The notes under the pieces: model-generated | The model's database searches: none | Told to the model about the DNA's origin: nothing | Seen by the model: only the letters and a program-made list of their open reading frames with translations | Position numbers and translations under genes: made by a program | Source of the DNA: Porphyridium purpureum | Taxonomy: Eukaryota; Rhodophyta; Bangiophyceae; Porphyridiales; Porphyridiaceae | Direction: 5' to 3' | DNA length: 64,000 nt | NCBI GenBank assembly: GCA_008690995.1 | Contig: VRMN01000006.1 | Location: 911,139-975,138 of the forward strand | Shown: in pieces, positions 1 through 64,000 of the stretch | How the letters are laid out: each line of letters opens with the position of its first letter | Numbering within the stretch: the stretch's first letter is position 1

Positions 1-753
1 CACGGCCACGAGGCATGCGTGGACGTGCTGCTCGAGCTGGGCGTGCCAGTCGATGCGAACGACGACGATGGAAGAACGGCGCTCATGGACGCACTCAATT
101 GTAATCAGGTGGCGTGCGTTCGGAAACTCATACGGCGCGGCGCTGATCTCGAGCAGCGGCACGAGCACGACCACTCCCCGCTGATGAGAGCTGTGTGCCA
201 TAACGCGGTGGGCGCCGTGCGTGTCCTGCTCTACTATGGCGCCCAAGCAGACGCTCGGCGAGTTGGCGATTGCTTTACTCCGCTCCTGTTCGCCACATCA
301 GAGCTGCGACTTGAGTGTTCACAGCTCTTGCTGGAGCACGGCGTCGATGTCGATGCCCAGTCAGATGAGGGACAAACGTCGCTGTACTTTGTGATTCGGG
401 GAGGTCTTGTGCATAAAATGTGGGCTCCGATGATGTGGCTTGTGCAGCTGCTGCTCAAGCATGGAGCTACCGCAGACATTGCCGACATAACGGGAACCGA
501 CCCGCTTGACCTGGTCGCTCGACTGGGCGCCTTTAGCGAACATCACTTGGAGCTGTTTGGCCTGTTGGTGCGCGGGGGCGCAGACATTAACAGACACGTG
601 GGTGACTTGACGAAACGAACTTCGCTCCTGCACACTGCGCATCGGCAATCCTCTGTGTCCGCACGCTATCAAATCCACGTGGAGGATCTGCTCGTCTTGT
701 ATGGCAGTCGCATGAGCACTGGACATAAGGTTAGATTCATGATGGAGCTGTGA
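1..753 (+). CDS. Ankyrin-repeat protein, C-terminal part (cut by window start)
   Basis: The frame is open from base 1; the first codons already read as an ankyrin helix (HGHEACVDVLLELG), so the gene begins upstream and the GTG at 19 is not a start. At least four ankyrin units follow, with typical pieces GRTALMDALN, SPLMRAVCHNA, TPLLFATSEL and GQTSLYFVIRGG, each followed by a leucine-rich helix and a G-A/V-D turn such as LIRRGADLE or LLEHGVDVDAQ. Ankyrin repeats mediate protein-protein contacts; no catalytic domain is visible in this part. After the repeats comes a short helical tail ending in RFMMEL and a TGA stop. The next gene is on the same strand, 491 bp on. The family is clear; the specific function cannot be told. 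Confidence 0.85.
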   Translation, partial: HGHEACVDVLLELGVPVDANDDDGRTALMDALNCNQVACVRKLIRRGADLEQRHEHDHSPLMRAVCHNAVGAVRVLLYYGAQADARRVGDCFTPLLFATSELRLECSQLLLEHGVDVDAQSDEGQTSLYFVIRGGLVHKMWAPMMWLVQLLLKHGATADIADITGTDPLDLVARLGAFSEHHLELFGLLVRGGADINRHVGDLTKRTSLLHTAHRQSSVSARYQIHVEDLLVLYGSRMSTGHKVRFMMEL

Positions 754-1244
754 AACCAGGCGGTAATGCTCTAACACTAATTCTTGCCAGCAAGGGCACG
801 GCGCCGTTCACAAGCTCTCGCGCAAGACTGCAGGGAGTTGTGCGCGTGCAAAAAATGGACCATTCTGACGCTGTGTGTAGGTTCGACCAAAGGCTCCGCT
901 TTTGCGGGAAATGCTGCGCGGGGTCAAAGTGGGTCAGTTCACGTTCTACAACAAGCCGACGACCAGCTGTGCGCGCGAGAGGCCTACCGTGCTGGCAACT
1001 GACCCCAGCGGCCGCCATATAGCTCTGGTTACTTGGCGCGTCGCCCTAAGATCCATGTATTTAAACGTATGTCTTGTACATTCTGTGTTCTTGGTCACCT
1101 TGTTGTTGCTCTCTAGTGCAGCGGAGGACAATGGTTTCTGGGGAAGTTCGTGTCGCAGTGTGCTTGTGCTGGCTACTCGGGGAGGCGTTGAAAGTGCGCT
1201 TACGTCGTCATAGAGCAGACGAGATTTCAATGGTGCGGTAGGGC
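754..1244. other. Intergenic, nothing recognised
   Basis: This 491-bp gap lies between the ankyrin gene and the ABC-F gene on the same strand. Short open frames on both strands show no family motif. It presumably holds the 3' end of the ankyrin transcript and the ABC-F promoter; no clear TATA element was seen. Confidence 0.4.
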
Positions 1245-2933
1245 ATGCCCTCGCTCATACAGCTCAGGAATGTGTCACTCTCGGTGGGCTCGACGCTGCT
1301 CCTCGAGTCGGCAAACGCGCAATTGGTGAGCGGGCAACGTGTCGCGCTCACGGGCCCCAATGGCTGTGGCAAGACTACGCTTCTGCGCGCACTCGCTTCG
1401 GACGCAGGCAGCTACTTTGTCGTGAGCGCTGGGAGTGTGACGCTTTCACCTCTGCTCGACATCTCGAACGGCGTTCTGCTCGTCGAGCAAGATAATCTGA
1501 AGTGGAGCTACCTTTTCGGGAAACACAGCGATGACGAAGGATCGCTGCGCTCCCTGACGCTGCCCGAGGCACTGGACGCAGCCGTGGCAGAAGGGCGCGA
1601 GGGTGCCATTGAAGACGCAGAGGCGTGGCGAAGACTATACCTGGCTGCCAAGACAGCGCTTGAGTGGCACACAGCCGAGTATGACTCGAAACCGCTGGGC
1701 CTCCTCTCGCCGGGCTCGGCAGTGCGTGCTTACCTGGCCGTGGCGCTTCGCAGAGATTTTATCCATTTGTTGCTTCTGGATGAGCCTACCAACCACCTGG
1801 ACTTGCCGAGCATTCTTTGGCTTCAGAAGAGCCTCAGGGAAAGCGCCAAGTCGATTGTGGTAGTATCGCACGACTCGGCGTTCCTGGATGCCGTGTGTGA
1901 CCATGTTTGGCTGGTAGACCAACCAAAGAAGAGCCTGGAAGTCTCTGGTGTAAACTACACAGACTTCCAGCGCGCGCGACAACTCGCGCGCCAGCAGCAG
2001 ATGGTCGCATACGAGGCACAGCAGAAGCGCTATGAAAAGCTCACTGCTGTTGCAGAGAAGCTGCGCGTCGCGTCGGCGTCCGGTGCACGGAGTGTCGCAA
2101 AAGATAGGGATAAGTTGCAACGTGATTTCAGACGTGACCGAGCGGGACGGTCTGGGCGCAAAGCCAGTGCAACGGAAACACTGCGCGACTCGCAGCCGCA
2201 GGTCGAACGCGTGGTCGAACGCGCACCGCTGCAGATCAACATTCAAGCACTTTCCGCCACCAGTAACTCTTCCATTCTTTTTGATGACGTCGTGCTTGGC
2301 TACAACAAGCAGCCACTCGGCTTGCCGTTGATATCGTTGCGGATCGAGTTTGGCGAGCACGTCGCCATCGTCGGCTACAATAGCATCGGAAAGAGCACAT
2401 TGTTGCAAACAATCACTGGAACTCTTGAGCCGGTGTCGGGTACCGTAACGGTTGGAAAGCAGCTTGTGATTGGAAGCCTTATGCAGGAGCATGAAAACCT
2501 GCCTCGAGACAGGACGCCGCGCGACCACTTTGCAAGCTTGGTGGAGCTACCGCCACGGAAAGTAGACTCAGTACTCATTCGCTACGGTTTGAATCGGCAG
2601 CAGATCGACAGCTCGTTCGGCTGCTTGAACCCAGGTGCTCGCGCGCGCGCTTTGCTCGCTGGCTTTGCCATGCGTAGCGTAAACGTCCTTGTGCTTGACG
2701 AGCCTACCAACCACCTTGACGAAGAGGCCATGGATGAAGTGCTGGCCAGTCTGAATGTGTTCAAAGGCACAGCGCTCATTGTTTCACACAGCTATGCCTT
2801 TCTCGAATCGCTGAAGCTAAATCGCTTGCTGCGACTTGACTCGCGAGGCTTGATTGAGATAGCGGGTCTCGATGAGTTTGTCGGCGAGATTGAAGACATT
2901 GTGGATCATGTGATTGCTGCTTCGAGAGTCTGA
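1245..2933 (+). CDS. ABC-F family ATPase (soluble twin-ATPase, translation-associated type)
   Basis: 562 aa from the ATG at 1245. It has two ABC ATPase cassettes in one chain with no membrane segments, the layout of ABC-F proteins, which act on ribosomes. Cassette 1 has Walker A GPNGCGKT at residues 37-44, Walker B plus D-loop LLLDEPTNHLDL and H-loop VVVSHDS. Cassette 2 has Walker A GYNSIGKST, Walker B VLVLDEPTNHLDE and H-loop LIVSHSY. A basic, charged linker of the ABC-F interdomain type (about residues 235-320) joins them. Both signature motifs are unusual: LSPGS and LNPGA replace LSGGQ, so ATPase coupling may differ. Length is normal for the family (about 530-640 aa). Family assignment is firm; substrate and compartment are unknown. 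Confidence 0.9.
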   Translation: MPSLIQLRNVSLSVGSTLLLESANAQLVSGQRVALTGPNGCGKTTLLRALASDAGSYFVVSAGSVTLSPLLDISNGVLLVEQDNLKWSYLFGKHSDDEGSLRSLTLPEALDAAVAEGREGAIEDAEAWRRLYLAAKTALEWHTAEYDSKPLGLLSPGSAVRAYLAVALRRDFIHLLLLDEPTNHLDLPSILWLQKSLRESAKSIVVVSHDSAFLDAVCDHVWLVDQPKKSLEVSGVNYTDFQRARQLARQQQMVAYEAQQKRYEKLTAVAEKLRVASASGARSVAKDRDKLQRDFRRDRAGRSGRKASATETLRDSQPQVERVVERAPLQINIQALSATSNSSILFDDVVLGYNKQPLGLPLISLRIEFGEHVAIVGYNSIGKSTLLQTITGTLEPVSGTVTVGKQLVIGSLMQEHENLPRDRTPRDHFASLVELPPRKVDSVLIRYGLNRQQIDSSFGCLNPGARARALLAGFAMRSVNVLVLDEPTNHLDEEAMDEVLASLNVFKGTALIVSHSYAFLESLKLNRLLRLDSRGLIEIAGLDEFVGEIEDIVDHVIAASRV

Positions 2934-4078
2934 CGGTCCCAAGAAGCCCCATCATTTTCTGTGACCGAAATCCGTCCGCATTGAGTGCACAAAACATTTG
3001 TTCCCTGCTTGAGCTGTAGTTTTGCCGATCCTTCTGGCAGTGGCATATCGATACAGTGTCACATTCGTGGGAGAGCTGCTAGGTCTGGGTACACCCGTTG
3101 GCGCTAAGGCGGCGGGCAGAGCACTCGTCTGATGCACTGTCCAATACATTGTCACACAAGGCGTGCGCTCGCGCGTAAGCTGGCACAGCACAGAGCGCCT
3201 TTGGATGAATTTGTCAAGCATGTATGCACACGGCTGATGCGTGCCATCTGATAAGGCTTTGATGCTGACTTTGTGCGTTCATTTACTGCGAAACACGAGC
3301 ATGTTGTCAGCGTGCGGGCGCGGGGTGGACGGCGCTATTGCGTGCGACAGTGCGGATGAACACTCTGTGTATGTGACAATTTTTCGAACAACTTGATGCA
3401 GGCGTCAAAGCCGTGTCCGGAGATAGAATTACGGCGCTTCACTTTATGAGAAGCGCGCTGCATGCTCAAATGCGGGCCGAGTTGAAAATTCGATCCCATA
3501 GCTGTTTATTATTTCGTGGCACGCGAGTCGATTGTGCGAACACGCTCGCCTCCGGGTCATTTGATGAGGTCGACTCGCACGTGCAGCCGCTCACATGTCT
3601 TCTCCTGCGACATGCTACCATTTCTGGTATTCTCTGACGCAGATAGCAATCGCCACGTCCGAGGTGCCTTCTGAGAGTCCACACTTGCGCGTATGCTGCA
3701 TCGACAGACCCATGCGACCCATTCGGACAGAGTGTAACGCAGAGGATTTGCCGATTCTAAAGCAGCGACCTCATGAGCAATGGCCCACAGCACGAAACAT
3801 TCAGTGCTTCGTGAAGGAGCCTGCGACGCACGGTGGCTGTGTGAAACTCGTCGGCTTCTCCGCGTCGAATGCGAGAAGTTCCCATATTGAGCACGAGGCC
3901 GAAACTTGCGACGCGCGCCGCAGTCATGCGACAAAAACATGATAGTTTCTTTCCAGACGAAATTGGCTAAGTTACAGAGCCCTTGGAAAACAAGAGATCG
4001 AAAACAGGCAGACTTTGGCATCGCACAGCCGCACATTTGCAGAGAAGGCAACCGGCGAACATCACTGATCTCTTTTGT
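2934..4078. other. Intergenic between convergent genes, nothing recognised
   Basis: This 1.1-kb gap separates the 3' ends of the ABC-F and ETF-QO genes. It is long for a convergent spacer in this compact genome. Open frames up to 164 codons exist but read as compositional shadows without motifs. No RNA gene or repeat was recognised. Confidence 0.4.
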
Positions 4079-5956
4079 TTACATAAGCGTGTACTTTGGG
4101 CCGTCACCGCCTTCAGGAACGGTCCATTGGATGTTCTGTGTCGGGTCCTTGACGTCACACGCTTTGCAATGAAGACAGTTCTGTGCGTTGATCACAAGTT
4201 GGTCGTCCACGTACTCATAAACTTTGGCCGGGCAGTATTTGCTCTCCGGGCCAGCATACTTTGGTAGATTCACCCTTTGCGGCACACTGGGGTCTCGCAG
4301 GCGCAGATGCGGCTGTTCGTCGTGATCGTGATAAGTGCCCGAAAGCGCAACGCTGCTGAGAATGTCCAAAACGGCGGGATTACCTTCGCCCGGCTTGGGA
4401 TACGCCGGCGATTCACATTCTGACGCATCCCGCAGCACCGTGTGGTCCGGCGGTGCGTGCTGCAACGTCCACGGCGCTCGACCGCGTGAAATGTAGGACT
4501 CAAAGGCCGCGTTTGCGAGCCCGGCCCACAGGCCGTACTTGAATCCGGGCCGGATATTCCGAACGGTCTCCAATTCCTCCATGATCCACGACGCCTTGAC
4601 CGCGCTTGGATAATGCGCCATGCTCCCGCGGGCATCAGACGACAGCGATTCGAACGCCGTCTCGGCGGCAAGCATTCCACTCTTCATAGCCGTGTGCGTG
4701 CCCTTGATCTTGGGCACGTTGAGAAACCCAGCAGCGCATCCGATAAGCGCACCTCCAGGAAAGTCGAGTCGTGGAATGCTCTGCACGCCCCCTTCATTGA
4801 GCACCCGAGCTCCATACTGCAGGCACTCGGCGTCTTCAAAATATTTGTGCATGGACGGGTGTGTTTTCCACTTTTGAAACTCGCTGTGCGCTACGGTGTG
4901 CGGATTGTGGTAGTCCAATGCGAGCACAAATCCGACAGCCATGCGGCACTGCGGTGTCGTAGCGTCGTCATCATCTGCGAGGTGATACATAAATGAGCCA
5001 CCGTACGTACTACTGTCTAGCGGCCAGCCCACAGAGTGCATGCATAGTCCTGGCTGATGCACCTCGGGTCGAACGCGCCAAACCTCCTTGAGCCCCAGCG
5101 CGTATGTCTGGTGGCTGCACTTGTCGCGTAGACCAAAATGCGCCTCTGCTGCCTGTGTCAGCGAACCGCGCGCACCTTCCGCAAGCAGTGTGAGCCGGGC
5201 CTTGACCGCTGCGCCGCGCTGGAACGTCATCTTTTGCGAGCCGTCCTTTGCTATGCCCATATCCTTCAGCGCCACACCCACCACGCGGCGCGATGCAGCC
5301 GTGCCATCGGTTGCGTCATCCTCGATAAGCAGCTCATCGCACGCAAAGCCGGGAAAGATATCCACCTGCATGTGCTGCTCTGCGTATGCCGCCATCCAGC
5401 GCGTGAGTTGCGAGAGCGAGAGCATCACATTCTTGCCCTTGTTGTGCATCTGCGGCGGTGTGAGTGGTGACTGCACGGCGTGCCGCTCAGTGAACAAGTA
5501 AAAGCGGTCGTCCGTGACTGGCGTAAGTGTAGGCGGGCGCGGGTCATTCATGCGCTGCCAGTCGGGCAGCAACTCATCCAGTGCGCGGGGCTCGAGCACG
5601 CAGCCTGACAGAATATGCGCTCCCACCTCTGTGCCCTTCTCCAGCACGCACACGCTGAGATCCTTACCGGACGCCGCGCACAGCTGCCGCAGGCGAATCG
5701 CTGCCGCCAGTCCCGCGGGCCCAGCACCCACAATGGCCACATCATACTCGAGCTCGTCTCGCGGCGGCAGCGCTGCGCCTGCGCACATGCGCCGAACCGG
5801 GGCACTCTGTGTTGCGGCTACGCATCTGCGCGCGTGCGCATTGGTCACGCTCCACCACTGTCGAGCGCATGAATGCGCGACCCGCAACATCATGCCGCTC
5901 TCTCTCGCCGTCTCAATGCGACCACGCGTTCGTCCGTCCTCGTGCCGGCGCTCCAT
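4079..5956 (-). CDS. ETFDH: Electron transfer flavoprotein-ubiquinone oxidoreductase, mitochondrial
   Basis: 625 aa from the ATG at 5956. It passes electrons from ETF to ubiquinone at the mitochondrial inner membrane during fatty-acid and amino-acid oxidation. After a basic, Arg/Ala-rich presequence comes the FAD dinucleotide fold VGAGPAGLAAAIRL (about residue 76 on), then the family motifs GAHILSGCVLEPRALDE and NVPKIKGTHTAMKSGM. At the C terminus is the 4Fe-4S domain: a first Cys in YCPAKVYE, then the CLHCKAC triplet in the conserved run ending NIQWTVPEGG. A second in-frame ATG at 5893 would give a tidier mitochondrial presequence (MMLRVAHSCARQWW...), so the true start may be there. It is divergent from PNPase across 131 bp, which points to a shared promoter. 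Confidence 0.95.
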   Translation of the reverse strand: MERRHEDGRTRGRIETARESGMMLRVAHSCARQWWSVTNAHARRCVAATQSAPVRRMCAGAALPPRDELEYDVAIVGAGPAGLAAAIRLRQLCAASGKDLSVCVLEKGTEVGAHILSGCVLEPRALDELLPDWQRMNDPRPPTLTPVTDDRFYLFTERHAVQSPLTPPQMHNKGKNVMLSLSQLTRWMAAYAEQHMQVDIFPGFACDELLIEDDATDGTAASRRVVGVALKDMGIAKDGSQKMTFQRGAAVKARLTLLAEGARGSLTQAAEAHFGLRDKCSHQTYALGLKEVWRVRPEVHQPGLCMHSVGWPLDSSTYGGSFMYHLADDDDATTPQCRMAVGFVLALDYHNPHTVAHSEFQKWKTHPSMHKYFEDAECLQYGARVLNEGGVQSIPRLDFPGGALIGCAAGFLNVPKIKGTHTAMKSGMLAAETAFESLSSDARGSMAHYPSAVKASWIMEELETVRNIRPGFKYGLWAGLANAAFESYISRGRAPWTLQHAPPDHTVLRDASECESPAYPKPGEGNPAVLDILSSVALSGTYHDHDEQPHLRLRDPSVPQRVNLPKYAGPESKYCPAKVYEYVDDQLVINAQNCLHCKACDVKDPTQNIQWTVPEGGDGPKYTLM

Positions 5957-6087
5957 TTGTTGCGCCGATAACGAAACGGTTTACGCCATTAAACCGTTGA
6001 ACCGTTAAACCGAACCGGTTTCGCCGGGTTTGGCTGCACGTGCGTGCCCGCCGTGACGTGCGATCGAATGTGGATGAGACCTCTTCG
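5957..6087. promoter_or_regulatory. Bidirectional promoter with clustered AACSGTT (Myb-like) motifs
   Basis: Only 131 bp separate the ETF-QO and PNPase start codons. Bases 5973-6021 contain several copies of AACSGTT in both orientations (AACGGTTT near 5975, then AAACCGTTGAACCGTTAAACC from 5991, then GAACCGGTTT). The 13-mer AACCGTTAAACCG at 6000-6012 recurs exactly at 38571-38583 upstream of the GT61-like gene. AACSGTT resembles the Myb recognition core and the MSA-type cell-cycle element. The regulatory role is inference. Confidence 0.5.
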
Positions 6088-8754
6088 ATGAGAGCGCGCA
6101 AGCTGTGCGTAGCGCACGTGCTGCGCCGTTTCGCGGGCAGCACGGCGGCGGCGGCGCGGTGGCCCGCGCGGCTGCGTGTGGAGAGCGGCGCAGCATGGGC
6201 GCCGCAGGCACAAGGCGCGGCAGTGGCCTCGTACCTGGGATGCAAAGTGCTTGCGTGTGTGTGCACCGCACCGGCGGGCGTCTTGGGCAATGATCTACTG
6301 GTTCACTTGCACTTTGCTGGCGCTGCGCACGGGCAGTATGTGGCACCGCATCACAGCGCGGCAGCAACACACGCGGAGATGCATCTTGCGCGGCTGGTAG
6401 ATCGTGCCCTGCGTCCTGTCCTGCAGCCGGGCGACTCGCCGCGCACGCATTTTAGTGACGCCACGCCAAAAGGCGTGCAACTAGATTGTCTGGTGCTGAG
6501 TGATACTGGTGCCCACGCGCATGGTAGCGGATCGCTTGGCACTGGCGCGCATTTACGCGCAGTTCCTGCAGCGATTCATGCCGCTTCGTCTGCGCTCATC
6601 CGGGCCGGGCTGCTCGAGCGCGAGCATCTCGTTGGTGCGACACATGTCGTGTTGAGCAAGAAAGGTCAGGAGCTGGAACCTAACAGTAGTATCGGTGTGC
6701 ACCATGAACTGCTGCTGGCATGCACGCGCAAAGGCGGGGTGAGCATGATCGATTTCCAGAGCAAGAGTGAGCTTCCACAGGATCAGTTTTTCAACGCGTG
6801 CGCGCGCGCGAGTACACATATTAAGGACGTATTACTCCCCTTACACGAACAACAACTTGCATCGGATCTTAAAGCAGTGCCAGCCAACTTTCGAGATGAT
6901 GCAAATACTGCATCGGCAGAGCAGAAGACGGCTGAGCGGGCTGAGCATGTGCGCATCTCGATCGCAGATCTATTGGAGGAGACGTTTGCTCCGTGGTTTG
7001 AGCCAGACGCGCGGGCCACGGCAAGTGCGGCGCGCAAAAGCCCGGATGAAGACGGTAACGAAAACAATAGGGAGGATCAAGAGGACGAAACTACCATTCT
7101 AAATGCTCCCATTGAATTGCGTGCGCGTAGGCGGAGTGCTGAGCAGGAATTGGAAAAGCGCGCGCTTGCGCGGCTCGCTAAATCCAGCGACGATCCTTCT
7201 GGTGCAATGTTGGTGGACAGTACGGTGGAAAAACCCGGGCCTCTTATTCGGTTTGCACTGCGCGAGTACCTGCGCCGTAAAATTGTGACGACGCAACGAC
7301 GCTTGGACGGACGTGCGCTAGATGAACTGCGCGCCGTGCGAGCGCAGCGCGCTGTGCTAGATGCACGAGGCGTACATGGCAGCTGCCTGTTCAGGCGCGG
7401 CGGAACACAGGTTTTGGCCCGCTGCACGATCGGGCTGCTGGAGAATAGCGGACGGCGTGCGCGTAAAGGCAGTCATGAACACATTGCGGCGCAACACCGC
7501 CACGGCTCGCAGCTCCATGTCAGTTATGCGTTCCCTGATTTTGCCAAGGGCGCCACGTCGTCGCCAGGCGCCATCTCAGCAGACGGCCCGGTTCCGCGCC
7601 CGCCGAATCGGCGCGAGGTGGGGCACGGTTTGCTGATAGAGGCGGCCTTGCGTGGGTCGGTTCTCATGACGGATGAGCCCCTGAGCCTGATTGAGCCCAA
7701 TCTCAGTGTCGCCGATTTTCTGGAATCCTTCCCCTACCGGGTGCGCTGCGACGTGACCACGCTGAGCAGTGATGGCTCAAGCTCGATGGCCGCTGTTTGC
7801 GCAGCGTCACTGGCCATGCGAGACGCCGGCGTGCCACTTGAATCGCTCCGCGCCGGTGTCGCCATGGGCTGTATTGTCGAAGGCGCTTCGACCACGATTC
7901 TGGCCGATATTACGGGCCAAGAAGACTGGCTGAGCGACATGGACATGAAGCTGTGCGGTGGGGTGCGCGGCGTATCGGCCTGCATGCTGAGCTCGCGGCC
8001 GCGCGGATGTATACCTTTAGAAGCGCTGCAGGGCGCCGTTGAACAAGGTCACGCACAGCTGCGCGTACTTTTGGAGCGCATGGAGCCGCATACGCACGAA
8101 AAATCCGAGACCATTGAACTCAATCCACGCGCTCCACGCGTAGGTATCGTGCCTATCGAGCCCATGTTTATGCCGCTGTTGCGCGAGCAGCAGGGCCTTC
8201 CACTCGCGCGAATCGAGCTTCAGTCCGAATCGGCGTTCACGCTGCTGCCATTCTCGGCACACGTGATGATCGAGTCACCGTCGCTTGCCGCGTACGAGCG
8301 TGACGTCGCTCGCCTGCGCCGCTTTCTGGGCGACGTGGAGGTCGGAAATGAGTTTGCCGGCCGCGTGCGTCGCGCGGAGACATACGGGTATATGATCGAG
8401 CTTTTCGAAGGCCGCCTCGGCTTCTTGCATATTTCCAAGCTCAAGCACGAGCTCGAACCGCTGAAGGAGAGCGAGCAGGTCACCGTGCGTGTCATCCAGT
8501 ATGACAAGCACCGCGGGCTGATTGACTTGGACCTAGTGCGACGGGGCGACACGGCAACAGACGCTTTGGACGCAATGGTACCAGCGGAAACCGACGAGGC
8601 AGAATTCAGTGAGTGGTCGAGCACGAGCAGTGACGCTAGCAGCGACTCTGACAGCACGATGATCATGCAGATGGACTCTGACAGCACCGAGGATGAGTGG
8701 CCATGGGACGCGAAAATGAGCAAGAGGACGAAGGAATTCTTGGACGATGAGTGA
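6088..8754 (+). CDS. PNP: Polynucleotide phosphorylase (organellar 3'-5' exoribonuclease)
   Basis: 888 aa from the first ATG at 6088; the frame is open further upstream only from a GTG. It degrades or polyadenylates RNA phosphorolytically. The N terminus is Arg/Ala-rich and suits a mitochondrial or plastid transit peptide. Two RNase PH modules follow. The second starts near RRLDGRALDELR and keeps the phosphate-binding LSSDGSSS motif and the metal site GQEDWLSDMDMK, with both family aspartates. A C-terminal S1 RNA-binding domain is clear (GNEFAGRVRRAETYGYMIEL, then GFLHISKL). The KH domain normally placed before S1 is not recognisable. An acidic insert lies between the modules (DEDGNENNREDQEDE) and a Ser/Asp-rich acidic tail follows S1. 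Both additions are unusual for PNPase. Confidence 0.92.
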   Translation: MRARKLCVAHVLRRFAGSTAAAARWPARLRVESGAAWAPQAQGAAVASYLGCKVLACVCTAPAGVLGNDLLVHLHFAGAAHGQYVAPHHSAAATHAEMHLARLVDRALRPVLQPGDSPRTHFSDATPKGVQLDCLVLSDTGAHAHGSGSLGTGAHLRAVPAAIHAASSALIRAGLLEREHLVGATHVVLSKKGQELEPNSSIGVHHELLLACTRKGGVSMIDFQSKSELPQDQFFNACARASTHIKDVLLPLHEQQLASDLKAVPANFRDDANTASAEQKTAERAEHVRISIADLLEETFAPWFEPDARATASAARKSPDEDGNENNREDQEDETTILNAPIELRARRRSAEQELEKRALARLAKSSDDPSGAMLVDSTVEKPGPLIRFALREYLRRKIVTTQRRLDGRALDELRAVRAQRAVLDARGVHGSCLFRRGGTQVLARCTIGLLENSGRRARKGSHEHIAAQHRHGSQLHVSYAFPDFAKGATSSPGAISADGPVPRPPNRREVGHGLLIEAALRGSVLMTDEPLSLIEPNLSVADFLESFPYRVRCDVTTLSSDGSSSMAAVCAASLAMRDAGVPLESLRAGVAMGCIVEGASTTILADITGQEDWLSDMDMKLCGGVRGVSACMLSSRPRGCIPLEALQGAVEQGHAQLRVLLERMEPHTHEKSETIELNPRAPRVGIVPIEPMFMPLLREQQGLPLARIELQSESAFTLLPFSAHVMIESPSLAAYERDVARLRRFLGDVEVGNEFAGRVRRAETYGYMIELFEGRLGFLHISKLKHELEPLKESEQVTVRVIQYDKHRGLIDLDLVRRGDTATDALDAMVPAETDEAEFSEWSSTSSDASSDSDSTMIMQMDSDSTEDEWPWDAKMSKRTKEFLDDE

Positions 8755-8801
8755 AGCATAGAGAGTGGGATGAAAACGGTATCATCGAAAACGACAACAT
8801 C

Positions 8802-8802
<1 letters not shown>

Positions 8803-8835
<33 letters not shown>

Positions 8836-8844
8836 GCGGCAGCG
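8803..8844. repeat. (CAG)n microsatellite in the PNPase 3' flank
   Basis: A run of GCA/CAG triplets, nearly perfect and ending in CGGCGGCAGCG, lies about 50 bp past the PNPase stop codon. It is outside any supported reading frame. Confidence 0.85.
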
Positions 8845-8971
8845 ATGATTTGGATCTCTGAGCAAGGTCTTTACTGTAGATTATTGTGACTGTGGAAAAC
8901 ACGAATACTCATATCAAAGCCGTGCCGTTCTTCCCCACCGCGATCGTGCTCAGTGCGGACGACAGAGACGC

Positions 8972-9325
8972 CTAGAACGTCATGAGGTGCGGCTCCTTAT
9001 TAGGATGACTGTTATCATAGATGGCGCGCATCTGGCAAATGATGCATGGGATGCAGAAGCAGAACTGGAAGCACTGCACCAAGTAATTAGTGGGTTCGAC
9101 CATGGCCTGCTGGTTGACGCGGTTGCGCGTGACGGACATCACGTAGCAGCTGACGTACGGAATCATCCCTAAGATTGCGTACAAAATGCACTTGCCGGAC
9201 ACGCACGGCTTCTCCTCGCCGGTCGCAGCGGCGTGCACCTCGCCGTACGCGCACGGCAGGCAGAACGCGGTGTACACTGCGTTCTTGGGGTGCGAGCAGC
9301 ACCCAAACAGCCCGGGTGCGTCCAT
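8972..9325 (-). CDS. PLAC8-family Cys-rich protein
   Basis: 117 aa from the ATG at 9325. The two PLAC8 (Cys-rich domain) signatures are present: CLPCAYGEVHAAATG near residue 23 and CIPCIICQMRAIYD near residue 93. Between them lies a hydrophobic stretch (CILYAILGMIPYVSCYVM) that could be a membrane segment. Family members include plant cadmium-resistance and fruit-weight proteins and animal PLAC8; roles range from metal transport to growth control, so the specific job here is open. Length is typical. It ends at TAG, which shows that TAG is used as a normal stop in this genome. Confidence 0.85.
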   Translation of the reverse strand: MDAPGLFGCCSHPKNAVYTAFCLPCAYGEVHAAATGEEKPCVSGKCILYAILGMIPYVSCYVMSVTRNRVNQQAMVEPTNYLVQCFQFCFCIPCIICQMRAIYDNSHPNKEPHLMTF

Positions 9326-9846
9326 ATCGCCCGTCTTCTCGCGCGCCTCGCACCGCTCCGCTATGTACCTCCTCCGATCCCTTGCGCGCTGTCTCTCTAC
9401 CTCACTCTCTCACACTCTCTCACACTCTTCCTTCACCATGCCAGCTAGTCGGCTGGTAGGCCGCACTTCCCAGTCAACTCGTCGCTGCAACTGCGCGGCT
9501 CGTGCGACTCGGCAACGTGGAAGCGCGCGCGCGCAACCGCGGAACCCTAATAGGTACAGTGACGGTGTACCGCGGCTGCGGAGACGCGAGCGGCACGCGG
9601 CTGTTGCGCCCAAACGCGCCGCTGCGTCTGGGCGCGCCGCGGCTCGCGACGGTCACACGCGGTTGGTCTGGCGTGCTCGTACGAGCACACGCGCTCTCGC
9701 TGAGGACGCAAGTTGGCGCGACGGCGCTTTGCGCGTCAAGCCGTTTCTTTCTCCAGGCAGCTTTTGCCTTTTCCTTTTTTGGGTTGGCTCGGCACAGGGC
9801 AGTGCTGGGTCTGGGCGGCCAGCGCAGCTCAGGATACATTTGCCAG
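9326..9846. promoter_or_regulatory. Divergent promoter region with CT-rich repeats
   Basis: This 521-bp region lies between the divergent PLAC8 gene and the gene at 9847. Bases 9390-9434 are a pyrimidine-rich tract built of repeated CTCTCTCACA units. The frame of the downstream gene is open through much of this region but has no ATG before 9847, so it is treated here as untranslated. Confidence 0.45.
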
Positions 9847-11055
9847 ATGGAGAACGTGAGCTTGCCCGGGGACCGGCTGATCATGGCCGTGTCCTCGAAG
9901 ACAGACGCACACGTGCAAGCCTGGCTGATGCAACCACAGGTCCAGGCATTCCTCGCGCAGCTGTGCGCGTACGCGTACGGTGTCGCGCTGATGGTGTGGC
10001 TAGTTCAAGACGGGCAGCGGGTAGGCGAGATGCTGAACGGCACGCGTGGACACAGTCAGTTGGCCCACAAGCTGCGCTTCTGGTTCTGTGCCGCACTGCT
10101 AGTTCTGTGCGTTGAGATGATCGATGTCGAGCAGGCATTGGCGGCGGGGGCCTTCGTGTACGCACCAATACTTGCGCTACTTGGCTTGTTGCGCTACAGC
10201 GCAATCGCCTTGCACCGTGCTTCTGTACAAGTGGAGACTCTGGTCTTGTGTTTTGAACCAGACATCAAGGCACTGCTTGCGCAGCTCAAAGCCCATTACG
10301 CGCTGCTGCGCCAGGCGTGCCACGAAATGAGCATTCAGGCCCTGATGTTTCTGGCAACAAGCACAATGGACGCGGCGCAAGATGCACAGCGCAGTGCGCA
10401 ACAGCTCAACGTACTCACTACGGTGCTGCAACAGAGTGATCCGCTTGACGAGCTGGAACATGAAGTTGCACCATCCGCGTCTGGCATAGTTGCCCGGGAT
10501 CAGCGCGATGGTCAAACTGAGAACAACAGCGATGGCAAAGCGCATCGCGGACGTGTGCATGCAGCACAGCATGCGCCTGCATCTGGAACAGGCGGACGTG
10601 AAGGAGAGCGCGGCCTGGCAAATACACCGGTTTTGGCATCACCGCCGCGCTTCTTCACCGGCGGACTGGGACTGCAACGCGCACGATCAGCCTCGGACGC
10701 CAGAGCTCTTCGCGGCAAATCACAGGTCTTCCTGTCATGTGATGCGCGCTTGCAAACGGTGACGTCATCGAAGAGTCGTCTCGACCACTCTACCACGGCA
10801 ACCGCTCGTCGTGAGTCAGCCGCATCGCTACGGAGCATACGTGGCGCATTAGAGCGGGAGATGGTTCATGCCGGAGACTTTGACACAAGACAAAGCCACT
10901 CTAGTGGATCCAGCTCGCGGCTACCAACATCTCGAAAGTATGAGCGCATCCGAGCGCTTCGCGCAGAACTGCTGCAGGCCAGTAGACTACGCGGACAGGA
11001 ACATCAACGGGCACACGCAAATCCTCGAGAGCTATCATTTTCATCTCAATTGTGA
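9847..11055 (+). CDS. Unrecognised protein with hydrophobic N-terminal half
   Basis: 402 aa from the first ATG, at 9847. Residues 1-110 carry hydrophobic stretches (YAYGVALMVWLV, FWFCAALLVLCVEM, FVYAPILALLGLLRY) suggesting two or three membrane segments or membrane-associated helices. A helical segment with FEPDIKALLAQLKAHYALL follows. The C-terminal half is Ser/Arg/Gln-rich, probably disordered, with many basic and phosphorylatable sites. No family is confidently recognised. The arrangement of a short linker, paired hydrophobic helices and a basic tail faintly recalls Pex11-type peroxisomal proteins, but no diagnostic motif supports that. It is convergent with MTHFR, 213 bp between stops. 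Confidence 0.6.
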   Translation: MENVSLPGDRLIMAVSSKTDAHVQAWLMQPQVQAFLAQLCAYAYGVALMVWLVQDGQRVGEMLNGTRGHSQLAHKLRFWFCAALLVLCVEMIDVEQALAAGAFVYAPILALLGLLRYSAIALHRASVQVETLVLCFEPDIKALLAQLKAHYALLRQACHEMSIQALMFLATSTMDAAQDAQRSAQQLNVLTTVLQQSDPLDELEHEVAPSASGIVARDQRDGQTENNSDGKAHRGRVHAAQHAPASGTGGREGERGLANTPVLASPPRFFTGGLGLQRARSASDARALRGKSQVFLSCDARLQTVTSSKSRLDHSTTATARRESAASLRSIRGALEREMVHAGDFDTRQSHSSGSSSRLPTSRKYERIRALRAELLQASRLRGQEHQRAHANPRELSFSSQL

Positions 11056-11268
11056 CTAGAACTAATGTTGCACGCCCTGGTCTGGCAGGCGCTAGATTTA
11101 AACTGTTGTGGAAGAAAAGGAATTCGGGCTGGGCAGACTTTGTGAAGTGGGTACCAAGCAATGGCATAGGCGGCCCGGGAAACCCAAGGGTCAAGCACGG
11201 GCATCCTACGAACGTGCATACGAGAAAAACACCCCACCCGCAAGCGCACATCGCTCTTCCATGCCTCT

Positions 11269-13191
11269 TCAGAGCTCAGAGAAGATGCTCGTAAAGATAC
11301 GGAAGATGTCACCCGCCACATAGTCGTTATCGACTATGTTTATGAGATAATAAGTGTCGTGGATCTGCTGCAGCACCTGCCGTGCAGGCGAACTGTCTGG
11401 CGTGCAGCTTGCCCAAACCTGGGTCCAGATATCGAAGGCTTCTTCACGCCACGCCTTGAATGCCGTCGGATCAACGACTGTGGGCTGCACGAGTTCCGCG
11501 TCCGGAAAGACGCCCCACGTGACCGCGTTGGCACGGCTGCTGCGTGTATCACTGACATTGGAGCGGATGGGCGCACTAAGGTCGGCGCGCGCGGCGTACA
11601 TGCTAAGACTTGGAAACGCAGACGCGTGCGCGAACAGAGCATCCACAATCTTCTCAGACGCAAAGAATTCCAGGTACGCCTTTTGGTAAACAAAGCCATG
11701 CTTGTCGCCCCAGCCAAAGCATTTGTCTGAAGAGGGTGCACCGTTGACACGCGGCTGCGAGTTGATGGTGAGAACGCCGTGCTTATTTAGCCACTTGAGT
11801 GGGCCCTGAATCGTGCCAGTCTCTGGACTCAGCACGTCGCTCTCCGTCCACGGCAGCCGCTTGATGTTCCCCTCAAGGAAGCGTACGAACACTTCCTCAA
11901 CATCCGCCACGCTGCGTGGCTCACCCCACATCTGCAATTGGGCCTGCTTCAATTCGGGCGTCACACCACCGCTGCCTGCCAGGTGGTGGTGCGAAATGTC
12001 ACCAAAGGCCGGGCTCTCGCTGACACCCCAGCGGCCGTTCGGAAAATTATCCCATTCCGACGTGCGCTTAATGTACGACTTTGGCCGGTTGCTCCAGAAG
12101 ATTGGACGCACATCCTCCGTGCCGCGGCGCTTCTCGGACGCTGTGCTAGGCCGCCACGGTAGTGCGCGGATCGCCTCGGTCATTGGCACCAGGTGCAGCC
12201 GCTCGACGATCGACAGCACTGATTTTTCCAAATTAAGAGTGTAAAAGTGCAGACCCAGCACAAGCTTGGACGCGATCATGCGCTTGCACATTTCCACGCC
12301 CAAGGTAATCCCGTACTCTTTGACCGCCGCCTCGTCGTCCTTGAGCTCTTCCATGCGAGCTTCCACCGCCGGCGGAATCATCGTCTTGCAGAAACCCGTC
12401 ATGCGCTTGAAGCCACCATAATTTTGGATGGGCAGGATACCGGGTAGGATTGGCACATTGATACCAGCGGCACGGCACGAGCTCACCCACTGCAGGAAGT
12501 TTTCGACATCGTAGAACATCTGCGTGATGATGAAATCCGCGCCGGCGTCCACCTTGTCCTTCAGAAAGGCCATTTCCTGCTCGAGCGTGAGTTTCCCGTC
12601 CAGATAGCCGCTGGGATGACCCTCTGGGTAGCCAGCCACGCCAATGCTGAAGTAGTCGCCAAATTTCTCACGGATGAAGCGGACAAGGTCGGTGGCGTGC
12701 TCAAAGCCGTCGTCGCACTTGCTCCACTCCTTGCCTGCGGGCGGGTCGCCCCGAAGCGCCAGAATGTTCCGGCAGCCACGCGCCTTGGCTCCCTCGAGCC
12801 CCATCACGACTTTGCCCGCCGGCATGTTTGTGCACGTCAGGTGCATCATCACGTCCAACCCGAGAAACTGCTGGATATTTCCCACCAGCTCCAGCGTGAG
12901 ATCAGATGTGCTGCCGCCCGCGCCCCACGTCATGTCGCAGAACAACGGCTCGTACGCCGCCATGCGCTCCACGCGCTCGTACAGATTGGACACGCCGGTA
13001 TCTGTCTTGGGCGGGAAGTATTCGAATGAGAAGAAGAGCTTCCCCTCCCGCTCGCACTGAGCGATCTTGTCTGCGATACGCGCCGCAGATGCGCCCTTCT
13101 TCGCCACTACAGCTGCGACGGGCGTCGGGCTCCCATTGGCTAGCACCGACGACGCCGAAGACGCCACGGCGACCGCGGACAAGCAACTCAT
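11269..13191 (-). CDS. MTHFR: 5,10-Methylenetetrahydrofolate reductase
   Basis: 640 aa from the ATG at 13191; an upstream in-frame GTG at 13299 is not needed. It reduces methylene-THF to methyl-THF for methionine synthesis, using FAD. The N-terminal TIM-barrel domain has the catalytic glutamate in SFEYFPPK (about residue 57), then MTWGAGGST, HLTCTNM, LALRGDPPAG and DFIITQMFYD, all family hallmarks. The C-terminal half is the eukaryotic regulatory domain, with NFPNGRWGVSESPAFGD, LTINSQPRVNG, GWGDKHGFVYQKAYLEFF and the end VDNDYVAGDIFRIF. Length matches eukaryotic MTHFR. An Ala/Ser-rich N-terminal extension of about 45 residues precedes the barrel; it is probably disordered. Confidence 0.95.
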   Translation of the reverse strand: MSCLSAVAVASSASSVLANGSPTPVAAVVAKKGASAARIADKIAQCEREGKLFFSFEYFPPKTDTGVSNLYERVERMAAYEPLFCDMTWGAGGSTSDLTLELVGNIQQFLGLDVMMHLTCTNMPAGKVVMGLEGAKARGCRNILALRGDPPAGKEWSKCDDGFEHATDLVRFIREKFGDYFSIGVAGYPEGHPSGYLDGKLTLEQEMAFLKDKVDAGADFIITQMFYDVENFLQWVSSCRAAGINVPILPGILPIQNYGGFKRMTGFCKTMIPPAVEARMEELKDDEAAVKEYGITLGVEMCKRMIASKLVLGLHFYTLNLEKSVLSIVERLHLVPMTEAIRALPWRPSTASEKRRGTEDVRPIFWSNRPKSYIKRTSEWDNFPNGRWGVSESPAFGDISHHHLAGSGGVTPELKQAQLQMWGEPRSVADVEEVFVRFLEGNIKRLPWTESDVLSPETGTIQGPLKWLNKHGVLTINSQPRVNGAPSSDKCFGWGDKHGFVYQKAYLEFFASEKIVDALFAHASAFPSLSMYAARADLSAPIRSNVSDTRSSRANAVTWGVFPDAELVQPTVVDPTAFKAWREEAFDIWTQVWASCTPDSSPARQVLQQIHDTYYLINIVDNDYVAGDIFRIFTSIFSEL

Positions 13192-14579
13192 CGCCTCTTT
13201 CGGAGAAGAGCAAGACCAGCTTGCTTCCGCTTCTTCTTTCCCTTTCGGAGGTGGCGCCCGTACAAGAGTCCGCTCGCTGTGCCGCAGCAGCGTTGTCACG
13301 CAATGCGCTCACCGCCCACCGCGCGCGATATTTTCCGAACGAACTCTGTCGCGCGCGCCTCTCGCGCCCGCGTGCCGGCAAGTGCGCGTTGGTGCGCCTG
13401 GTTGATTCACGCCGCGTCGAGCACAACAAGTCGAGCCGCAATCGAGCAACGCACACACCGGTCCACCTCTTTCAGACTTGCTCACACGCGGGCGCCTGTC
13501 GCGCGAGCGAGCGCGCGGTGAAACGAGCTCGCCGCGCCGCGTGGTGCGCTAGGGTTCCTCCTAGGGTAAATCTAGCATTCGCGTTAGGGTGGTGCGCATG
13601 ATGTGCGCGGCATGTGGAAGAATCCCGCGATACCGCTAACGATCGCTGAACCGCATGATGGGGCAGCGGCAGGTGCACGTCGCAAGAGACGATCTGTCGC
13701 TTTCCAACCCTATCTTCGGTTCAGCTGGGAAGTCGTCTCGTATTTGATATACCTAGGCTGAAGGGGTGAGGCCAGCTTTCCACTGTGTCCATCGCAAAGG
13801 ACACCGTGCCAATAGGAGCAGATCGCTATGGCTCCTATTAAAATGACTTCATTCAATCACATTTGCTTATAAACGCTGGACTAAAAAGATAAGGAAGAAG
13901 CGCGGCAAAAAGCCTACGGGAAAAAAACTCTGACGCTCCCTTTTATACACAGTCCGCGCGCCCCCTCCGAAAAGTGAGGGGTCGCCTTTCTGTGCCCTTT
14001 CCTCTTCGAGTACTCGATCGCTCGGCCGAATGCGCCGTTTATTCGATTACTCTGGCGCGACCAGTCGCAGCAACTCTTGGCCTCTGTTGATTTCTCGCAG
14101 TGCCTGCATGTTGCATGACAGCCTGAGCTGGGCTGTAGGAGGAGGAGATGGTACGAGGGCCGTCGTGGCCAAGCGGAAACGCGTAGAGCCCGGTAGGGCG
14201 TAAGCCTTTGCGGGTGGGGCCGTCGCCGGAATCGAAGGGGCGCGGTACAGAGGCGCGGTCATGGATACGAGGAAGGGAACCGGAGGCTAATTCTGGTCAA
14301 GCTATTTTTCCTCAGGCGTTTTTAGCACTAGAACTGGCCTCTAAAAGGCAGTCGATTTATGATGGGATTGATAGTGTGAGAAAAGAAACAGTATGGATTT
14401 TGGGTGACAAAAGTGGTACTTGTGAGTCATTGATGTGATTCGCTTGGGCAGAAGTAGCTACCGAGCGTGAGCTTCTAAAACTTGAGGGGTTATATGGGAG
14501 GGGGGAAGGAGTGTTTACGGACAGGAACGTTCGCGTGGGGGTGAGCCTGCTTTCGGGGCGAAATATTTTATCTTTTATT
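13192..14579. other. Intergenic, with an inverted repeat and telomere-like hexamers
   Basis: This 1.4-kb region lies upstream of MTHFR and before the retroelement region. It contains the MTHFR promoter, two CTAGGGT units plus one GTTAGGGT unit between about 13550 and 13588, a 9-bp inverted repeat AATAGGAGC/GCTCCTATT (13811-13839), and a TATA-like CTTTTATACA near 13940 that may belong to retroelement debris. No coding region is supported. Confidence 0.4.
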
Positions 14580-14870
14580 GCTGGGCAGCAACATGTACAG
14601 CCGCCGCTCCTGGAACGGCCGAGCCGCCGATTCATTAGGCTCCTCAGGTAAGGGTGGCACAATCAAGTCTTTCGACAGTAGAGCTTCAATAAAGTTGAAA
14701 GCACATTTCACTGACACAAAGTTGTAGTTTCCGGCCGCCCGCACGCAAGAGCTCATGATATTAGAATACCGCCGAGCCGGTACGCGCGCCCCACGTGAAC
14801 TAACCCTTGTCCCGACTCTCCCTCTCATCTCTTAATCATAGCAAGAGGCGCAGCCCGCGGAAGAATTTGT
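14580..14870 (+). repeat. LTR-like fragment related to the Copia 3' end
   Basis: Bases 14580-14700 resemble 20108-20233 at the end of the intact Copia pol. Shared landmarks are a GGAACGGCCGAG/GGGACGGCCGAG block, a purine tract ending GGG just before TGGCAC/TGTCAC, then ACAGTAGA...ATAAAGTTGAAAG. This is the expected order of pol end, polypurine tract and LTR start. Beyond about 60 bp into the LTR the two copies no longer resemble each other. It may be the 5' LTR of the element below, or the 3' LTR of a lost neighbour. Confidence 0.5.
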
Positions 14871-16235
14871 GATTTGGTTCGAATCGCTCAGTGCCCACAC
14901 GCGCCCAGAGTATGGAGCTTTTGCATTTGTGTTCGAGATTGGGGTCGGACCAAGGCTCTAAAATACCCACATCCACCCACGGCTCCTGTCGAGACGATCG
15001 AGTTGCCGAGACACGTGGACGAGAAAATGCGAGTTTTCGTGGTCAAGGAACAGATGCGCGCTGAGTTCAAGAGGGCTCGCGTGAGGGTATTTGGACTCAC
15101 CATCGGGCAACTCAGTGCCGCATCTCGCGCCGCACTGAAGCGCCGCTCGACCTGGACACAGCTGGCCCAAGGCTTCAACGACCCGCTCTCGTTCGTGCAT
15201 GAAGTAACTCTTGTGAACATGACGCGAGACAAGACGGAACTCGCCAAATTGCTTTTTGCGCGCCAGCACTAAAACGCCGTACGAATGGAGCCTGGGAGGA
15301 CCTGTCCTGTTTTAAAAAACGTTTTGAAGCAACACCTCTGGTCATGCAGATTGTTGGCGAGAGCGTGCCGTCTGGTTAACGCCTTGGCCTGGATTTCCTA
15401 GAAAAAGTGAGCACGGGGCACTTAATTGAAGCTGTGGCGTACCACAAGAACGTCGGCATGCGCACAATGAGTGTCGATCAGACTTGTTAACTCTGACCGA
15501 CTTTAAATTCAAGCCAGCGCCAGGGCTCGAGGCAGCGATGCATCAGACCGCACTCACCGAAGAAAGAAACGAAGAGCCGCGCGTTGCAATTTCGCTTGGG
15601 CAATCGCAGCACAAGGCGACCAGAAACCCACCAAGACAATGCTGACAAGATGCGGCTCATTCGAGACTTGCAGCACACAACACGCAGGCTGTTTAAGACT
15701 CGCGCTTCGCAAGGAAGACCCACTGGGGCTACCGACGCTGCGCACAAGCAACTTGCGACCAACGGATGATGAAATCAATGAGCATGCCTCCGCATGAGGA
15801 TGCGGCCTACGACCCCAGCCGGCTCGTGGGCGCAGACAAGGATGGGCGCTCAAGAGCGCCATACCCTTTGGGGACGACGAAGTGGGGCTTGATACGTTGG
15901 CCAGCAAGCACATCTTGCGCAGCAAGAGCCTGATCATCAACTATTGCCGGGCAAGGTAATCTCTTCACCTTTCGGGAATCTGAGAGGCAATACGAGAGCA
16001 GCGCGTCGAGCTCTGCGGAGACACTGGTATCGGCGTTGTGTCCTGGAGCATGCACGTGAGCGCAAACCTGCAGTGTGCCGGTCGCCTGAAACAGGCAGGC
16101 CACGACCTGACCTCTGATCACGGCAAAGACCAGTTGATGCTTCACTTGCCCGCCGGCGATCTTTTAATCCTTACTCACCGACTCGACCATGTGCACACGT
16201 GCAGAGTGAACGATAACGTGGCTTTCTTTTAACAA
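14850..16235 (+). pseudogene. Decayed Copia gag / pre-integrase region
   Basis: Gag-like protein is readable in pieces across several frames: FVIWFESLSAHTRPEYGAFA from about 14862, then RVFVVKEQMRAEFKRARVRV, IGQLSAASRAALKRR and DPLSFVHEVTLVNMTR up to the TAA at 15270-15272. After a frame change, GAWEDLSCFKKRFEA and VMQIVGESVPS follow. Near 16095 a stretch LKQAGHDLTSDHGKDQLMLH looks like the region before the Copia integrase. Several stops and frame changes make the gag non-functional as it stands. It sits directly upstream of an open pol in the same orientation, so it is probably the same element's gag. Assignment rests on pattern and position; gag sequences diverge fast. Confidence 0.5.
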
Positions 16236-16407
16236 TTGATGACGAATCCTTTCCTTCCCCCCATCTGCTCGTCGTTCTTTTGTTATTCTTGCTTATTTTT
16301 CTCCGCCATCCGCGCGACCGCGTCCTTTATATAGACGCCCGGCAGGGCCTCGTTGATGCGTCCTGACCAAGTCGAGTCACGTCCATCAGCACCCGCCGGG
16401 TCGCTAG

Positions 16408-18261
16408 TCAAATCACATCACACCACATCCGCCGAATCCCCGCCACGACGTCGCGGTAGATTCGCGTCCGTCCTTCCACAGGCCCGTCGACGAGCGGGAC
16501 GAGTACCTTGCCACCGATAAGGAGTCTTTTCGTCGTTTGAGTATTGTACCCACCTCCAATCGCATCGTGTGCTCCACACTGCTCGCTGTGACCGAGGACG
16601 ACCAGGAGGTTACTAAGCAAGAGATAGACAAAGCCCGCGAGGCCCGAGATCTAGTGCGAAAGCTGGCCTACGCGTCAACCTCCGCGCTGCTGCATGCCAT
16701 GAGCAGTGGGGCTCTGATCGGTACGAGTGTCACAGCTAGAGATGTCGACCGCGCGCTTGTTTTTTGGGGCCCGGACGTCGCAGCCCTGAAGGGTCGTACC
16801 ACTGGGCACCGGAGCCCAAAGATTCCAGAAGTGCGGCGTTGGCTGGCAAGGCAGCAACAAAGCCTGCACTGCGACGTGATGTTCATCGAAAGACAGCCTT
16901 TCTTGCTTGCCGTAGCCAAACCTTCGCAATACATGTATGCGACGTCAATGCGTACCAAGGCCGCGGCGGACATTGGACGGGCGCTACGCGCACAAATTAC
17001 GCACGTCTCAGCTCACAATATTCTCATTAATGAGATTCGGTCCGACCCGGAGAGCGGCCTCGTCGCAGTCGCAGAGGAGCTTTTGCGTGCAGGTATCCTG
17101 CCGGAGATTACGGCTGCCACCGAGGCCGTGCCCGCCGCCGAGCGCGCCATAAGGCTCGTGAAGGAACGTGTGCGCTGCGTTGTCAATGGCCTTCCGTTTC
17201 GACTGCCGCTCGGGCTTCTGGCGGCCGCTGTACAATACTGCGTGCAGCGGTTGAACATGCTGCCATCCACGGTTTCTCAGAGCCCCGGTGCAAGCGCTCG
17301 CGAACTCTTCACTGGTCTAAAAAGCGATGCAAGTCGAGACCTGCGCCTGAAGTTCGGCGAGTACATTCAAGTGCACACAGCCAAGACAGGCAACTCGCTA
17401 GAGCCGCCAACAGAGGGGTGCATTGCGCTACATGGCTCAGACAACTTGAGCGGCAGCTGGCACATATTCGGTCTAAACACGGGCCGGATAACAGTTCGTC
17501 AGCGCTGGACGCAGCTGCCGACGCCTGCAGAAGTCATTGAGCGCATGAACGATCTTGCGCACGGCGGAGTGGTTCTGCTCGATACAGACCACAGCGAGCG
17601 TGGCTTGGACGAGGTAGACAATGCCACGGAACCGGTTCATGAAGCATCAGCATCCACGGTACCTACTTATTACAAGGATGAGCACGAGGTTGCTGGCACG
17701 ACATATGAACCAAATGAGTTGCCAGCAACTTACCTATCTAGTGAAGACGCTGACCTGCCTGACAAGCATGAGTCTGTACGTGAAAACGATCAGCTTGCAG
17801 CTGCTTCCGAACAAGCACGACTGCCGTCCATCCGGGACGCGACCACTACCAGCCCGTCCCCAAGTCCACGAATGCTGCAGCACCAGCAATCACCAAAGCT
17901 TGCCAGCAACGATGCAGAGGCACTGCACGGAAACCCGGTTCACGAGCGCGACGATTTAGAGCCACCGGGAAACCCTGGAGTGCTAGGACCAGCGGAAAAC
18001 CCGGGAGTGCACAAAACTGCGGAGAATCTAGGAGGCCATGAAACTGCGGAAGAACTGGGAGCACATGAATCCGCAGAAGGGTCGGGGGCGCAGCATCCTA
18101 TAGGCGACTACTGGCCTTCCCCGTCGCCGGCACCAGAGTCGGTGCGCCTCAAGGAGCAAGCAATCGAAATCAAACCTGACCGCAAGCGTAAGGCTCCTAC
18201 AAACGGCGAGCAACAGGAGGCGTGCGAGCCGCTGGAAGATCTGCTAAGGCGTAGCCACTAA
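16408..18261 (+). CDS. Ty1/Copia pol, first part (GAG-pre-integrase and integrase)
   Basis: This is an open frame with no ATG at its head; translation presumably comes from an upstream gag-pol frame. The first 200 residues hold an integrase-like core (CDVMFIERQPFLLAVAKPSQ and, further on, AERAIRLVKERVRCVVNGLP, matching the Copia ERxIRxxKERVR helix). The second half is acidic and low-complexity with short repeats around GVLGPAENPGVHKTAENLGG, then a basic tail with PDRKRKAPTNGEQQ. It ends at TAA (18259-18261). The RT half follows in the same frame after a second stop near 18301, so two stops split one polyprotein frame. Confidence 0.7.
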   Translation, partial: SNHITPHPPNPRHDVAVDSRPSFHRPVDERDEYLATDKESFRRLSIVPTSNRIVCSTLLAVTEDDQEVTKQEIDKAREARDLVRKLAYASTSALLHAMSSGALIGTSVTARDVDRALVFWGPDVAALKGRTTGHRSPKIPEVRRWLARQQQSLHCDVMFIERQPFLLAVAKPSQYMYATSMRTKAAADIGRALRAQITHVSAHNILINEIRSDPESGLVAVAEELLRAGILPEITAATEAVPAAERAIRLVKERVRCVVNGLPFRLPLGLLAAAVQYCVQRLNMLPSTVSQSPGASARELFTGLKSDASRDLRLKFGEYIQVHTAKTGNSLEPPTEGCIALHGSDNLSGSWHIFGLNTGRITVRQRWTQLPTPAEVIERMNDLAHGGVVLLDTDHSERGLDEVDNATEPVHEASASTVPTYYKDEHEVAGTTYEPNELPATYLSSEDADLPDKHESVRENDQLAAASEQARLPSIRDATTTSPSPSPRMLQHQQSPKLASNDAEALHGNPVHERDDLEPPGNPGVLGPAENPGVHKTAENLGGHETAEELGAHESAEGSGAQHPIGDYWPSPSPAPESVRLKEQAIEIKPDRKRKAPTNGEQQEACEPLEDLLRRSH

Positions 18262-18342
18262 ATCATCACGGAGCTCAAGCGCACGGCTGGAGCCATGCCG
18301 TAGCGAGGCAAGCGTGCGCGCAAGCCGAGCACGAGGACAAGC

Positions 18343-20169
18343 ATGAGCAAGCGCAAAGCCACGGGCGTCGTCGAACCTAACGAGGTCAGCAAGAGAGCTC
18401 GCGCATTTCTCACCATGCTCAAGCGTGCCTCGGCGATGCATCTCAGTGCAAAGGCAGCCTACCGACAATGCGGTGCTGGGGCGCTGCAGGCTGTCGTAGC
18501 CGAGGTTGCCCAAATGCTTCCACGGCATGGCAAGGATGTTCTGCACCCGGTGGCACTGCGCAACATGTCATGGGCGCAAAGGCGAATGATCATCCCATCG
18601 CACCTTTTCGTTAAAGCGCAGATATGGGCCAATGGCGACCTGAAGAAAATGAAGGCGCGCTTGGTTGCTGGCGGAAACCTTCACGACAAGTCACTGCATC
18701 CGGACGTGTCATCGCCAACAGCGTCTACAAACGCGCTCTTCTTTATCGCTGCATTGACCGCGCAAGAAAATCGCGCAGTGGCAAGTATCGATTTCCCTGG
18801 CGCCTTCCTCAATGCCCAGATGCCGGACAACCCGCCGACGTATATCCGCCTGAACCGATTTTTAGCAAACACGCTGGTTGCCATTGAGACGCGCTACCAA
18901 ACACAGCAGAACGTCCACGGAACAATGATCTGCCGCTTAAATAAGGCACTTTACGGCACCATTCTGGCAGCAAAGCTTTGGTACGAAAAGCTTACAGGCC
19001 TGCTCGTGAAGCTGCGATTCGCGCCGAACCCATACGACGCATGCGTTTGGAACCGAGAGCAGCATGGACGCCACGTGACTGTGGTCATGCATGTGGATGA
19101 TGTCCTTGTTTCCGCGCCCAGTGAAAGCGACATTGACGGTTTGATTCGAGAGATTAAACATGAGTATGACGGCGTTGAGCGACACCGCGGCAAGATCCTG
19201 AGCTACGTCGGGATGGTATTCGATTTCAATACTCCTGGGATCGTCTCCGTGAGCATGCCAGGCTACGTGGAGACAGTACTTGAAGAATCCCCGGTCAGCG
19301 GCCGCAGCTCCTCCCCAGCCGGTACAAACCTCTTTGCTGTGAGCAATAAGGTCGAGCGTCTGTCCGGCCCGCGTGCAGACCGTTTCCATTCTCTGGTGTG
19401 CAAGCTGTTGTATATGGCGAAATGTGCGCGTCCTGACTTGTTGACCGCGGTCAGCTTTTTGAGCACGCGCGTAACCACGCCGACCGTCGAAAATGAGAGA
19501 AAACTCCAGCGTGCGCTGCGTTACCTCTCCACTACCTGCGATCTCGGCGTTGCCTTTGCCGTCTCCAGCCCACCGACAGCTTCTGTGGACGCTGCATTCG
19601 ATGTCCACGAGGGCATGACCAGCCACACTGGCGTCGCCATTTCGCTGGGACGCGGGGCAATTTTTGCCAAGAGCAGCAAGCAGAAAGTCGTTGCAGAGAG
19701 CAGCACTGAAGCTGAGCTGGTCGCGGTCAGCGACAACGTTGGGCAGCTCATCTGGACCCGCAACTTTCTTGCGGTACAGGGCGTGGACTTAGGCGCGGCG
19801 CACTTGCTACAGGACAATATGTCCACGATGGCAATGATTGCCAATGACCGCCCAAAGTCGTCCCGTACTCGTCACATGCATATCCGGCACTTCTTCGTCA
19901 CCGACAAGGCGAAGAACGGGGAGGTTGTGGTGCACCACTGCCCCAGCGACGGCATAACCGCCGATATCTTAACCAAGCCATTGCAGGGGCCAAGGTTTCA
20001 AAAGCTGCGAGATCAGCTACTCGGACGAACGCCCTTCCGCGCCAAGCAGGCAGGGAGTGTGTTGAAGAATGCGGCGGTACAGCTACCGACAGATGAACCG
20101 CACGACGAAGAAGCAGCAGGTGCCTGCATAGGCGCCGCTGCCGGGACGGCCGAGGCGCGGATCTCTTAG
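18343..20169 (+). CDS. Ty1/Copia pol, reverse transcriptase and RNase H
   Basis: 608 aa, open throughout. The RT begins with the Copia hallmark KMKARLVAGGN and continues with ASIDFPGAFLNAQ, LNKALYGT and the active-site box MHVDDVLVSA near 19087-19104. The RNase H domain carries SVDAAFD, AESSTEAELVAVSDNVGQ, a QDNMSTMAM segment and the Copia signature ADILTKPLQGPRF near 19960-19995. Every catalytic motif checked is present. This half would be functional if expressed, but it is separated from the integrase half by stops at 18259 and about 18301, and the element's gag is decayed. It copies element RNA into DNA in cytoplasmic particles. Confidence 0.9.
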   Translation: MSKRKATGVVEPNEVSKRARAFLTMLKRASAMHLSAKAAYRQCGAGALQAVVAEVAQMLPRHGKDVLHPVALRNMSWAQRRMIIPSHLFVKAQIWANGDLKKMKARLVAGGNLHDKSLHPDVSSPTASTNALFFIAALTAQENRAVASIDFPGAFLNAQMPDNPPTYIRLNRFLANTLVAIETRYQTQQNVHGTMICRLNKALYGTILAAKLWYEKLTGLLVKLRFAPNPYDACVWNREQHGRHVTVVMHVDDVLVSAPSESDIDGLIREIKHEYDGVERHRGKILSYVGMVFDFNTPGIVSVSMPGYVETVLEESPVSGRSSSPAGTNLFAVSNKVERLSGPRADRFHSLVCKLLYMAKCARPDLLTAVSFLSTRVTTPTVENERKLQRALRYLSTTCDLGVAFAVSSPPTASVDAAFDVHEGMTSHTGVAISLGRGAIFAKSSKQKVVAESSTEAELVAVSDNVGQLIWTRNFLAVQGVDLGAAHLLQDNMSTMAMIANDRPKSSRTRHMHIRHFFVTDKAKNGEVVVHHCPSDGITADILTKPLQGPRFQKLRDQLLGRTPFRAKQAGSVLKNAAVQLPTDEPHDEEAAGACIGAAAGTAEARIS

Positions 20170-20173
20170 ACCC

Positions 20174-20640
20174 TTTCGGGAGGGTGTCACGTTCAACTTT
20201 GCCAACAGTAGACTTTCTATAAAGTTGAAAGTGGATTTTATAACAATCGTATCCCTAGAGTATCTTGTGGCTGTGCAACAAATGTGTTGGAATGGAAACC
20301 CTAGAGGTAAATACTGTCTACACCTGTGCTCAGTCGCATGCACGGTCAAAGCAGAAGGTGGCTCAAGACGAGCTGCGCCAAGTGCTGACAAGAAAGGGGG
20401 CGCGACACCAAGTGCTGATAAGAAACAGGACGCGGCGCCCCTTGGCCAACGCTACCCCTAAATGGGCAGCACAATTGTTTTTACAAGTTTTTTATGGAAT
20501 CCTTTTGTTGCACGACCGGTCAAGTGGTCGTGAAGTGGCCGACAAGCAGAGGTTTTTCAAACGTGCGGGTTTTTTCCTCGAGCGAAGTCGGCCTTATATA
20601 AAGCGTCACGTATGATGGCTAGAATGGAAAAAAGTAAAAA
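20174..20640 (+). repeat. Polypurine tract and 3' LTR candidate of the Copia element
   Basis: Five bases after the pol stop a purine-rich tract (CGGGAGGG, about 20177-20184) is followed by TGTCAC, the expected PPT-LTR junction. The first 60 bp resemble 14653-14700. A TATA-like CTTATATAAAG near 20593 could be the LTR promoter. The 3' boundary and target-site duplication could not be fixed by eye, so the end coordinate is approximate. Confidence 0.5.
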
Positions 20641-20749
20641 GAGAGTAACTGTCAATTGAAGAAGAAGAAGAATCTTTGAGAAGGGAAGAATTGCTGCGTG
20701 ACGGTCATTGGCAGCAAAAAACCAGGTACAGATTAAAGTGTACCTGGAG

Positions 20750-23240
20750 TGGAGGAAAGAGGAAGGAAAAACTCAAAGCGTTTTACCCACAACACCGAGA
20801 CGCTCATTGAAGTTGAGAAGAATAGGAGCGACCGAGACCTTCGGTTGATGTGTGAGGACGGTGGTTCGAAAACACGGACCACACCTCTGTACCGCGATCG
20901 AGAGAGCTTCTACGCCTTGGTCTGCTCTCTATGGCGAAGATGTACGAGCACGCGCGTCAAGAATAGCCATCTCATTCGACGTTGCGTGATTTCTCGCATG
21001 CTTCCAGCGCTCTTTGTCGACATACTCGTGGATTGAGGGCAAAGATGATGTTGCATTGGAGATGCTCAATTTGTGCCGAGACTACAGGCCCAGCGCAAGG
21101 CAAAGGAGCTTGCCTTGCTTTGTACAAAGTCCGTTACCGGGTCGGTCGATAATCCAATTATTTAGCACATCTGCGCCGAGCAAACTTGGGTATGGGCTCA
21201 ACCTCACGCAGAGGGTTGCTGGGCAGTCGTTCAGGAACAAATTAAAGCGTCCTTTGCTGGGTGCGGTTGGTCCAGACATTTCGAAATGATGCATGTCCGG
21301 ATCTCTCTCCTGCTTGGGCTCCAAATTAAAGTGGCCACCCGCTTCCTTTACCAACCGTTTCAGCTCCGTTTCAGCTCCGTTTCAGCTCCGTTTCAGCTCC
21401 GTTTCACCACCGATTGACCAAGGGAAACCTAGTCTTGGATTACCTGAACAGCTTGATTTTCGTGTGCAGAGAGAAGGGCTAGCTGCGCGGTACGCAGTTG
21501 TAGTTTAAGAGTGGCAGAGTGGGAGGAAACGAGGAAGTATATTGAAGATGTTTATTTATGCTCTTCTCAAAATCCTTTAGATACTCCAGTGCACTCCTTG
21601 TCGCTTGCCCCATGTCTGTTCCGAGCGCAAACTTTGAGCTTCGGTTTCTTTTCAATCTCCATCAGACGCTCGTCTTTGCTTTCCGTATGCTTGACATCGT
21701 TTCGACAGATTTCTCAGGACCCTGCGTCCCTATAGACGTGAAGAACGTAAAGATGAAGTTGCTCGAATATCTTTCAAAGAAAAGAGAGTAGGATGAACAG
21801 AAGTCCAAAGCATGTGCGTTGATCGTGGGATAGCCAAGCCCCGTATCCATCGATGCAACCATGCGTGCTGAAGGGCATGTTGAGATCGCAGCAGCAGTGA
21901 ATGACGCACTGAAGCTCGCCGAACAAAGATTGGCAGTTCATGTGACAGGAGGCTCGAGCGGACCGATAAAAATCAGCAACGTGTTAGTGACATGTATCTT
22001 AGGGTAGCAGTAGAGCCTGGCGAGAGTACGATACAGTTTTGTGCCAGATTTGACGCAACTGCATGTATCATGAAATCAGTGGGCGAATTGACAAGTGACA
22101 CGGAGAGATGCGTGGTTGACTTCACTGACAAAATAGAAGTGTCCGGTTGCTATCGACAGATAATTGTGCAAGTGATGAACAGTCCCGTCTCCATGGATAC
22201 TGTTGATGTAGCTGTGAGCGTCGTGTCAGTGCACAAAAGGCTATCGTAGCCCGCAGTGCCAGACGGAAGATTTTATTTATAGCTGAAGAAAAGGCTGTCA
22301 GTAACGAAGGCCACAACAAGCAAACTGAGAATGCACCGAAAAGGGAGCAGCCAAAACCGAATCGCACTCGATTGGGTGCGGAAAGCGTGGTTTTATACAT
22401 ATCGACTGCCAGTAGTCAGACAGGGTCGAGGCGCTCCAAAAGAAAGTGGAAGACATGAAACGAAAATAGCGCAGCGAATTGCAAGACAAATGTATGATGC
22501 AACAGGGGCTTGCGAAGGAGGGAGGGATTCTCAGTAGTACGTCGACTTCGGAAAGTGTGTTACAATGCGATGCGTCGCAGTCGAAGCGGTGAGCGGCTAC
22601 CTTGGCTGATAGGGCAGCCTTCCCCAAATCTGAGATCGATTTGGATAGCGGTTTGTTAGACCACGTGTTTAGCAACGGTCACTTGGTTGTGAATAGCCGA
22701 CTTGCGTCGCAAATTTTATCATTCAGCAGGATAACCAAGCGAAAACTTAGAGGACAAAGCCGTTTTTAAATATACGATCGTGCGCAGACACTTCGACATT
22801 CATGACGATGCTGCAACTTTCATGGGTTAGGTCGCGTACGCGAAATAAGTAGGCCAGGGTCGCATCCGACAAATGGATGAGGACCCATGCGTAGAAGACA
22901 ACGCGGAAGAAGCGGGGCCCGTAGCAGCAGCACGCTCACGCGAATGCTTCACTTGCGACACGAGCAACCATTTCTAGTGCGACTGTGACGTACTGCTGAT
23001 GAATGACGAGATGACTGAACGGATACGAGCCGAGCAGTAGAGGAAGGTGCGCTTGGCGAGACGCGACACGGGCGGACGTGGGCCGGAGCTGGCCGGGGCG
23101 ACGCAGCAGCAGCTGCGAGCCGCTCTTGACGCGTTGAAGAGTAATGCCGATGCATGACGGTGCGCGATGTGGCCCGTGAGCTCCGGTGGTAAGATACCTC
23201 TAGGTCTCGACACCTGCTCAGTTGCGCACGTCATGAACAT
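20750..23240 (+). pseudogene. Second Copia element: decayed gag and protease
   Basis: Recognisable pieces lie in order on the + strand. At 21992-22249 a gag-like stretch reads PGESTIQFCARFDATACIMK then VGELTSDTERCVVDF. Near 22948 a CCHC zinc knuckle CFTCDTSNHF-stop-CDC has correct CX2CX4HX4C spacing but an in-frame TAG at the second variable position after His. Near 23190 a protease-like LGLDTCSVAHVM appears, with C in place of the usual G of D[ST]G. Multiple stops and frame changes show it is dead. The region between 20750 and 21990 is unassigned; it lies between the LTR of the first element and this gag. Confidence 0.5.
21361..21404. repeat. Tandem repeat, 11-bp unit x4
   Basis: Four perfect copies of CAGCTCCGTTT, flanked by partial copies on both sides, lie inside the decayed retroelement region. 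Confidence 0.9.
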
Positions 23241-23392
23241 AAGGAACTTGTTGATCCGGTAGAAAAAGTTGAAACATATTGGCTACTATCCGGTATTGAC
23301 GCACGGGCGAGCGAGCTAGCCATCGATCTTGGGGGTGAGAAGGCCTGGACATGGCGTAAGTCTATGAAAGCCTGGCAGGCAACGTACTGCCA

Positions 23393-25370
23393 ATGACCAA
23401 GCTGGACGCGGAAGGGCATGTGGTACGATTCGACGCGGATGAGATCTGCCTTGGCGCGCACCTGCCAAACGCGAAACGCTGGTTGGTCTTCACACCGAAT
23501 GTGCACGGGATGTACACTGCGAGGGTGTGCCGAGCAGATCTCGTGCACACGACGGACCCAGAATTCGAAAAAGGGGGCACGAGTAAAGAAGGCTGGAGCA
23601 GTTGCCGGGCGGGCCCATCGTTCGCCAAGGCCGGGGCCTCGAGCTTAGTCACAACGGTCGCAGTAAAGCGAGAGGCGGAGAAATTGATATCTTCTAAGAT
23701 TCGCGGGAAGCGTAGGCACAAAGCATTGAGGACCGGCGTACGCCAAACGGTGCGTCAATACGGCATGGACTCAAGGCTATTGTCGCCGAGTTGTTGCAGC
23801 TGATCAAGCATGGTCTAGATGTGCTGGAGCCAGTAGATGTGCACACGCTCATGGAGAAACAGCGGGACGGGGTCATACTGTCGCTCATGTCCGTGGAGCA
23901 TAAGCACGGCGCTTCCGATGCACTAAAGAAAATCAAAGCGCGGATAGTGGCCGGCGGAAATCAGCAGGACTGATCGGAGCACTCCGACTTTTCGTCCCCC
24001 ACGATGGCGACGGAAGCAAGCTTTCTGCTGGCGGCGGAAGCTGTGAGAAGTAAAGCCGCGCTAGCCCCAATTGACCGCTCAAGGGTGTTTCTCAATGCGA
24101 CCATCCCTGACAGCGATCGACACACGTACGTGAAAATCGAAAAGAACTTGACGGGACTACTTGCCACCGTGGAATAGCGTATGAATCGTTTCGTCAAGAA
24201 CGACCCTCTGGCTTGCAGGTTGAAACGCCCTTTATACGGGTGTACCGACGCATCTAAGCGTTGGTATGATCCTCTTTACTAGGTGCTGAGCGAGCTCGGG
24301 ATCAAGCAGAACGCTTGCGAAATGTGCGTCTTGCGGAAAGTCTCCCGCACGGGACAAGCCTACATCACGGCGCTGGTGCATGTGGATGACATCAAGCTGA
24401 TCGCGGACAGTGAGCGTGCGATTGATGAAATGGTAGCCCGAGTACGCGAGAGGTTCCTGACTCCGCAGGAGCACCGTCGGCGCGTACATAGGTACATGGG
24501 AATAGAGTTCGACTGCGTCACTCCGGGAGTGGTGCACATCTAGATAGATGACTTTGCGGACTCTTTTCTGCGGGAGAAAAATTGTACGCGGCACCGCGGA
24601 CACACCTGTACAGGCCTGGTTGCTCGTGATTTACAGCTCGCGGTCATTGATGTCGTCCGAACAGAGAATTGTTCCTCCACCTCACCGCCAAGATCTTGTA
24701 CCTCGCAAAGCGGATACGCCCGTACCTGCGTACCGCAGTTGCATTCCTTGCCGCGCGAGTGCAGGCGCCGAGCGAGAGTGATCGCGCAAAAGTTGGCCGC
24801 GTGCTGAGGTACCTCAACAAGGCGCGCGAGATGAAGCTGGGGCTTGGTACGGGTTGCGCTGCGAACAAGGGCGCGCTCGATTGTGTGAGCCATGCTGTGC
24901 CGCACGTGGAGTGCTACGTTGATGCCGCATTCGCGACCCATGCGGACATGCGAAGCCACACTCGTGACAATGTGAGCTTGAAGCGTGGCGAGGCATACTC
25001 TACCGGTGTGAAGCAGAAGCTCAACACGAAGAACTCCACCGAAGCGGAGCTGGTGGGTGTTGTGATCGGGCAAGCGATTTGAACGCGGTGCTTCCTTGAG
25101 GCTCAGGGCGTCCGTACAGCTGGCGTACGCGTACATCAGGACAACGAGGCGACAATGGGTTTCCTTGCCCACGGCCAAGTAACCTTGCGCAGATCGAGCC
25201 GCCTCGCGATGAAGCATATCTGCACGCACAACCTGCTGAAGAGGCGAGTTGCGACGATGGTGCACTTTGACACCCAGGTCATGGCCGCGGGCCTACTAAC
25301 CAAGCCGCTGCAGGGGAAGAGGTTCGCACATCTCCACGACATGTTTCTCGGGCGCACGCAAAACGCATAA
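23393..25370 (+). pseudogene. Second Copia element: decayed pol
   Basis: Pieces parallel to the intact pol at 16408-20169 appear in order: a pre-integrase-like segment (23393-23600), KIKARIVAGGNQQD (near 23935) followed at once by a TGA, PIDRSRVFLNATIPD, LKRPLYGC, the active-site box ALVHVDDIKLIA near 24370, YMGIEFDCVTPG, then RNase H pieces VECYVDAAFATHADMRSHT, KNSTEAELVG and the end GLLTKPLQGKRFAHLHD near 25290. Stops and frameshifts occur throughout. It is same-strand and downstream of the better-preserved element, and more diverged, so it is older or a different subfamily. The integrase core is largely missing. Confidence 0.85.
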
Positions 25371-26509
25371 GCGCTGCGGTGGCTGCTTTTAAATGATCGC
25401 ATTTGGTTCACCTTAGCGCAGCCCGCACGTCGAAAGGACGTTTTCGTCACGGCGAAGGAGTATACAAAACGTCATGGGGTACACTAAGTACTAGCGTACA
25501 TTGTGCGGCTGGTAGTAGTCGGGAGATCGGGAGGACTGACTTGCCCGCTCTTTCGAGAAGGGAGTGATTCCACGAAGCATGTCCGGTGATTTCCGGTAAA
25601 GTTGTGCTGACTGGCTGTGGCGGGTGTGCCACAGCCCCCACACGCTCACGGAGAGCGCGTAAGCACAGGGTCGGTTCCGGTACTATTCGTTGACCAAGCG
25701 AGGCAGCACTGTCTTCTATTGCATCTCCCGCAGCTGAGCACTACGTTCGGTGGGGTTCGTAAGCCCAGGGCGCGTACAGCTCTCTCGTAGTCGTAGCATT
25801 TGGCCGGCGACCCTGCCCGTTAAGTCAGGAGGATTACCAGGTTTCGCGAGTGAATGGTCGAGAGGCGTCAATTGTGTGCGTAGAGCTTTCCGCGCTCTTG
25901 CAGCTAGCCCCTTTCCACGGCCCAAGTAGGACCGTTGGTGCCCGGCTGATTGCCATTTTTAATGGAGTCTGAGGCATTGAACGTCCAAAGTTCTGTCTAT
26001 TTGTTTTGAACGAGTAATTGTGCTATGGATACGGCCGGTATATACAGAAGTCTTGGCATACTGGACAAGCCTTTCCAAGGAGCCGGAACGAATGCTCTAT
26101 ATCGGTAGTAGCTGAAGAGCGAGGAGCAAGAATTATGGGAGATAGGAAAGTGTTTCAGAACTGTAAAAGTTTTGACTGACGGAAGAACGTCTCTGAACGT
26201 GGCTTTCAATGTGGCAATTTCTAGTGAAATGTACTGGGAACTGTGCCTTTGTGATCCTGTGGAGTGATTTCGATGCCAGTGGTTTCTAGCTAGTAAGCAG
26301 AATAATTTGTTTATTCAATCACGACGAACTCTTGCCAATAAGTAAATAAGCAGAACAGGCTAGCCGGCCAGATTGCGCCGCGCAACTCGTAATGTAGGCA
26401 CGCGCATGATGCTCATCAGCACATGTAAGCGTTAAGTAATTCTTTCCACGTGCGCACGCTGCTCTTCACCCCGAATACTAGCACGTGCGAAATTCCAACG
26501 CACTGGAAC
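25371..26509. other. Intergenic after the retroelement region, nothing recognised
   Basis: This 1.1-kb region runs from the end of the decayed pol to the helicase gene. It probably contains the eroded 3' LTR of the second Copia and the helicase promoter. No motif, RNA gene or long repeat was identified. Confidence 0.35.
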
Positions 26510-29299
26510 ATGGCGGCTTTCGCGCTTCTAGCCCGCGAATGCAAATATGGCGAGCTTGTCTCTCACCTTGCGAAGAACCAGCCAGCTTCACCTCGGTGGC
26601 TCACCACTGGCACGCCGCCAATGTGTCGACATCAGCCGCGGATCACGAGCCGGCGTCTTGCTGCTGGAGGTACAGTTGCGCCGGGTACAACTTTTCGTGG
26701 CGGCGCGTCGAGGCGTCACGTCGACAGAGGAAGCGGCCGCGGGCGAGTTTGGGTTCCGTACACACGGGCTGCAGGCGGACGTGCTGGTGTGATGGGCCCG
26801 GCGATAAAGACGTCGGCGTCGCTGCGACACGGCGGCGCAGGGTGCCGCGGAAGGTGCGGGTGCGCGCGTACGCGCGGACCGCGCGTGCAGGAGCGCCACG
26901 AGCTCGAGCGCGTGCGCGAGGCAGTGGACGCGCTGCGCGCAGAGCCTGATGGAACCGTCGTCACAAGCGGCAGCGCACCGCAGACATTTCAAGACATGCC
27001 ACTTTCGAGCCGCACACTGCGCGGACTGGAGCAGCACGGCTACGTGCGCATGACGCCTGTGCAGCGCGAGACGCTCGGCCCCCTGCTGGCCGGGCGCGAT
27101 GTCATGGCAACCGCGCCCACAGGCTCGGGTAAGACGCTTGCATTTGTGATTCCTGTGTTGGAACGGCTTTGGCGCGATGGATGGACCCCGCTGGACGGGC
27201 TGGGAGCGCTCGTCATTGCTCCCACGCGCGAGCTGGCGTTCCAGACATTCGACGTGCTGCGGCGCGTGGGAGGCGCGCACACCCTGTCCGCGGGCCTTGT
27301 AATTGGCGGAAAGGATTTTGAGCAGGAGCGTGCGCGCATTGCTGGCATGAACATCCTGATTGCAACGCCCGGGCGCCTGCTGCAGCACCTCGACCAGTCC
27401 GCTGCTTTCAGCGCGGACGCGCTGCAGTGCCTCGTGCTGGACGAGGCCGATCGCATTCTCGACATGGGCTTTGCCAGCACGCTGGATGCGATATTAGAGC
27501 ACCTGCCACGCGGAGCGCAGCGTCAGCACCAAACCATTCTCACATCGGCAACGGCCACGACGTCCGTGCGCGCTCTTGCACGGCTTTCGCTTCACCGCCC
27601 AGCATACATTCATGTCACACAGCGCACGGTGGGAGTCCATGCTAACCTTTGCAATGACACAGACGGCAGCACACGTGAAGACGCACCGGCTGCTTCGCGG
27701 CAGAATAACGATCCGTTGACTGCCGGCGTGCCGGGGGACACCAATATAGCCGTGACACCGCAACAGCTGCGGCAAGCATACACAGTGGTGCCCGCTGAGC
27801 GCAAGCTGATGGTCCTATGGGCGTTCATGAAGCAACACCTGGACGCTAAAATCGTGGTGTTTGTTTCGAGCTGCAAGCAGGCGCGCTTCTTGTACGAAGT
27901 CCTCCGGCGGCTGCGGCCGGGATTTCCGCTTTTGCATCTCACCGGCAAAATGAAGCAACCTCGGCGCGTTGCTATGTACGACCAATTTTGTGCACACACT
28001 GCCAGCGCGCTTGTTGCAACCGACGTCGCCGCGCGCGGGCTGGATTTTCCACAAGTTGACTGGGTGCTGCAACTTGATTGTCCAGATTCGGTTGAATCCT
28101 ATATTCACCGCGTCGGCCGCACCGCACGCTGCGATCGCCCCGGCCGGGCGCTACTGCTGCTCACGCCAGCCGAGCAGAGCGGATTTTTGGACCGTCTCGG
28201 GCAGCGCGGTCTGGCGCGTGCGGTTCGCCGCACAGATTTGGACGCAAGGCGAATCGCGCAACACGACCCTACATCCAAGGTTCGCAGTATTGTGGCCGCA
28301 GACGTCAGCATTAAGAAGCTCGCGCAAGGAGCGCTCAAGAGTTACGTGCGCTGTGTGCATCTTCAGGCTGACAAGACGGTATTCAGTGCCGATGCGATCG
28401 ATACGCTTGCGCTGGGCGAGTCTTTTGGCTTGCCGGACGTTGCCATGCCCAAACTCCGGCTCGGCGGCAGCGGTGCGGGCAGCGGTGCTCAAAGTAAGAA
28501 CGTGTACGGGTACCGGCACAGCACCGACATCGCGACGATCCTTGAAAGTACTCATGAGCTGGGAGATGGAACTCGCTCGGCACGCCCAGCGCACTTGGAG
28601 AAGATGTCTTCCGCAGCCGCCAAAACTCAAAGCACCGACGTCGAAAAGGATGATGACGCAGGAGACAACGACGGAGAGCCCTTTTTCGTCGTCAAACGAC
28701 CGGATGGCACTGGCAAGATCACGCATGAGCCTGAACACGGGGAAAGAGAGGAAGGTGACGAAGAGGCCCTGGTAACGAAGCCGACTGTAGGGGCGGCGAC
28801 TGCGTTGAAGAAAGTGAAGATTTCATCCAAAGGTGTGCGCCGTGGGCAAGCCGTGAATCAGAGAGTAGTATTTCGCGACGATGATGACGACGGCGGCGGT
28901 TTTCAGATGGAGTTGGCCACGGCAGACACCGACTCGATGTTGCCGATTCTCGAGTCTTCTGGGCAACACCAGGCGTACGCAACCACTGTGGCTGAAGCAT
29001 TGCGGGCACGCGAGCAGGATATTGCCACTCTAGAGAAGACGCGCGTGCGTGAGAAGCGGCTAAAGCGTAAGCTACAGGAGCGCGAGGCTCTGAAAAGTAC
29101 AGCCGCTCAAACCAGCAATGGCTTAGTGCTGCCCGTAGTGGATGCAGCAGGCTTTGGCAGCCCAAGCGACAACAGCCTGGATGGATCTGGTTCAGATGTC
29201 GATTCAGAATCGAGCTTGGAACCCAACCTGACAATGCATGAAGACGAAGAACAGCTAGCGCTGCGTGTGCTCAGCAAGCGCATGAAGCGCAGCACTTGA
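26510..29299 (+). CDS. DDX10: DEAD-box RNA helicase, Dbp4/DDX10 type
   Basis: 929 aa from the ATG at 26510; a later ATG at 26792 would give 835 aa and a leader closer to family length, and the 94 residues between are Arg/Gly-rich and unconserved, so the start is uncertain. Motifs in order: Q-motif region FQDMPLSSRTLRGLEQHGYV, Walker A APTGSGKTLAF, APTRELAFQ, ATPGRLLQHL, DEADRILDMGF, TSATATT, VFVSSCKQARFLYEVLRRL, VATDVAARGLDFPQVDWVLQ and HRVGRTAR. The DUF4217 region follows (LAQGALKSYVRCVHLQAD, then ALGESFGLPDVAMPK), typical of Dbp4/DDX10, which acts in nucleolar processing of 18S rRNA. The tail is charged, with a coiled coil near REKRLKRKLQEREALK. Confidence 0.9.
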   Translation: MAAFALLARECKYGELVSHLAKNQPASPRWLTTGTPPMCRHQPRITSRRLAAGGTVAPGTTFRGGASRRHVDRGSGRGRVWVPYTRAAGGRAGVMGPAIKTSASLRHGGAGCRGRCGCARTRGPRVQERHELERVREAVDALRAEPDGTVVTSGSAPQTFQDMPLSSRTLRGLEQHGYVRMTPVQRETLGPLLAGRDVMATAPTGSGKTLAFVIPVLERLWRDGWTPLDGLGALVIAPTRELAFQTFDVLRRVGGAHTLSAGLVIGGKDFEQERARIAGMNILIATPGRLLQHLDQSAAFSADALQCLVLDEADRILDMGFASTLDAILEHLPRGAQRQHQTILTSATATTSVRALARLSLHRPAYIHVTQRTVGVHANLCNDTDGSTREDAPAASRQNNDPLTAGVPGDTNIAVTPQQLRQAYTVVPAERKLMVLWAFMKQHLDAKIVVFVSSCKQARFLYEVLRRLRPGFPLLHLTGKMKQPRRVAMYDQFCAHTASALVATDVAARGLDFPQVDWVLQLDCPDSVESYIHRVGRTARCDRPGRALLLLTPAEQSGFLDRLGQRGLARAVRRTDLDARRIAQHDPTSKVRSIVAADVSIKKLAQGALKSYVRCVHLQADKTVFSADAIDTLALGESFGLPDVAMPKLRLGGSGAGSGAQSKNVYGYRHSTDIATILESTHELGDGTRSARPAHLEKMSSAAAKTQSTDVEKDDDAGDNDGEPFFVVKRPDGTGKITHEPEHGEREEGDEEALVTKPTVGAATALKKVKISSKGVRRGQAVNQRVVFRDDDDDGGGFQMELATADTDSMLPILESSGQHQAYATTVAEALRAREQDIATLEKTRVREKRLKRKLQEREALKSTAAQTSNGLVLPVVDAAGFGSPSDNSLDGSGSDVDSESSLEPNLTMHEDEEQLALRVLSKRMKRST

Positions 29300-29510
29300 G
29301 AGCCGCCACAGAGGCTAAGTGTTGCGGTGTCTGTTATTATATATACATGGACCTCCTTCGTACCTAATCCTGAATCAGGTCTGATTTGAGCATCGCACCC
29401 CTCTTCTCTTTCCGTCTCTGCCGTCTCGATTTGGACCACACGTAGACGCACAGAAACGAAAAGAAAGAGTCATGATGACCGTATCGCGCGTCACACGCCT
29501 CGATAGTATG

Positions 29511-32500
29511 TTACACAATATACACGCGACGGCTGGAAAGCGCACCGCACAGAAAGCCGTCATCACTGACTGACTCGAGCGCAAACGAACCCACAGTGAG
29601 AAAGCAAATTAAAAACGAGTGTTGGAGCGACTCACCGACCGTGGATGGATCAAAGGTCACACGGTCCGAGCCAACCAGCACAAAGTCCTCACCCGGACGC
29701 AATACGCTCGCATCTTCCAAGCCACTGCCTGTCCCTGGGCGCAAGTGCATATCTTCGTGCATCACTCGGACAAGAACCGTGCACTGGCGCGCTGTATTCA
29801 CGGCATTCCCGTACGGTGACACGCTAAGTAAAACGCGCACAAAGGAGCCGCGACGCAGAGTAGAGCGCGAACGACCGAGCTGGAGCGCTGGTGTCAAACC
29901 AACTGCTGGCTGAGACGGCGACGAAGGCAACGAGGGAGAGGGCGAGCGGCGCTCATCACAATCCGCGGTTCGAGTGGTTGAGTTTGACGCAGGTAGGAGG
30001 TCGAGGTGGCACGCGAACATGGACACCCTGCTCGTTTCGCCCTTCAGACGTTCAAATTCGGTATCCAGCTCGTCCAAAGACGCCGTTCCCGTCCGATGCA
30101 ATGCGGTACCCACTAGCTCCCAGCTAAGCTCAAACTGTTCTGAGAAGGCGTTATGTTTGGTCTGCTTCGCCAAACCTTGTTCATCACCTTGCTCTCCCGA
30201 GCCAGAGCTTGAACCGTCACTGTTCATTGCAGCCTGCAGGTCGAATTCAACTTCATAAACGGTGCGGCAGCTGCCGGGAAGCGGCAGCGGTGGCTCGATG
30301 GCGCCACGTTGTGCGTATGCCGAGACACCGGACGGGTGGAAGGTACCGGCGTGTCTTTCGACGACCGAGTTCAGCGACTTGTCCGGTGCCCTTACGCGGC
30401 GCTGCAAACGCAACTGAATCAAATGATTCACATGGTTGTGTACATGAAAAGATGCAAACATGCCGCACCCGTGCGCCAGACGCTGAGTGCCAAACATGCT
30501 CCACGGCGACAGTTGCAAAGCACGCACAGAGATTAGCGGCCACACGTGGAGCCGCAAGTGCAGCTCTGATATCCGCCGAATCGTAGCGCGAAGCTGCTGC
30601 TTGCCTTGTGCGTCTTGCTTCGTTATTATGGAACCGGAATCCAAAGCGAGCGCATGTGCCACACGGAACGACAGCACGCTTGAGCTGCTGCCACCAGCAC
30701 TGTTCCCCGCCCTTCCCGTGGCTCCGGTCCGGGCGGCATTCACAGAGGGCGATTGTAGATGCGCCTTGAGCGTGAGCTTCAGAACATGCGAGCCACGCAA
30801 AGCAGAGACCTCGACAGGGTGCCTCCATTCTGCACCCGATTCGCCATCCAGCACCGCTACGTGCTGTGGGTCAGATGCAACAAAGACAGAAGCGTGCACC
30901 GGTGCAGGTCCCGTGCAGCTTAAACGTAGATACACGTCTGCGCGCTCACCATGGAAAAGCGACAATTCCTGCACGTGTGACTTACTTTCGGACGTGTCGG
31001 TACCTACTCCAAGCCCAGCACTCTCCGAAAGGCAAAGGGCGTCGCGACCTATTTGAAGCGTGCACTGCGACATTGCTGGAAGCACCTCGACTGCGTTTGG
31101 CTGCAGACAAGTGCGTAACGCACGGCTTCCTTTCCCAGCCGCGTTGGCGTTCAACTCTGGGCGCGCGAATCGAATGAGGTTAATAACACCACCAAACAAG
31201 CGTAGTACGACCCCTGTGAGCTGCAACGCACCGTCGTGCAGAGGTGTTGCTGTCGCGAAAACACTCGTGCGGCGTTTGCAGCACGGGAGCTGTGCACGCG
31301 AGCCGGCTACGGTAAACGTGAGGGGTGCAACGCTCAGCAGATGTCGCGATGAGAGAAGCAATTCAAGATCTCCTTCATCGGCATCATCATGCGGGCCATT
31401 TGGCTCTTTGGATTTGTCTCGGAGCGCAGGGGAACACAGCAGACTCACCAGCTCACACTCAAGCGGTACTTTCAAACAGGTTTCAAATTCAAGCTCAACA
31501 CGAGCGGGCTCGCCTACCACCCAACTCGCCAACGCTCCATTCGTGCTGGAGCTCTGCAGCGCTGCCGCCGCGGCGTCAAAAGCGCTGTACAAAAAGGGAC
31601 TGGCTGCGGAGCTCGCGGACGCGTTGACACTTTCGCCTTCGCCAGCCCAGGCGACGATGCCATCCTTTGCGTCGGCTGCTTCCTCATGCGTAGCAGTGAA
31701 CAACTCGGCTCGCGCGCTACCCAGTGGCCGGCAGCGAGTCACTGTGACAAGTTGCTCATCGGCCATGCTATCCGGCTCACTGCGGAAGGCCGGCACGGCG
31801 GCGGCGCTGAGCGCCGCACACGAGCTACGCGACAGCGCGAGCTCATGCTCAATGTCACCTCTTACGAACGGCGACACAGACGTCATCCAAGTCATGACCG
31901 CTAGGCCCATTTGCGTCGCCGGGTCCAGCGCTGGCACCAACCCCGAGCCTCCAGCAGGCGACGTCTTGCCGGATACCAACAAGGATGATGTCGCTGCGGA
32001 GGAGCTCCGTCCTTGCACTGGCCTGTCTGCGCCACTGCCACCGCCAAGGCTTCCACCGTTGCTCGTGTTCATGCTGCTGCCGGCAACAACACTACTTGCG
32101 GAACTGGATAAGACTTTAGGACCAATGCCGCTTGTGCTGCCGGGCGATGCGATGGTGGAGAGAGTGTTCGTGACTCGCGTTTTGGCTGTCTGCGACAAAG
32201 GCGGCAAGGTTGCCACCGGCGCAGGTGCAGATACGCCATTCGCGCCACAGAAATGAAGCGAGGAACTCAGCCGGAGCACGTGCTCACAGTAACTGATTGC
32301 CTCGTGAAACATTCCGAGATCAGCACTCAACGCAGCGGCCTCGCTCAACACGGCACACTTGAGTGCTGTCCACTGCTCGTCACAGAATTGCTCAGCGCAA
32401 CGCGCGAGAAGAAACGAGGCCACATACGCACGCGAAGTGTTTATGGTGGCGCTCGAGTTCACAGTAGTAGACATCGTGCCTGCGCTGGATCCTGAGATTG

Positions 32501-34172
32501 CTCCAACGCCCAAGCCGTAATTCCACTCAGCGAGCTGGTAATAAAAGAGAGCTGCCTTACGGTGCGCTCCTAAAAAGTCGTGAAACAGTGCAAGCGCTCC
32601 CCAAATGTGCATTTTGCGGGAAAAACTTGCATTCGCCGAAATCTGCACCGCGTAGCTTGCCACCTCGAGCGCCTTGAAGCGCCACGAGGGGACGTTGCCC
32701 AAGAAAAAGCAAAGCCGAAGCGCCGCGCTCAGCTCCAACGTGCGTGCGCGTTTCCGCGCGTACAGGCGCAGCACTTCCGAGTAGCCATCGACGATGTTTG
32801 TCACCAGATCCGGCGGCAGATTCAGATGCACGACGGGCGGCGGGAAGGGCTTGGAACTGCCGCGTGGATCTTTTGCACGGCGTGCGTTCGCCAGCGGATA
32901 CGCATATGGCGGCACGCTCTCGTCACCAGAGAACTCGGCGAGAATGTTAGACACGTCAAACGGGGCACGCGAAGCACAAAATCCTTCTTGAGCGAGCAAT
33001 GCAGCGGCCGCCCCTTCCATGGCCCCGGCAATCCATAGGCGGTCCGAGTTGGCTCGTGCGCGTTCTGCGGCCGCATTGTAGCTCCGCAAGGCGTCCACGC
33101 ACGCGCCGAGGAGCATATAAAAATCTCCCTGCAGCTTTTGGACCCGTCCATCGCGGCGCTTATTGAGTTTCGTCTGGGACTCGGCGGCGGCGTGTAGACC
33201 GCTGCCAGAATATGAGGCGGAAACATTGGAAGCCCCGCTGCCGGACTGATCCTTATGACTTGCCCCCGAGTGGTCAAGATATGTCAAAAGCGGTTCGGTG
33301 CTGTTGGGCGAGGTTGTGGCAACCATTGCGCGCTCAATCGAGTCAAGGACGCTCGCAACAAATGGAAGTAATTGCACGCGAATTTCGGCTCGCAGGGTAC
33401 TGGAGCCCGAACTGTTGTTGCCGCTACTGCTCTCGACCACAAACTCGGATGACACCTCTGGGCTGCTGGAACCCCATAGCTTGGCACCGCGCGGCGACAT
33501 GATAATGAGTAGCTTCCTGATCAACACGCCCTTAAATTGGGTGGCAACCACGTCAAGGTCTTCCCGAGCGCCGCGTATGGCAGCCTGTTGAGCCAATAGG
33601 TCATCCTGGACCGAAGCATCTGAGATGTCTGCAATGCCCAGGATGCCCCATATGCGTTTGGCGACATGGAAGCTTTCCCACTCGGACGTGGCGGGCACCA
33701 GTACCGCACCGGCAGGCGTCTTGTGGCAGATTTCGTACCGCAACAAGATTTTTACCTCGTCACGAAGCGATGCGTCGAACCCAGCGCGCTCACGCCGTCG
33801 GCTTGGGTTTCGGTTGTCATGATCTTGTGCGGTCTGATTCGCAGACTGAGTGGAATGGGCTGACTTGCTGTTTGGATGAGAGTTGGGCTGCCCTGGCAGA
33901 TACGACGTATTACCAGCCGATGCACCGCCGCCCAATCCGCTTGTGGCAACTGCAGATGACACATCTGCGCCGCTGCCGCCGTCACGGTACAAATGGCGGC
34001 CTGCTCGGCGACGAATGTCCGAGCCGTTGTCCGGGATGGCAGAGATGGGAATCTCGCGTAAGCCCATCAGCTCGTCCGCCACGCGAGTGAAGCGCGCGCG
34101 CTTGACAAAGCGCGTCGGCACCACCACCACGCGGATGGAGGAAAAGTCGAAGATCGAATCCGCGGAGATCAT
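29511..34172 (-). CDS. TRAPPC9: TRAPP-II complex subunit, Trs120/TRAPPC9 family
   Basis: 1,553 aa from the ATG at 34172 (a GTG precedes it; the frame is closed just upstream by a TAG). TRAPP-II acts as a Golgi Rab exchange factor. The N terminus IRVVVVPTRFVKRARFTRVA is the Trs120 start motif. Other family features are ETPAGAVL-type RYEICHKTPAGAVL, WESFHVAKRIWGILGIADIS, a tetratricopeptide-like middle (RLYARKRARTLELSAALRLC, FLGAHRKAALFYYQLAEW), then Ig-like C-terminal segments such as VVGEPARVELEFETCLKVP. Ser/Gly/Asn-rich low-complexity inserts, the longest at about residues 690-790, account for the large size. A 398-codon open frame on the opposite strand (31060-32256) is a shadow. Confidence 0.85.
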   Translation of the reverse strand: MISADSIFDFSSIRVVVVPTRFVKRARFTRVADELMGLREIPISAIPDNGSDIRRRAGRHLYRDGGSGADVSSAVATSGLGGGASAGNTSYLPGQPNSHPNSKSAHSTQSANQTAQDHDNRNPSRRRERAGFDASLRDEVKILLRYEICHKTPAGAVLVPATSEWESFHVAKRIWGILGIADISDASVQDDLLAQQAAIRGAREDLDVVATQFKGVLIRKLLIIMSPRGAKLWGSSSPEVSSEFVVESSSGNNSSGSSTLRAEIRVQLLPFVASVLDSIERAMVATTSPNSTEPLLTYLDHSGASHKDQSGSGASNVSASYSGSGLHAAAESQTKLNKRRDGRVQKLQGDFYMLLGACVDALRSYNAAAERARANSDRLWIAGAMEGAAAALLAQEGFCASRAPFDVSNILAEFSGDESVPPYAYPLANARRAKDPRGSSKPFPPPVVHLNLPPDLVTNIVDGYSEVLRLYARKRARTLELSAALRLCFFLGNVPSWRFKALEVASYAVQISANASFSRKMHIWGALALFHDFLGAHRKAALFYYQLAEWNYGLGVGAISGSSAGTMSTTVNSSATINTSRAYVASFLLARCAEQFCDEQWTALKCAVLSEAAALSADLGMFHEAISYCEHVLRLSSSLHFCGANGVSAPAPVATLPPLSQTAKTRVTNTLSTIASPGSTSGIGPKVLSSSASSVVAGSSMNTSNGGSLGGGSGADRPVQGRSSSAATSSLLVSGKTSPAGGSGLVPALDPATQMGLAVMTWMTSVSPFVRGDIEHELALSRSSCAALSAAAVPAFRSEPDSMADEQLVTVTRCRPLGSARAELFTATHEEAADAKDGIVAWAGEGESVNASASSAASPFLYSAFDAAAAALQSSSTNGALASWVVGEPARVELEFETCLKVPLECELVSLLCSPALRDKSKEPNGPHDDADEGDLELLLSSRHLLSVAPLTFTVAGSRAQLPCCKRRTSVFATATPLHDGALQLTGVVLRLFGGVINLIRFARPELNANAAGKGSRALRTCLQPNAVEVLPAMSQCTLQIGRDALCLSESAGLGVGTDTSESKSHVQELSLFHGERADVYLRLSCTGPAPVHASVFVASDPQHVAVLDGESGAEWRHPVEVSALRGSHVLKLTLKAHLQSPSVNAARTGATGRAGNSAGGSSSSVLSFRVAHALALDSGSIITKQDAQGKQQLRATIRRISELHLRLHVWPLISVRALQLSPWSMFGTQRLAHGCGMFASFHVHNHVNHLIQLRLQRRVRAPDKSLNSVVERHAGTFHPSGVSAYAQRGAIEPPLPLPGSCRTVYEVEFDLQAAMNSDGSSSGSGEQGDEQGLAKQTKHNAFSEQFELSWELVGTALHRTGTASLDELDTEFERLKGETSRVSMFACHLDLLPASNSTTRTADCDERRSPSPSLPSSPSQPAVGLTPALQLGRSRSTLRRGSFVRVLLSVSPYGNAVNTARQCTVLVRVMHEDMHLRPGTGSGLEDASVLRPGEDFVLVGSDRVTFDPSTVGESLQHSFLICFLTVGSFALESVSDDGFLCGALSSRRVYIV

Positions 34173-34419
34173 CACATACGTGTCCTACGAGCGTGTCTTG
34201 TCGCCCGAAGGAACGTCCACACGACGGCCGTCACGGCAGCGCCGGTGGCGAGCAACTGCAAAGCTCACTTTGGCGCCTGCCGCGCGCTCTAGTTTGGAAA
34301 GCCACGGATCTTTCTCTCGTCCACTTGTGGTCGCCGCACCCAGCGCACGCCTGATGCCGTCACCCGGGCGCACATGGACCGCCTAGGTACAGTTGCCAGA
34401 TCTTTGGGTTCTGAACTGA

Positions 34420-35856
34420 AGTGCGACCAAATCGGATAGGGGACAGTACCTTTTTTCAAGTTTTACAGGTAAAATGATCTGCTTTACTATAAAAAGGATA
34501 GAGGTCCGGTGAACAGGGAATATGAAGGAGGTCAAAACGGATAGGGGACACGGCACATTTCTGGCCATTACTCAGCCATAGAGAATCGGAATTGGTCGCG
34601 GTTTCCTTGCACGCACGCGCCTCAAAGATACGCACAGTTAAATATTCGTTTCGGCAGCGACGCGTACAAATTGGCCATCACAGGCTGGTCCAAAGTCTCC
34701 CAAGCCTGTAAAATGGCATTCTTGAGCTCTAGCACCGTCTGATACTGCCTTGCACCCTCGTAAACCTTGCGCGCTAGTATCCCCCACAGGTTTTCGATAA
34801 TATTGAAGTCCGGCGAGTACGCTGGCCAGTCTAGAAGCTCCACATTCTCGTCATTCATGAAATTCTTAACCAGGCGACTTGTGTGCACTGGCGCGTTATC
34901 CTGCTGAAAAACCATGTTCGGGCCCACCATCTGACGGCAACGGTTCAGCAGTGTCCTCTCGAAGCATGGAAACATATTTTGCAGCCGTAAATGACCCCTA
35001 AATAAAATGCCGGTGAATCTTTCCTCTTGCAGAAATTGCACCCCAAACCATGCATCCACCGCCGCCGGAATGTCGCGACTGAAGTTCTGGAACGTCCGCC
35101 GCACGCTCAACCCACGTCTTGTGGAAACCATCGGGTCCGTCCAGGTTGAACTTCTTTTCGTCAGTGAACACAATTGCGGCCCAATTGGTCTGTTCCAGCT
35201 GATGATGCCTGGCCCAGGCCAGCCTCTTAAGCTTGCGATTGAGTGCCAGTGGCGGACAAGCTGGAATTTTGCGGTATGCATGCGTGACACTCATTGCCTT
35301 CCTGATTGTCGTCAAACTTTGGATTGGTTTAGCTCCACGAATTCGCAGAGCTGCTTGAACCTGACGTGCCGTGTGAATGTTCGGAAGCTTGGCGATGTTA
35401 AAAATCTTCGTTTTGACTGCCTCAGTCAGCTTTAAATCGTTCACATTGGCATATTTCTGGCAGTAGTCGTTTGGAGCCGACAAATAGCGGGAAACCACGT
35501 TCTTCGAGCGCCCAATTTTGGTCGCAATGGCTCTCACGCTGTTGCTCGACTCTCGGAGACCCTGGATACGTCCTTTCCCCTCGCCCGTAAGGCCAATATT
35601 GCGCCCCATGGAGTCAAAATGGAGCTCATTACGAGCTGCGATGGATCCACACTTTTCCGCTTACACTGAACCGCCAATGTCCGAGATATTTCGCTTCCAC
35701 GCAGTGTCCCCTATCCGTTTTGAGCCACAAATTTCGTCATAACCGTTGCAGACGAACCCCGCCGTTCTACTTTTATAGCAAAAGATCAAAATTTACCATT
35801 AATTAACTATTTTTTCTGAAACATTTGACTGTCCCCTATCCGATTTGGTCGCACCT
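34420..35856 (-). mobile_element. Tc1/mariner-type transposon, IR/DR family, copy 1
   Basis: A 1.44-kb element. The right end GGTCGCACCT is followed by TA; the left end is GTGCGACCAAATCGGATAGG with one base lost. Each terminal inverted repeat carries two direct repeats: an outer one CGGATAGGGGACAGT (left 34433, right inverted about 35828) and an inner one AACGGATAGGGGACAC (left 34536-34551, right inverted 35704-35719), about 100-125 bp apart. This is the IR/DR layout known from Sleeping Beauty-like Tc1 elements. It carries one transposase gene on the minus strand. A second copy of the family lies at 58754-60192. Confidence 0.85.
34622..35609 (-). pseudogene. Tc1-type transposase, one frameshift (copy 1)
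   Basis: The ORF from the ATG at 35609 encodes the HTH domains (GEGKGRIQGLRESSNSVRAI, KNVVSRYLSAPNDY) and the first catalytic Asp in VFTDEKKFNLDGPDGFHKTW, then GGGGCMVWGAISARG. At about 35020-35030 the frame changes. The second half reads ERFTGILFRGHL, VFQQDNAPVHTSRLVKNFM and LDWPAYSPDFNIIENLWGIL: the second Asp and the Glu of a DD34E triad, ending NLYASLPKRIFNCAYL at 34622. All three catalytic acids survive; the single frameshift inactivates the copy. The two frames overlap over 34998-35290. Confidence 0.85.
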
Positions 35857-35959
35857 TAGGTTGTCCCATTCACGGTAAAAGCGATCAGGGTCAGGTGGCA
35901 AGGTGACAAAGGTGGTTGAAGACGAAGCTATCAAGACCGCTCGTACTTGAGACGCCTGA

Positions 35960-37350
35960 TTCAAACATCATGTTCAGCGGTGTCCTAAGACACCGTGCAT
36001 CGGGTTTCCCCGGCAGGGTCAGGCTCCAATGCTGGGGAAAGAAATCCCCAGCGCTTTGTGATTGCGCAAGAAAATATTTTTTGCGCCATTGATATTGCGG
36101 TCCATGACCGCTTCACACGTACTAGAACGGCACCTAGAAGTCTTAGCGCCGCCCAGATTCGCGTGTTTGGTTCCCTACGCGTTGCACGTGTTTAAGGTAT
36201 AGGTCTCATTGACAAGCACCTGTTTCGAAGTGCTTTTCGTGCATTAAATGGAATTCGTCTTTGGACGCGGTATTAGCCCTAGGGGAACATCTGACGCGCT
36301 ACCTTGGAACGTTTCTTGTGTTCACGACGGCGGACCATGTTGGAAACCGCGAACGTGGGCAACAGGATAAGGTCACACTCGCGCACCAGGAATGCGGTGA
36401 TTTACTTGTGGACCTCATCCACTAGGTTGCATATACGGTCATGTTCACAGCGTGCGGCTGGGCGCAGCGCGCAGCGCCGGTGCGCGTTCTCCACGGTTGC
36501 AATCTTGGACATCAAAATCGTCCAAGCCCTTGCAGAGTCGGAAAAAGCGACCGATGTCGCCAACTCCCCACGGATATAGCGCGACTCTGACTCGGGTCGA
36601 AAAGCGTCTGGAGGTTCGGACGCCCGGGTCTAATGTAACAAGACGCTGTTGCACATCACTTTGACTTTGGTTTTCGGCCGTGTTTTGAGCTGGCGATTGT
36701 TGCTGTTGCTGTCGCAGTTGCTGTCGCAGTTGCTGCCGTGGTAACAGTTCCGGCTTTAGGCTGAGCGGTGTGTACCTGTGTGGTATGCACAGATACAACT
36801 TGTTCGTCGGTGTTCGCTGCAGACGACAATACATATTACTGTGCTCACACGACACAGCGACACCTCGACCTGTCCACAACCACACTGGTGCGGTCCACGG
36901 CAGCTACAGAAAAACGCAGTCTGCGTGTTGCTCGATCCATTCCTTGCGAATATAAATAGACTCACTCGCGTGAGCCTTTCGTGAGCGAAAACCGAGCCTG
37001 AGATGCGATGCATTTCCCCCTGCCACATTGCTGTGGCATGCTTCAAACGCCGCAATTGCATCCGCACACGGCCCATCCCGAATACCATATGGAATAGACC
37101 TGAGCCACGGGTTGGCACCGACATTCTCACTGCTGTTGTTCACCAGCTTAAACCGCAGATACTGTACCCAGCTCACGGTGGTAACACCACTTCGCCGACC
37201 TGCGTCCGCCGCTGGACTGATTAGAAGCGCGACGCAGTGATTATACGTCCACCGAGCAGCACCGAACAGCTGAAGTATACGCTGATGGTCCACTCGGCGG
37301 ACGGGACTCACCTTGAATTTTGAGGCGGCTATAGCTTCGCCCCACCGCGT
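35960..37350 (-). pseudogene. Decayed Fanzor (eukaryotic TnpB-like RNA-guided nuclease)
   Basis: Minus-strand pieces in TnpB/Fanzor order. 37350-36907: KFKVSPVRRVDHQRILQLFG, ARWTYNHCV, then PWLRSIPYGIRDGPCADAIA and FRSRKAHASES, the OrfB N-terminal domain. A TAG at 36904-36906 is followed in frame by the WED-like YCRLQRTPTNKLYLCIPHRY (36831-36772), RuvC-I VTLDPGVRT (Asp at 36628-36630) and WGVGDIGRFFRLCKGLDD. After a frame change near 36450: NLVDEVHK, then stop 36402, FLVRECDLILLPTFAVSNM, REHKKRSKVARQMF, and stops at 36279 and 36273. After a further frame change at about 36220: VNETYTLNTCNA-stop-G, CRSSTC and RuvC-III MDRNINGAKNIFLR (36105-36064). The RuvC-III acid is Asn instead of Asp (36094-36096). 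RuvC-II shows the Fanzor-type LLPTF instead of a Glu motif. Length fits a roughly 450-aa compact Fanzor. No intact copy is in the window. Confidence 0.85.
35978..36052 (-). ncRNA. Candidate guide-RNA scaffold (omega-RNA-like) at the Fanzor 3' end
   Basis: Three hairpins cluster at and past the end of the Fanzor reading frame, read on the minus strand: GCTGGGGA/TCCCCAGC with a 6-nt loop (36031-36052, perfect 8 bp), CGGG/CCCG with a 4-nt loop (36001-36012), and CGGTGTC/GACACCG with a 4-nt loop (35978-35995, perfect 7 bp). In TnpB and Fanzor loci the guide RNA scaffold overlaps the 3' end of the ORF and runs to the element's right end, which is this position. The stems are intact although the ORF is not. 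That it is transcribed or was a guide scaffold is inference. Confidence 0.5.
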
Positions 37351-37791
37351 TTAACCGCCGTTATTTCCTTGTCACACGGCAGCTGTAGACGCCCTTCCGC
37401 GCCCACCCGCATCTCCGGGAGCTGATTTCCAACCGATGTTCGTGGCCAGGTTACGGGAAGGACTGATGAGCTAGCCCGTCACGCGCCGATCGGCCACCGC
37501 TTCCTTACCTTGCACACTGTTGAAAAAGCGAACTCGCCCGATGATGGACGATTGAGGGGGCGCGAGCGAGCGTACGACCTGCTGATTAGCAAGAGGTCGG
37601 CGCGACCGGTAACCGGAACGAGAGCGACCCGACCGGACGGTCGCGCGGAGGGTGCGATGGTCCCGGCCTTCGCGGCTGCTCTAAAGGGCTGGCGCAGCCG
37701 CGCGGAGCAGTATTTGCCTGTCTTTAGAGTTAGAGGCTTCAGTATTTATCATCGGAATTTATTGGTACTATAAAAGAGGCTTCTCGGAACA
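37351..37791. other. Intergenic upstream of the Fanzor relic
   Basis: This 441-bp region should contain the other end of the Fanzor-bearing element, but no terminal repeat or recombinase gene was recognised. A TATA-like CTATAAAAGA lies at 37768-37777, pointing to the + strand. Confidence 0.35.
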
Positions 37792-38230
37792 ATGGCGTTT
37801 GCTTATAGTGGAGCGGTTGCACCTGTGGGTCCGGGCTTATTGGATTTTCCACACACACGAAACCACGTCGATTTTGTGCGCGAGCAGAATGCGCCGTCCG
37901 CGTACTCTTTCGACGCGGCCGCGGTTAGCGACCAGGTCAACGCTGAGATGGCAGCCGATGCTTTGGACCAGAATGGTCTTGCTTCCTCCTGGTCACCCCG
38001 CCATACTCGCTCGCCGTCGCCTTGCCGAAGGACGCTCTGGCACAGGCGCCGCTTTGCTCTGCGACTCGCCCGCCGTGCCGCTCGCCGCCCGCGTGCGTGC
38101 GCGCATCTTGAGACGGAGACACGCCTCCTTCGCATCGTGTCGCGCGATGTTCTTGTTCAAGTGCGAGCCAGCCAAACTTCTTCCACGACAATTGAAACCT
38201 CTGGCAACGTGCATAAACATCGTGAAATAA
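37792..38230 (+). CDS. Unresolved small gene, two candidate frames
   Basis: Two overlapping + frames look partly coding. One opens with the ATG at 37792 (MAFAYSGAVAPVGPG..., natural for about 65 residues, then Arg-rich). The other, one base ahead, ends at 38230 with AMFLFKCEPAKLLPRQLKPL and could start at the ATG at 37973 (85 aa). A TATA-like box at 37768-37777 is only 15 bp from the first ATG, so a transcript starting about 30 bp downstream of it would miss that ATG and favour the second frame. A frameshift joining the two near 37970 is also possible. No family is recognised. Confidence 0.3.
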
Positions 38231-38800
38231 AAGCTGTGTTTTTGATTTCAGGGGTTTGCAGGTTCTAAGGAAAAAAATCAACTGCTATAAAGCGTCTTAC
38301 CAACTCAACTTTCTTGCTGTCTGCGCGCATCCAGCCCGGCTGCGATGTGCCCTGACCCACATAGATGCCTCACGGGTGCTCTGCCTTTTGATGGACCACA
38401 ACTACACTTTAATTCGACATTGCAAACCACGACATACCCTTTCGCTCGCAGAGGATGCTCCATGGAACACGTCTCGGCATGGGTCGTTGCCTGCCGTGTG
38501 TGTGCGGACACGCGCGCATCAATCTTCCCACCTGGAATCCGAAAACGGTTTCATTTCAAATCTATCGGTTAACCGTTAAACCGATGTGGCGGAGAAAATT
38601 AAGTTTTTGCTGACTCGCACATCAACCGGAAAGTGACAGACATGTGGCGCGCGCAGGGTGAAGATTGGCACGACAAGACGAACGCGAAGAATCGTAATCG
38701 TTTCCACGCCATCCTCTCTGGTCGAACCTAGCAGCCAGAGGCAACCTCGCTGGTCCGCGGCGTCGGCTGATCACGTGGCGTCGTTCGCACCGGGATAGTG
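38231..38800. promoter_or_regulatory. Upstream region of the GT61-like gene with Myb-like cluster
   Basis: At 38541-38583 lie AAAACGGTTT and CGGTTAACCGTTAAACCG, a dense cluster of AACSGTT cores that includes the exact 13-mer AACCGTTAAACCG (38571-38583) also found in the ETF-QO/PNPase promoter. It is about 220 bp before the start codon at 38801. Nothing else was recognised in this 570-bp region. Confidence 0.45.
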
Positions 38801-40165
38801 ATGGGGCTGGGTGTCGCTTGCGCTCACATCGAGCAGACATTTCTGTCCGTCAGCCCAGAAAATCTCGCCGGCAACCCGTCCGCTGGTATCACAACGGTGC
38901 GCTTCGAGTATGAGGCGGCGCCAGAGTACATGGAGAAACCCGAGATACTGCCGGGCACGTTCGACGGCAACGGCTTTGATCGTGGGTTGGCGCTGGCGCG
39001 ATTGCGGCCGATCATGAACCCAAACCATTTTTTACATGATTTTTTCTTTGTGATTATTTTCTGGATCGCCCAGTGCTCGGGGCAGCGTGGTGGTGCCCTG
39101 GAGCGTATCACAACATGCTCTGCCGACCGGCAGCGTCATCATTCTGGCCAGAATGGGAAGACTTGCAACGTCGACGTCTCACTCCCATTTCTTGACGGCC
39201 CAGCTTTGTTCGAATGCGGCGAGACTATTTCACTTCTGGATCAAGGCTGGCAGGACATGGCAACAAGCTCCGGTGTCGGCTTACAACTTCGCGACTTTGA
39301 GCATCACCCTCGGCTATTCCCGGACATTTCTTCGAAAGCATGCACCGGGACACATGCGTTTGCAGGCAGTATATCCTACTTTGCTGCAAAGTTCCTCCTG
39401 GCAAGTGTCAACTCTGCCGGAGGTATTGTCGAGCTTCGCAGCCGGCCACCGGAAGCCACACTTCCATGGGAGGCAGAGGTCGCGCCGCATAAACAAAGAA
39501 CACAGGAGCAGACGCTGCTGCGGTTTGTTGTGGGGCACCGTCATCGCGAGGAACTTCGGCGGCTACGCGTCAAGGGTGCGCGCACGCTCAAGCGGAAGGA
39601 GGCGATTGCGCAGTTTCGCACATTTGTGCTTGAGCAGCTCAAAATGGAAAAGGAGGCGCGCGCAGGTAGCGCTGGGTCGACGTGTCGTATTTTACTCTAC
39701 ACGCGTAATGAAAGCGGAACACACGCGCGTGTTTGGGTTGACGCAGCCGACGTACAGAAGAACATTATGCGCGACTTCCCGCACGCGCGCGTGCTGCTAC
39801 TGCACGCTCTGCCTCCGCGTTTTGCGGATGCCGTGGCTCTGTTTGCTGGCACGGATGTCTTGGTGTCGCTTCATGGTGGCTGGGAGCCCAATGTTATGTT
39901 CATGCCGGATGACGCGGTGGTATTCAATACACCCAAGCATTGCAGCAGCGATACAGGGAAGCAAAGCGGGCCGAATAGATGGTGGATGCGCTCACTGCAG
40001 CTTATTCTGAACGGCCTTCGTGTGCACTGGCTCAACTGTAGCACCGGACAGGAATCTCCCAGCCATTTTCCTGAAGGTAGACGCGAAGCGACAATGTACC
40101 GCTTGCTCGGAGCGTATGACACCATAAAAGACGTGCTCACCACTCAAGTGCGAGCGTGCTTTTGA
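38801..40165 (+). CDS. GT61-like (DUF563) glycosyltransferase, probable
   Basis: 454 aa from the ATG at 38801 (a GTG is adjacent; a stop lies 30 bp upstream). A hydrophobic stretch HDFFFVIIFWIAQ at about residue 80 may anchor it in the Golgi. The C-terminal part reads like the GT61/DUF563 core: RILLYTRNESGTHARVW, then IMRDFPHARVLLLHALPPRF and LFAGTDVLVSLHGGWEPNVM followed by FMPDDAVVFN, matching the family's H-G-x3-N-x-x-F-M-x2 block. GT61 enzymes transfer xylose, arabinose or GlcNAc in the Golgi; the sugar cannot be told here. The N-terminal 80 residues before the hydrophobic stretch are unusual for a type-II enzyme, so they may be cytosolic or the true start may differ. Confidence 0.65.
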   Translation: MGLGVACAHIEQTFLSVSPENLAGNPSAGITTVRFEYEAAPEYMEKPEILPGTFDGNGFDRGLALARLRPIMNPNHFLHDFFFVIIFWIAQCSGQRGGALERITTCSADRQRHHSGQNGKTCNVDVSLPFLDGPALFECGETISLLDQGWQDMATSSGVGLQLRDFEHHPRLFPDISSKACTGTHAFAGSISYFAAKFLLASVNSAGGIVELRSRPPEATLPWEAEVAPHKQRTQEQTLLRFVVGHRHREELRRLRVKGARTLKRKEAIAQFRTFVLEQLKMEKEARAGSAGSTCRILLYTRNESGTHARVWVDAADVQKNIMRDFPHARVLLLHALPPRFADAVALFAGTDVLVSLHGGWEPNVMFMPDDAVVFNTPKHCSSDTGKQSGPNRWWMRSLQLILNGLRVHWLNCSTGQESPSHFPEGRREATMYRLLGAYDTIKDVLTTQVRACF

Positions 40166-40942
40166 TGCTTCACATCATAGTTAGACGCGTTCCGGACGGA
40201 ACGGCCGATGTCGGGCGTCAGATTTGCATCACGGCACCAAAATTGGAAATGGGCCCGCCCAGTAATGCGAGATTCCGAGTGCACTCCACTGCGACCACCA
40301 ACGCATTTTGTGAGTTGTACTCCATCAACGGGCGTGGTGCAGAGGCGCGTTCAGTCGAAAAGAAAGGGCCTGGCAGGCTCAATGGCGTAAAATCACCTTT
40401 GCTTGACAGCTGCACTTTTTGACCGGAAAACACAAAGCTCATCGGATATGTTCACGAGTATATGCTGTTCCAACCCGTGCACCCCTTTTCCGATTGCCGC
40501 GATGGCATCGGAGCGCATACACGACTTGAGAGCCTTTTTGCTTCGCAAATTACGATAGCGAAACACTCAAGCACTCTCACACGTACACATACCCATGCTG
40601 TCGTGCGGATGGCCGCCACCCGACAGCACGGCGTGCCTGGACAACGTGCGCCGCGTCGTTGCCAAACGCGAGAGCGCATGCATCGTGCTTGAGCGTCATG
40701 GTGCGCGCCGGAATCCGCTGCGCGATTGTGCTTCAGTATCGGCACCTTGATGGCGGTTATCCTTGCTTCAACCCTAGCCCTTGTTCTTGGGTGTCGGCTC
40801 GAGAAAGCGAATGTGGGACACAGAGGGAGCTACGCCTCAAGTCCGTCAAGCGAGTAACCGGCGTCTGAGGCAACGGCCAGGGGCCATTGTCTTCCACTTG
40901 GAAAGACCGGGTTCTCGAGGAGATTGATTCACTGCACACGCC
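40166..40942. other. Intergenic, nothing recognised
   Basis: This 777-bp gap lies between two + strand genes. Short CA/ACAC-rich stretches occur around 40565-40600. No coding region, RNA or repeat family was identified. Confidence 0.35.
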
Positions 40943-41815
40943 ATGAGTTCCGGGTACGAAGCGGCGCTGCAGGTTTTGGCCAAGTACGAGGTGGTGGTTG
41001 CTGGCGTCGCGCTTCCATTCTGCCTGCTCACGTGCGTGCTGGGCTACATTCTGCTGCGGCCGCTACTGTTCTTGACGGGATTCGGTGTGGGTGGCCTGTG
41101 CGCATATACCGCAGCATTTCGCGTGACGACCGCCGTGGGCTCTGCGCACTCTGCTTGGATAAGTATTACCGCGATGTTGGTCTGCGGCCTACTGGTGGGT
41201 CTCCTGGCGGCGCTGCTGGTTCCGCTGGGCGTCTTTCTCGTCGGTGCGAGTTGCGGCATCGCCATCATCCTAAGTTTGCGCACGCTTATCCTAGGAATCG
41301 ACACGACGCATGCAGCATTGATTTTCTACATTCTTTGTTTGGCCAGTGCCGTCGTGGCTGGCTTCCTCGCCGTATTGCTGCAGCAGCCAGTTATCATCGT
41401 CTGTACCGCCGTTTCCGGCGCATTTGGCTTTGTTTACGCTGTCGGTATCTTTGCAGGCGCGTTTCCGCGCACCCTGGATGCAACGACTTTGCACAATGCC
41501 CACACGTGGCTCTACTTTGGCGGTTTCGTGCTGCTGACATTGGTCGGTGTCGTGACCCAGTTTGTGATAGTCGCGCGCGGCAAAGAGCGCGAAGCTAGCG
41601 GCAGTCATGCTCGGAAAGGCAATAGTGACGTACAACCGCTGAAACGGTCAGAAGCGCGACCGGCACAAGTGGTCGCGTTTGATGAAATCGATGACTTTGG
41701 CAATGCTGGTGATCGCGAACACCGCGATGAAGATATCGAAATGCACGCCTACCCAGCGAGTGACAGCGGCAACAAGGGACTAAAGTGGAAATCGAAGAAG
41801 AAGCCGTTTGTGTAA
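40943..41815 (+). CDS. DUF4203/TMEM198-like seven-helix membrane protein
   Basis: 290 aa from the ATG at 40943. Seven hydrophobic helices are evident, starting with VVVAGVALPFCLLTCVLGYI and PLLFLTGFGVGGLCAY, then AMLVCGLLVGLLAALLVPLG, FLVGASCGIAIILSL, ALIFYILCLASAVVAGFLAV, PVIIVCTAVSGAFGFVYAV and WLYFGGFVLLTLVGVVTQFV. The fold and the small-residue packing match the DUF4203/TM7S3-TMEM198 family, whose members are poorly characterised. The C-terminal 70 residues are hydrophilic and acidic, ending in a Lys-rich tail (KWKSKKKPFV). It is convergent with a probable paralogue whose stop lies only 9 bp away. Confidence 0.75.
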   Translation: MSSGYEAALQVLAKYEVVVAGVALPFCLLTCVLGYILLRPLLFLTGFGVGGLCAYTAAFRVTTAVGSAHSAWISITAMLVCGLLVGLLAALLVPLGVFLVGASCGIAIILSLRTLILGIDTTHAALIFYILCLASAVVAGFLAVLLQQPVIIVCTAVSGAFGFVYAVGIFAGAFPRTLDATTLHNAHTWLYFGGFVLLTLVGVVTQFVIVARGKEREASGSHARKGNSDVQPLKRSEARPAQVVAFDEIDDFGNAGDREHRDEDIEMHAYPASDSGNKGLKWKSKKKPFV

Positions 41816-41824
41816 ATGCTTTTA

Positions 41825-42661
41825 CTATGGATTGGTGTTGGACGAATTTACTTGCAGCAAGGCGTCTGCCTCTGTGTTTCCCTGTGCATGTCTGCGGCGC
41901 TGGTCTTGGTTGCGGTTGCGCCTTATCTCGAGTGCCGTTCCAATGAGAAAGAGCACAAAGGCACCAACGCTCAGCGCAAACGTCCACACCCACTGCTCCG
42001 GATTTGGGCGCGTCTCTGCGCGGGGCGAAGGCTTTAGCAACATGGACGGAACGTCATATGGCACGTTAAAGAGTTGTGCGGCACCGTAGCAGACGCCAAA
42101 CGCACCAATTGCAATGGTTGTGTACGGGCGAAAGCGCGGATACTTGTACACAAGCAGCGCGACGCTCGCGCCGCATATGCCCATCACAAATGTGGCGAGT
42201 GCCATCCAATTCGCACCATTTTGCTCCAGAAAGTCGGCGTGCTGCGCATGCTGTTCGTGCGTCTGGACGTAAAGCACCGAACAGCCCAGTAAGATGTACA
42301 CGCCAATGCATCCAGCACTCAGTCCCAACAGAAGGGCGACTAGATCCGAGAGGAAAAAAACGCTCAGAGCGCCTGCCGCGACTCCCATAGCGACAACACC
42401 CGCCAGCATACCAAGCGCCTGCAGCCATGTGGGCGAAGGCTGGATATACTTGAGGCACGCCTCGTAAGCGAGCACTGCGACGCTCCAGAACGGCAACAGA
42501 AACAGCGAGGCGGTCACCACGCGGCTGCCGAGGAGCACGGGCAACCATGAAAGCACAAACACCGGCAGCCACGTTGACGCGGCCCCGACCTGCAGTGCCA
42601 GTACCGCCACGCCCGCCAGGGCCACGGGAACAAGGAACAGTATCTCTCGGTAGTGCGCCAT
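41825..42661 (-). CDS. DUF4203/TMEM198-like membrane protein, probable paralogue of the neighbour
   Basis: 278 aa from the ATG at 42661. Helices include LFLVPVALAGVAVLALQVGA, LPVFVLSWLPVLLG, LGMLAGVVAMGVAAGALSVF, LVALLLGLSAGCIGVYILLG, WMALATFVMGICGASVALLV, TIAIGAFGVCYGAAQLFNV and WTFALSVGAFVLFLIGTALE, giving about seven to eight segments. Size and topology parallel the gene at 40943, including a hydrophilic C-terminal tail. Sequence identity is low by eye, so paralogy is likely but not shown. The two genes are tail to tail with 9 bp between stop codons, so their 3' UTRs must overlap. Confidence 0.7.
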   Translation of the reverse strand: MAHYREILFLVPVALAGVAVLALQVGAASTWLPVFVLSWLPVLLGSRVVTASLFLLPFWSVAVLAYEACLKYIQPSPTWLQALGMLAGVVAMGVAAGALSVFFLSDLVALLLGLSAGCIGVYILLGCSVLYVQTHEQHAQHADFLEQNGANWMALATFVMGICGASVALLVYKYPRFRPYTTIAIGAFGVCYGAAQLFNVPYDVPSMLLKPSPRAETRPNPEQWVWTFALSVGAFVLFLIGTALEIRRNRNQDQRRRHAQGNTEADALLQVNSSNTNP

Positions 42662-42934
42662 GCCGTCTTGCTCCTCACCAAGTGTCGCTGCGGCGCGCGC
42701 AGCCTGCGCTTGCCAGTCTGGAACTGGATAAGGTCCAACTGCGGCAATTCTAGTACGGTGTGTACAGTGGGCTGCGCAGCAGAAAAACCGGTGCGACCTC
42801 GTGCCATTTGACAGGGGTGCTGGGCCGGTTGGTCACGTCTCTCCGTGCGCGCGCATCCGCGACCGCAACCGCACTCTTGAAAGCTGCAGTGTCTGGCACA
42901 AGCACGATGGTGTACAATACAGAATAGACCAAAC

Positions 42935-43339
42935 TCAGATGATCCAATCCCAGTCTTGTTTCTTATCCCTTGCCTCGCGAGAATCCGTACTCCTCGCCCA
43001 CAGTTGCCGGCGAAGGTTTCGCGCACGCGCCGAAAGAGACGCATTGACCTCCTCCCAGTCCTTGAGCTCTGCCAGCTCCAGTTCCATCTCTTCCAAGCGC
43101 GTGTCCGTTGTGCCTGGCCGGGCACGTGTCCGCTCTGCGCGCGTAAGAACGCGCTCGATCTCAGCGCGGCGCTGAACGCGGCTCTGCTTTTGCACATCTG
43201 TAGCACCCATGAACTCTTCAAGGCACAGCAACATTTCTGCAACAACTTCAGGTGCGATTTGTGCACTGGTCTTCTCAAGCACATCGGTCAGCGCTAAATA
43301 GGTCTGCTCATTCAGCTTCGAACCGTACGTGCACTGCAT
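42935..43339 (-). CDS. PPR-like protein, C-terminal piece beyond a frameshift
   Basis: 134 aa if begun at the ATG at 43339, but the frame is open upstream and reads VEVANAFLFALGSAPPPH and KPEDAVALFREMQCTYGS across 43435-43330, which continues the helical repeats of the gene at 43392-45257. It is therefore the C terminus of that gene in another frame. It ends with helices and a charged coil (ERVLTRAERTRARPG, LEEMELELAELKDWEEV) and the end KKQDWDWII. It may be joined by a sequencing indel, a real frameshift mutation or programmed frameshifting. Confidence 0.65.
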   Translation of the reverse strand: MQCTYGSKLNEQTYLALTDVLEKTSAQIAPEVVAEMLLCLEEFMGATDVQKQSRVQRRAEIERVLTRAERTRARPGTTDTRLEEMELELAELKDWEEVNASLSARARNLRRQLWARSTDSREARDKKQDWDWII

Positions 43340-43391
43340 TTCGCGGAACAGCGCGACGGCATCCTCCGGCTTTGCATGTGGTGGCGGCGCA

Positions 43392-45257
43392 CTACCGAGC
43401 GCAAACAGGAAAGCATTCGCAACCTCGACCGGTGCTGCATGACTTGTACACCTGCTTGCATAGTTCTAGGCGACCAAGCCGGCCAAATGCGTAGATGCAG
43501 CTCGCGGCGGCGAACGAAGCGTCATGCACATCAAGCGAGGCGCCAAAGAGCACATCAATCAAGTCATGCACGCGCTTCTCGCGCACATGATGCTCGACGA
43601 GAGCCTCGTACGCGAATGCGCGCAATGTTTGGCTACCAGATGACAAATCTGAGTGCCCATCGGCTCGGTTGGCCTGGCGAACTGCTTCTACCACGCGCAG
43701 GGCAAAGTCCATTAAAGTGGGCTCCCGTGCAGCAAGGCAAACCATGTGGCTAGACAAAGCCGCATCGTGGTTGTATTTCCAGTGCACAAATACGCGCTGG
43801 GCATACACGGCAGCCTCTCGTGCATCGAGCAGCCCCTCGCGCACCTGCTTATCCAGGCTACGCACGTACTCGCGGACAAGCTGAACGCGGTCGTGTTCGT
43901 TTGCGCCAAGGTGCGTGCGGGCTTCTGGTAATGTCAGCACGTGAGCTAGCGGTAGCAGTTCTTTGCTAGCACCCTTTTCAATGCATTCGTGCATGTACGT
44001 GTAAAGACAACGCGCATCCAGCGGGTCGTTTTCATGCGCGCGGACGCCACCTGCGACTTTAAGCGCCCAGTCCATGAGAGCGCGGGCCTCAGCAAAGCTG
44101 CCATCCCGCACCAACGACCAGCAGAGGTGATGCAGCGTACGAGCCGGAAGCGGAAGCTCTGGCACCATGTTGCGGTACGTGGTGGCAATCCAGCGCGCTT
44201 CAGCTGCGCGCTCAGCGACACCCGCGCAAACCAGAGCGCCGGTCTCCAGGAGGCCTGCATTATGACTGACATTGATCAGCGTAGCATACGGCTCCGTGCG
44301 CAGCATCTGCCATACACGAAAAGCAGTTCGCGAGTCCTTGCACTGCACAAACGAATGCATGAGGCAGCGAAACGTGTCAGCATTAAACGCGTTGATGTGA
44401 GTGAGACGCATTTCGTCATAGACGTCACGCACAAGAGCGCGACGGCGACATGCGCCAAAAAGAGCTAAAAGACCATGGTAAGCCACAAGCGACAGTTGCG
44501 CTTCGTGGTGCAACTGAAAGTCTTGCCGTTGAACCAGGCGCTTGACAGCCAGAACCAAATTCAGTTTCCGTAGCGGTGCCGCAAGAGGGAGCACGTGCAT
44601 TAATATGTGCGAGTCAAGCACTACACCATGGGTGCGCGAAGTTTGCAGTGCTTTGATCGCAAAATGTAGCGGAGCGCGCGCATCCCCATCGCCTTCGGGC
44701 GCGGCACGCGCGATGCGCAACAACAAGGAAAGAGTGCCTTCACTATACTGCGTACGTGCGTAGCGTGGTTCACGCAGAATGTCTTGCACACGAGCCAGTG
44801 TGATGGGTGGCGTCTCTGCCAGAGCGAGCTGGAGTTGTACGTTCAGCACCTTGGTGTCAGCGAATACGATCTTGAAGGGTGTCATAGGTGGCCGGAGTAA
44901 AAACGTTGTACCGGCTTGCTCGCTATCTTGCATCCTCTCGGAGACGTCTTCCGCACTTGCGTGGTTCTGGATCTTCAATGCATGTTCCCGGCCGCTGGCG
45001 GACTCACTTTTTGGGCGTACCGTAGGAGCAGACCCATTGGGAACCGAAAACGTTGTGTCTCGCTTGAAATTGGGCCCCGAGCGCCGGTACCTCGCAGGCA
45101 CCAGGTCTGGGCGCTTGTCATATGCTGTGTGCTGGCGTGCATCGGACGCAAATAGACGGCTCATAGTCGACGCAACGTGGTGGCGCGCCCTGCCGGCAAT
45201 GTCAAGGCATCCACCAGACGTGCAAAGAGTCCTTGACCCTACGCCGCATGAGCTCAT
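43392..45257 (-). CDS. PPR-like helical-repeat protein, probably organellar
   Basis: 621 aa from the ATG at 45257; a later Met (MSRLFASDARQHTAYDKR) opens an Arg-rich, presequence-like stretch. The body is alpha-helical pairs with PPR-like phrasing: AYHGLLALFGACRRRALVRD then VYDEMRLTHINAFNADTFRC, LMHSFVQCKDSRTAFRVWQM, HHLCWSLVRDGSFAEARALM, AASCIYAFGRLGRLELCKQV. PPR proteins bind organellar RNA and guide its processing. No DYW or other editing domain is seen. The last 13 residues are read past a frame change near 43430-43445, and the natural continuation lies in the ORF ending at 42935. A decayed paralogue sits upstream in tandem (46737-48254). Confidence 0.7.
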   Translation of the reverse strand: MSSCGVGSRTLCTSGGCLDIAGRARHHVASTMSRLFASDARQHTAYDKRPDLVPARYRRSGPNFKRDTTFSVPNGSAPTVRPKSESASGREHALKIQNHASAEDVSERMQDSEQAGTTFLLRPPMTPFKIVFADTKVLNVQLQLALAETPPITLARVQDILREPRYARTQYSEGTLSLLLRIARAAPEGDGDARAPLHFAIKALQTSRTHGVVLDSHILMHVLPLAAPLRKLNLVLAVKRLVQRQDFQLHHEAQLSLVAYHGLLALFGACRRRALVRDVYDEMRLTHINAFNADTFRCLMHSFVQCKDSRTAFRVWQMLRTEPYATLINVSHNAGLLETGALVCAGVAERAAEARWIATTYRNMVPELPLPARTLHHLCWSLVRDGSFAEARALMDWALKVAGGVRAHENDPLDARCLYTYMHECIEKGASKELLPLAHVLTLPEARTHLGANEHDRVQLVREYVRSLDKQVREGLLDAREAAVYAQRVFVHWKYNHDAALSSHMVCLAAREPTLMDFALRVVEAVRQANRADGHSDLSSGSQTLRAFAYEALVEHHVREKRVHDLIDVLFGASLDVHDASFAAASCIYAFGRLGRLELCKQVYKSCSTGRGCECFPVCAR

Positions 45258-45301
45258 CCTTGATCACACCTTCAAGTAGCAGTTCGAACGCTCCATTCCT
45301 G

Positions 45302-45529
45302 TCAGGCTTTGCACGTGATGCGAGAGACTTCTTCTACCTCGCGCTCATCCTCTGGCTCGCGAAGCTCCACTTGCACGACGTGGCCGAACACGTGCGCCTT
45401 TAACGAACGATGAATGGCGGCGTGAAGGTCACTCAGGAGGAAGGCGCTAGAATTGCTGTCGTTGTTTAAAGGACATAAAAATACGCACGTTCGTATTTTC
45501 TTGTGGGATTGAAGCGGGATCGTAGTCAT
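45302..45529 (-). CDS. Small ORF, uncertain
   Basis: 75 aa from the ATG at 45529. The C-terminal 45 residues look protein-like (FLLSDLHAAIHRSLKAHVFG, then HVVQVELREPEDEREVEEVS), the N-terminal part less so. It lies 44 bp upstream of the PPR-like gene on the same strand. No family is recognised; it could be a terminal exon, a small gene or chance. Confidence 0.25.
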   Translation of the reverse strand: MTTIPLQSHKKIRTCVFLCPLNNDSNSSAFLLSDLHAAIHRSLKAHVFGHVVQVELREPEDEREVEEVSRITCKA

Positions 45530-46736
45530 CTCGGGATTAGCCGGAGCTGTCAGTGGATGTCGGTGTGCGTGGGAAATACACCGGCGCACCGGCGCGTGGA
45601 CGGAACGTCACGCGACCCAAGTCAGCGCATCTTGTTCCCAGCTGGTCCGACCCAGGGACATGCTGGCTGTGATTGGAAGTCACCCCGGTGATTCCGATAG
45701 TGAAGAAATGTGAGTCAGCAACTCAGCATGTCTGAATGCTAAATGGCTGGCAGCGTGCCTCTGTGGTGCAACGCATACTGTATCCAATTACTCGAGCGCG
45801 TCAGCATGAGGGCTTGGTGGCCTTGTCACGCCCCGCCCAAGTTTCCCGATCATAGAATCGTCAGAGTCCAGGCCACGCTGGAGGCGTCTCTTTTGCAGAC
45901 TCAAGCAAAGAAAGAGAATGGACAATACGACATTATCTTTTCAAGAGTTTGTCGTGTTCCGAATGCTGTTAGAATCTAATTAGAATGTCGAAAGCACGCA
46001 TAATCTGATCTTATGAGCGGCGTGCGCAGCAGCATTCGCAGCAAGTGAGCTATTGCAAAATCCACTGCTAAAACGCCAATCGCATAAGAGCACGCGAGCC
46101 GTTCAGTGCTCGAACGGAGACACAGCAATGAACTCGTGTTCCAAGAGACAGACACACCGATCGAGAGACAGACTTGTTCGACAGTTTCCGGCAGCTGGTA
46201 CTAGGACTCTAAAATAAAAAGCACTCACACGTACTCTACATCTCTCCTGTCGCATGGCGATCTTTCCAATCACGCCATTTCAGTCGAGCATCAATGCGCG
46301 CAAGGTTTCTTTGGATCATGCCGTTGGAACGCTTTCGCTACACTGCCACGGGCTATTCACGACTCAGACCGCGCAAGCGGGACCTGCATCTGTTTGTGCT
46401 TACTTCGACGGGATTCTCGCACACTTCAATGGGGATCCTGTCTAGTTGCCTGACATACTTCTTTATCAATTCGACCATATCCTCGATCACATCGACGAAC
46501 AGCTGGGAACCACCGTGGTGCGTCCTGCTACTAGCCTATAGCACCACACTGCTGAGCACGCGAAAAAGCCTGCGCGTCGCTTTCAAGTCGCTGCTGCCAT
46601 ATATCACAGAAAGCTTTCGAAAGAGCGTCAAGGCTTTGGCGTGGCACCAGGCCTTGCTTAGCAATTTTATATAGACCCCTGCAGGCCGCACAAGAATGTC
46701 ACACCACCGCTCACATGTCCTGAAGACTTTGTGACA
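45530..46736. other. Intergenic between tandem PPR-like copies
   Basis: This 1.2-kb region lies between the two PPR-like paralogues. Open frames exist but carry no motifs; the longest + frame (46294-46674) has no recognisable domain. No RNA gene or repeat was identified. Confidence 0.35.
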
Positions 46737-48254
46737 TTAATCCAGCCGCCCCAAGCGACCAAGTGTCTTGAGGTACGGTGTCATCATGTGAGCGGTGCGG
46801 CGCGCATTCAGAAAGTTCTCGTCTTCCTGGGCAAAAATAAGGTCAAATGCGAGTCCTATGCGATGCTGCTCCAGGCACTGCTCTACCAAGGCCTCGTACG
46901 CAAACGCATGCAGCATGCCGTACGGTACCCTTGACGCGTTTCCATTCAAAGGCGGTGCTTGCTCGTGGCTGGCAAGCGCGACTCGCATGGCCATGGACAG
47001 ACAGCCTGCCCGCGAAGTCAGGTACACCATGCAGCTCGATATGACACTATCTGTAGTTTTCCAGCGTGCGAATAAGTGCTGCGCGCATTGGAAGGCATCA
47101 CGAGGCGCAAACAATGGAGGCTTCACATGTACTGGGAGCCGGCCATCTGACGCGCACGTGTGCAACGTCTGGTAAAGGAAACGCAAGAACCGAACCCGAA
47201 TTCTCTCGTCCGAGCACAAGACTACGTCGCGAGCGGTCAAAACTTCGTCGCCCATCGTCAGCAGCAACTCGTCGAACGGCTCATCTGCCTTCTTTGCTGA
47301 CAAGCCTGCGCGCACATACTGGCGCAATTCGCACTCGTGTAAAGTGTAGCCTAGGCTGCAGATCCATTGCATGTCCTCGCGCGCGGTGCCAAATCGTGCC
47401 GCACGAACGCACGCCGAGACGAGAAAATGAAGCATCCGTGCGTCTGGTTTGATGCCTCACTTCTGGTCCAGCTGCGCCACTCGTTCAGCCTCCGTGGCGT
47501 TGCCCGTCTTGGCACAGACCCACGCCCCATTTTCGAGTATGCTTGGATCCATCTGGGCATTGTTGCTCGCAGCGAGTCCGGGCATCCACAACTCGCTCCA
47601 CAGCTCGGCCGCCACCGCCGTTTGGTGATGGCATAGAAAGAAGCGAAGATGAGCATCGAATACCACGGCGTCGAGCACATCGCGCCCGGCAAGTAGCTCG
47701 ACGGGAGCATCGTGCAAGTTCGCGCTGGCTGGTGCGGTCGCATTCAAACGGTCCCTGAGCTTGTGTAGCGCCTGCTTCTGCTGCTGCAGCATGACACGAC
47801 TCGTTGCAACCACCACGTTGACTTTTCGGCAGGACTTCGCCAGTATAAGGCTCTGCATGAGAATTCTAGAGTGCAGCTGCACGCGATGTTTTCGCGCCTG
47901 CTGCGCCATGCGAACCACGAAAGCAAGCTTGGTGCGCGGTGTCAGATTTGGCGCGCGTCGGGCTAAATCGAGTGACGCTTCCAGAGTGTCTGCGTCGAAG
48001 GGTGTGCGGGTCAAATTCCAGCATTCGCATGAGCTCTCGGGGTATACGCGTGCGCCTTTGTTCAAGCTGCGACTGCGAGGTGCCTACGCGTGAATCCCGC
48101 GCGGTTGCCGTCTCGCGTGCCACAACCGCAACCGACTCGTCGCCATCTTCTTTTGCGGCTCTCGCGCGATGCCAAGCGTGGCTTGCGCGCGCGGTGAGCG
48201 AACGTGCTGTGCCGAACGCATTCTGCTTGCGCAGGCGCTGTGCGAGTCGTCAGC
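46737..48254 (-). pseudogene. Decayed paralogue of the PPR-like gene
   Basis: The minus-strand frame from 48065 to 46737 is interrupted only by a TGA at 47457-47459. It matches the 43392-45257 protein in order: HRVQLHSRILMQSLILAKSC against GVVLDSHILMHVLPLA, LFARWKTTDSVISSCMVYLT against FVHWKYNHDAALSSHMVCLA, LHAFAYEALVEQCLEQHRIG against LRAFAYEALVEHHVREKRVH, and the end LGRLGRLD against FGRLGRLE. A frame change near 48000 separates an upstream piece (AWHRARAAKEDGDESVAVVA through RELMRMLEFDP). It ends where the intact copy's C-terminal region begins. At least two lesions are present, so it is most likely a dead tandem duplicate. Confidence 0.7.
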
Positions 48255-49089
48255 ACGGACCAGATGCTCGTCATGGCTGGCAGGCCATTGCCATCAGTGC
48301 TCGCATTTAGGGCGCTAACCGCATATCCGCTCACCACAAACCTGAGAATGCGCCGTTGTGCCGCGCCGAACCGAGTCTGCGCTGCACGCGCGTACGAGTC
48401 TGCGTGCGAGCGCGTGAAGCGTCGGCATCCAAAGCACAGCGCTCTCCAAAACACACCTGTTGCGCAAAGCGTGCCGCAAATTGCGCGAGCGCGCCGCGGC
48501 TCGATACAAATGCTTGATCTCGACGCGCGGCGGCTGCTTATTGGACGAGTGGCCGGCTGGCCGAGTGTGCGCGGTGTGCGCGTCTGCTGGCGTGCGCTCG
48601 CGCACGGCCGTTTGCGTGGAACGCGTGAGGCGCACGCACGCACGCAGCGCAACGTGTGACCCTGGCTGGCGGTCCCACCGCGTTCCGCTCTTTTGGGCTG
48701 GTTTTGGCGATGTGCACGGTGGATATGCGCGTTAACGGTGTGCGCGAGATGCTTGTCTTGCGCAATGGATTCGATGCGCGCGTGGATAGTTTGGCTGCAT
48801 TCACCCCCGTGCGTGACAGGTATGTTGCGCGCGCTCCGGCGCAGAGGTTTAAGAGAGCGTAGCTGGGCGCGAGCGGGCTGGCAAGGTGCTTATTTAGCAG
48901 CGGGACTCCGTGGGGCGGTGCGGCGGAACACAAGGAGCATGGCATAGAGGTGGCGACGCAGAAGAGCGTGTGTGGGTGGTCGCAACTGACGATATCGAGT
49001 GAATAATTTTATGTTCGTACGGGGAGGGGCATTCCGCGACGGGCGCGTTGCTGCCCGCCGTGGTCGAAAGGCACAGCACGCCTTTGAAA
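48255..49089. other. Intergenic, nothing firm
   Basis: Very CpG-rich sequence lies between the decayed PPR copy and the BspA-like relic. A 50-codon + ORF from the ATG at 48710 exists without support. A TATA-like CTTATTTAG occurs at about 48890. Confidence 0.3.
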
Positions 49090-50120
49090 TGGCGCGAATG
49101 TTTCCTCTGGCTTGGGCTTTGGCCATCGCGCTGCTTGCGACCTGGTCTTCGTTGCCCACTGTGGTGGCTCAGGAGCTCTGCCGTTGGGTCCCGCAGTGTG
49201 AACCGTGCTTGTCAGCGGGGACACTGGCCCTGGCTCCAGACGCTACAGGGGCGATTTCATGCAGGGCCGTCCACGCGACGTGTCTCGGCGGGTCCCCCAA
49301 TTGCGTAATGCAGCCCTGCCAGAAATACGTCAAGTCTGAGGAAACCCAGCTGAAGATGGTGCTCGAGTACGAGGACGTTTCTGAGGTATCCTTGGAATTT
49401 TCTGCTTCGCCCGTGGATGTTTTGGTCGATTATGGCGATGGAATGGTGACGGCGCCAACGAGCACGGGGAAAGTCAAGCACACATACCGACGTCAGGGAA
49501 GCTATCAAGTCGTAATCTCCGGAAGTCTGGGTGGAATCATGTTCACGGATGGCTTGGCTGCTGTGGCTTCGTGGGGCGAGCTCGGCCTGACCACTTTGAA
49601 TGGGGCTTTCGCTGGTTTGAGCTCACTGCAAAACGTTCCCGCCGACATACCGCGCACGGTCACAAATCTCAGCGCCATGAGTGCGGGATCAAGTTTCAAG
49701 GGAGACATTGGAACGTAAGACTTGTCGAGGGCGACAGAAATGAAAGACATGTTTGACTCTACTATCTGCAACGGGATCATTTCAGAAGGGGCTGTCAGCT
49801 GTGCGACAAGCATGAGCTTTGTGTTTGCGTCTTCGAGCTTCAACGGAGATATTGGCTAGCGGAATGTTCCTTCATGCTCTTGCCAATTAGGATTTTGGCT
49901 CATGGAACGTGTGGAGTGTGGCAACCAGGAGCTTCACGTTCGCAACGACGCACGTCCACCACGACGCATCTGACTGGGCAATGAGCGACGTAAAAGACAG
50001 AACCGTCGCGTTTTGTCAGGGCGGAACGCGCTTGACGCTCGATCATTGGGGGTACAGCGAGGGCGCTTCCACGACATCAGATGCATTCAGCGTTGCGCGG
50101 CCCTGCGTTCGGGATGCGGT
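49090..50120 (+). pseudogene. Decayed secreted BspA-like (DUF285 repeat) protein
   Basis: From the ATG at 49090 the protein starts with a good signal peptide (MARMFPLAWALAIALL, cleavage probably after VVAQ). A Cys-rich segment follows, then VSLEFSASPVDVLVDYGDGM and HTYRRQGSYQVVISG, and then DUF285 repeat phrasing: AMSAGSSFKGDIGT, TEMKDMFDSTICN, TSMSFVFASSSFNGDIG. The frame breaks at TAA 49716-49718 and TAG 49857-49859. Each falls where the repeat normally has Trp (Fxx-DI-x-W). After a frame change near 49880 more repeat text follows (VWSVATRSFTFATTHVHHD, SDWAMSDVKD). DUF285 proteins are surface or secreted leucine-rich-repeat-like proteins. The remaining 5' piece could still make a 209-aa secreted product. 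Confidence 0.65.
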
Positions 50121-50157
50121 CACTGGGCGGGTTCGGGCCGGTGGAGGAGAACGGGGG

Positions 50158-50997
50158 ATGATGGAGTTCAACGCGCGGCGTGCGCTGGTGGCTTGGGTAT
50201 CGGCATGCGCGCTGCTGCTCCCCGTGGTTGCGCCTCGCGACGCGGCGGGCGCCCCGGGATGTGATTTGTGCGCGGACAACTGGTTGTTTATTCTTGCGGC
50301 GGGCGGCCGCTCGGGAAGCACGACCGCGTTGTCCATGTTCAGAATGATTCCCGGCTTCGAGCTTATCGGTGAGCACGCGGGAGCTTTGGAACGGGAGCTG
50401 GAGCTCCATAAGCAGTACACAGACCTGTCACACCCTTCGCTCGCTTGGTCTCACCCAAAGATCGACATGCACGCTCTAAGCTGCAATACGCAGGAGCTCG
50501 TAAAGATCATGGTGTATGGCGCCGAGCGAGCAACGCGCGAGCCGCGAACAAGGGTCCTTGGCTTCAAGGAGATTCGCTATGTGTCTAGGCACATGCTTGA
50601 GTTCTTGTCCAAGGTATTTCCGTGTGCGCGCATAATCTTTACGGTTCGCGAGGTCGCGGATGCCGAAGTTCACGTGCGTAAATGGAACCAAACGCGGCTT
50701 CACCGAGAGTGGGCAGAACAAGCACAGATGGCGCAATCGGTACATAAACGCTTCCCGAAGACAACATCCATTATGGCCGTCGAGCATTTATCGGTGCAGC
50801 TGTACAATGATGTGCTGCATAACTTGCTTGGCGTGCGGAACTGCTCGTTTAACAGCATTCTCGGTGCAAATCTCCACGGATCATATACCGGAGAAAACCC
50901 CCACGATAATCATGCAAGAGATCTCCAGATTGAGCGGGACCGACAAACTCACCTTGATGGCGATTGTGATCTCTCCCACCTTGACTTTCGGCTCTAA
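50158..50997 (+). CDS. Secreted or Golgi sulfotransferase
   Basis: 279 aa from the ATG at 50158 (a second ATG is adjacent). The frame is open upstream to 49909, but that part is BspA-like debris. An N-terminal hydrophobic segment (ALVAWVSACALLLPVVAP) serves as signal or anchor. The PAPS 5'-phosphosulfate loop is LFILAAGGRSGSTTALSMF; the 3'-phosphate site is ARIIFTVREVADAEVHVRKW. KPR-like ends and a central TRVLGFKEIRYVSRHMLEFL also fit the Sulfotransfer family. It moves sulfate from PAPS to a glycan or similar acceptor in the secretory pathway. In an alga with sulfated wall polysaccharide this would suit matrix synthesis, but the acceptor is unknown. Confidence 0.8.
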   Translation: MMEFNARRALVAWVSACALLLPVVAPRDAAGAPGCDLCADNWLFILAAGGRSGSTTALSMFRMIPGFELIGEHAGALERELELHKQYTDLSHPSLAWSHPKIDMHALSCNTQELVKIMVYGAERATREPRTRVLGFKEIRYVSRHMLEFLSKVFPCARIIFTVREVADAEVHVRKWNQTRLHREWAEQAQMAQSVHKRFPKTTSIMAVEHLSVQLYNDVLHNLLGVRNCSFNSILGANLHGSYTGENPHDNHARDLQIERDRQTHLDGDCDLSHLDFRL

Positions 50998-52497
50998 GAA
51001 ACGGAGCTGGTGGGACGAAAGGAGATCTGGCACTTGGTGGCCTCTGATCGCCATGAAAGGCCTAAAGTGCGAAAAATGAGCTTGTCAGAGGGCATTTGAA
51101 GCAGGTCACACCAACCTGCTCTATCGTGCATAGGATCAGCGTGGGGCATAAAACGTGATTCCGCAAAGACCGGCGCGCGTATTGAGCGTACTTTTAAACG
51201 TAGTTTCGCAACCTTTTTGATCGCTCCATGTGCTGACAAAACCGCCCACGATAGTAATAATCATGCTCCAAAGCCGAGAATGCGAGTCACTTTCTGCTTT
51301 TTTTGCGCCCATGCAGGTGCCAAAACGTGCAACGCATCGGTCTTCGGCTCATCTGTGCAGGATCAGGGAGAAGCAAGGGTGTTCGCTGCCGTTGGCGATA
51401 TTTGCTGTTTTTGACAATGTGAGAACATGTCGTCTCGATTCTGGACTGGCCATAACATGTGACACAATAGGAGTGGTAAGAACTTGCAAGAAACCAAAAT
51501 GTCCATTCGTCGCTGCCACATTGGACGCGCACTGGAAAGTAGCAACTGTTGGGCGCGTATCACCAGTCGAAGAACGCAAGGCCATGAGGCCTAAGGTATG
51601 GATGCGAACGCGTGACAAGCCGCAGTCGCGCGACAGAAAGGTGAAGAAAACGAATTGGCGAGGGCACAAGTTAAGCTGTAAAAAAAGAGAAAGAATCCGG
51701 TTGCCACCGGATCCCACACTCTCGACCAGTTCGAGAGATGACGCGCAAGAGCAACAAGCACAGACCGAAGACCAAACAAGGTCTCCTTGCCTCTCGTGCC
51801 GACGTGAGCAAAGCAACTGCTTTTTCATATCGCCCCCAATACGGCGGCTGGCTGCAACCACCGCTTGCCCCCAGAAAGACGCTGCGCACGCTGCTGGTTC
51901 GAGCGTGTTGGTTCCACCCTGCGCGTGGCCAAACCCACGTCGCCATAGTAGAGCCGTATCGTTTACCAAGAAGCATGCGCCGATTTTTATCGTGCGCCGA
52001 GCGCGTGCTTGCACATGAATCTCACCACTGGACGCGTGGCACACTGGACTCGTCGCCGATTCGCGGGCGTCCGGAGCGAGCGCGCGCCGTGGCCCTTCAG
52101 GAACCCCGCGGTTTGGTGGACACGCATCGGCGCTGCGATGAAAATCTCGAACGCTGCTGCGGCTGCGCGTGGCACCGTGATGGCGCGTTCTGCGCGCGAG
52201 CTGTGGAATCGCCGCGCGCACCGTGCGGCGATGTGCTCTGCTGGCGCATTTGCGTGAGGTCTGGGATGACGCGCTCGCGTGTTTATAAACGCGCCGCTGG
52301 CGCGCGGCAGTCGGTCGGTCGGTGCCGGGGAGGCGAGAGGAAGGTGGAGCAGCAGTGGTGCAAGGTCGTGGAGGGGTGGCAGTCGAACGCACGACAGGGC
52401 TAGGATCGGGGAACGGAACGGAAAGGGCTTCGGTGAAGGGCATAGAGGCGCAGCGTCGGTGTTGGTGTGGCGGCCGCGCACTACGGTGGTGTAGAGG
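50998..52497. other. Intergenic region with TATA box for the Cys-rich gene
   Basis: This 1.5-kb region has long overlapping open frames on both strands that read as Arg/Ser/Cys-rich shadows without motifs. A TATA-like TTTATAAA at 52282-52289, 209 bp before the ATG at 52498, is a likely promoter element, giving a leader of about 180 nt. Confidence 0.4.
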
Positions 52498-53565
52498 ATG
52501 GCTTTGTTGAGCAAGGTCGGCGCAGCCGCGTGCGCTCAGCATCCGCGGCGCGCAGCTCCGCGGGTCAGTGTGGCAGCCGTGCTTGTTGCTGCGCTTGCGG
52601 TGCTTGGTTTGTTCGCCAAGGCAACTGGTGCGAAAGCTGGCGACGACGCCAAGCGTGATGACCCGGCGCGTGCGCACACAGCAATCGAGCCGTCGTCGGA
52701 TCGTACGGCTAAGATCAAGGTCCCGAATGCAGACTTGTTGACCAGGGACCTAGAAAAGGATTCGCTTCTCGACGTCACTGAGCGTCAATTTCCACGTGGC
52801 AGGCGCTGTGAATTCTGCTTTGAAGACGAATTTCCGTGTAATACTGGTCTCACATGTTTTGACAGCTTTTGCCTAGGGCCTTGGGACACTCCTCGAAGTT
52901 GCGAATCTGGGTGTTGCAGGTCCTGTGGATGCGCTGCTAGTTTCGACTGTCAAGTGAGTATTGGCAGTTTCTGCACTGATGATTGCGAGTGTGAAACGAG
53001 CTCTTTGTGCATCAACAGCTTCTGCGCCCGGACTGATTCAAGAGTCCGTTGTGAGTCGTGCGAATTCGATGAGAATTGCGCCGGCGAGCTCACTTGCATC
53101 TTTCGCAAGTGCGGGCTGCCCGCGGATTCGCGTGAAACATGCGAATCTGAGTGTTGCCAGTCCTGCGATTGCTCTTCCAATTCCGTTTGCGCGCAGAGCG
53201 AGGGCCAGTCGTGCTCTTCAGACTGCAACTGTCAGGGGGACCTGGTGTGCAATAATGGGATTTGCGGAGATTCGGTGCGGACTGAATGTGGGACGCCGCA
53301 GTGTGCTTGCATCGAAGAGACCGGGTCGCAATGCGCGCAACCCGTCAACGGAGCGGCGGAGGGACTCTGCGAGTTTCAGGACTGCGCGGCGTACAAGTGC
53401 CTGTGTGAACAGGATGTTGCCGGTGCGGCGGATGTGTGCGAGTATGTTGCGACTGCTGCATTTGTACCTACTGGAACACAGGACGAGCAGGGATTTGTGG
53501 AATGCTCGCTTGGATTTACGAGCGTTCTGAATCGTGTTGGAGGAAGTGGTGCTTCCCCCGTATAG
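52498..53565 (+). CDS. Secreted Cys-rich repeat protein, unrecognised family
   Basis: 355 aa from the ATG at 52498. A hydrophobic segment near residues 25-42 (VAAVLVAALAVLGLF) acts as signal or anchor. About 42 cysteines follow residue 100. Two unit types alternate. Type A is CEFCFEDEFPCNTGLTCFDS and CESCEFDENCAGELTCIFRK. Type B is CESGCCRSCGC...CTDDCECETSSLC and CESECCQSCDC...CSSDCNCQGDLVC. So an A-B pair is duplicated within the protein, followed by a diverged Cys-rich tail. The Cys density implies a disulfide-stabilised extracellular domain, similar in style to dickkopf/EB-type modules, but no known family is confirmed. Function is unknown. Confidence 0.75.
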   Translation: MALLSKVGAAACAQHPRRAAPRVSVAAVLVAALAVLGLFAKATGAKAGDDAKRDDPARAHTAIEPSSDRTAKIKVPNADLLTRDLEKDSLLDVTERQFPRGRRCEFCFEDEFPCNTGLTCFDSFCLGPWDTPRSCESGCCRSCGCAASFDCQVSIGSFCTDDCECETSSLCINSFCARTDSRVRCESCEFDENCAGELTCIFRKCGLPADSRETCESECCQSCDCSSNSVCAQSEGQSCSSDCNCQGDLVCNNGICGDSVRTECGTPQCACIEETGSQCAQPVNGAAEGLCEFQDCAAYKCLCEQDVAGAADVCEYVATAAFVPTGTQDEQGFVECSLGFTSVLNRVGGSGASPV

Positions 53566-54283
53566 TCGATGTCGCCCGAGTCCTAACCACCAGCAAGCCC
53601 CTGGCCGATGCTGACGCGATTCGTCGTGCAACTCACATGACGACGCTGATTGACGGCTACCTCTCATGATGCTCTCTGATGTATTCCGGTCCTTGAACGT
53701 GCACGCCCTTCCACGTCGCCCCTCATCCTGCAGAAAGCTGCGTGCTTCACCTTAAATGGACAGATGCGAAACAAGTTGTCAAACAAATTACGTGATCTTC
53801 TGGGTAACCCAATGCGAAAAGCCATTTCGAGTGCAGCCCTACGCCGAGGAATAGACCTTGGATCGAACGCCTGCGTATCCACGCCATCGCTACTCCAACC
53901 GAGGAAAGGCGTCCCAGAAATCGGAAGTTCTGTGCGTGGCGAGGGCCTCGTTTTCCGCCATCCTTTCTCCTCTTGCCTGAAACGCCTCTGGACACTAGGA
54001 CGACTGACTCGATCTCGTTTCTCATGAATGGATGAGCCCGATAAGCCCGATAAGCCCGACAAGCCCGCGAGCCCGGCGAGCCTGACGAGCATCGCACTGC
54101 GGCCAGCGGACGGACAGGATTCTAGTGAGAGGGAGATGGGGAGCGCGTGTACTATGTCAGTACGGAGCGACATCTGCGTGCTGATTTTTTATGCACCAGT
54201 GCGGCAATCATCGTTTTAGCTGGTGCATGAGCTTCGCGAATGGTGAAGAACTGAGCATGTCTGGCGACCAGTGCCCGGCGCAT
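53566..54283. other. Intergenic with a short 9-bp tandem repeat
   Basis: Near 54029-54079 a repeat of GATAAGCCC/GACAAGCCC units grades into GAGCCCGGC units. An open - frame spans it (53664-54173) but has no motif. Nothing else was recognised. Confidence 0.4.
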
Positions 54284-55400
54284 AAAAGTCGCGCTCGCGG
54301 ATTACGGTACAGGCAACATGCGGTCGTTGATGGACGACCTGAAGTACATGGGAGTTTGGCCTTTTTGGATAGCTTGCAAGACATTCTGGACGCGAAAGCG
54401 ATCCTCTTGCTCAGTTTTGGGATTTTTAGTGTTGCAACGCAATACCCCGAGGAGATCGCCTACGTCCATGTTCTCAAAGATTTTATGGTGCACTCTGATC
54501 AGCCATCCTCGTGGATCTACGCCGGGATGTACGGGCTCTTCGAAGCATATCAAGAGTCACCTGGTATAAAAGGACTGGACGTATTCCATGGTGTGATTCT
54601 CAGGTTCAGTACAGGAAAGAGCATGCTCGGCGTGTCCCGCACGGGCTGAAACGCCATTCGGCTGGATCGCAGAGTTCCAAGCGAAGAGCAAGGCGGTCCA
54701 TGTGCACGAATCCGGTCGCGCCTGTCGTGCAGCCGGACTTTTATTCCTTTGTGAACTCTGGTCGATTAGGCGACGCAGACAACGTGGGTCAAATGGCAGT
54801 AATCTATACTTTGCATGGTCAACGGCGGCTTGCTGCAGCTGTACTGCAAGATATTGTTCTCGCCCATACGTGTCACCCGGAAAAGCCAGATGACGCTGGA
54901 CTAGAGCTGGTCTGTGTTTTTCTGTGCCACTCTGTGCCGCTCTGTGCCGCTCTGTGCCGCTCTGTCATTGCAGCAATTTGAGCGATAGCATCTGTTTTTG
55001 CCTCGCAACTACAGCAACTGGGAAAGCGGTGAGGCAAAACTCTAGTGTATCGGCGTAGAGCCTGTCTAAACACGCGGTGGCGTGCGGGGACTCGTGCGAA
55101 AATGACACGGGCAACCTGCTCGTGACCAAAGGTGACCATTATGGCGTTCGTGAAAAGCAAGGCATTATCGAGGTGCGTAACTCGGGACACCCTGTCATGG
55201 TAATCACGCGACACTATGATTTTTCTGCTGGCCACGGAGTATTTCTGAACGCCCCTTTTTTTCGCCGTGAGCGCTGAAAAGCTGCTTCCATGTCCAGCGC
55301 GCTCGAGAGTACAGCCGAAATTCTGTTTGTGCCACTTTGCATCGGCCGTGGCAGAGGGCTGGTTCGCAAAGCACCCACATGACACCAATCATTGTTTGTA
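54284..55400 (+). pseudogene. HIS7: Decayed HIS7 (imidazole glycerol phosphate synthase, HisH-HisF)
   Basis: Pieces of the bifunctional histidine-biosynthesis enzyme lie in order on the + strand. HisH start: VALADYGTGNMRSLMDDLKY (54287-54346). After a frame change come DILDAKAILL and SSWIYAGMYGLFEAYQESPG then IKGLDVFHGVILRFSTG (54505-54612); the nucleophile Cys of the glutaminase is Tyr in IYAGM. GVSRTG-stop-NAI follows, with TGA 54647-54649 where GWN has Trp. Then VQPDFYSFVNSGRLG and RRLAAAVLQDIVLAHTCHPE, retaining the His-Pro-Glu of the triad (near 54874). HisF pieces: CENDTGNLLVTKGDHYGVRE near 55096 and ILFVPLCIGRGRG near 55318. Later barrel strands are not readable. A functional copy must lie elsewhere if the organism makes histidine by this route. 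Confidence 0.8.
54921..54966. repeat. Tandem repeat, 10-bp unit x4
   Basis: TCTGTGCCAC followed by three copies of TCTGTGCCGC and a partial copy. It lies inside the HIS7 relic just past its HisH end, so it is a later expansion within dead sequence. Confidence 0.9.
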
Positions 55401-56860
55401 CTATCCATCGAATTTATCATGCTGCCAGGACGACTTGGATGACCATGTGTGGCGACGGTAGCCTTCAATTCCGTGGACGTTAAACAGCAGATCACTTGCG
55501 GAAGTGGAGATGTGGAGTGCGTACATGCACGTGACAGGCGCGACTGGACAGGCAAAGTCGGCATTGACGGTCTTTGGCAAGCTTCATGATCATCACGGTA
55601 CTTCGCTCGACATGCCAAACTAACTGTTAGGAACAAATGTGCTGCGTTGCAGCAAATGGAACGCGCTTCCGCCAGGGCTCGTGGCTGAGATACTTGAGTA
55701 CATCCACTAGCACTTGATCAAATCTGATGCAGAGCCGATTCTGCATCATCGACACGCCAAGTATGATGACCTGCTTGAGCGCCGCATCAAGAATGTGACC
55801 AGGCAAGGCGAGACCGGTCTTGGCCCCACGGTCATGGCGGGGCTATTTCAGGCCAATAGTTCGCGAATCAGGGTAATTGCTGATGAAATCCGCTGAACTC
55901 TTGAACTGCAAGAACGCGCCGATACGGCCGCACTTCAAGCCCGGAAGTCAGCATCGGATGCTCAGATGTTGCCTGGATTCTTTTCGATGTCCTTGTCTGT
56001 TTCTGACGTTGTGTCAAAATGTGAACCGGTATCAAAAGCACAGCGACGAGTGCAGGGGCACGCAAGTCACATCGGATGACCAGAATAATGGCAGGAACGC
56101 AATCGGCACAGCTCTAGAGGGAAATGGCCGGTTTCGTGTCGGCGGTAGCCACGCCGCCGCAGCATTATCGCTGGATTGCTTGTCCTGGTGCCCAGGGCTC
56201 AGACAGTCAGACGAACGGCTCGGATAAAGCTTGCAGTGGAAAGTCAAAATCCGAGCTCGCGAGCTGGCATTGAAGGGACCTGCATCTTCTTGTTCTGGTC
56301 TGGGACGATGAGGAAGGTTGGATTTGCAATTACCTTGTGCTTTGAGTCTTTGCTTCGCTACGCGGCAGTGCATATCTCGCGCTTCGAATAATTTGGACGT
56401 AGAACCTTGTAGGCGTTCTTGCGTGAGGTGGACCGATCTTCCTCACGAAGTCATTCAAAAGCACAGGAAGGCTGTCGCATCCGCTGTGTCTTTTCCGTGA
56501 GAAAAGTCACTACAAGCAGCTTCGCCCGGAATGCTTTTTTTCTTGCGCGCTGAATCTGCTCCCGCGCGCGGCTATCCAAAGTTCATTCGGCGTGGTGGAA
56601 CTGTGGGCGCTTCCGAGTTGCAGATGCGCAAGTTTGAGTAGGCGGCTGTTGTACCCGCGAGGCTGCGGTCGCAGCGAGAGCGACGTTTCACCAGTTGGGT
56701 CCACCACATTCTCATGTTGTCACTTATCCTTCGTCTTTGCTCGCGGTGACAGTGGTCAATGCCTTTACATGATTGTTATGATGGCAAGTTAAGGCATGTA
56801 TTGACTTGGCAATGTCTGCAGTCTGTAATCCGGGTTTTCAGGATTTAGTATTAGCTACTA
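55401..56860. other. Eroded sequence between HIS7 relic and Tc1 element
   Basis: Short + frames such as 55714-55896 (DLLERRIKNVTRQGETGLG) have a protein-like look but break quickly and match no family recognised here. The region may contain further decayed gene remains. No intact gene, RNA or repeat was identified. Confidence 0.35.
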
Positions 56861-58403
56861 CAGTCCTGGCCAAAATGTTTGCAACACCCTCATAAAAAGT
56901 GAAATTCGTGTAAAAGTGAAGAATCTTGATAGACAAGGGTATGCTTTGAGCACGCCAATCGATCGCGCGTCCCAAGAAACACGGGATCGTCCAACCGGGA
57001 GGAAAAGGCAAGGAAAGAGCGCATGGGCAATGGAGACAGCAAAAAGGGGGTATTGGCGAGGGGCGCAGGTTTTGGAACGTAACAAAGAAACACGAAGATC
57101 AAGAAGGATGAGACTTTAGTACTTGGTGTGGTGGCCGCGCGCGTCTAGTACAGCTTGAAGACGGCGAGGCATGGACTCCAAAAGTGGAACTACGTACTTT
57201 TGGGCCTCGGTCGCCCACGCCGCAAGGACGGCAGCCTTAAGTTCTGCGACGCGCTGCGAACTGGCGGCCTTTTCGGTAAACCACGCGCGACAAGACGCCC
57301 CAAATGTTTTCAATTGGGTTAAGGTCCGGAGACCTTGCAGGCCACGGCAGCACAGTGACGCCGAGTGCGTCGAGCCACGCCTTGGTCGAGTTGGCCGTAT
57401 GTGCCGGGGCATTGTCTTGCTGGAAAGTGAAATTGAAGTCATACATTTCCAGGCCGAACGGAAGCAAGGCTTCCAGCAAGACTTGTTGATACTTAACGGC
57501 ATTCAAGCCACCCTCGACGAAGACGGCCATTGTTAGGCCGCGCAGGGACATACCGGCCCACATGTGAACCTTGCCACCTCCAGAGTGCTGGCGCCTGGCG
57601 TACGAACTTGACTTAGCGCGACAGTCGACCCATCGCTGCGAGGAGCCGAACGGACCATCGCAGCTCCAAATCTTCTCGTCTGAAAAGACCACTTGATGCC
57701 AGAAAGCCATTGGTTTCGCAATGAATGCAGTGGCAAACGCCAATCGCTTTCTGATGTTGTCAGACGACAGCGAAGGTTTCCGCGAGACTCGCTTGTAGCG
57801 AAGAAAGCCTGCTGCTTGAAGCGTCCGACGCACTGTCCTGGCCGAGCACTGCAAGTGCAGCTCGTGAACCACCTGTCCGGACGTCAGTGCATCAACAGAT
57901 ACGGCGCGAATGATGCGGCGTTCCGATTTGCGACTCAAAAGCCGTTTCGGACCTGGCTTCTTGCGGACAATTCGGCGACCCCTTAACGTCAGATAACGGC
58001 TCACAGTTGCATAGAACGGCCGCGAGCGATCTGGGCGAGGCTTCAGAGCCTTCGCAATGGCTCGTACCGACAGCTCCTGGCCCGCAAGGGCGTCGATCTG
58101 CCCTTTTTTGTGTTCCAACAGCCACGGCGCCATTGTCCGGCCGTTGCGCGCTCACTTTCGATCCGGAGACTCTCCACTTGCGCACGAGGAGATGGATCAG
58201 CCAGCGAAGATCCTTTGAGCACCTTCTGATGGTCTGGGGAAAACAAAAACGCGCGCGCCGCGCCTTGGTTCATCGTTATGCTTGATGTTCACAATGTTAA
58301 AAAAGAGTTAAAAGTAAACATTCAATCAAAATGAGCTCTTGTACTATAAGATCCAGTTCGTTGGACTAAAATGCAGATGTTGCAAAAATCTTTGCCAGGA
58401 CTG
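56861..58403 (-). mobile_element. Tc1-type transposon, second family (CAGTCCTGGC termini)
   Basis: A 1.54-kb element bounded by inverted ends CAGTCCTGGCCAAAATGTTT (left, 56861) and the inverse of CAGTCCTGGCAAAGATTTTT (right, ending 58403), each flanked by TA (56859-56860 and 58404-58405), the Tc1 target duplication. The termini are close to the classical Tc1 end. It carries one transposase gene on the minus strand. It is a different family from the copies at 34420 and 58754. Confidence 0.9.
57116..58133 (-). pseudogene. Tc1 DD34E transposase, nearly intact, one late frameshift
   Basis: The ORF from the ATG at 58133 gives 298 aa. It contains paired HTH domains (ALAGQELSVRAIAKALKPR, LTSGQVVHELHLQCSARTVR), the basic GRRIVRKKPGPKRL linker, the first Asp in VVFSDEKIWSCDGPF, GGGKVHMWAGMSLRG, the second Asp in FQQDNAPAHTANSTKAWLDA and the Glu in LPWPARSPDLNPIENIWGVL, a DD34E triad. 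Near 57260-57290 the frame changes; the natural C terminus (RVAELKAAVLAAWATEAQKY, ending VLDARGHHTKY at 57116) lies in the other frame. Only the last 45 or so residues are lost, after all catalytic residues. Confidence 0.88.
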
Positions 58404-58753
58404 TACATTTTAAAACTTAGGTACCGATGCATGTGATACTATCGCTGTACGCCCCAACGGCGAGACCGACAGCGGTTCGGTCCCTGTCACCAGGGCGCCG
58501 CAACCGGTCTGGCTAGATGGATACGCTCCGTTGAGGCAGCTAGTCCGCCCGACGGCGATGACGCGGGAGGGGGCGCGACCCCCTGACCTCCACTCGGGCG
58601 ACCCCTCCGCAGGGCCGTGCCCGCACTGCAGACACGAAGAGCAGTGCAGAGGCTGTATTTAAGCGCCAGCCTCCTCTCACCTGGCGACTCGGCTCCACAT
58701 GTATAGAGTCGAAAAGGAAAGGTCTTTGGGTTCAGTAAAAGGGTGGCCTCCTA
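58404..58753. other. Intergenic between two Tc1 elements, possible LTR promoter piece
   Basis: GC-rich 350 bp with a TATA-like GTATTTAAGC near 58652 followed by CCTCCTCTCACC. It may be a solo-LTR fragment or the displaced upstream part of the promoter of the gene at 60423. No coding sequence is supported. Confidence 0.3.
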
Positions 58754-60192
58754 AGGGGCGATCAAATCAGAAAGGGGACAGTACCATTTTCCAAGTTTTA
58801 CCAGTAAAATGATCTGCTTTACTATAAAAGGGAAAGAGGTCCGGTGAAAAGGGAATGTGGAAGAGGTCAAAACGGATAGGGGACACGACACAGTTCCAGC
58901 CATTACTCAGCAATGAAAGGTCGGAATTGGTCGCCCTTTCCTTGTGCGTATGCGCCTTGAAGATACGCACAGTCAAATATGCGTTTCGGCAGCGACGCGT
59001 ACAAATTGGCCATCACAGGCTGGTCCAAAGTCTCCCAAGCCAGTAAGATGGTATTTTTCAGCTCTAGCACCATCTGAAACTCCCTTGCACCCACGTAAAC
59101 CTTGCGCGCTAGTATTCTCCACAGGTTCTCGATAATATTGAAGTCCGGCGAGTACGCTGGCCAGTCTAGAAGCTCCACATTCTTGTCATTCATGAAATTC
59201 TTAACCAGGCGACTTTTGTGCAGCAGCGCGATATCCTGCAGAAAAACCACGTTCGGGTCCACCATCTGGCGGCAGCGGTCCAGCATGCCGTCATTCTGAA
59301 GCATGGAAACAGAATTGGCAGCGGCGAAGATACCGTCAATGAGTTGAAATTGCATATCTCCTGCCACAAAAATGGCGCACCGAACCGTACACCGACCGCC
59401 GCCCAAATGTCACGACCAAACGTTTGAAAGATCCCATGTACGCTCATGCCATGTCTTGTGGAAAGCATCTGGCCCATCCAGATTGCAAATTATTTCGTCC
59501 GTGACCGCAACTGTTGCCCAATTCATTCGTTCCAGCACATGCCGTCTTTTCAAGGCGAGCCACGTGAGGTCGAATTTGAGTGTCACAGGTACTTCAGCTG
59601 GATTTCTCCCGCATGCATAGGTCAAACTCATTGCTGTCCTGATTTTCATTGAATTTAGGACCCGAATCAGACCGCAATTGCGCTGTGCAGCACGAATTTG
59701 ACGGCCCTTATTTACGGGCCGAATCCTTTTGATATCAGAAGTCTTGATTTTTCATGCCTTTGTGCGGTTTGGAGCGTCCGCAGTAGAGGTACTACGTACG
59801 TGTACGATGGGAGCATCTACCTAGAACAAACCGCATTGCATGGAGCACCTAATTTGTGTCACAACAGCTCTCACTTTTTGTCCCACTCCCAAAGGCCCTG
59901 AAAACGTCATATCTTCTCATCTGAGCAGTCAATATTGCGATGTATGGTGTCGAAATGAAGCTCTTCGCGAGAGTCGCTCGATGCGCTTTTCTCCTCTTCC
60001 TTTCCATTATCCTTTCCCGAGATATAAGGCTTCCCTTGACTGTTCCCTATCCCATTTGTGCAACAAATTTCTTGCACTCCGGCACCATCCGCCCCGCCCC
60101 AAATATTGTCTTAGTAAAAGGTCAAAATGTAACATGAACTGTCTAATTTTTCTTAGAAATTCGACTTTCCCCTATCCGTTCTGGTCGCACCT
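58754..60192 (-). mobile_element. Tc1/mariner-type transposon, IR/DR family, copy 2
   Basis: A 1.44-kb element flanked by TA (58752-58753 and 60193-60194). The left end is AGGGGCGATCAAATCAGAAA; the right end inverts to AGGTGCGACCAGAACGGATA. The inner left repeat AAAACGGATAGGGGACAC at 58869-58886 is identical to that of copy 1; the inner right repeat near 60045 is degraded (TTCCCTATCCCATTTG). It is the same family as 34420-35856 but more eroded. Confidence 0.85.
58903..59649 (-). pseudogene. Decayed transposase of Tc1 copy 2
   Basis: Three minus-strand pieces in different frames: 59649-59410 with VTDEIICNLDGPDAFHKTWH, 59477-59190, and 59406-58903 with FLQDIALLHKSRLVKNFMND and LLDWPAYSPDFNIIENLWRI. 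Compared with copy 1, QDNAPVH has become QDIALLH and the N-terminal HTH region is unreadable. It is dead. Confidence 0.8.
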
Positions 60193-61470
60193 TATTATAT
60201 GAAGGCACACAGACCCGGACACGCCGACACGAGCGAAGGGCAAGCTGTAAATCGAGAAGGAGGACTGCGGTCAGGAGGGGAGATAGGGATATGGGGCCGC
60301 GAATTAGAAGGCGAAACAGCTGCGCGGCTGCCAGCAGGAGAAAACGAAAGTAGGGGTAAAGGGTGGGTTGCGCAAGAGTAGGAAATCAGCAGCAAAAACT
60401 CGGTCAGCATTGATACAGTTCCATGGACACTCGCAAGCAGGGTGTGCTGGCTTCGGGCCTGCTGCTCCCCTGCGTCCTCCATGTTTTCGTCGGAAGCACC
60501 CAGACCCAGGCAAGTGCAGGTATAGTCTACGGCATTGAGCACGATATCGCGGAGAAGAACATCTTTGCCCTGGACTTTTTCGCCGGCTTGGGCATTGAGC
60601 CCAGCATCACGCTAGTCGCAAACGTGACAACGGCGGCGGCCGAGGATCCAGATTACCCAGTACAGTGCATTGGATAGGTGAACAGGGTGACGCGCACAGG
60701 GCCTCTGTATGAATGTAGTCCGAGTGGACTGGCTTACGACGGCGACTCCCTTCTGTATTTCGCCTTATTTGACCGATTTGGCATGAAGGCATCACGATTG
60801 TGCTTGTCCTCATTCGAGACGGATTCGTTCGGGTTTGCTGCCACCCCTTGGCGGGACTGTGACGGGCGCCGCCTTCAACCCGAATACGTACCAGTATGTG
60901 TGGATAGACCAAGGCGCGCTACAATCTGAGGGCCGTATTCTGGTCCTCCAGTTCGAGCGACTGAACAGAACGACGGGCTAGATTATGGAGCGAGTCACAA
61001 ACACTATGTTCCGCACCGTGACGACGGACCCGAATGCTCCAGCTGCCGAGCTGCCTTTCACTTATCGTGGCGGAGATATAGCGATTGACGCTACCGGTAT
61101 GTTGCACGGCAGCAGCGTCGGAACGGGCGATGGCTTCAAGTATTTCTTTTCCATCGACTTGAACTATGCTGCTGGAGACCTCCGCACAACTCCCGGAACG
61201 CCGTACGCTTCCCGCCTGATCCACGCAGATCCAAAGGACTCCACTCAGGTGAGCACTTTGACCAGGTTTGCAACTGCAGATCGGGAGGCATTTGACGCGG
61301 ATGGGAGATTGATCAGCCAAAAGAGCGAGCGAGGCATCTTTAGTGTCGTGGACACTGCGACAGGCGCGAATGGTGAAGTGGGCGTCGAGGGTGTGGATTA
61401 CGTCAGGCTGTTCCAGATGGGCACGCTGCACACGTTTGCAGACCTTGCGTCGGCTCTGGTCTTTGAAGCG

Positions 61471-61512
61471 CCGATGCCGATGCCGATGCCGATGCCGATG
61501 CCGATGCCGATA
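61471..61512. repeat. 6-bp tandem repeat coding Pro-Met
   Basis: Six perfect copies of CCGATG and a seventh CCGATA, encoding alternating Pro and Met, are followed by a Pro/Val/Ala-rich hinge. This linker separates the propeller-like and Ser-rich parts of the broken gene. Confidence 0.9.
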
Positions 61513-61852
61513 CCATCACCGCCGCCAGCGCCAGTGCCAGTGCCAACGCCAGCGCCAGAGTTTTGCTGCTCCCCAGATGACGAAGGTGCTGAGTGCGACG
61601 TGGTAACACAATTGCCGGAAAATTACCTCGGACAGTGACGATGGGAGCTCGGATAGTGACGATGAGAGCAAGAAGATGCCTACGAGCATTCACTACCTTT
61701 ACGGTCGAGGTCGTGGCCTTGGTCACGGTCGCGGTGGACGTTCAAACTCAGGCTCCCAGTCGGACGCAGAGTCGACAGAGGTGCCATGCTGTCCGTGCAC
61801 GTGCCTGAAACCGCGACCAAAGGCTCCAGCGCGTGGAAATGTAGGAAGCGTC

Positions 61853-62037
61853 AGGAGTGACAGGAGTGACAGGAGTGACAGGAGTGCCAGGAGTGCCAGG
61901 AGTGCCAGGAGTGCCAGGAGTGCCAGGAGTGCCAGGAGTGACAGGAGTGACAGCAGTGGCAGCAGTGGCAGCAGTGGCAGCAGTGGCAGCAGTGACAGCA
62001 GTGGCAGCAGTGGCAGCAGTGGCAGCAGTGGTAGCGA
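61853..62037. repeat. 9-bp tandem repeat (AGGAGTGAC type)
   Basis: About 20 units of a 9-bp repeat that drifts from AGGAGTGAC through AGGAGTGCC to AGCAGTGGC. In the frame ending at 62074 it encodes Arg-Ser-Asp, Arg-Ser-Ala and then Ser-Ser-Gly tripeptides. Confidence 0.9.
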
Positions 62038-62074
62038 TTCGGAGTCCAACAGTAGTGGCTCGGAGAGTCACTAG

Positions 62075-63757
62075 AAGGATCAGTTTAACGCCAAGCTATT
62101 GAAAGTGAACCTGCAACAGTTGAAAAGACTGGAAACGTGAACGAGAAGTAAAGGATTAAGTATTCCTTTGCAGAAATCACGTTCTTTGGGCCTGGAGCGC
62201 CTTCCGGGCCGAATGACATCGCGTGCAATGGTCAGTCTCTATTCCTTTAAATGTGTGTGCATCAGTCACATCTGTCATCGGGTCCATGATTGAATGCCTG
62301 GTCCGATCTATGCTGTCGTTGAAGCTTTAATCTTTCCGATGTGTGGCCTCGTTTCCCATTCTGAGTTTCCCGCCAGTGCACCCAGGTCATCTGAAGAGCG
62401 GGTGCGGAAGCAAAACATGAAGGGAGAAAGATCACTTTCGTGCGAAAATGCCACACTGTGCTGCCTTGTCGAAACATCGACCAGCGCCGCGCATCACGAT
62501 CTCGCGCCCGTCGCGCAAGAAATACATGGCACGAGTTCAGTTGGGTGTGTTCACCACATGGAAGCAGCTGACCAAGTTGCGCATTCGGCAAAGGGACGCC
62601 ACACATGCATGCCGCAGCACACACACACACGCACACAGACGCATACAGCACGATCGTTCCGCCTGCTGAGAACCAACGACCTTGAACAACACAACCGCTG
62701 CTTCCCTCAGCCGCATTCACGTGAACGTGGCGTTATTTGTATGGGATCGATGTACAGTCACTGTACATACTCCACGAAATGTACACACGCGCGCAGACAC
62801 TGTACGTGCCGCACGTGCCGCGGGTGCGTGGCACGTCGCGGAATCGCGGCGAGGCGAGCGCACTTGTTGGCGTGCGCACAAGCGTGAGTCGCAGCGCGCG
62901 GAACGTCAACAGCACAACAGCGGTAAGGTGATGCCCACAATGACATGAATCACACACACACATACATTTACACGCATGTAAGAGCCAAAGGACAGAGGAG
63001 AAATGCCAGAGATTTTCAAACTCGTGGCACGCGCTTGCACTGCGATGTGTACGCGAGCCGTATTGGCTACAGAAAAAGCAGACGAAGGCGTGTGCAAACG
63101 AGCACGCGGCAAAAAAAATCCAGCAACGGAAAAATCTTCACGCTTACTCCTTGCGACACGTGGAACTGCGTGAATTGAGCACATTCCAGAGACGCCGGAA
63201 GCGTGACGACGCGTGCCGCCTGGTGCACGTGCGTATTGTGTGACGCTTTCGCTGTTGTTGTGGATTACGTGGCGCGCTTGGGAAAACAATGGTCATTGGT
63301 GTGAACAAGCTGCAGTCAGAGGATACTCAGAGCAGTGGAATGGATAGAACTCTGGCGGATACCTGGGTTGGTTGCGTGGTAGTTGGCGGAAGGGGAAAGA
63401 CTTGTTGGCACCGTGGGAATGGTTGACTGACGATCTTTCAGCCAAATGCGATGAATCTAACTGACGTATCTATCCGCAGTTTGTACTGTGGAACGTCCCA
63501 AGATCACGAGTGTCGTGGCGCAAGTTGCGACCGTCTGAAGCCTGCTTCGCGCCGCGCATCGGGTATATAATGGGGACTGCGCGCGTGGATTAGTGCAAAA
63601 AGTCGAAGAGTGCTGGGCACAGAGCAGAGTCGGCAAGGAGCAGAAGAAGAAGGACAAGAAGAAGAGAGAAGAAGGAGAATTCGGGCATACGCAGGAAGGG
63701 ACAGAGCCCGTGGTACCGGGATTGAAGCAGCAAGAGAAGCAACAGTAGAGGCTCCAG
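62075..63757. promoter_or_regulatory. Upstream region of the second tandem gene: TATA box, CA repeats, purine-rich leader
   Basis: This 1.7-kb region contains short CA microsatellites near 62620 and 62950, a TATA box TATATAA at 63564-63570, and a purine-rich GAAGAA-type tract at about 63635-63680 that would lie in the 5' leader of the gene at 63758. No other gene is supported. Confidence 0.5.
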
Positions 63758-64000
63758 ATGCATTCGCTTGACAGAATGGACAATTGCAAGCGTCGTGCAA
63801 TGGCTTCGTGGTTGCTCCTCCTTTGTGTACTGCATGTCCTCGTCCGACGCACGCAGGCCCTGTCGAATGCAGGTATTGTTTACGCCATTGAGCGCGACAA
63901 CGTGCAAAAGAATATTTTTGCGCTGGACTTTTCCGCCGGTGTAGGTATGGAGCAGACTACCACCCTGGTCGCAAACATGACAAAGGCCGCCGCCGATGAT
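63758..64000 (+). CDS. Secreted propeller-like protein, second tandem copy (cut by window end)
   Basis: Open from the ATG at 63758 to the window edge, with no lesions seen; a second ATG at 63776 aligns better with the start of the copy at 60423. It has a signal peptide MASWLLLLCVLHVLVRRTQA, then AGIVYAIERDNVQKNIFALD and TTLVANMTKAAADD, which align residue by residue with the broken copy. A TATA box 188 bp upstream and a purine-rich leader support expression. The rest lies beyond the window. Confidence 0.8.
   Translation, partial: MHSLDRMDNCKRRAMASWLLLLCVLHVLVRRTQALSNAGIVYAIERDNVQKNIFALDFSAGVGMEQTTTLVANMTKAAADD

Follow-up and report, generated by a model that had tools for sequence, protein, structure and literature searches.

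What remains of the nuclease gene on the minus strand of this red-algal contig, to which class of RNA-guided nucleases did it belong, and does the genome hold an intact relative? The window, the whole 64,000-nucleotide stretch of Porphyridium purpureum DNA analysed here, had been described in an initial annotation, made from the letters alone, as carrying the relic of a compact Fanzor at 35960..37350 in an algal-type nuclear genome; the host is indeed a red alga. We conclude that a Fanzor2-type mobile element of P. purpureum left a decayed copy on the minus strand at 35953-38300, with a probable omega-RNA derived from its own mRNA, and we put the probability of this reading at about 0.93.

Motifs, borders and decay of the window copy

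The eight TnpB/Fanzor motifs reported by the initial annotation are all present where they were said to be. In the three-frame translation of the minus strand between 35900 and 37500, ARWTYNHCV, PWLRSIPYGIRD, KLYLCIP, LDPGVRT, WGVGDIGRFFRLC, VNETYTLNTC and DRNINGAKN share a frame, LILLPTF lies in the neighbouring one, and their order is the one given. The profile check proposed for this translation succeeded in part. A six-frame search of the genome with PF07282, the zinc domain of TnpB/Cas12f, returned six places, all above the curated cut-off of 26.3 bits, the weakest of which is the window copy at 28.6 bits; a machine-made read-through of this copy gave the same score. The read-through reached 32.2 bits with the NCBIfam model guided_TnpB, whose cut-off is 100. 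When five pieces of the window copy were scanned separately, PF07282 (0.0053) and PF12323 (0.015) stayed under their cut-offs, as did two unrelated families that were similarly weak (0.013 and 0.07). The best copy in the genome, L032, read through with an X at its frameshift, matched PF07282 at 9.5e-19 and guided_TnpB at 108.5 bits, over the cut-off, together with PF01385 at 4e-6 (27.5 bits, under the cut-off of 30.5); PF01385 was below cut-off at all four genome places that it matched.

The Fanzor fingerprint of Yoon et al., as given in excerpts of PMC10711439, consists of DPG in RuvC-I and a catalytic Glu six residues before the zinc finger. Both are present here, which sustains the assignment to Fanzor. 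RuvC-I reads LDPGVRT in the window and in L032 (DPS in L026, NPG in L029), and the Glu lies in VNETYTLNTC in the window and VNEAYTSKTC in L032. The spacing from DPG to Glu is 139 residues in L032, read across one frameshift, and falls within the expected 120-160. An alignment of 36 relatives (A4) shows no variation at the Glu, DPG and RD positions, and among the 120 listed proteins of 1838 matches the Glu is found in 112, is replaced by another residue in one and is unreadable by the pattern in seven. In L032 the zinc finger has the form C-x2-C...C-x4-C and is followed by RD; its second pair is C-x4-C, as in the window, versus CxxC in the published pattern. The host is eukaryotic, as expected of a Fanzor, with family proteins annotated in P. 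purpureum. A canonical TnpB of the IS200/IS605 type was considered and rejected: at the RuvC-II place, ~50 residues before the zinc finger in TnpB, the Glu is absent from both the window and L032, and LLPTF stands there instead.

The motifs lie within the interval first given, and the copy itself is longer, extending from ~38300 to 35953 with its insert included (Table 1). At the 3' border, similarity to L027, L028, L029 and L030 stops at 35951-35953, while upstream similarity stops at 38275 or earlier, with weak similarity slightly beyond. The added sequence takes in an N-terminal coding part, cut off from the remainder of the gene by an insert of ~330 bp that is probably a separate mobile element. 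The PFW...LW.P part of this N-terminus recurs in P0022 and P0103 (as PYW in P0079) and the STWF part in P0002, P0006 and P0022; both are present in the five cyanobacterial proteins examined. A glutamine-rich tract precedes RuvC-I (window 36670-36740, L026 3810-3870, L032 3820-4020); its length differs greatly between copies and is much expanded in L032.

Table 1. Positions of the Fanzor element copy, its parts and the adjacent Tc1/mariner element in the window
Feature	Position	Strand	Basis or remark
Whole Fanzor element copy, insert included	35953..38300	-	3' border sharp, 5' border approximate
N-terminal coding part, PFW...LTWS...STWF	37860..37976	-	Reading frame; outside the coordinates first given; ~80% DNA identity to other copies
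Insert of ~330 bp splitting the Fanzor reading frame	37519..37853	-	Edges uncertain by ~8 bp
Motif ARWTYNHCV	37257-37231	-	Three-frame translation; corresponding motif in relatives
Motif PWLRSIPYGIRD	37110-37075	-	Three-frame translation; corresponding motif in relatives
RuvC-I DPGVRT, first catalytic Asp (fingerprint DPG)	36613..36630	-	DPG invariant in alignments A3 and A4 of relatives
LILLPTF, canonical RuvC-II Glu position without Glu, shifted frame	36351..36371	-	P and F invariant and Glu absent in A3
Alternative catalytic Glu, six residues before the zinc finger	36205..36207	-	Glu invariant in A3 and A4
Remnant of the zinc finger; a stop replaces one Cys codon, and the second pair is C-x4-C	36115..36186	-	Translation and machine-made read-through
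RuvC-III DRN replacing DRD, catalytic Asp lost	36094..36102	-	Compared with L032
Probable omega-RNA scaffold	35953..36069	-	Fold z -5.40; covariation over 14 copies; 123 bits with the covariance model, of which it is a training row
Where the guide is expected in the ancestral transcript (3' flank)	35930..35952	-	Inferred from the border position; flanks differ among copies
Broken Tc1/mariner element, separate from the Fanzor element	34416..35859	-	Inverted repeats; PF13358 and PF11427

Compared with L032 over three stretches, the window copy has five in-frame nonsense codons and nine frame-changing indels (counted in one alignment), besides the insert. RuvC-III reads DRN where L032 has DRD, and a zinc-finger Cys codon has become a stop. 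The copy is incapable of making the nuclease and is a relic, as had been proposed.

Related copies and their surroundings in the genome

Searches of the 22.16-Mb P. purpureum genome showed that the window copy belongs to a dispersed family. The DNA of 35990-37400 (minus) matched 15 stretches, namely itself and 14 others at 72-84% identity (E down to 1e-308), with long copies on contigs C43, C33 and C1. A protein search with the C-terminal half of L032 (189 residues, L032:3188-3757) matched 56 stretches, which form about 39 loci on nine contigs when pieces less than 15 kb apart are joined; these counts are lower bounds, and the protein search ignores introns. The 3' end of the element was found at 14 places, four of them outside the 39 loci. 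Just one of the 56 stretches, the query's own place, spans the whole query in a single open frame, and L032 itself consists of two open halves joined by one frameshift, with the 3' tail of the element missing. The published assembly combines Nanopore and Illumina reads (PMC6811547), and this frameshift might be an assembly error. The L026/L027 copy is split by ~13 kb of repeated sequence that we infer to be a tandem array of LTR retrotransposons. The two halves of the repeat seen at 37519-37853 of the window bracket this large insertion, which is an array of long repeated tandem units.

Two members of the family are annotated in P. purpureum as hypothetical proteins, FVE85_6921 (C43) and FVE85_4352 (C33). 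The latter (P0081) looks like a fusion of retrotransposon sequence with the N-terminal portion of a Fanzor. No third Porphyridium protein occurs among the 120 listed of 1838 protein matches, most of them unnamed, suggesting that no intact copy is annotated. The expectation that an intact relative might exist elsewhere in the genome was thus right as to relatives, of which there are many; none of the genome loci found holds an intact copy of the element.

Codon comparisons of L032 with six other copies gave dN/dS values of 0.30, 0.35, 0.38, 0.38, 0.45 and 0.64, with dS to L032 running from 0.04 for L026, the youngest pair, to 0.51 for L030, and 0.40 for the window. These values show purifying selection on the copies: the protein stayed functional during the spread of the family, and the copies decayed later. 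The youngest pair looks nearest to neutral decay. Overall, about forty related places, none intact, together with a conserved guide-RNA-like structure, suggest that the nucleases once spread in this genome.

A genome search for PF00239, the domain of the IS607 serine recombinase (TnpA), gave no match over the cut-off, the best reaching 16.6 bits (E 0.098); the control was positive in 10 of 14 genomes. Neither inverted repeats enclosing the Fanzor element nor target duplications were seen, its 5' end being inexact, and for L029, L032 and L026 we found one-sided flank matches only and no clean empty insertion site. Some of the copies sit within or next to multi-copy sequences. The 3' flank of L029 is 73% like window 49567-49855, and the 5' flank of L032 matches a C17 locus at 98% across 281 bases. 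L032 and L026 share ~50 bp beyond the start of L033 homology, a stretch also present at C17 and C27 loci; this would fit copying by repair and also ordinary duplication.

Several other repeats and genes were observed nearby. The window gene at 48990-49860, with PKD matches only and those under cut-off, has a paralogue in L029 (2568-3539) that matches DUF285, and the Fanzor copy of L029 sits at this paralogue. Two long reading frames at 16408-20169 of the window were judged by eye to be copia-type retrotransposon-like (an integrase-like part, then reverse transcriptase), and a second Tc1-like transposase reading frame (PF13358, PF01498) lies at 57237-58151. The Tc1/mariner element next to the Fanzor copy begins 94 bp from the Fanzor border and has inverted repeats at 34416-34458 and 35817-35859. 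A second, nested pair of repeats lies at 34532-34554/35701-35723, and the transposase is split over two frames.

A candidate omega-RNA at the 3' end of the element

The copies are strikingly alike between their last codons and the element border. In L027 and the window this region has a near-identical fold, in which a hairpin within the last codons is followed by a closing stem, GCCTGA/TCAGGC; this stem takes in the stop codon (36019-36021), encloses three hairpins and ends 1-2 bases before the border. Of five copies folded singly among the 14 available, L027 and the window gave z scores of -5.24 and -5.40, and the three others were less convincing (-2.53, -2.09 and -0.62). When the structure was mapped onto all 14 copies, 81.9% of cells were paired, versus 31.1-44.5% with partners slid; shuffled partners paired nearly as often (79.5%), with 3 of 500 shuffles as high as the real value. 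Double-sided changes were seen in 18 cells against a shuffle mean of 8.9 (0/500 as high) and in 11 pairs against 6.4 (10/500 as high), while the count of further pair types was unexceptional (59/500). For all 14 copies RNAalifold gave a weak consensus of -4.88 kcal/mol, with 17 pairs and a covariation term of +0.47; the consensus of the first eight was stronger (-22.0 kcal/mol), and the covariation term was slightly unfavourable in both sets.

A covariance model built from the 14 copies and run on 28 genome sources matched 20 places, comprising the 14 training rows, one duplicate and five new copies (L032, E 1.4e-11; L048, 2.5e-6; L049, 1.6e-4; L058, 0.004; L059, 0.091). Each of the five new matches overlaps the end of the protein match or sits just downstream of it on the same strand. 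Eight sources (L033, L034, L050, L054, L055, L057, L062 and L063) gave no match to the model, nor did 89 further loci up to E 1 (52 of 80 bacterial, 37 of 37 viral). Rfam returned four matches in 35700-38500, none over gathering. In nine copies with at least 48 codons the RNA region, compared with L027, is more alike than the coding part, compared with L032 (0.67-0.95 versus 0.60-0.89). The relation does not hold for L036 (21 codons) or L037 (7 codons), and in L035 no coding sequence was matched. These three loci have conserved RNA 3' ends (L035 2894-3006, L036 2262-2363, L037 2503-2618) with little or no Fanzor coding sequence upstream, and may be truncated copies or guide-RNA-only loci.

Thirteen copies extend past GGC; G follows in 10 of them, and the second base beyond is variable. 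In IS607 elements the right-end flanking base is fixed and belongs to the RNA scaffold, according to excerpts of PMC10711439. Judging from its conservation among the copies, the 3' structure is a probable omega-RNA scaffold. Since it stops where the element does, the guide would have come from the host DNA immediately adjoining the border. The ancestral element, of ~2-2.4 kb, coded for a single protein, and this was a compact RuvC RNA-guided DNA nuclease. The mRNA would probably also have been processed to yield the omega-RNA, with the scaffold folded from the end of the reading frame and a short 3' tail. The nuclease would cut the unoccupied copy of the insertion site, and repair would then copy the element back or keep it in the population, to the element's benefit.

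Affiliation of the family and alternative readings

Among solved structures, a profile of 36 relatives found L79 (PDB 9b0l) as its best chain, at E 1.2e-51 over 388 profile positions; the second chain stood at 3.9e-24, and none of those listed up to E 10 carried the name Fanzor1. Fanzor1 structures exist in the Protein Data Bank. The C-terminal half of L032 likewise placed L79 first among solved chains (E 1.6e-18); the N-terminal half had no solved relative, only glutamine-tract matches. L79, a TnpB-like mimivirus protein and one of the listed Fanzor2 proteins (ISvMimi type), has the Glu before the zinc finger as the window family does, and as the best solved relative it marks the family as Fanzor2-like. 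Excerpts of PMC3627910 list mimivirus with three Fanzor2 families and describe some of the viral elements as carrying IS607 serine recombinases, in contrast to the Porphyridium genome, where none was found.

The bacterial relatives point in the same direction. When prokaryote contigs were scanned with a 12-row profile, 251 of 271 stretches proved to be relatives, and cyanobacteria, judged by record title, make up 66 of the best 80, as expected for pro-Fanzors. Cyanobacterial relatives are 31-37% identical over their own length to the metagenomic relative P0028. The nearest four metagenomic relatives among the matches listed are apparently full-length and 43-46% identical over 92-100% of the query. 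Cyanobacterial pro-Fanzors share DPG and the alternative Glu with our family (PMC10711439, in excerpts) and, in the five proteins examined, an N-terminal P-Y-W...SWF motif. They differ in being prokaryotic and in being reported with IS607 TnpA in the same excerpts; four of the five proteins examined have lost zinc-finger Cys, and the Porphyridium RNA model found no match in any of the 52 bacterial loci, out of 80, on which it was run.

We then placed the family in a midpoint-rooted tree of 95 rows (two Porphyridium, 45 of the 120 listed proteins, 24 of 80 bacterial loci and 24 of 37 viral loci), with SH-aLRT supports only and no Fanzor1 or canonical TnpB reference row. The two Porphyridium rows pair together with support 100 in both trees computed, inside a 33-row group otherwise of metagenomic proteins (99 in both). 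A wider 48-row group (99 and 97) holds two Lipomyces (yeast) proteins and one viral contig, and adjoins, in one of the two trees, a group of eight cyanobacterial loci and two viral contigs. Nearness to P0002-P0006 changed between the trees, and only the Porphyridium pair and the 33-row group were stable. The phylogenetic check suggested by the initial annotation therefore went part of the way: the family clusters with IS607-type TnpB, pro-Fanzors and Fanzor2, beside cyanobacterial loci and with yeast and metagenomic rows, in a tree without Fanzor1 or canonical TnpB references. Since it contains no Fanzor1 sequence, the choice between Fanzor2 and Fanzor1 rests on the profile scores and the bacterial relatives. 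The Fanzor2 assignment itself is favoured by the L79 match and the cyanobacterial relatives; the rearranged Glu, from which it had been drawn, marks all Fanzors and not Fanzor2 only.

A Fanzor1-type element like the CMe-1A family of the red alga Cyanidioschyzon merolae has several points in common with ours. Both hosts are red algae, our genome search found no IS607 transposase, and CMe-1A, in excerpts of PMC3627910, likewise has old copies ~80% identical to consensus, no terminal inverted repeats and no transposase named in the element. The same excerpts give CMe-1A as a Fanzor1 with ~150 copies, some intact, whereas the Porphyridium family is Fanzor2-like with none found intact. With the relatives' profile finding L79 and no chain named Fanzor1, and DNA scans with such a profile returning mostly cyanobacteria (best 80 of 251), we regard a Fanzor1 origin as quite unlikely. 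SpuFz1 of Spizellomyces (PMC10432273) differs as well, being a Fanzor1 with 30-nt inverted repeats; the Porphyridium RNA structure overlaps the last codons. The broken Tc1/mariner element so near the Fanzor border raises another alternative, that the Fanzor was its cargo gene, as reported for some Fanzor1 proteins, and the Fanzor remnant L037 also lies near a Tc1 element. Such an association is very improbable: the order of Fanzor and Tc1 is reversed in L037 and the Tc1 match is absent from the other loci compared. We rejected it, as the Tc1 inverted repeats enclose the transposase only. That cyanobacterial proteins are relatives in the same clade might also indicate a bacterial TnpB acquired by contamination or recent transfer, an explanation whose likelihood is next to nil given about 39 loci spread over nine contigs, a number of which adjoin or lie inside multi-copy genes and other repeats, and the two family members that are annotated Porphyridium proteins.

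Within the preferred Fanzor2 reading, a more specific account may be considered, although we think it unlikely: a lineage that lost its IS607 transposase and nevertheless spread in several waves by its own RNA-guided cutting and break-repair copying, much as homing elements do, while loci consisting of the 3' end only provided additional guide RNAs. Transposase-free spread is suggested by the lack of a serine recombinase hit in the genome, and several waves by subfamilies only 42-57% alike in protein. The ~50 bp shared by the youngest pair, L032/L026, and also found at C17 and C27 could be a trace of break-repair copying, and the L035-L037 3' ends, whose upstream protein sequence is slight or absent, hint at guide-RNA-only loci.

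Fanzor1 had been described in a red alga before, a 2013 table listing a single Fanzor1 family for red algae (PMC3627910, in excerpts). A link between Porphyridium and Fanzor/TnpB was not found in the article texts searched, and a prior listing of Porphyridium may exist in the tables of the 2023 surveys; the excerpted text of PMC10820777 mentions Porphyridium and Fanzor/TnpB separately and does not link them. The present family adds a Fanzor2-like lineage to the red algae and provides a comparative, sequence-only case for an omega-RNA with a closing helix across the stop codon. Its apparently full-length metagenomic relatives are candidates for testing as compact nucleases, and its placement beside the cyanobacterial pro-Fanzors bears on how RNA-guided nucleases entered eukaryotes.
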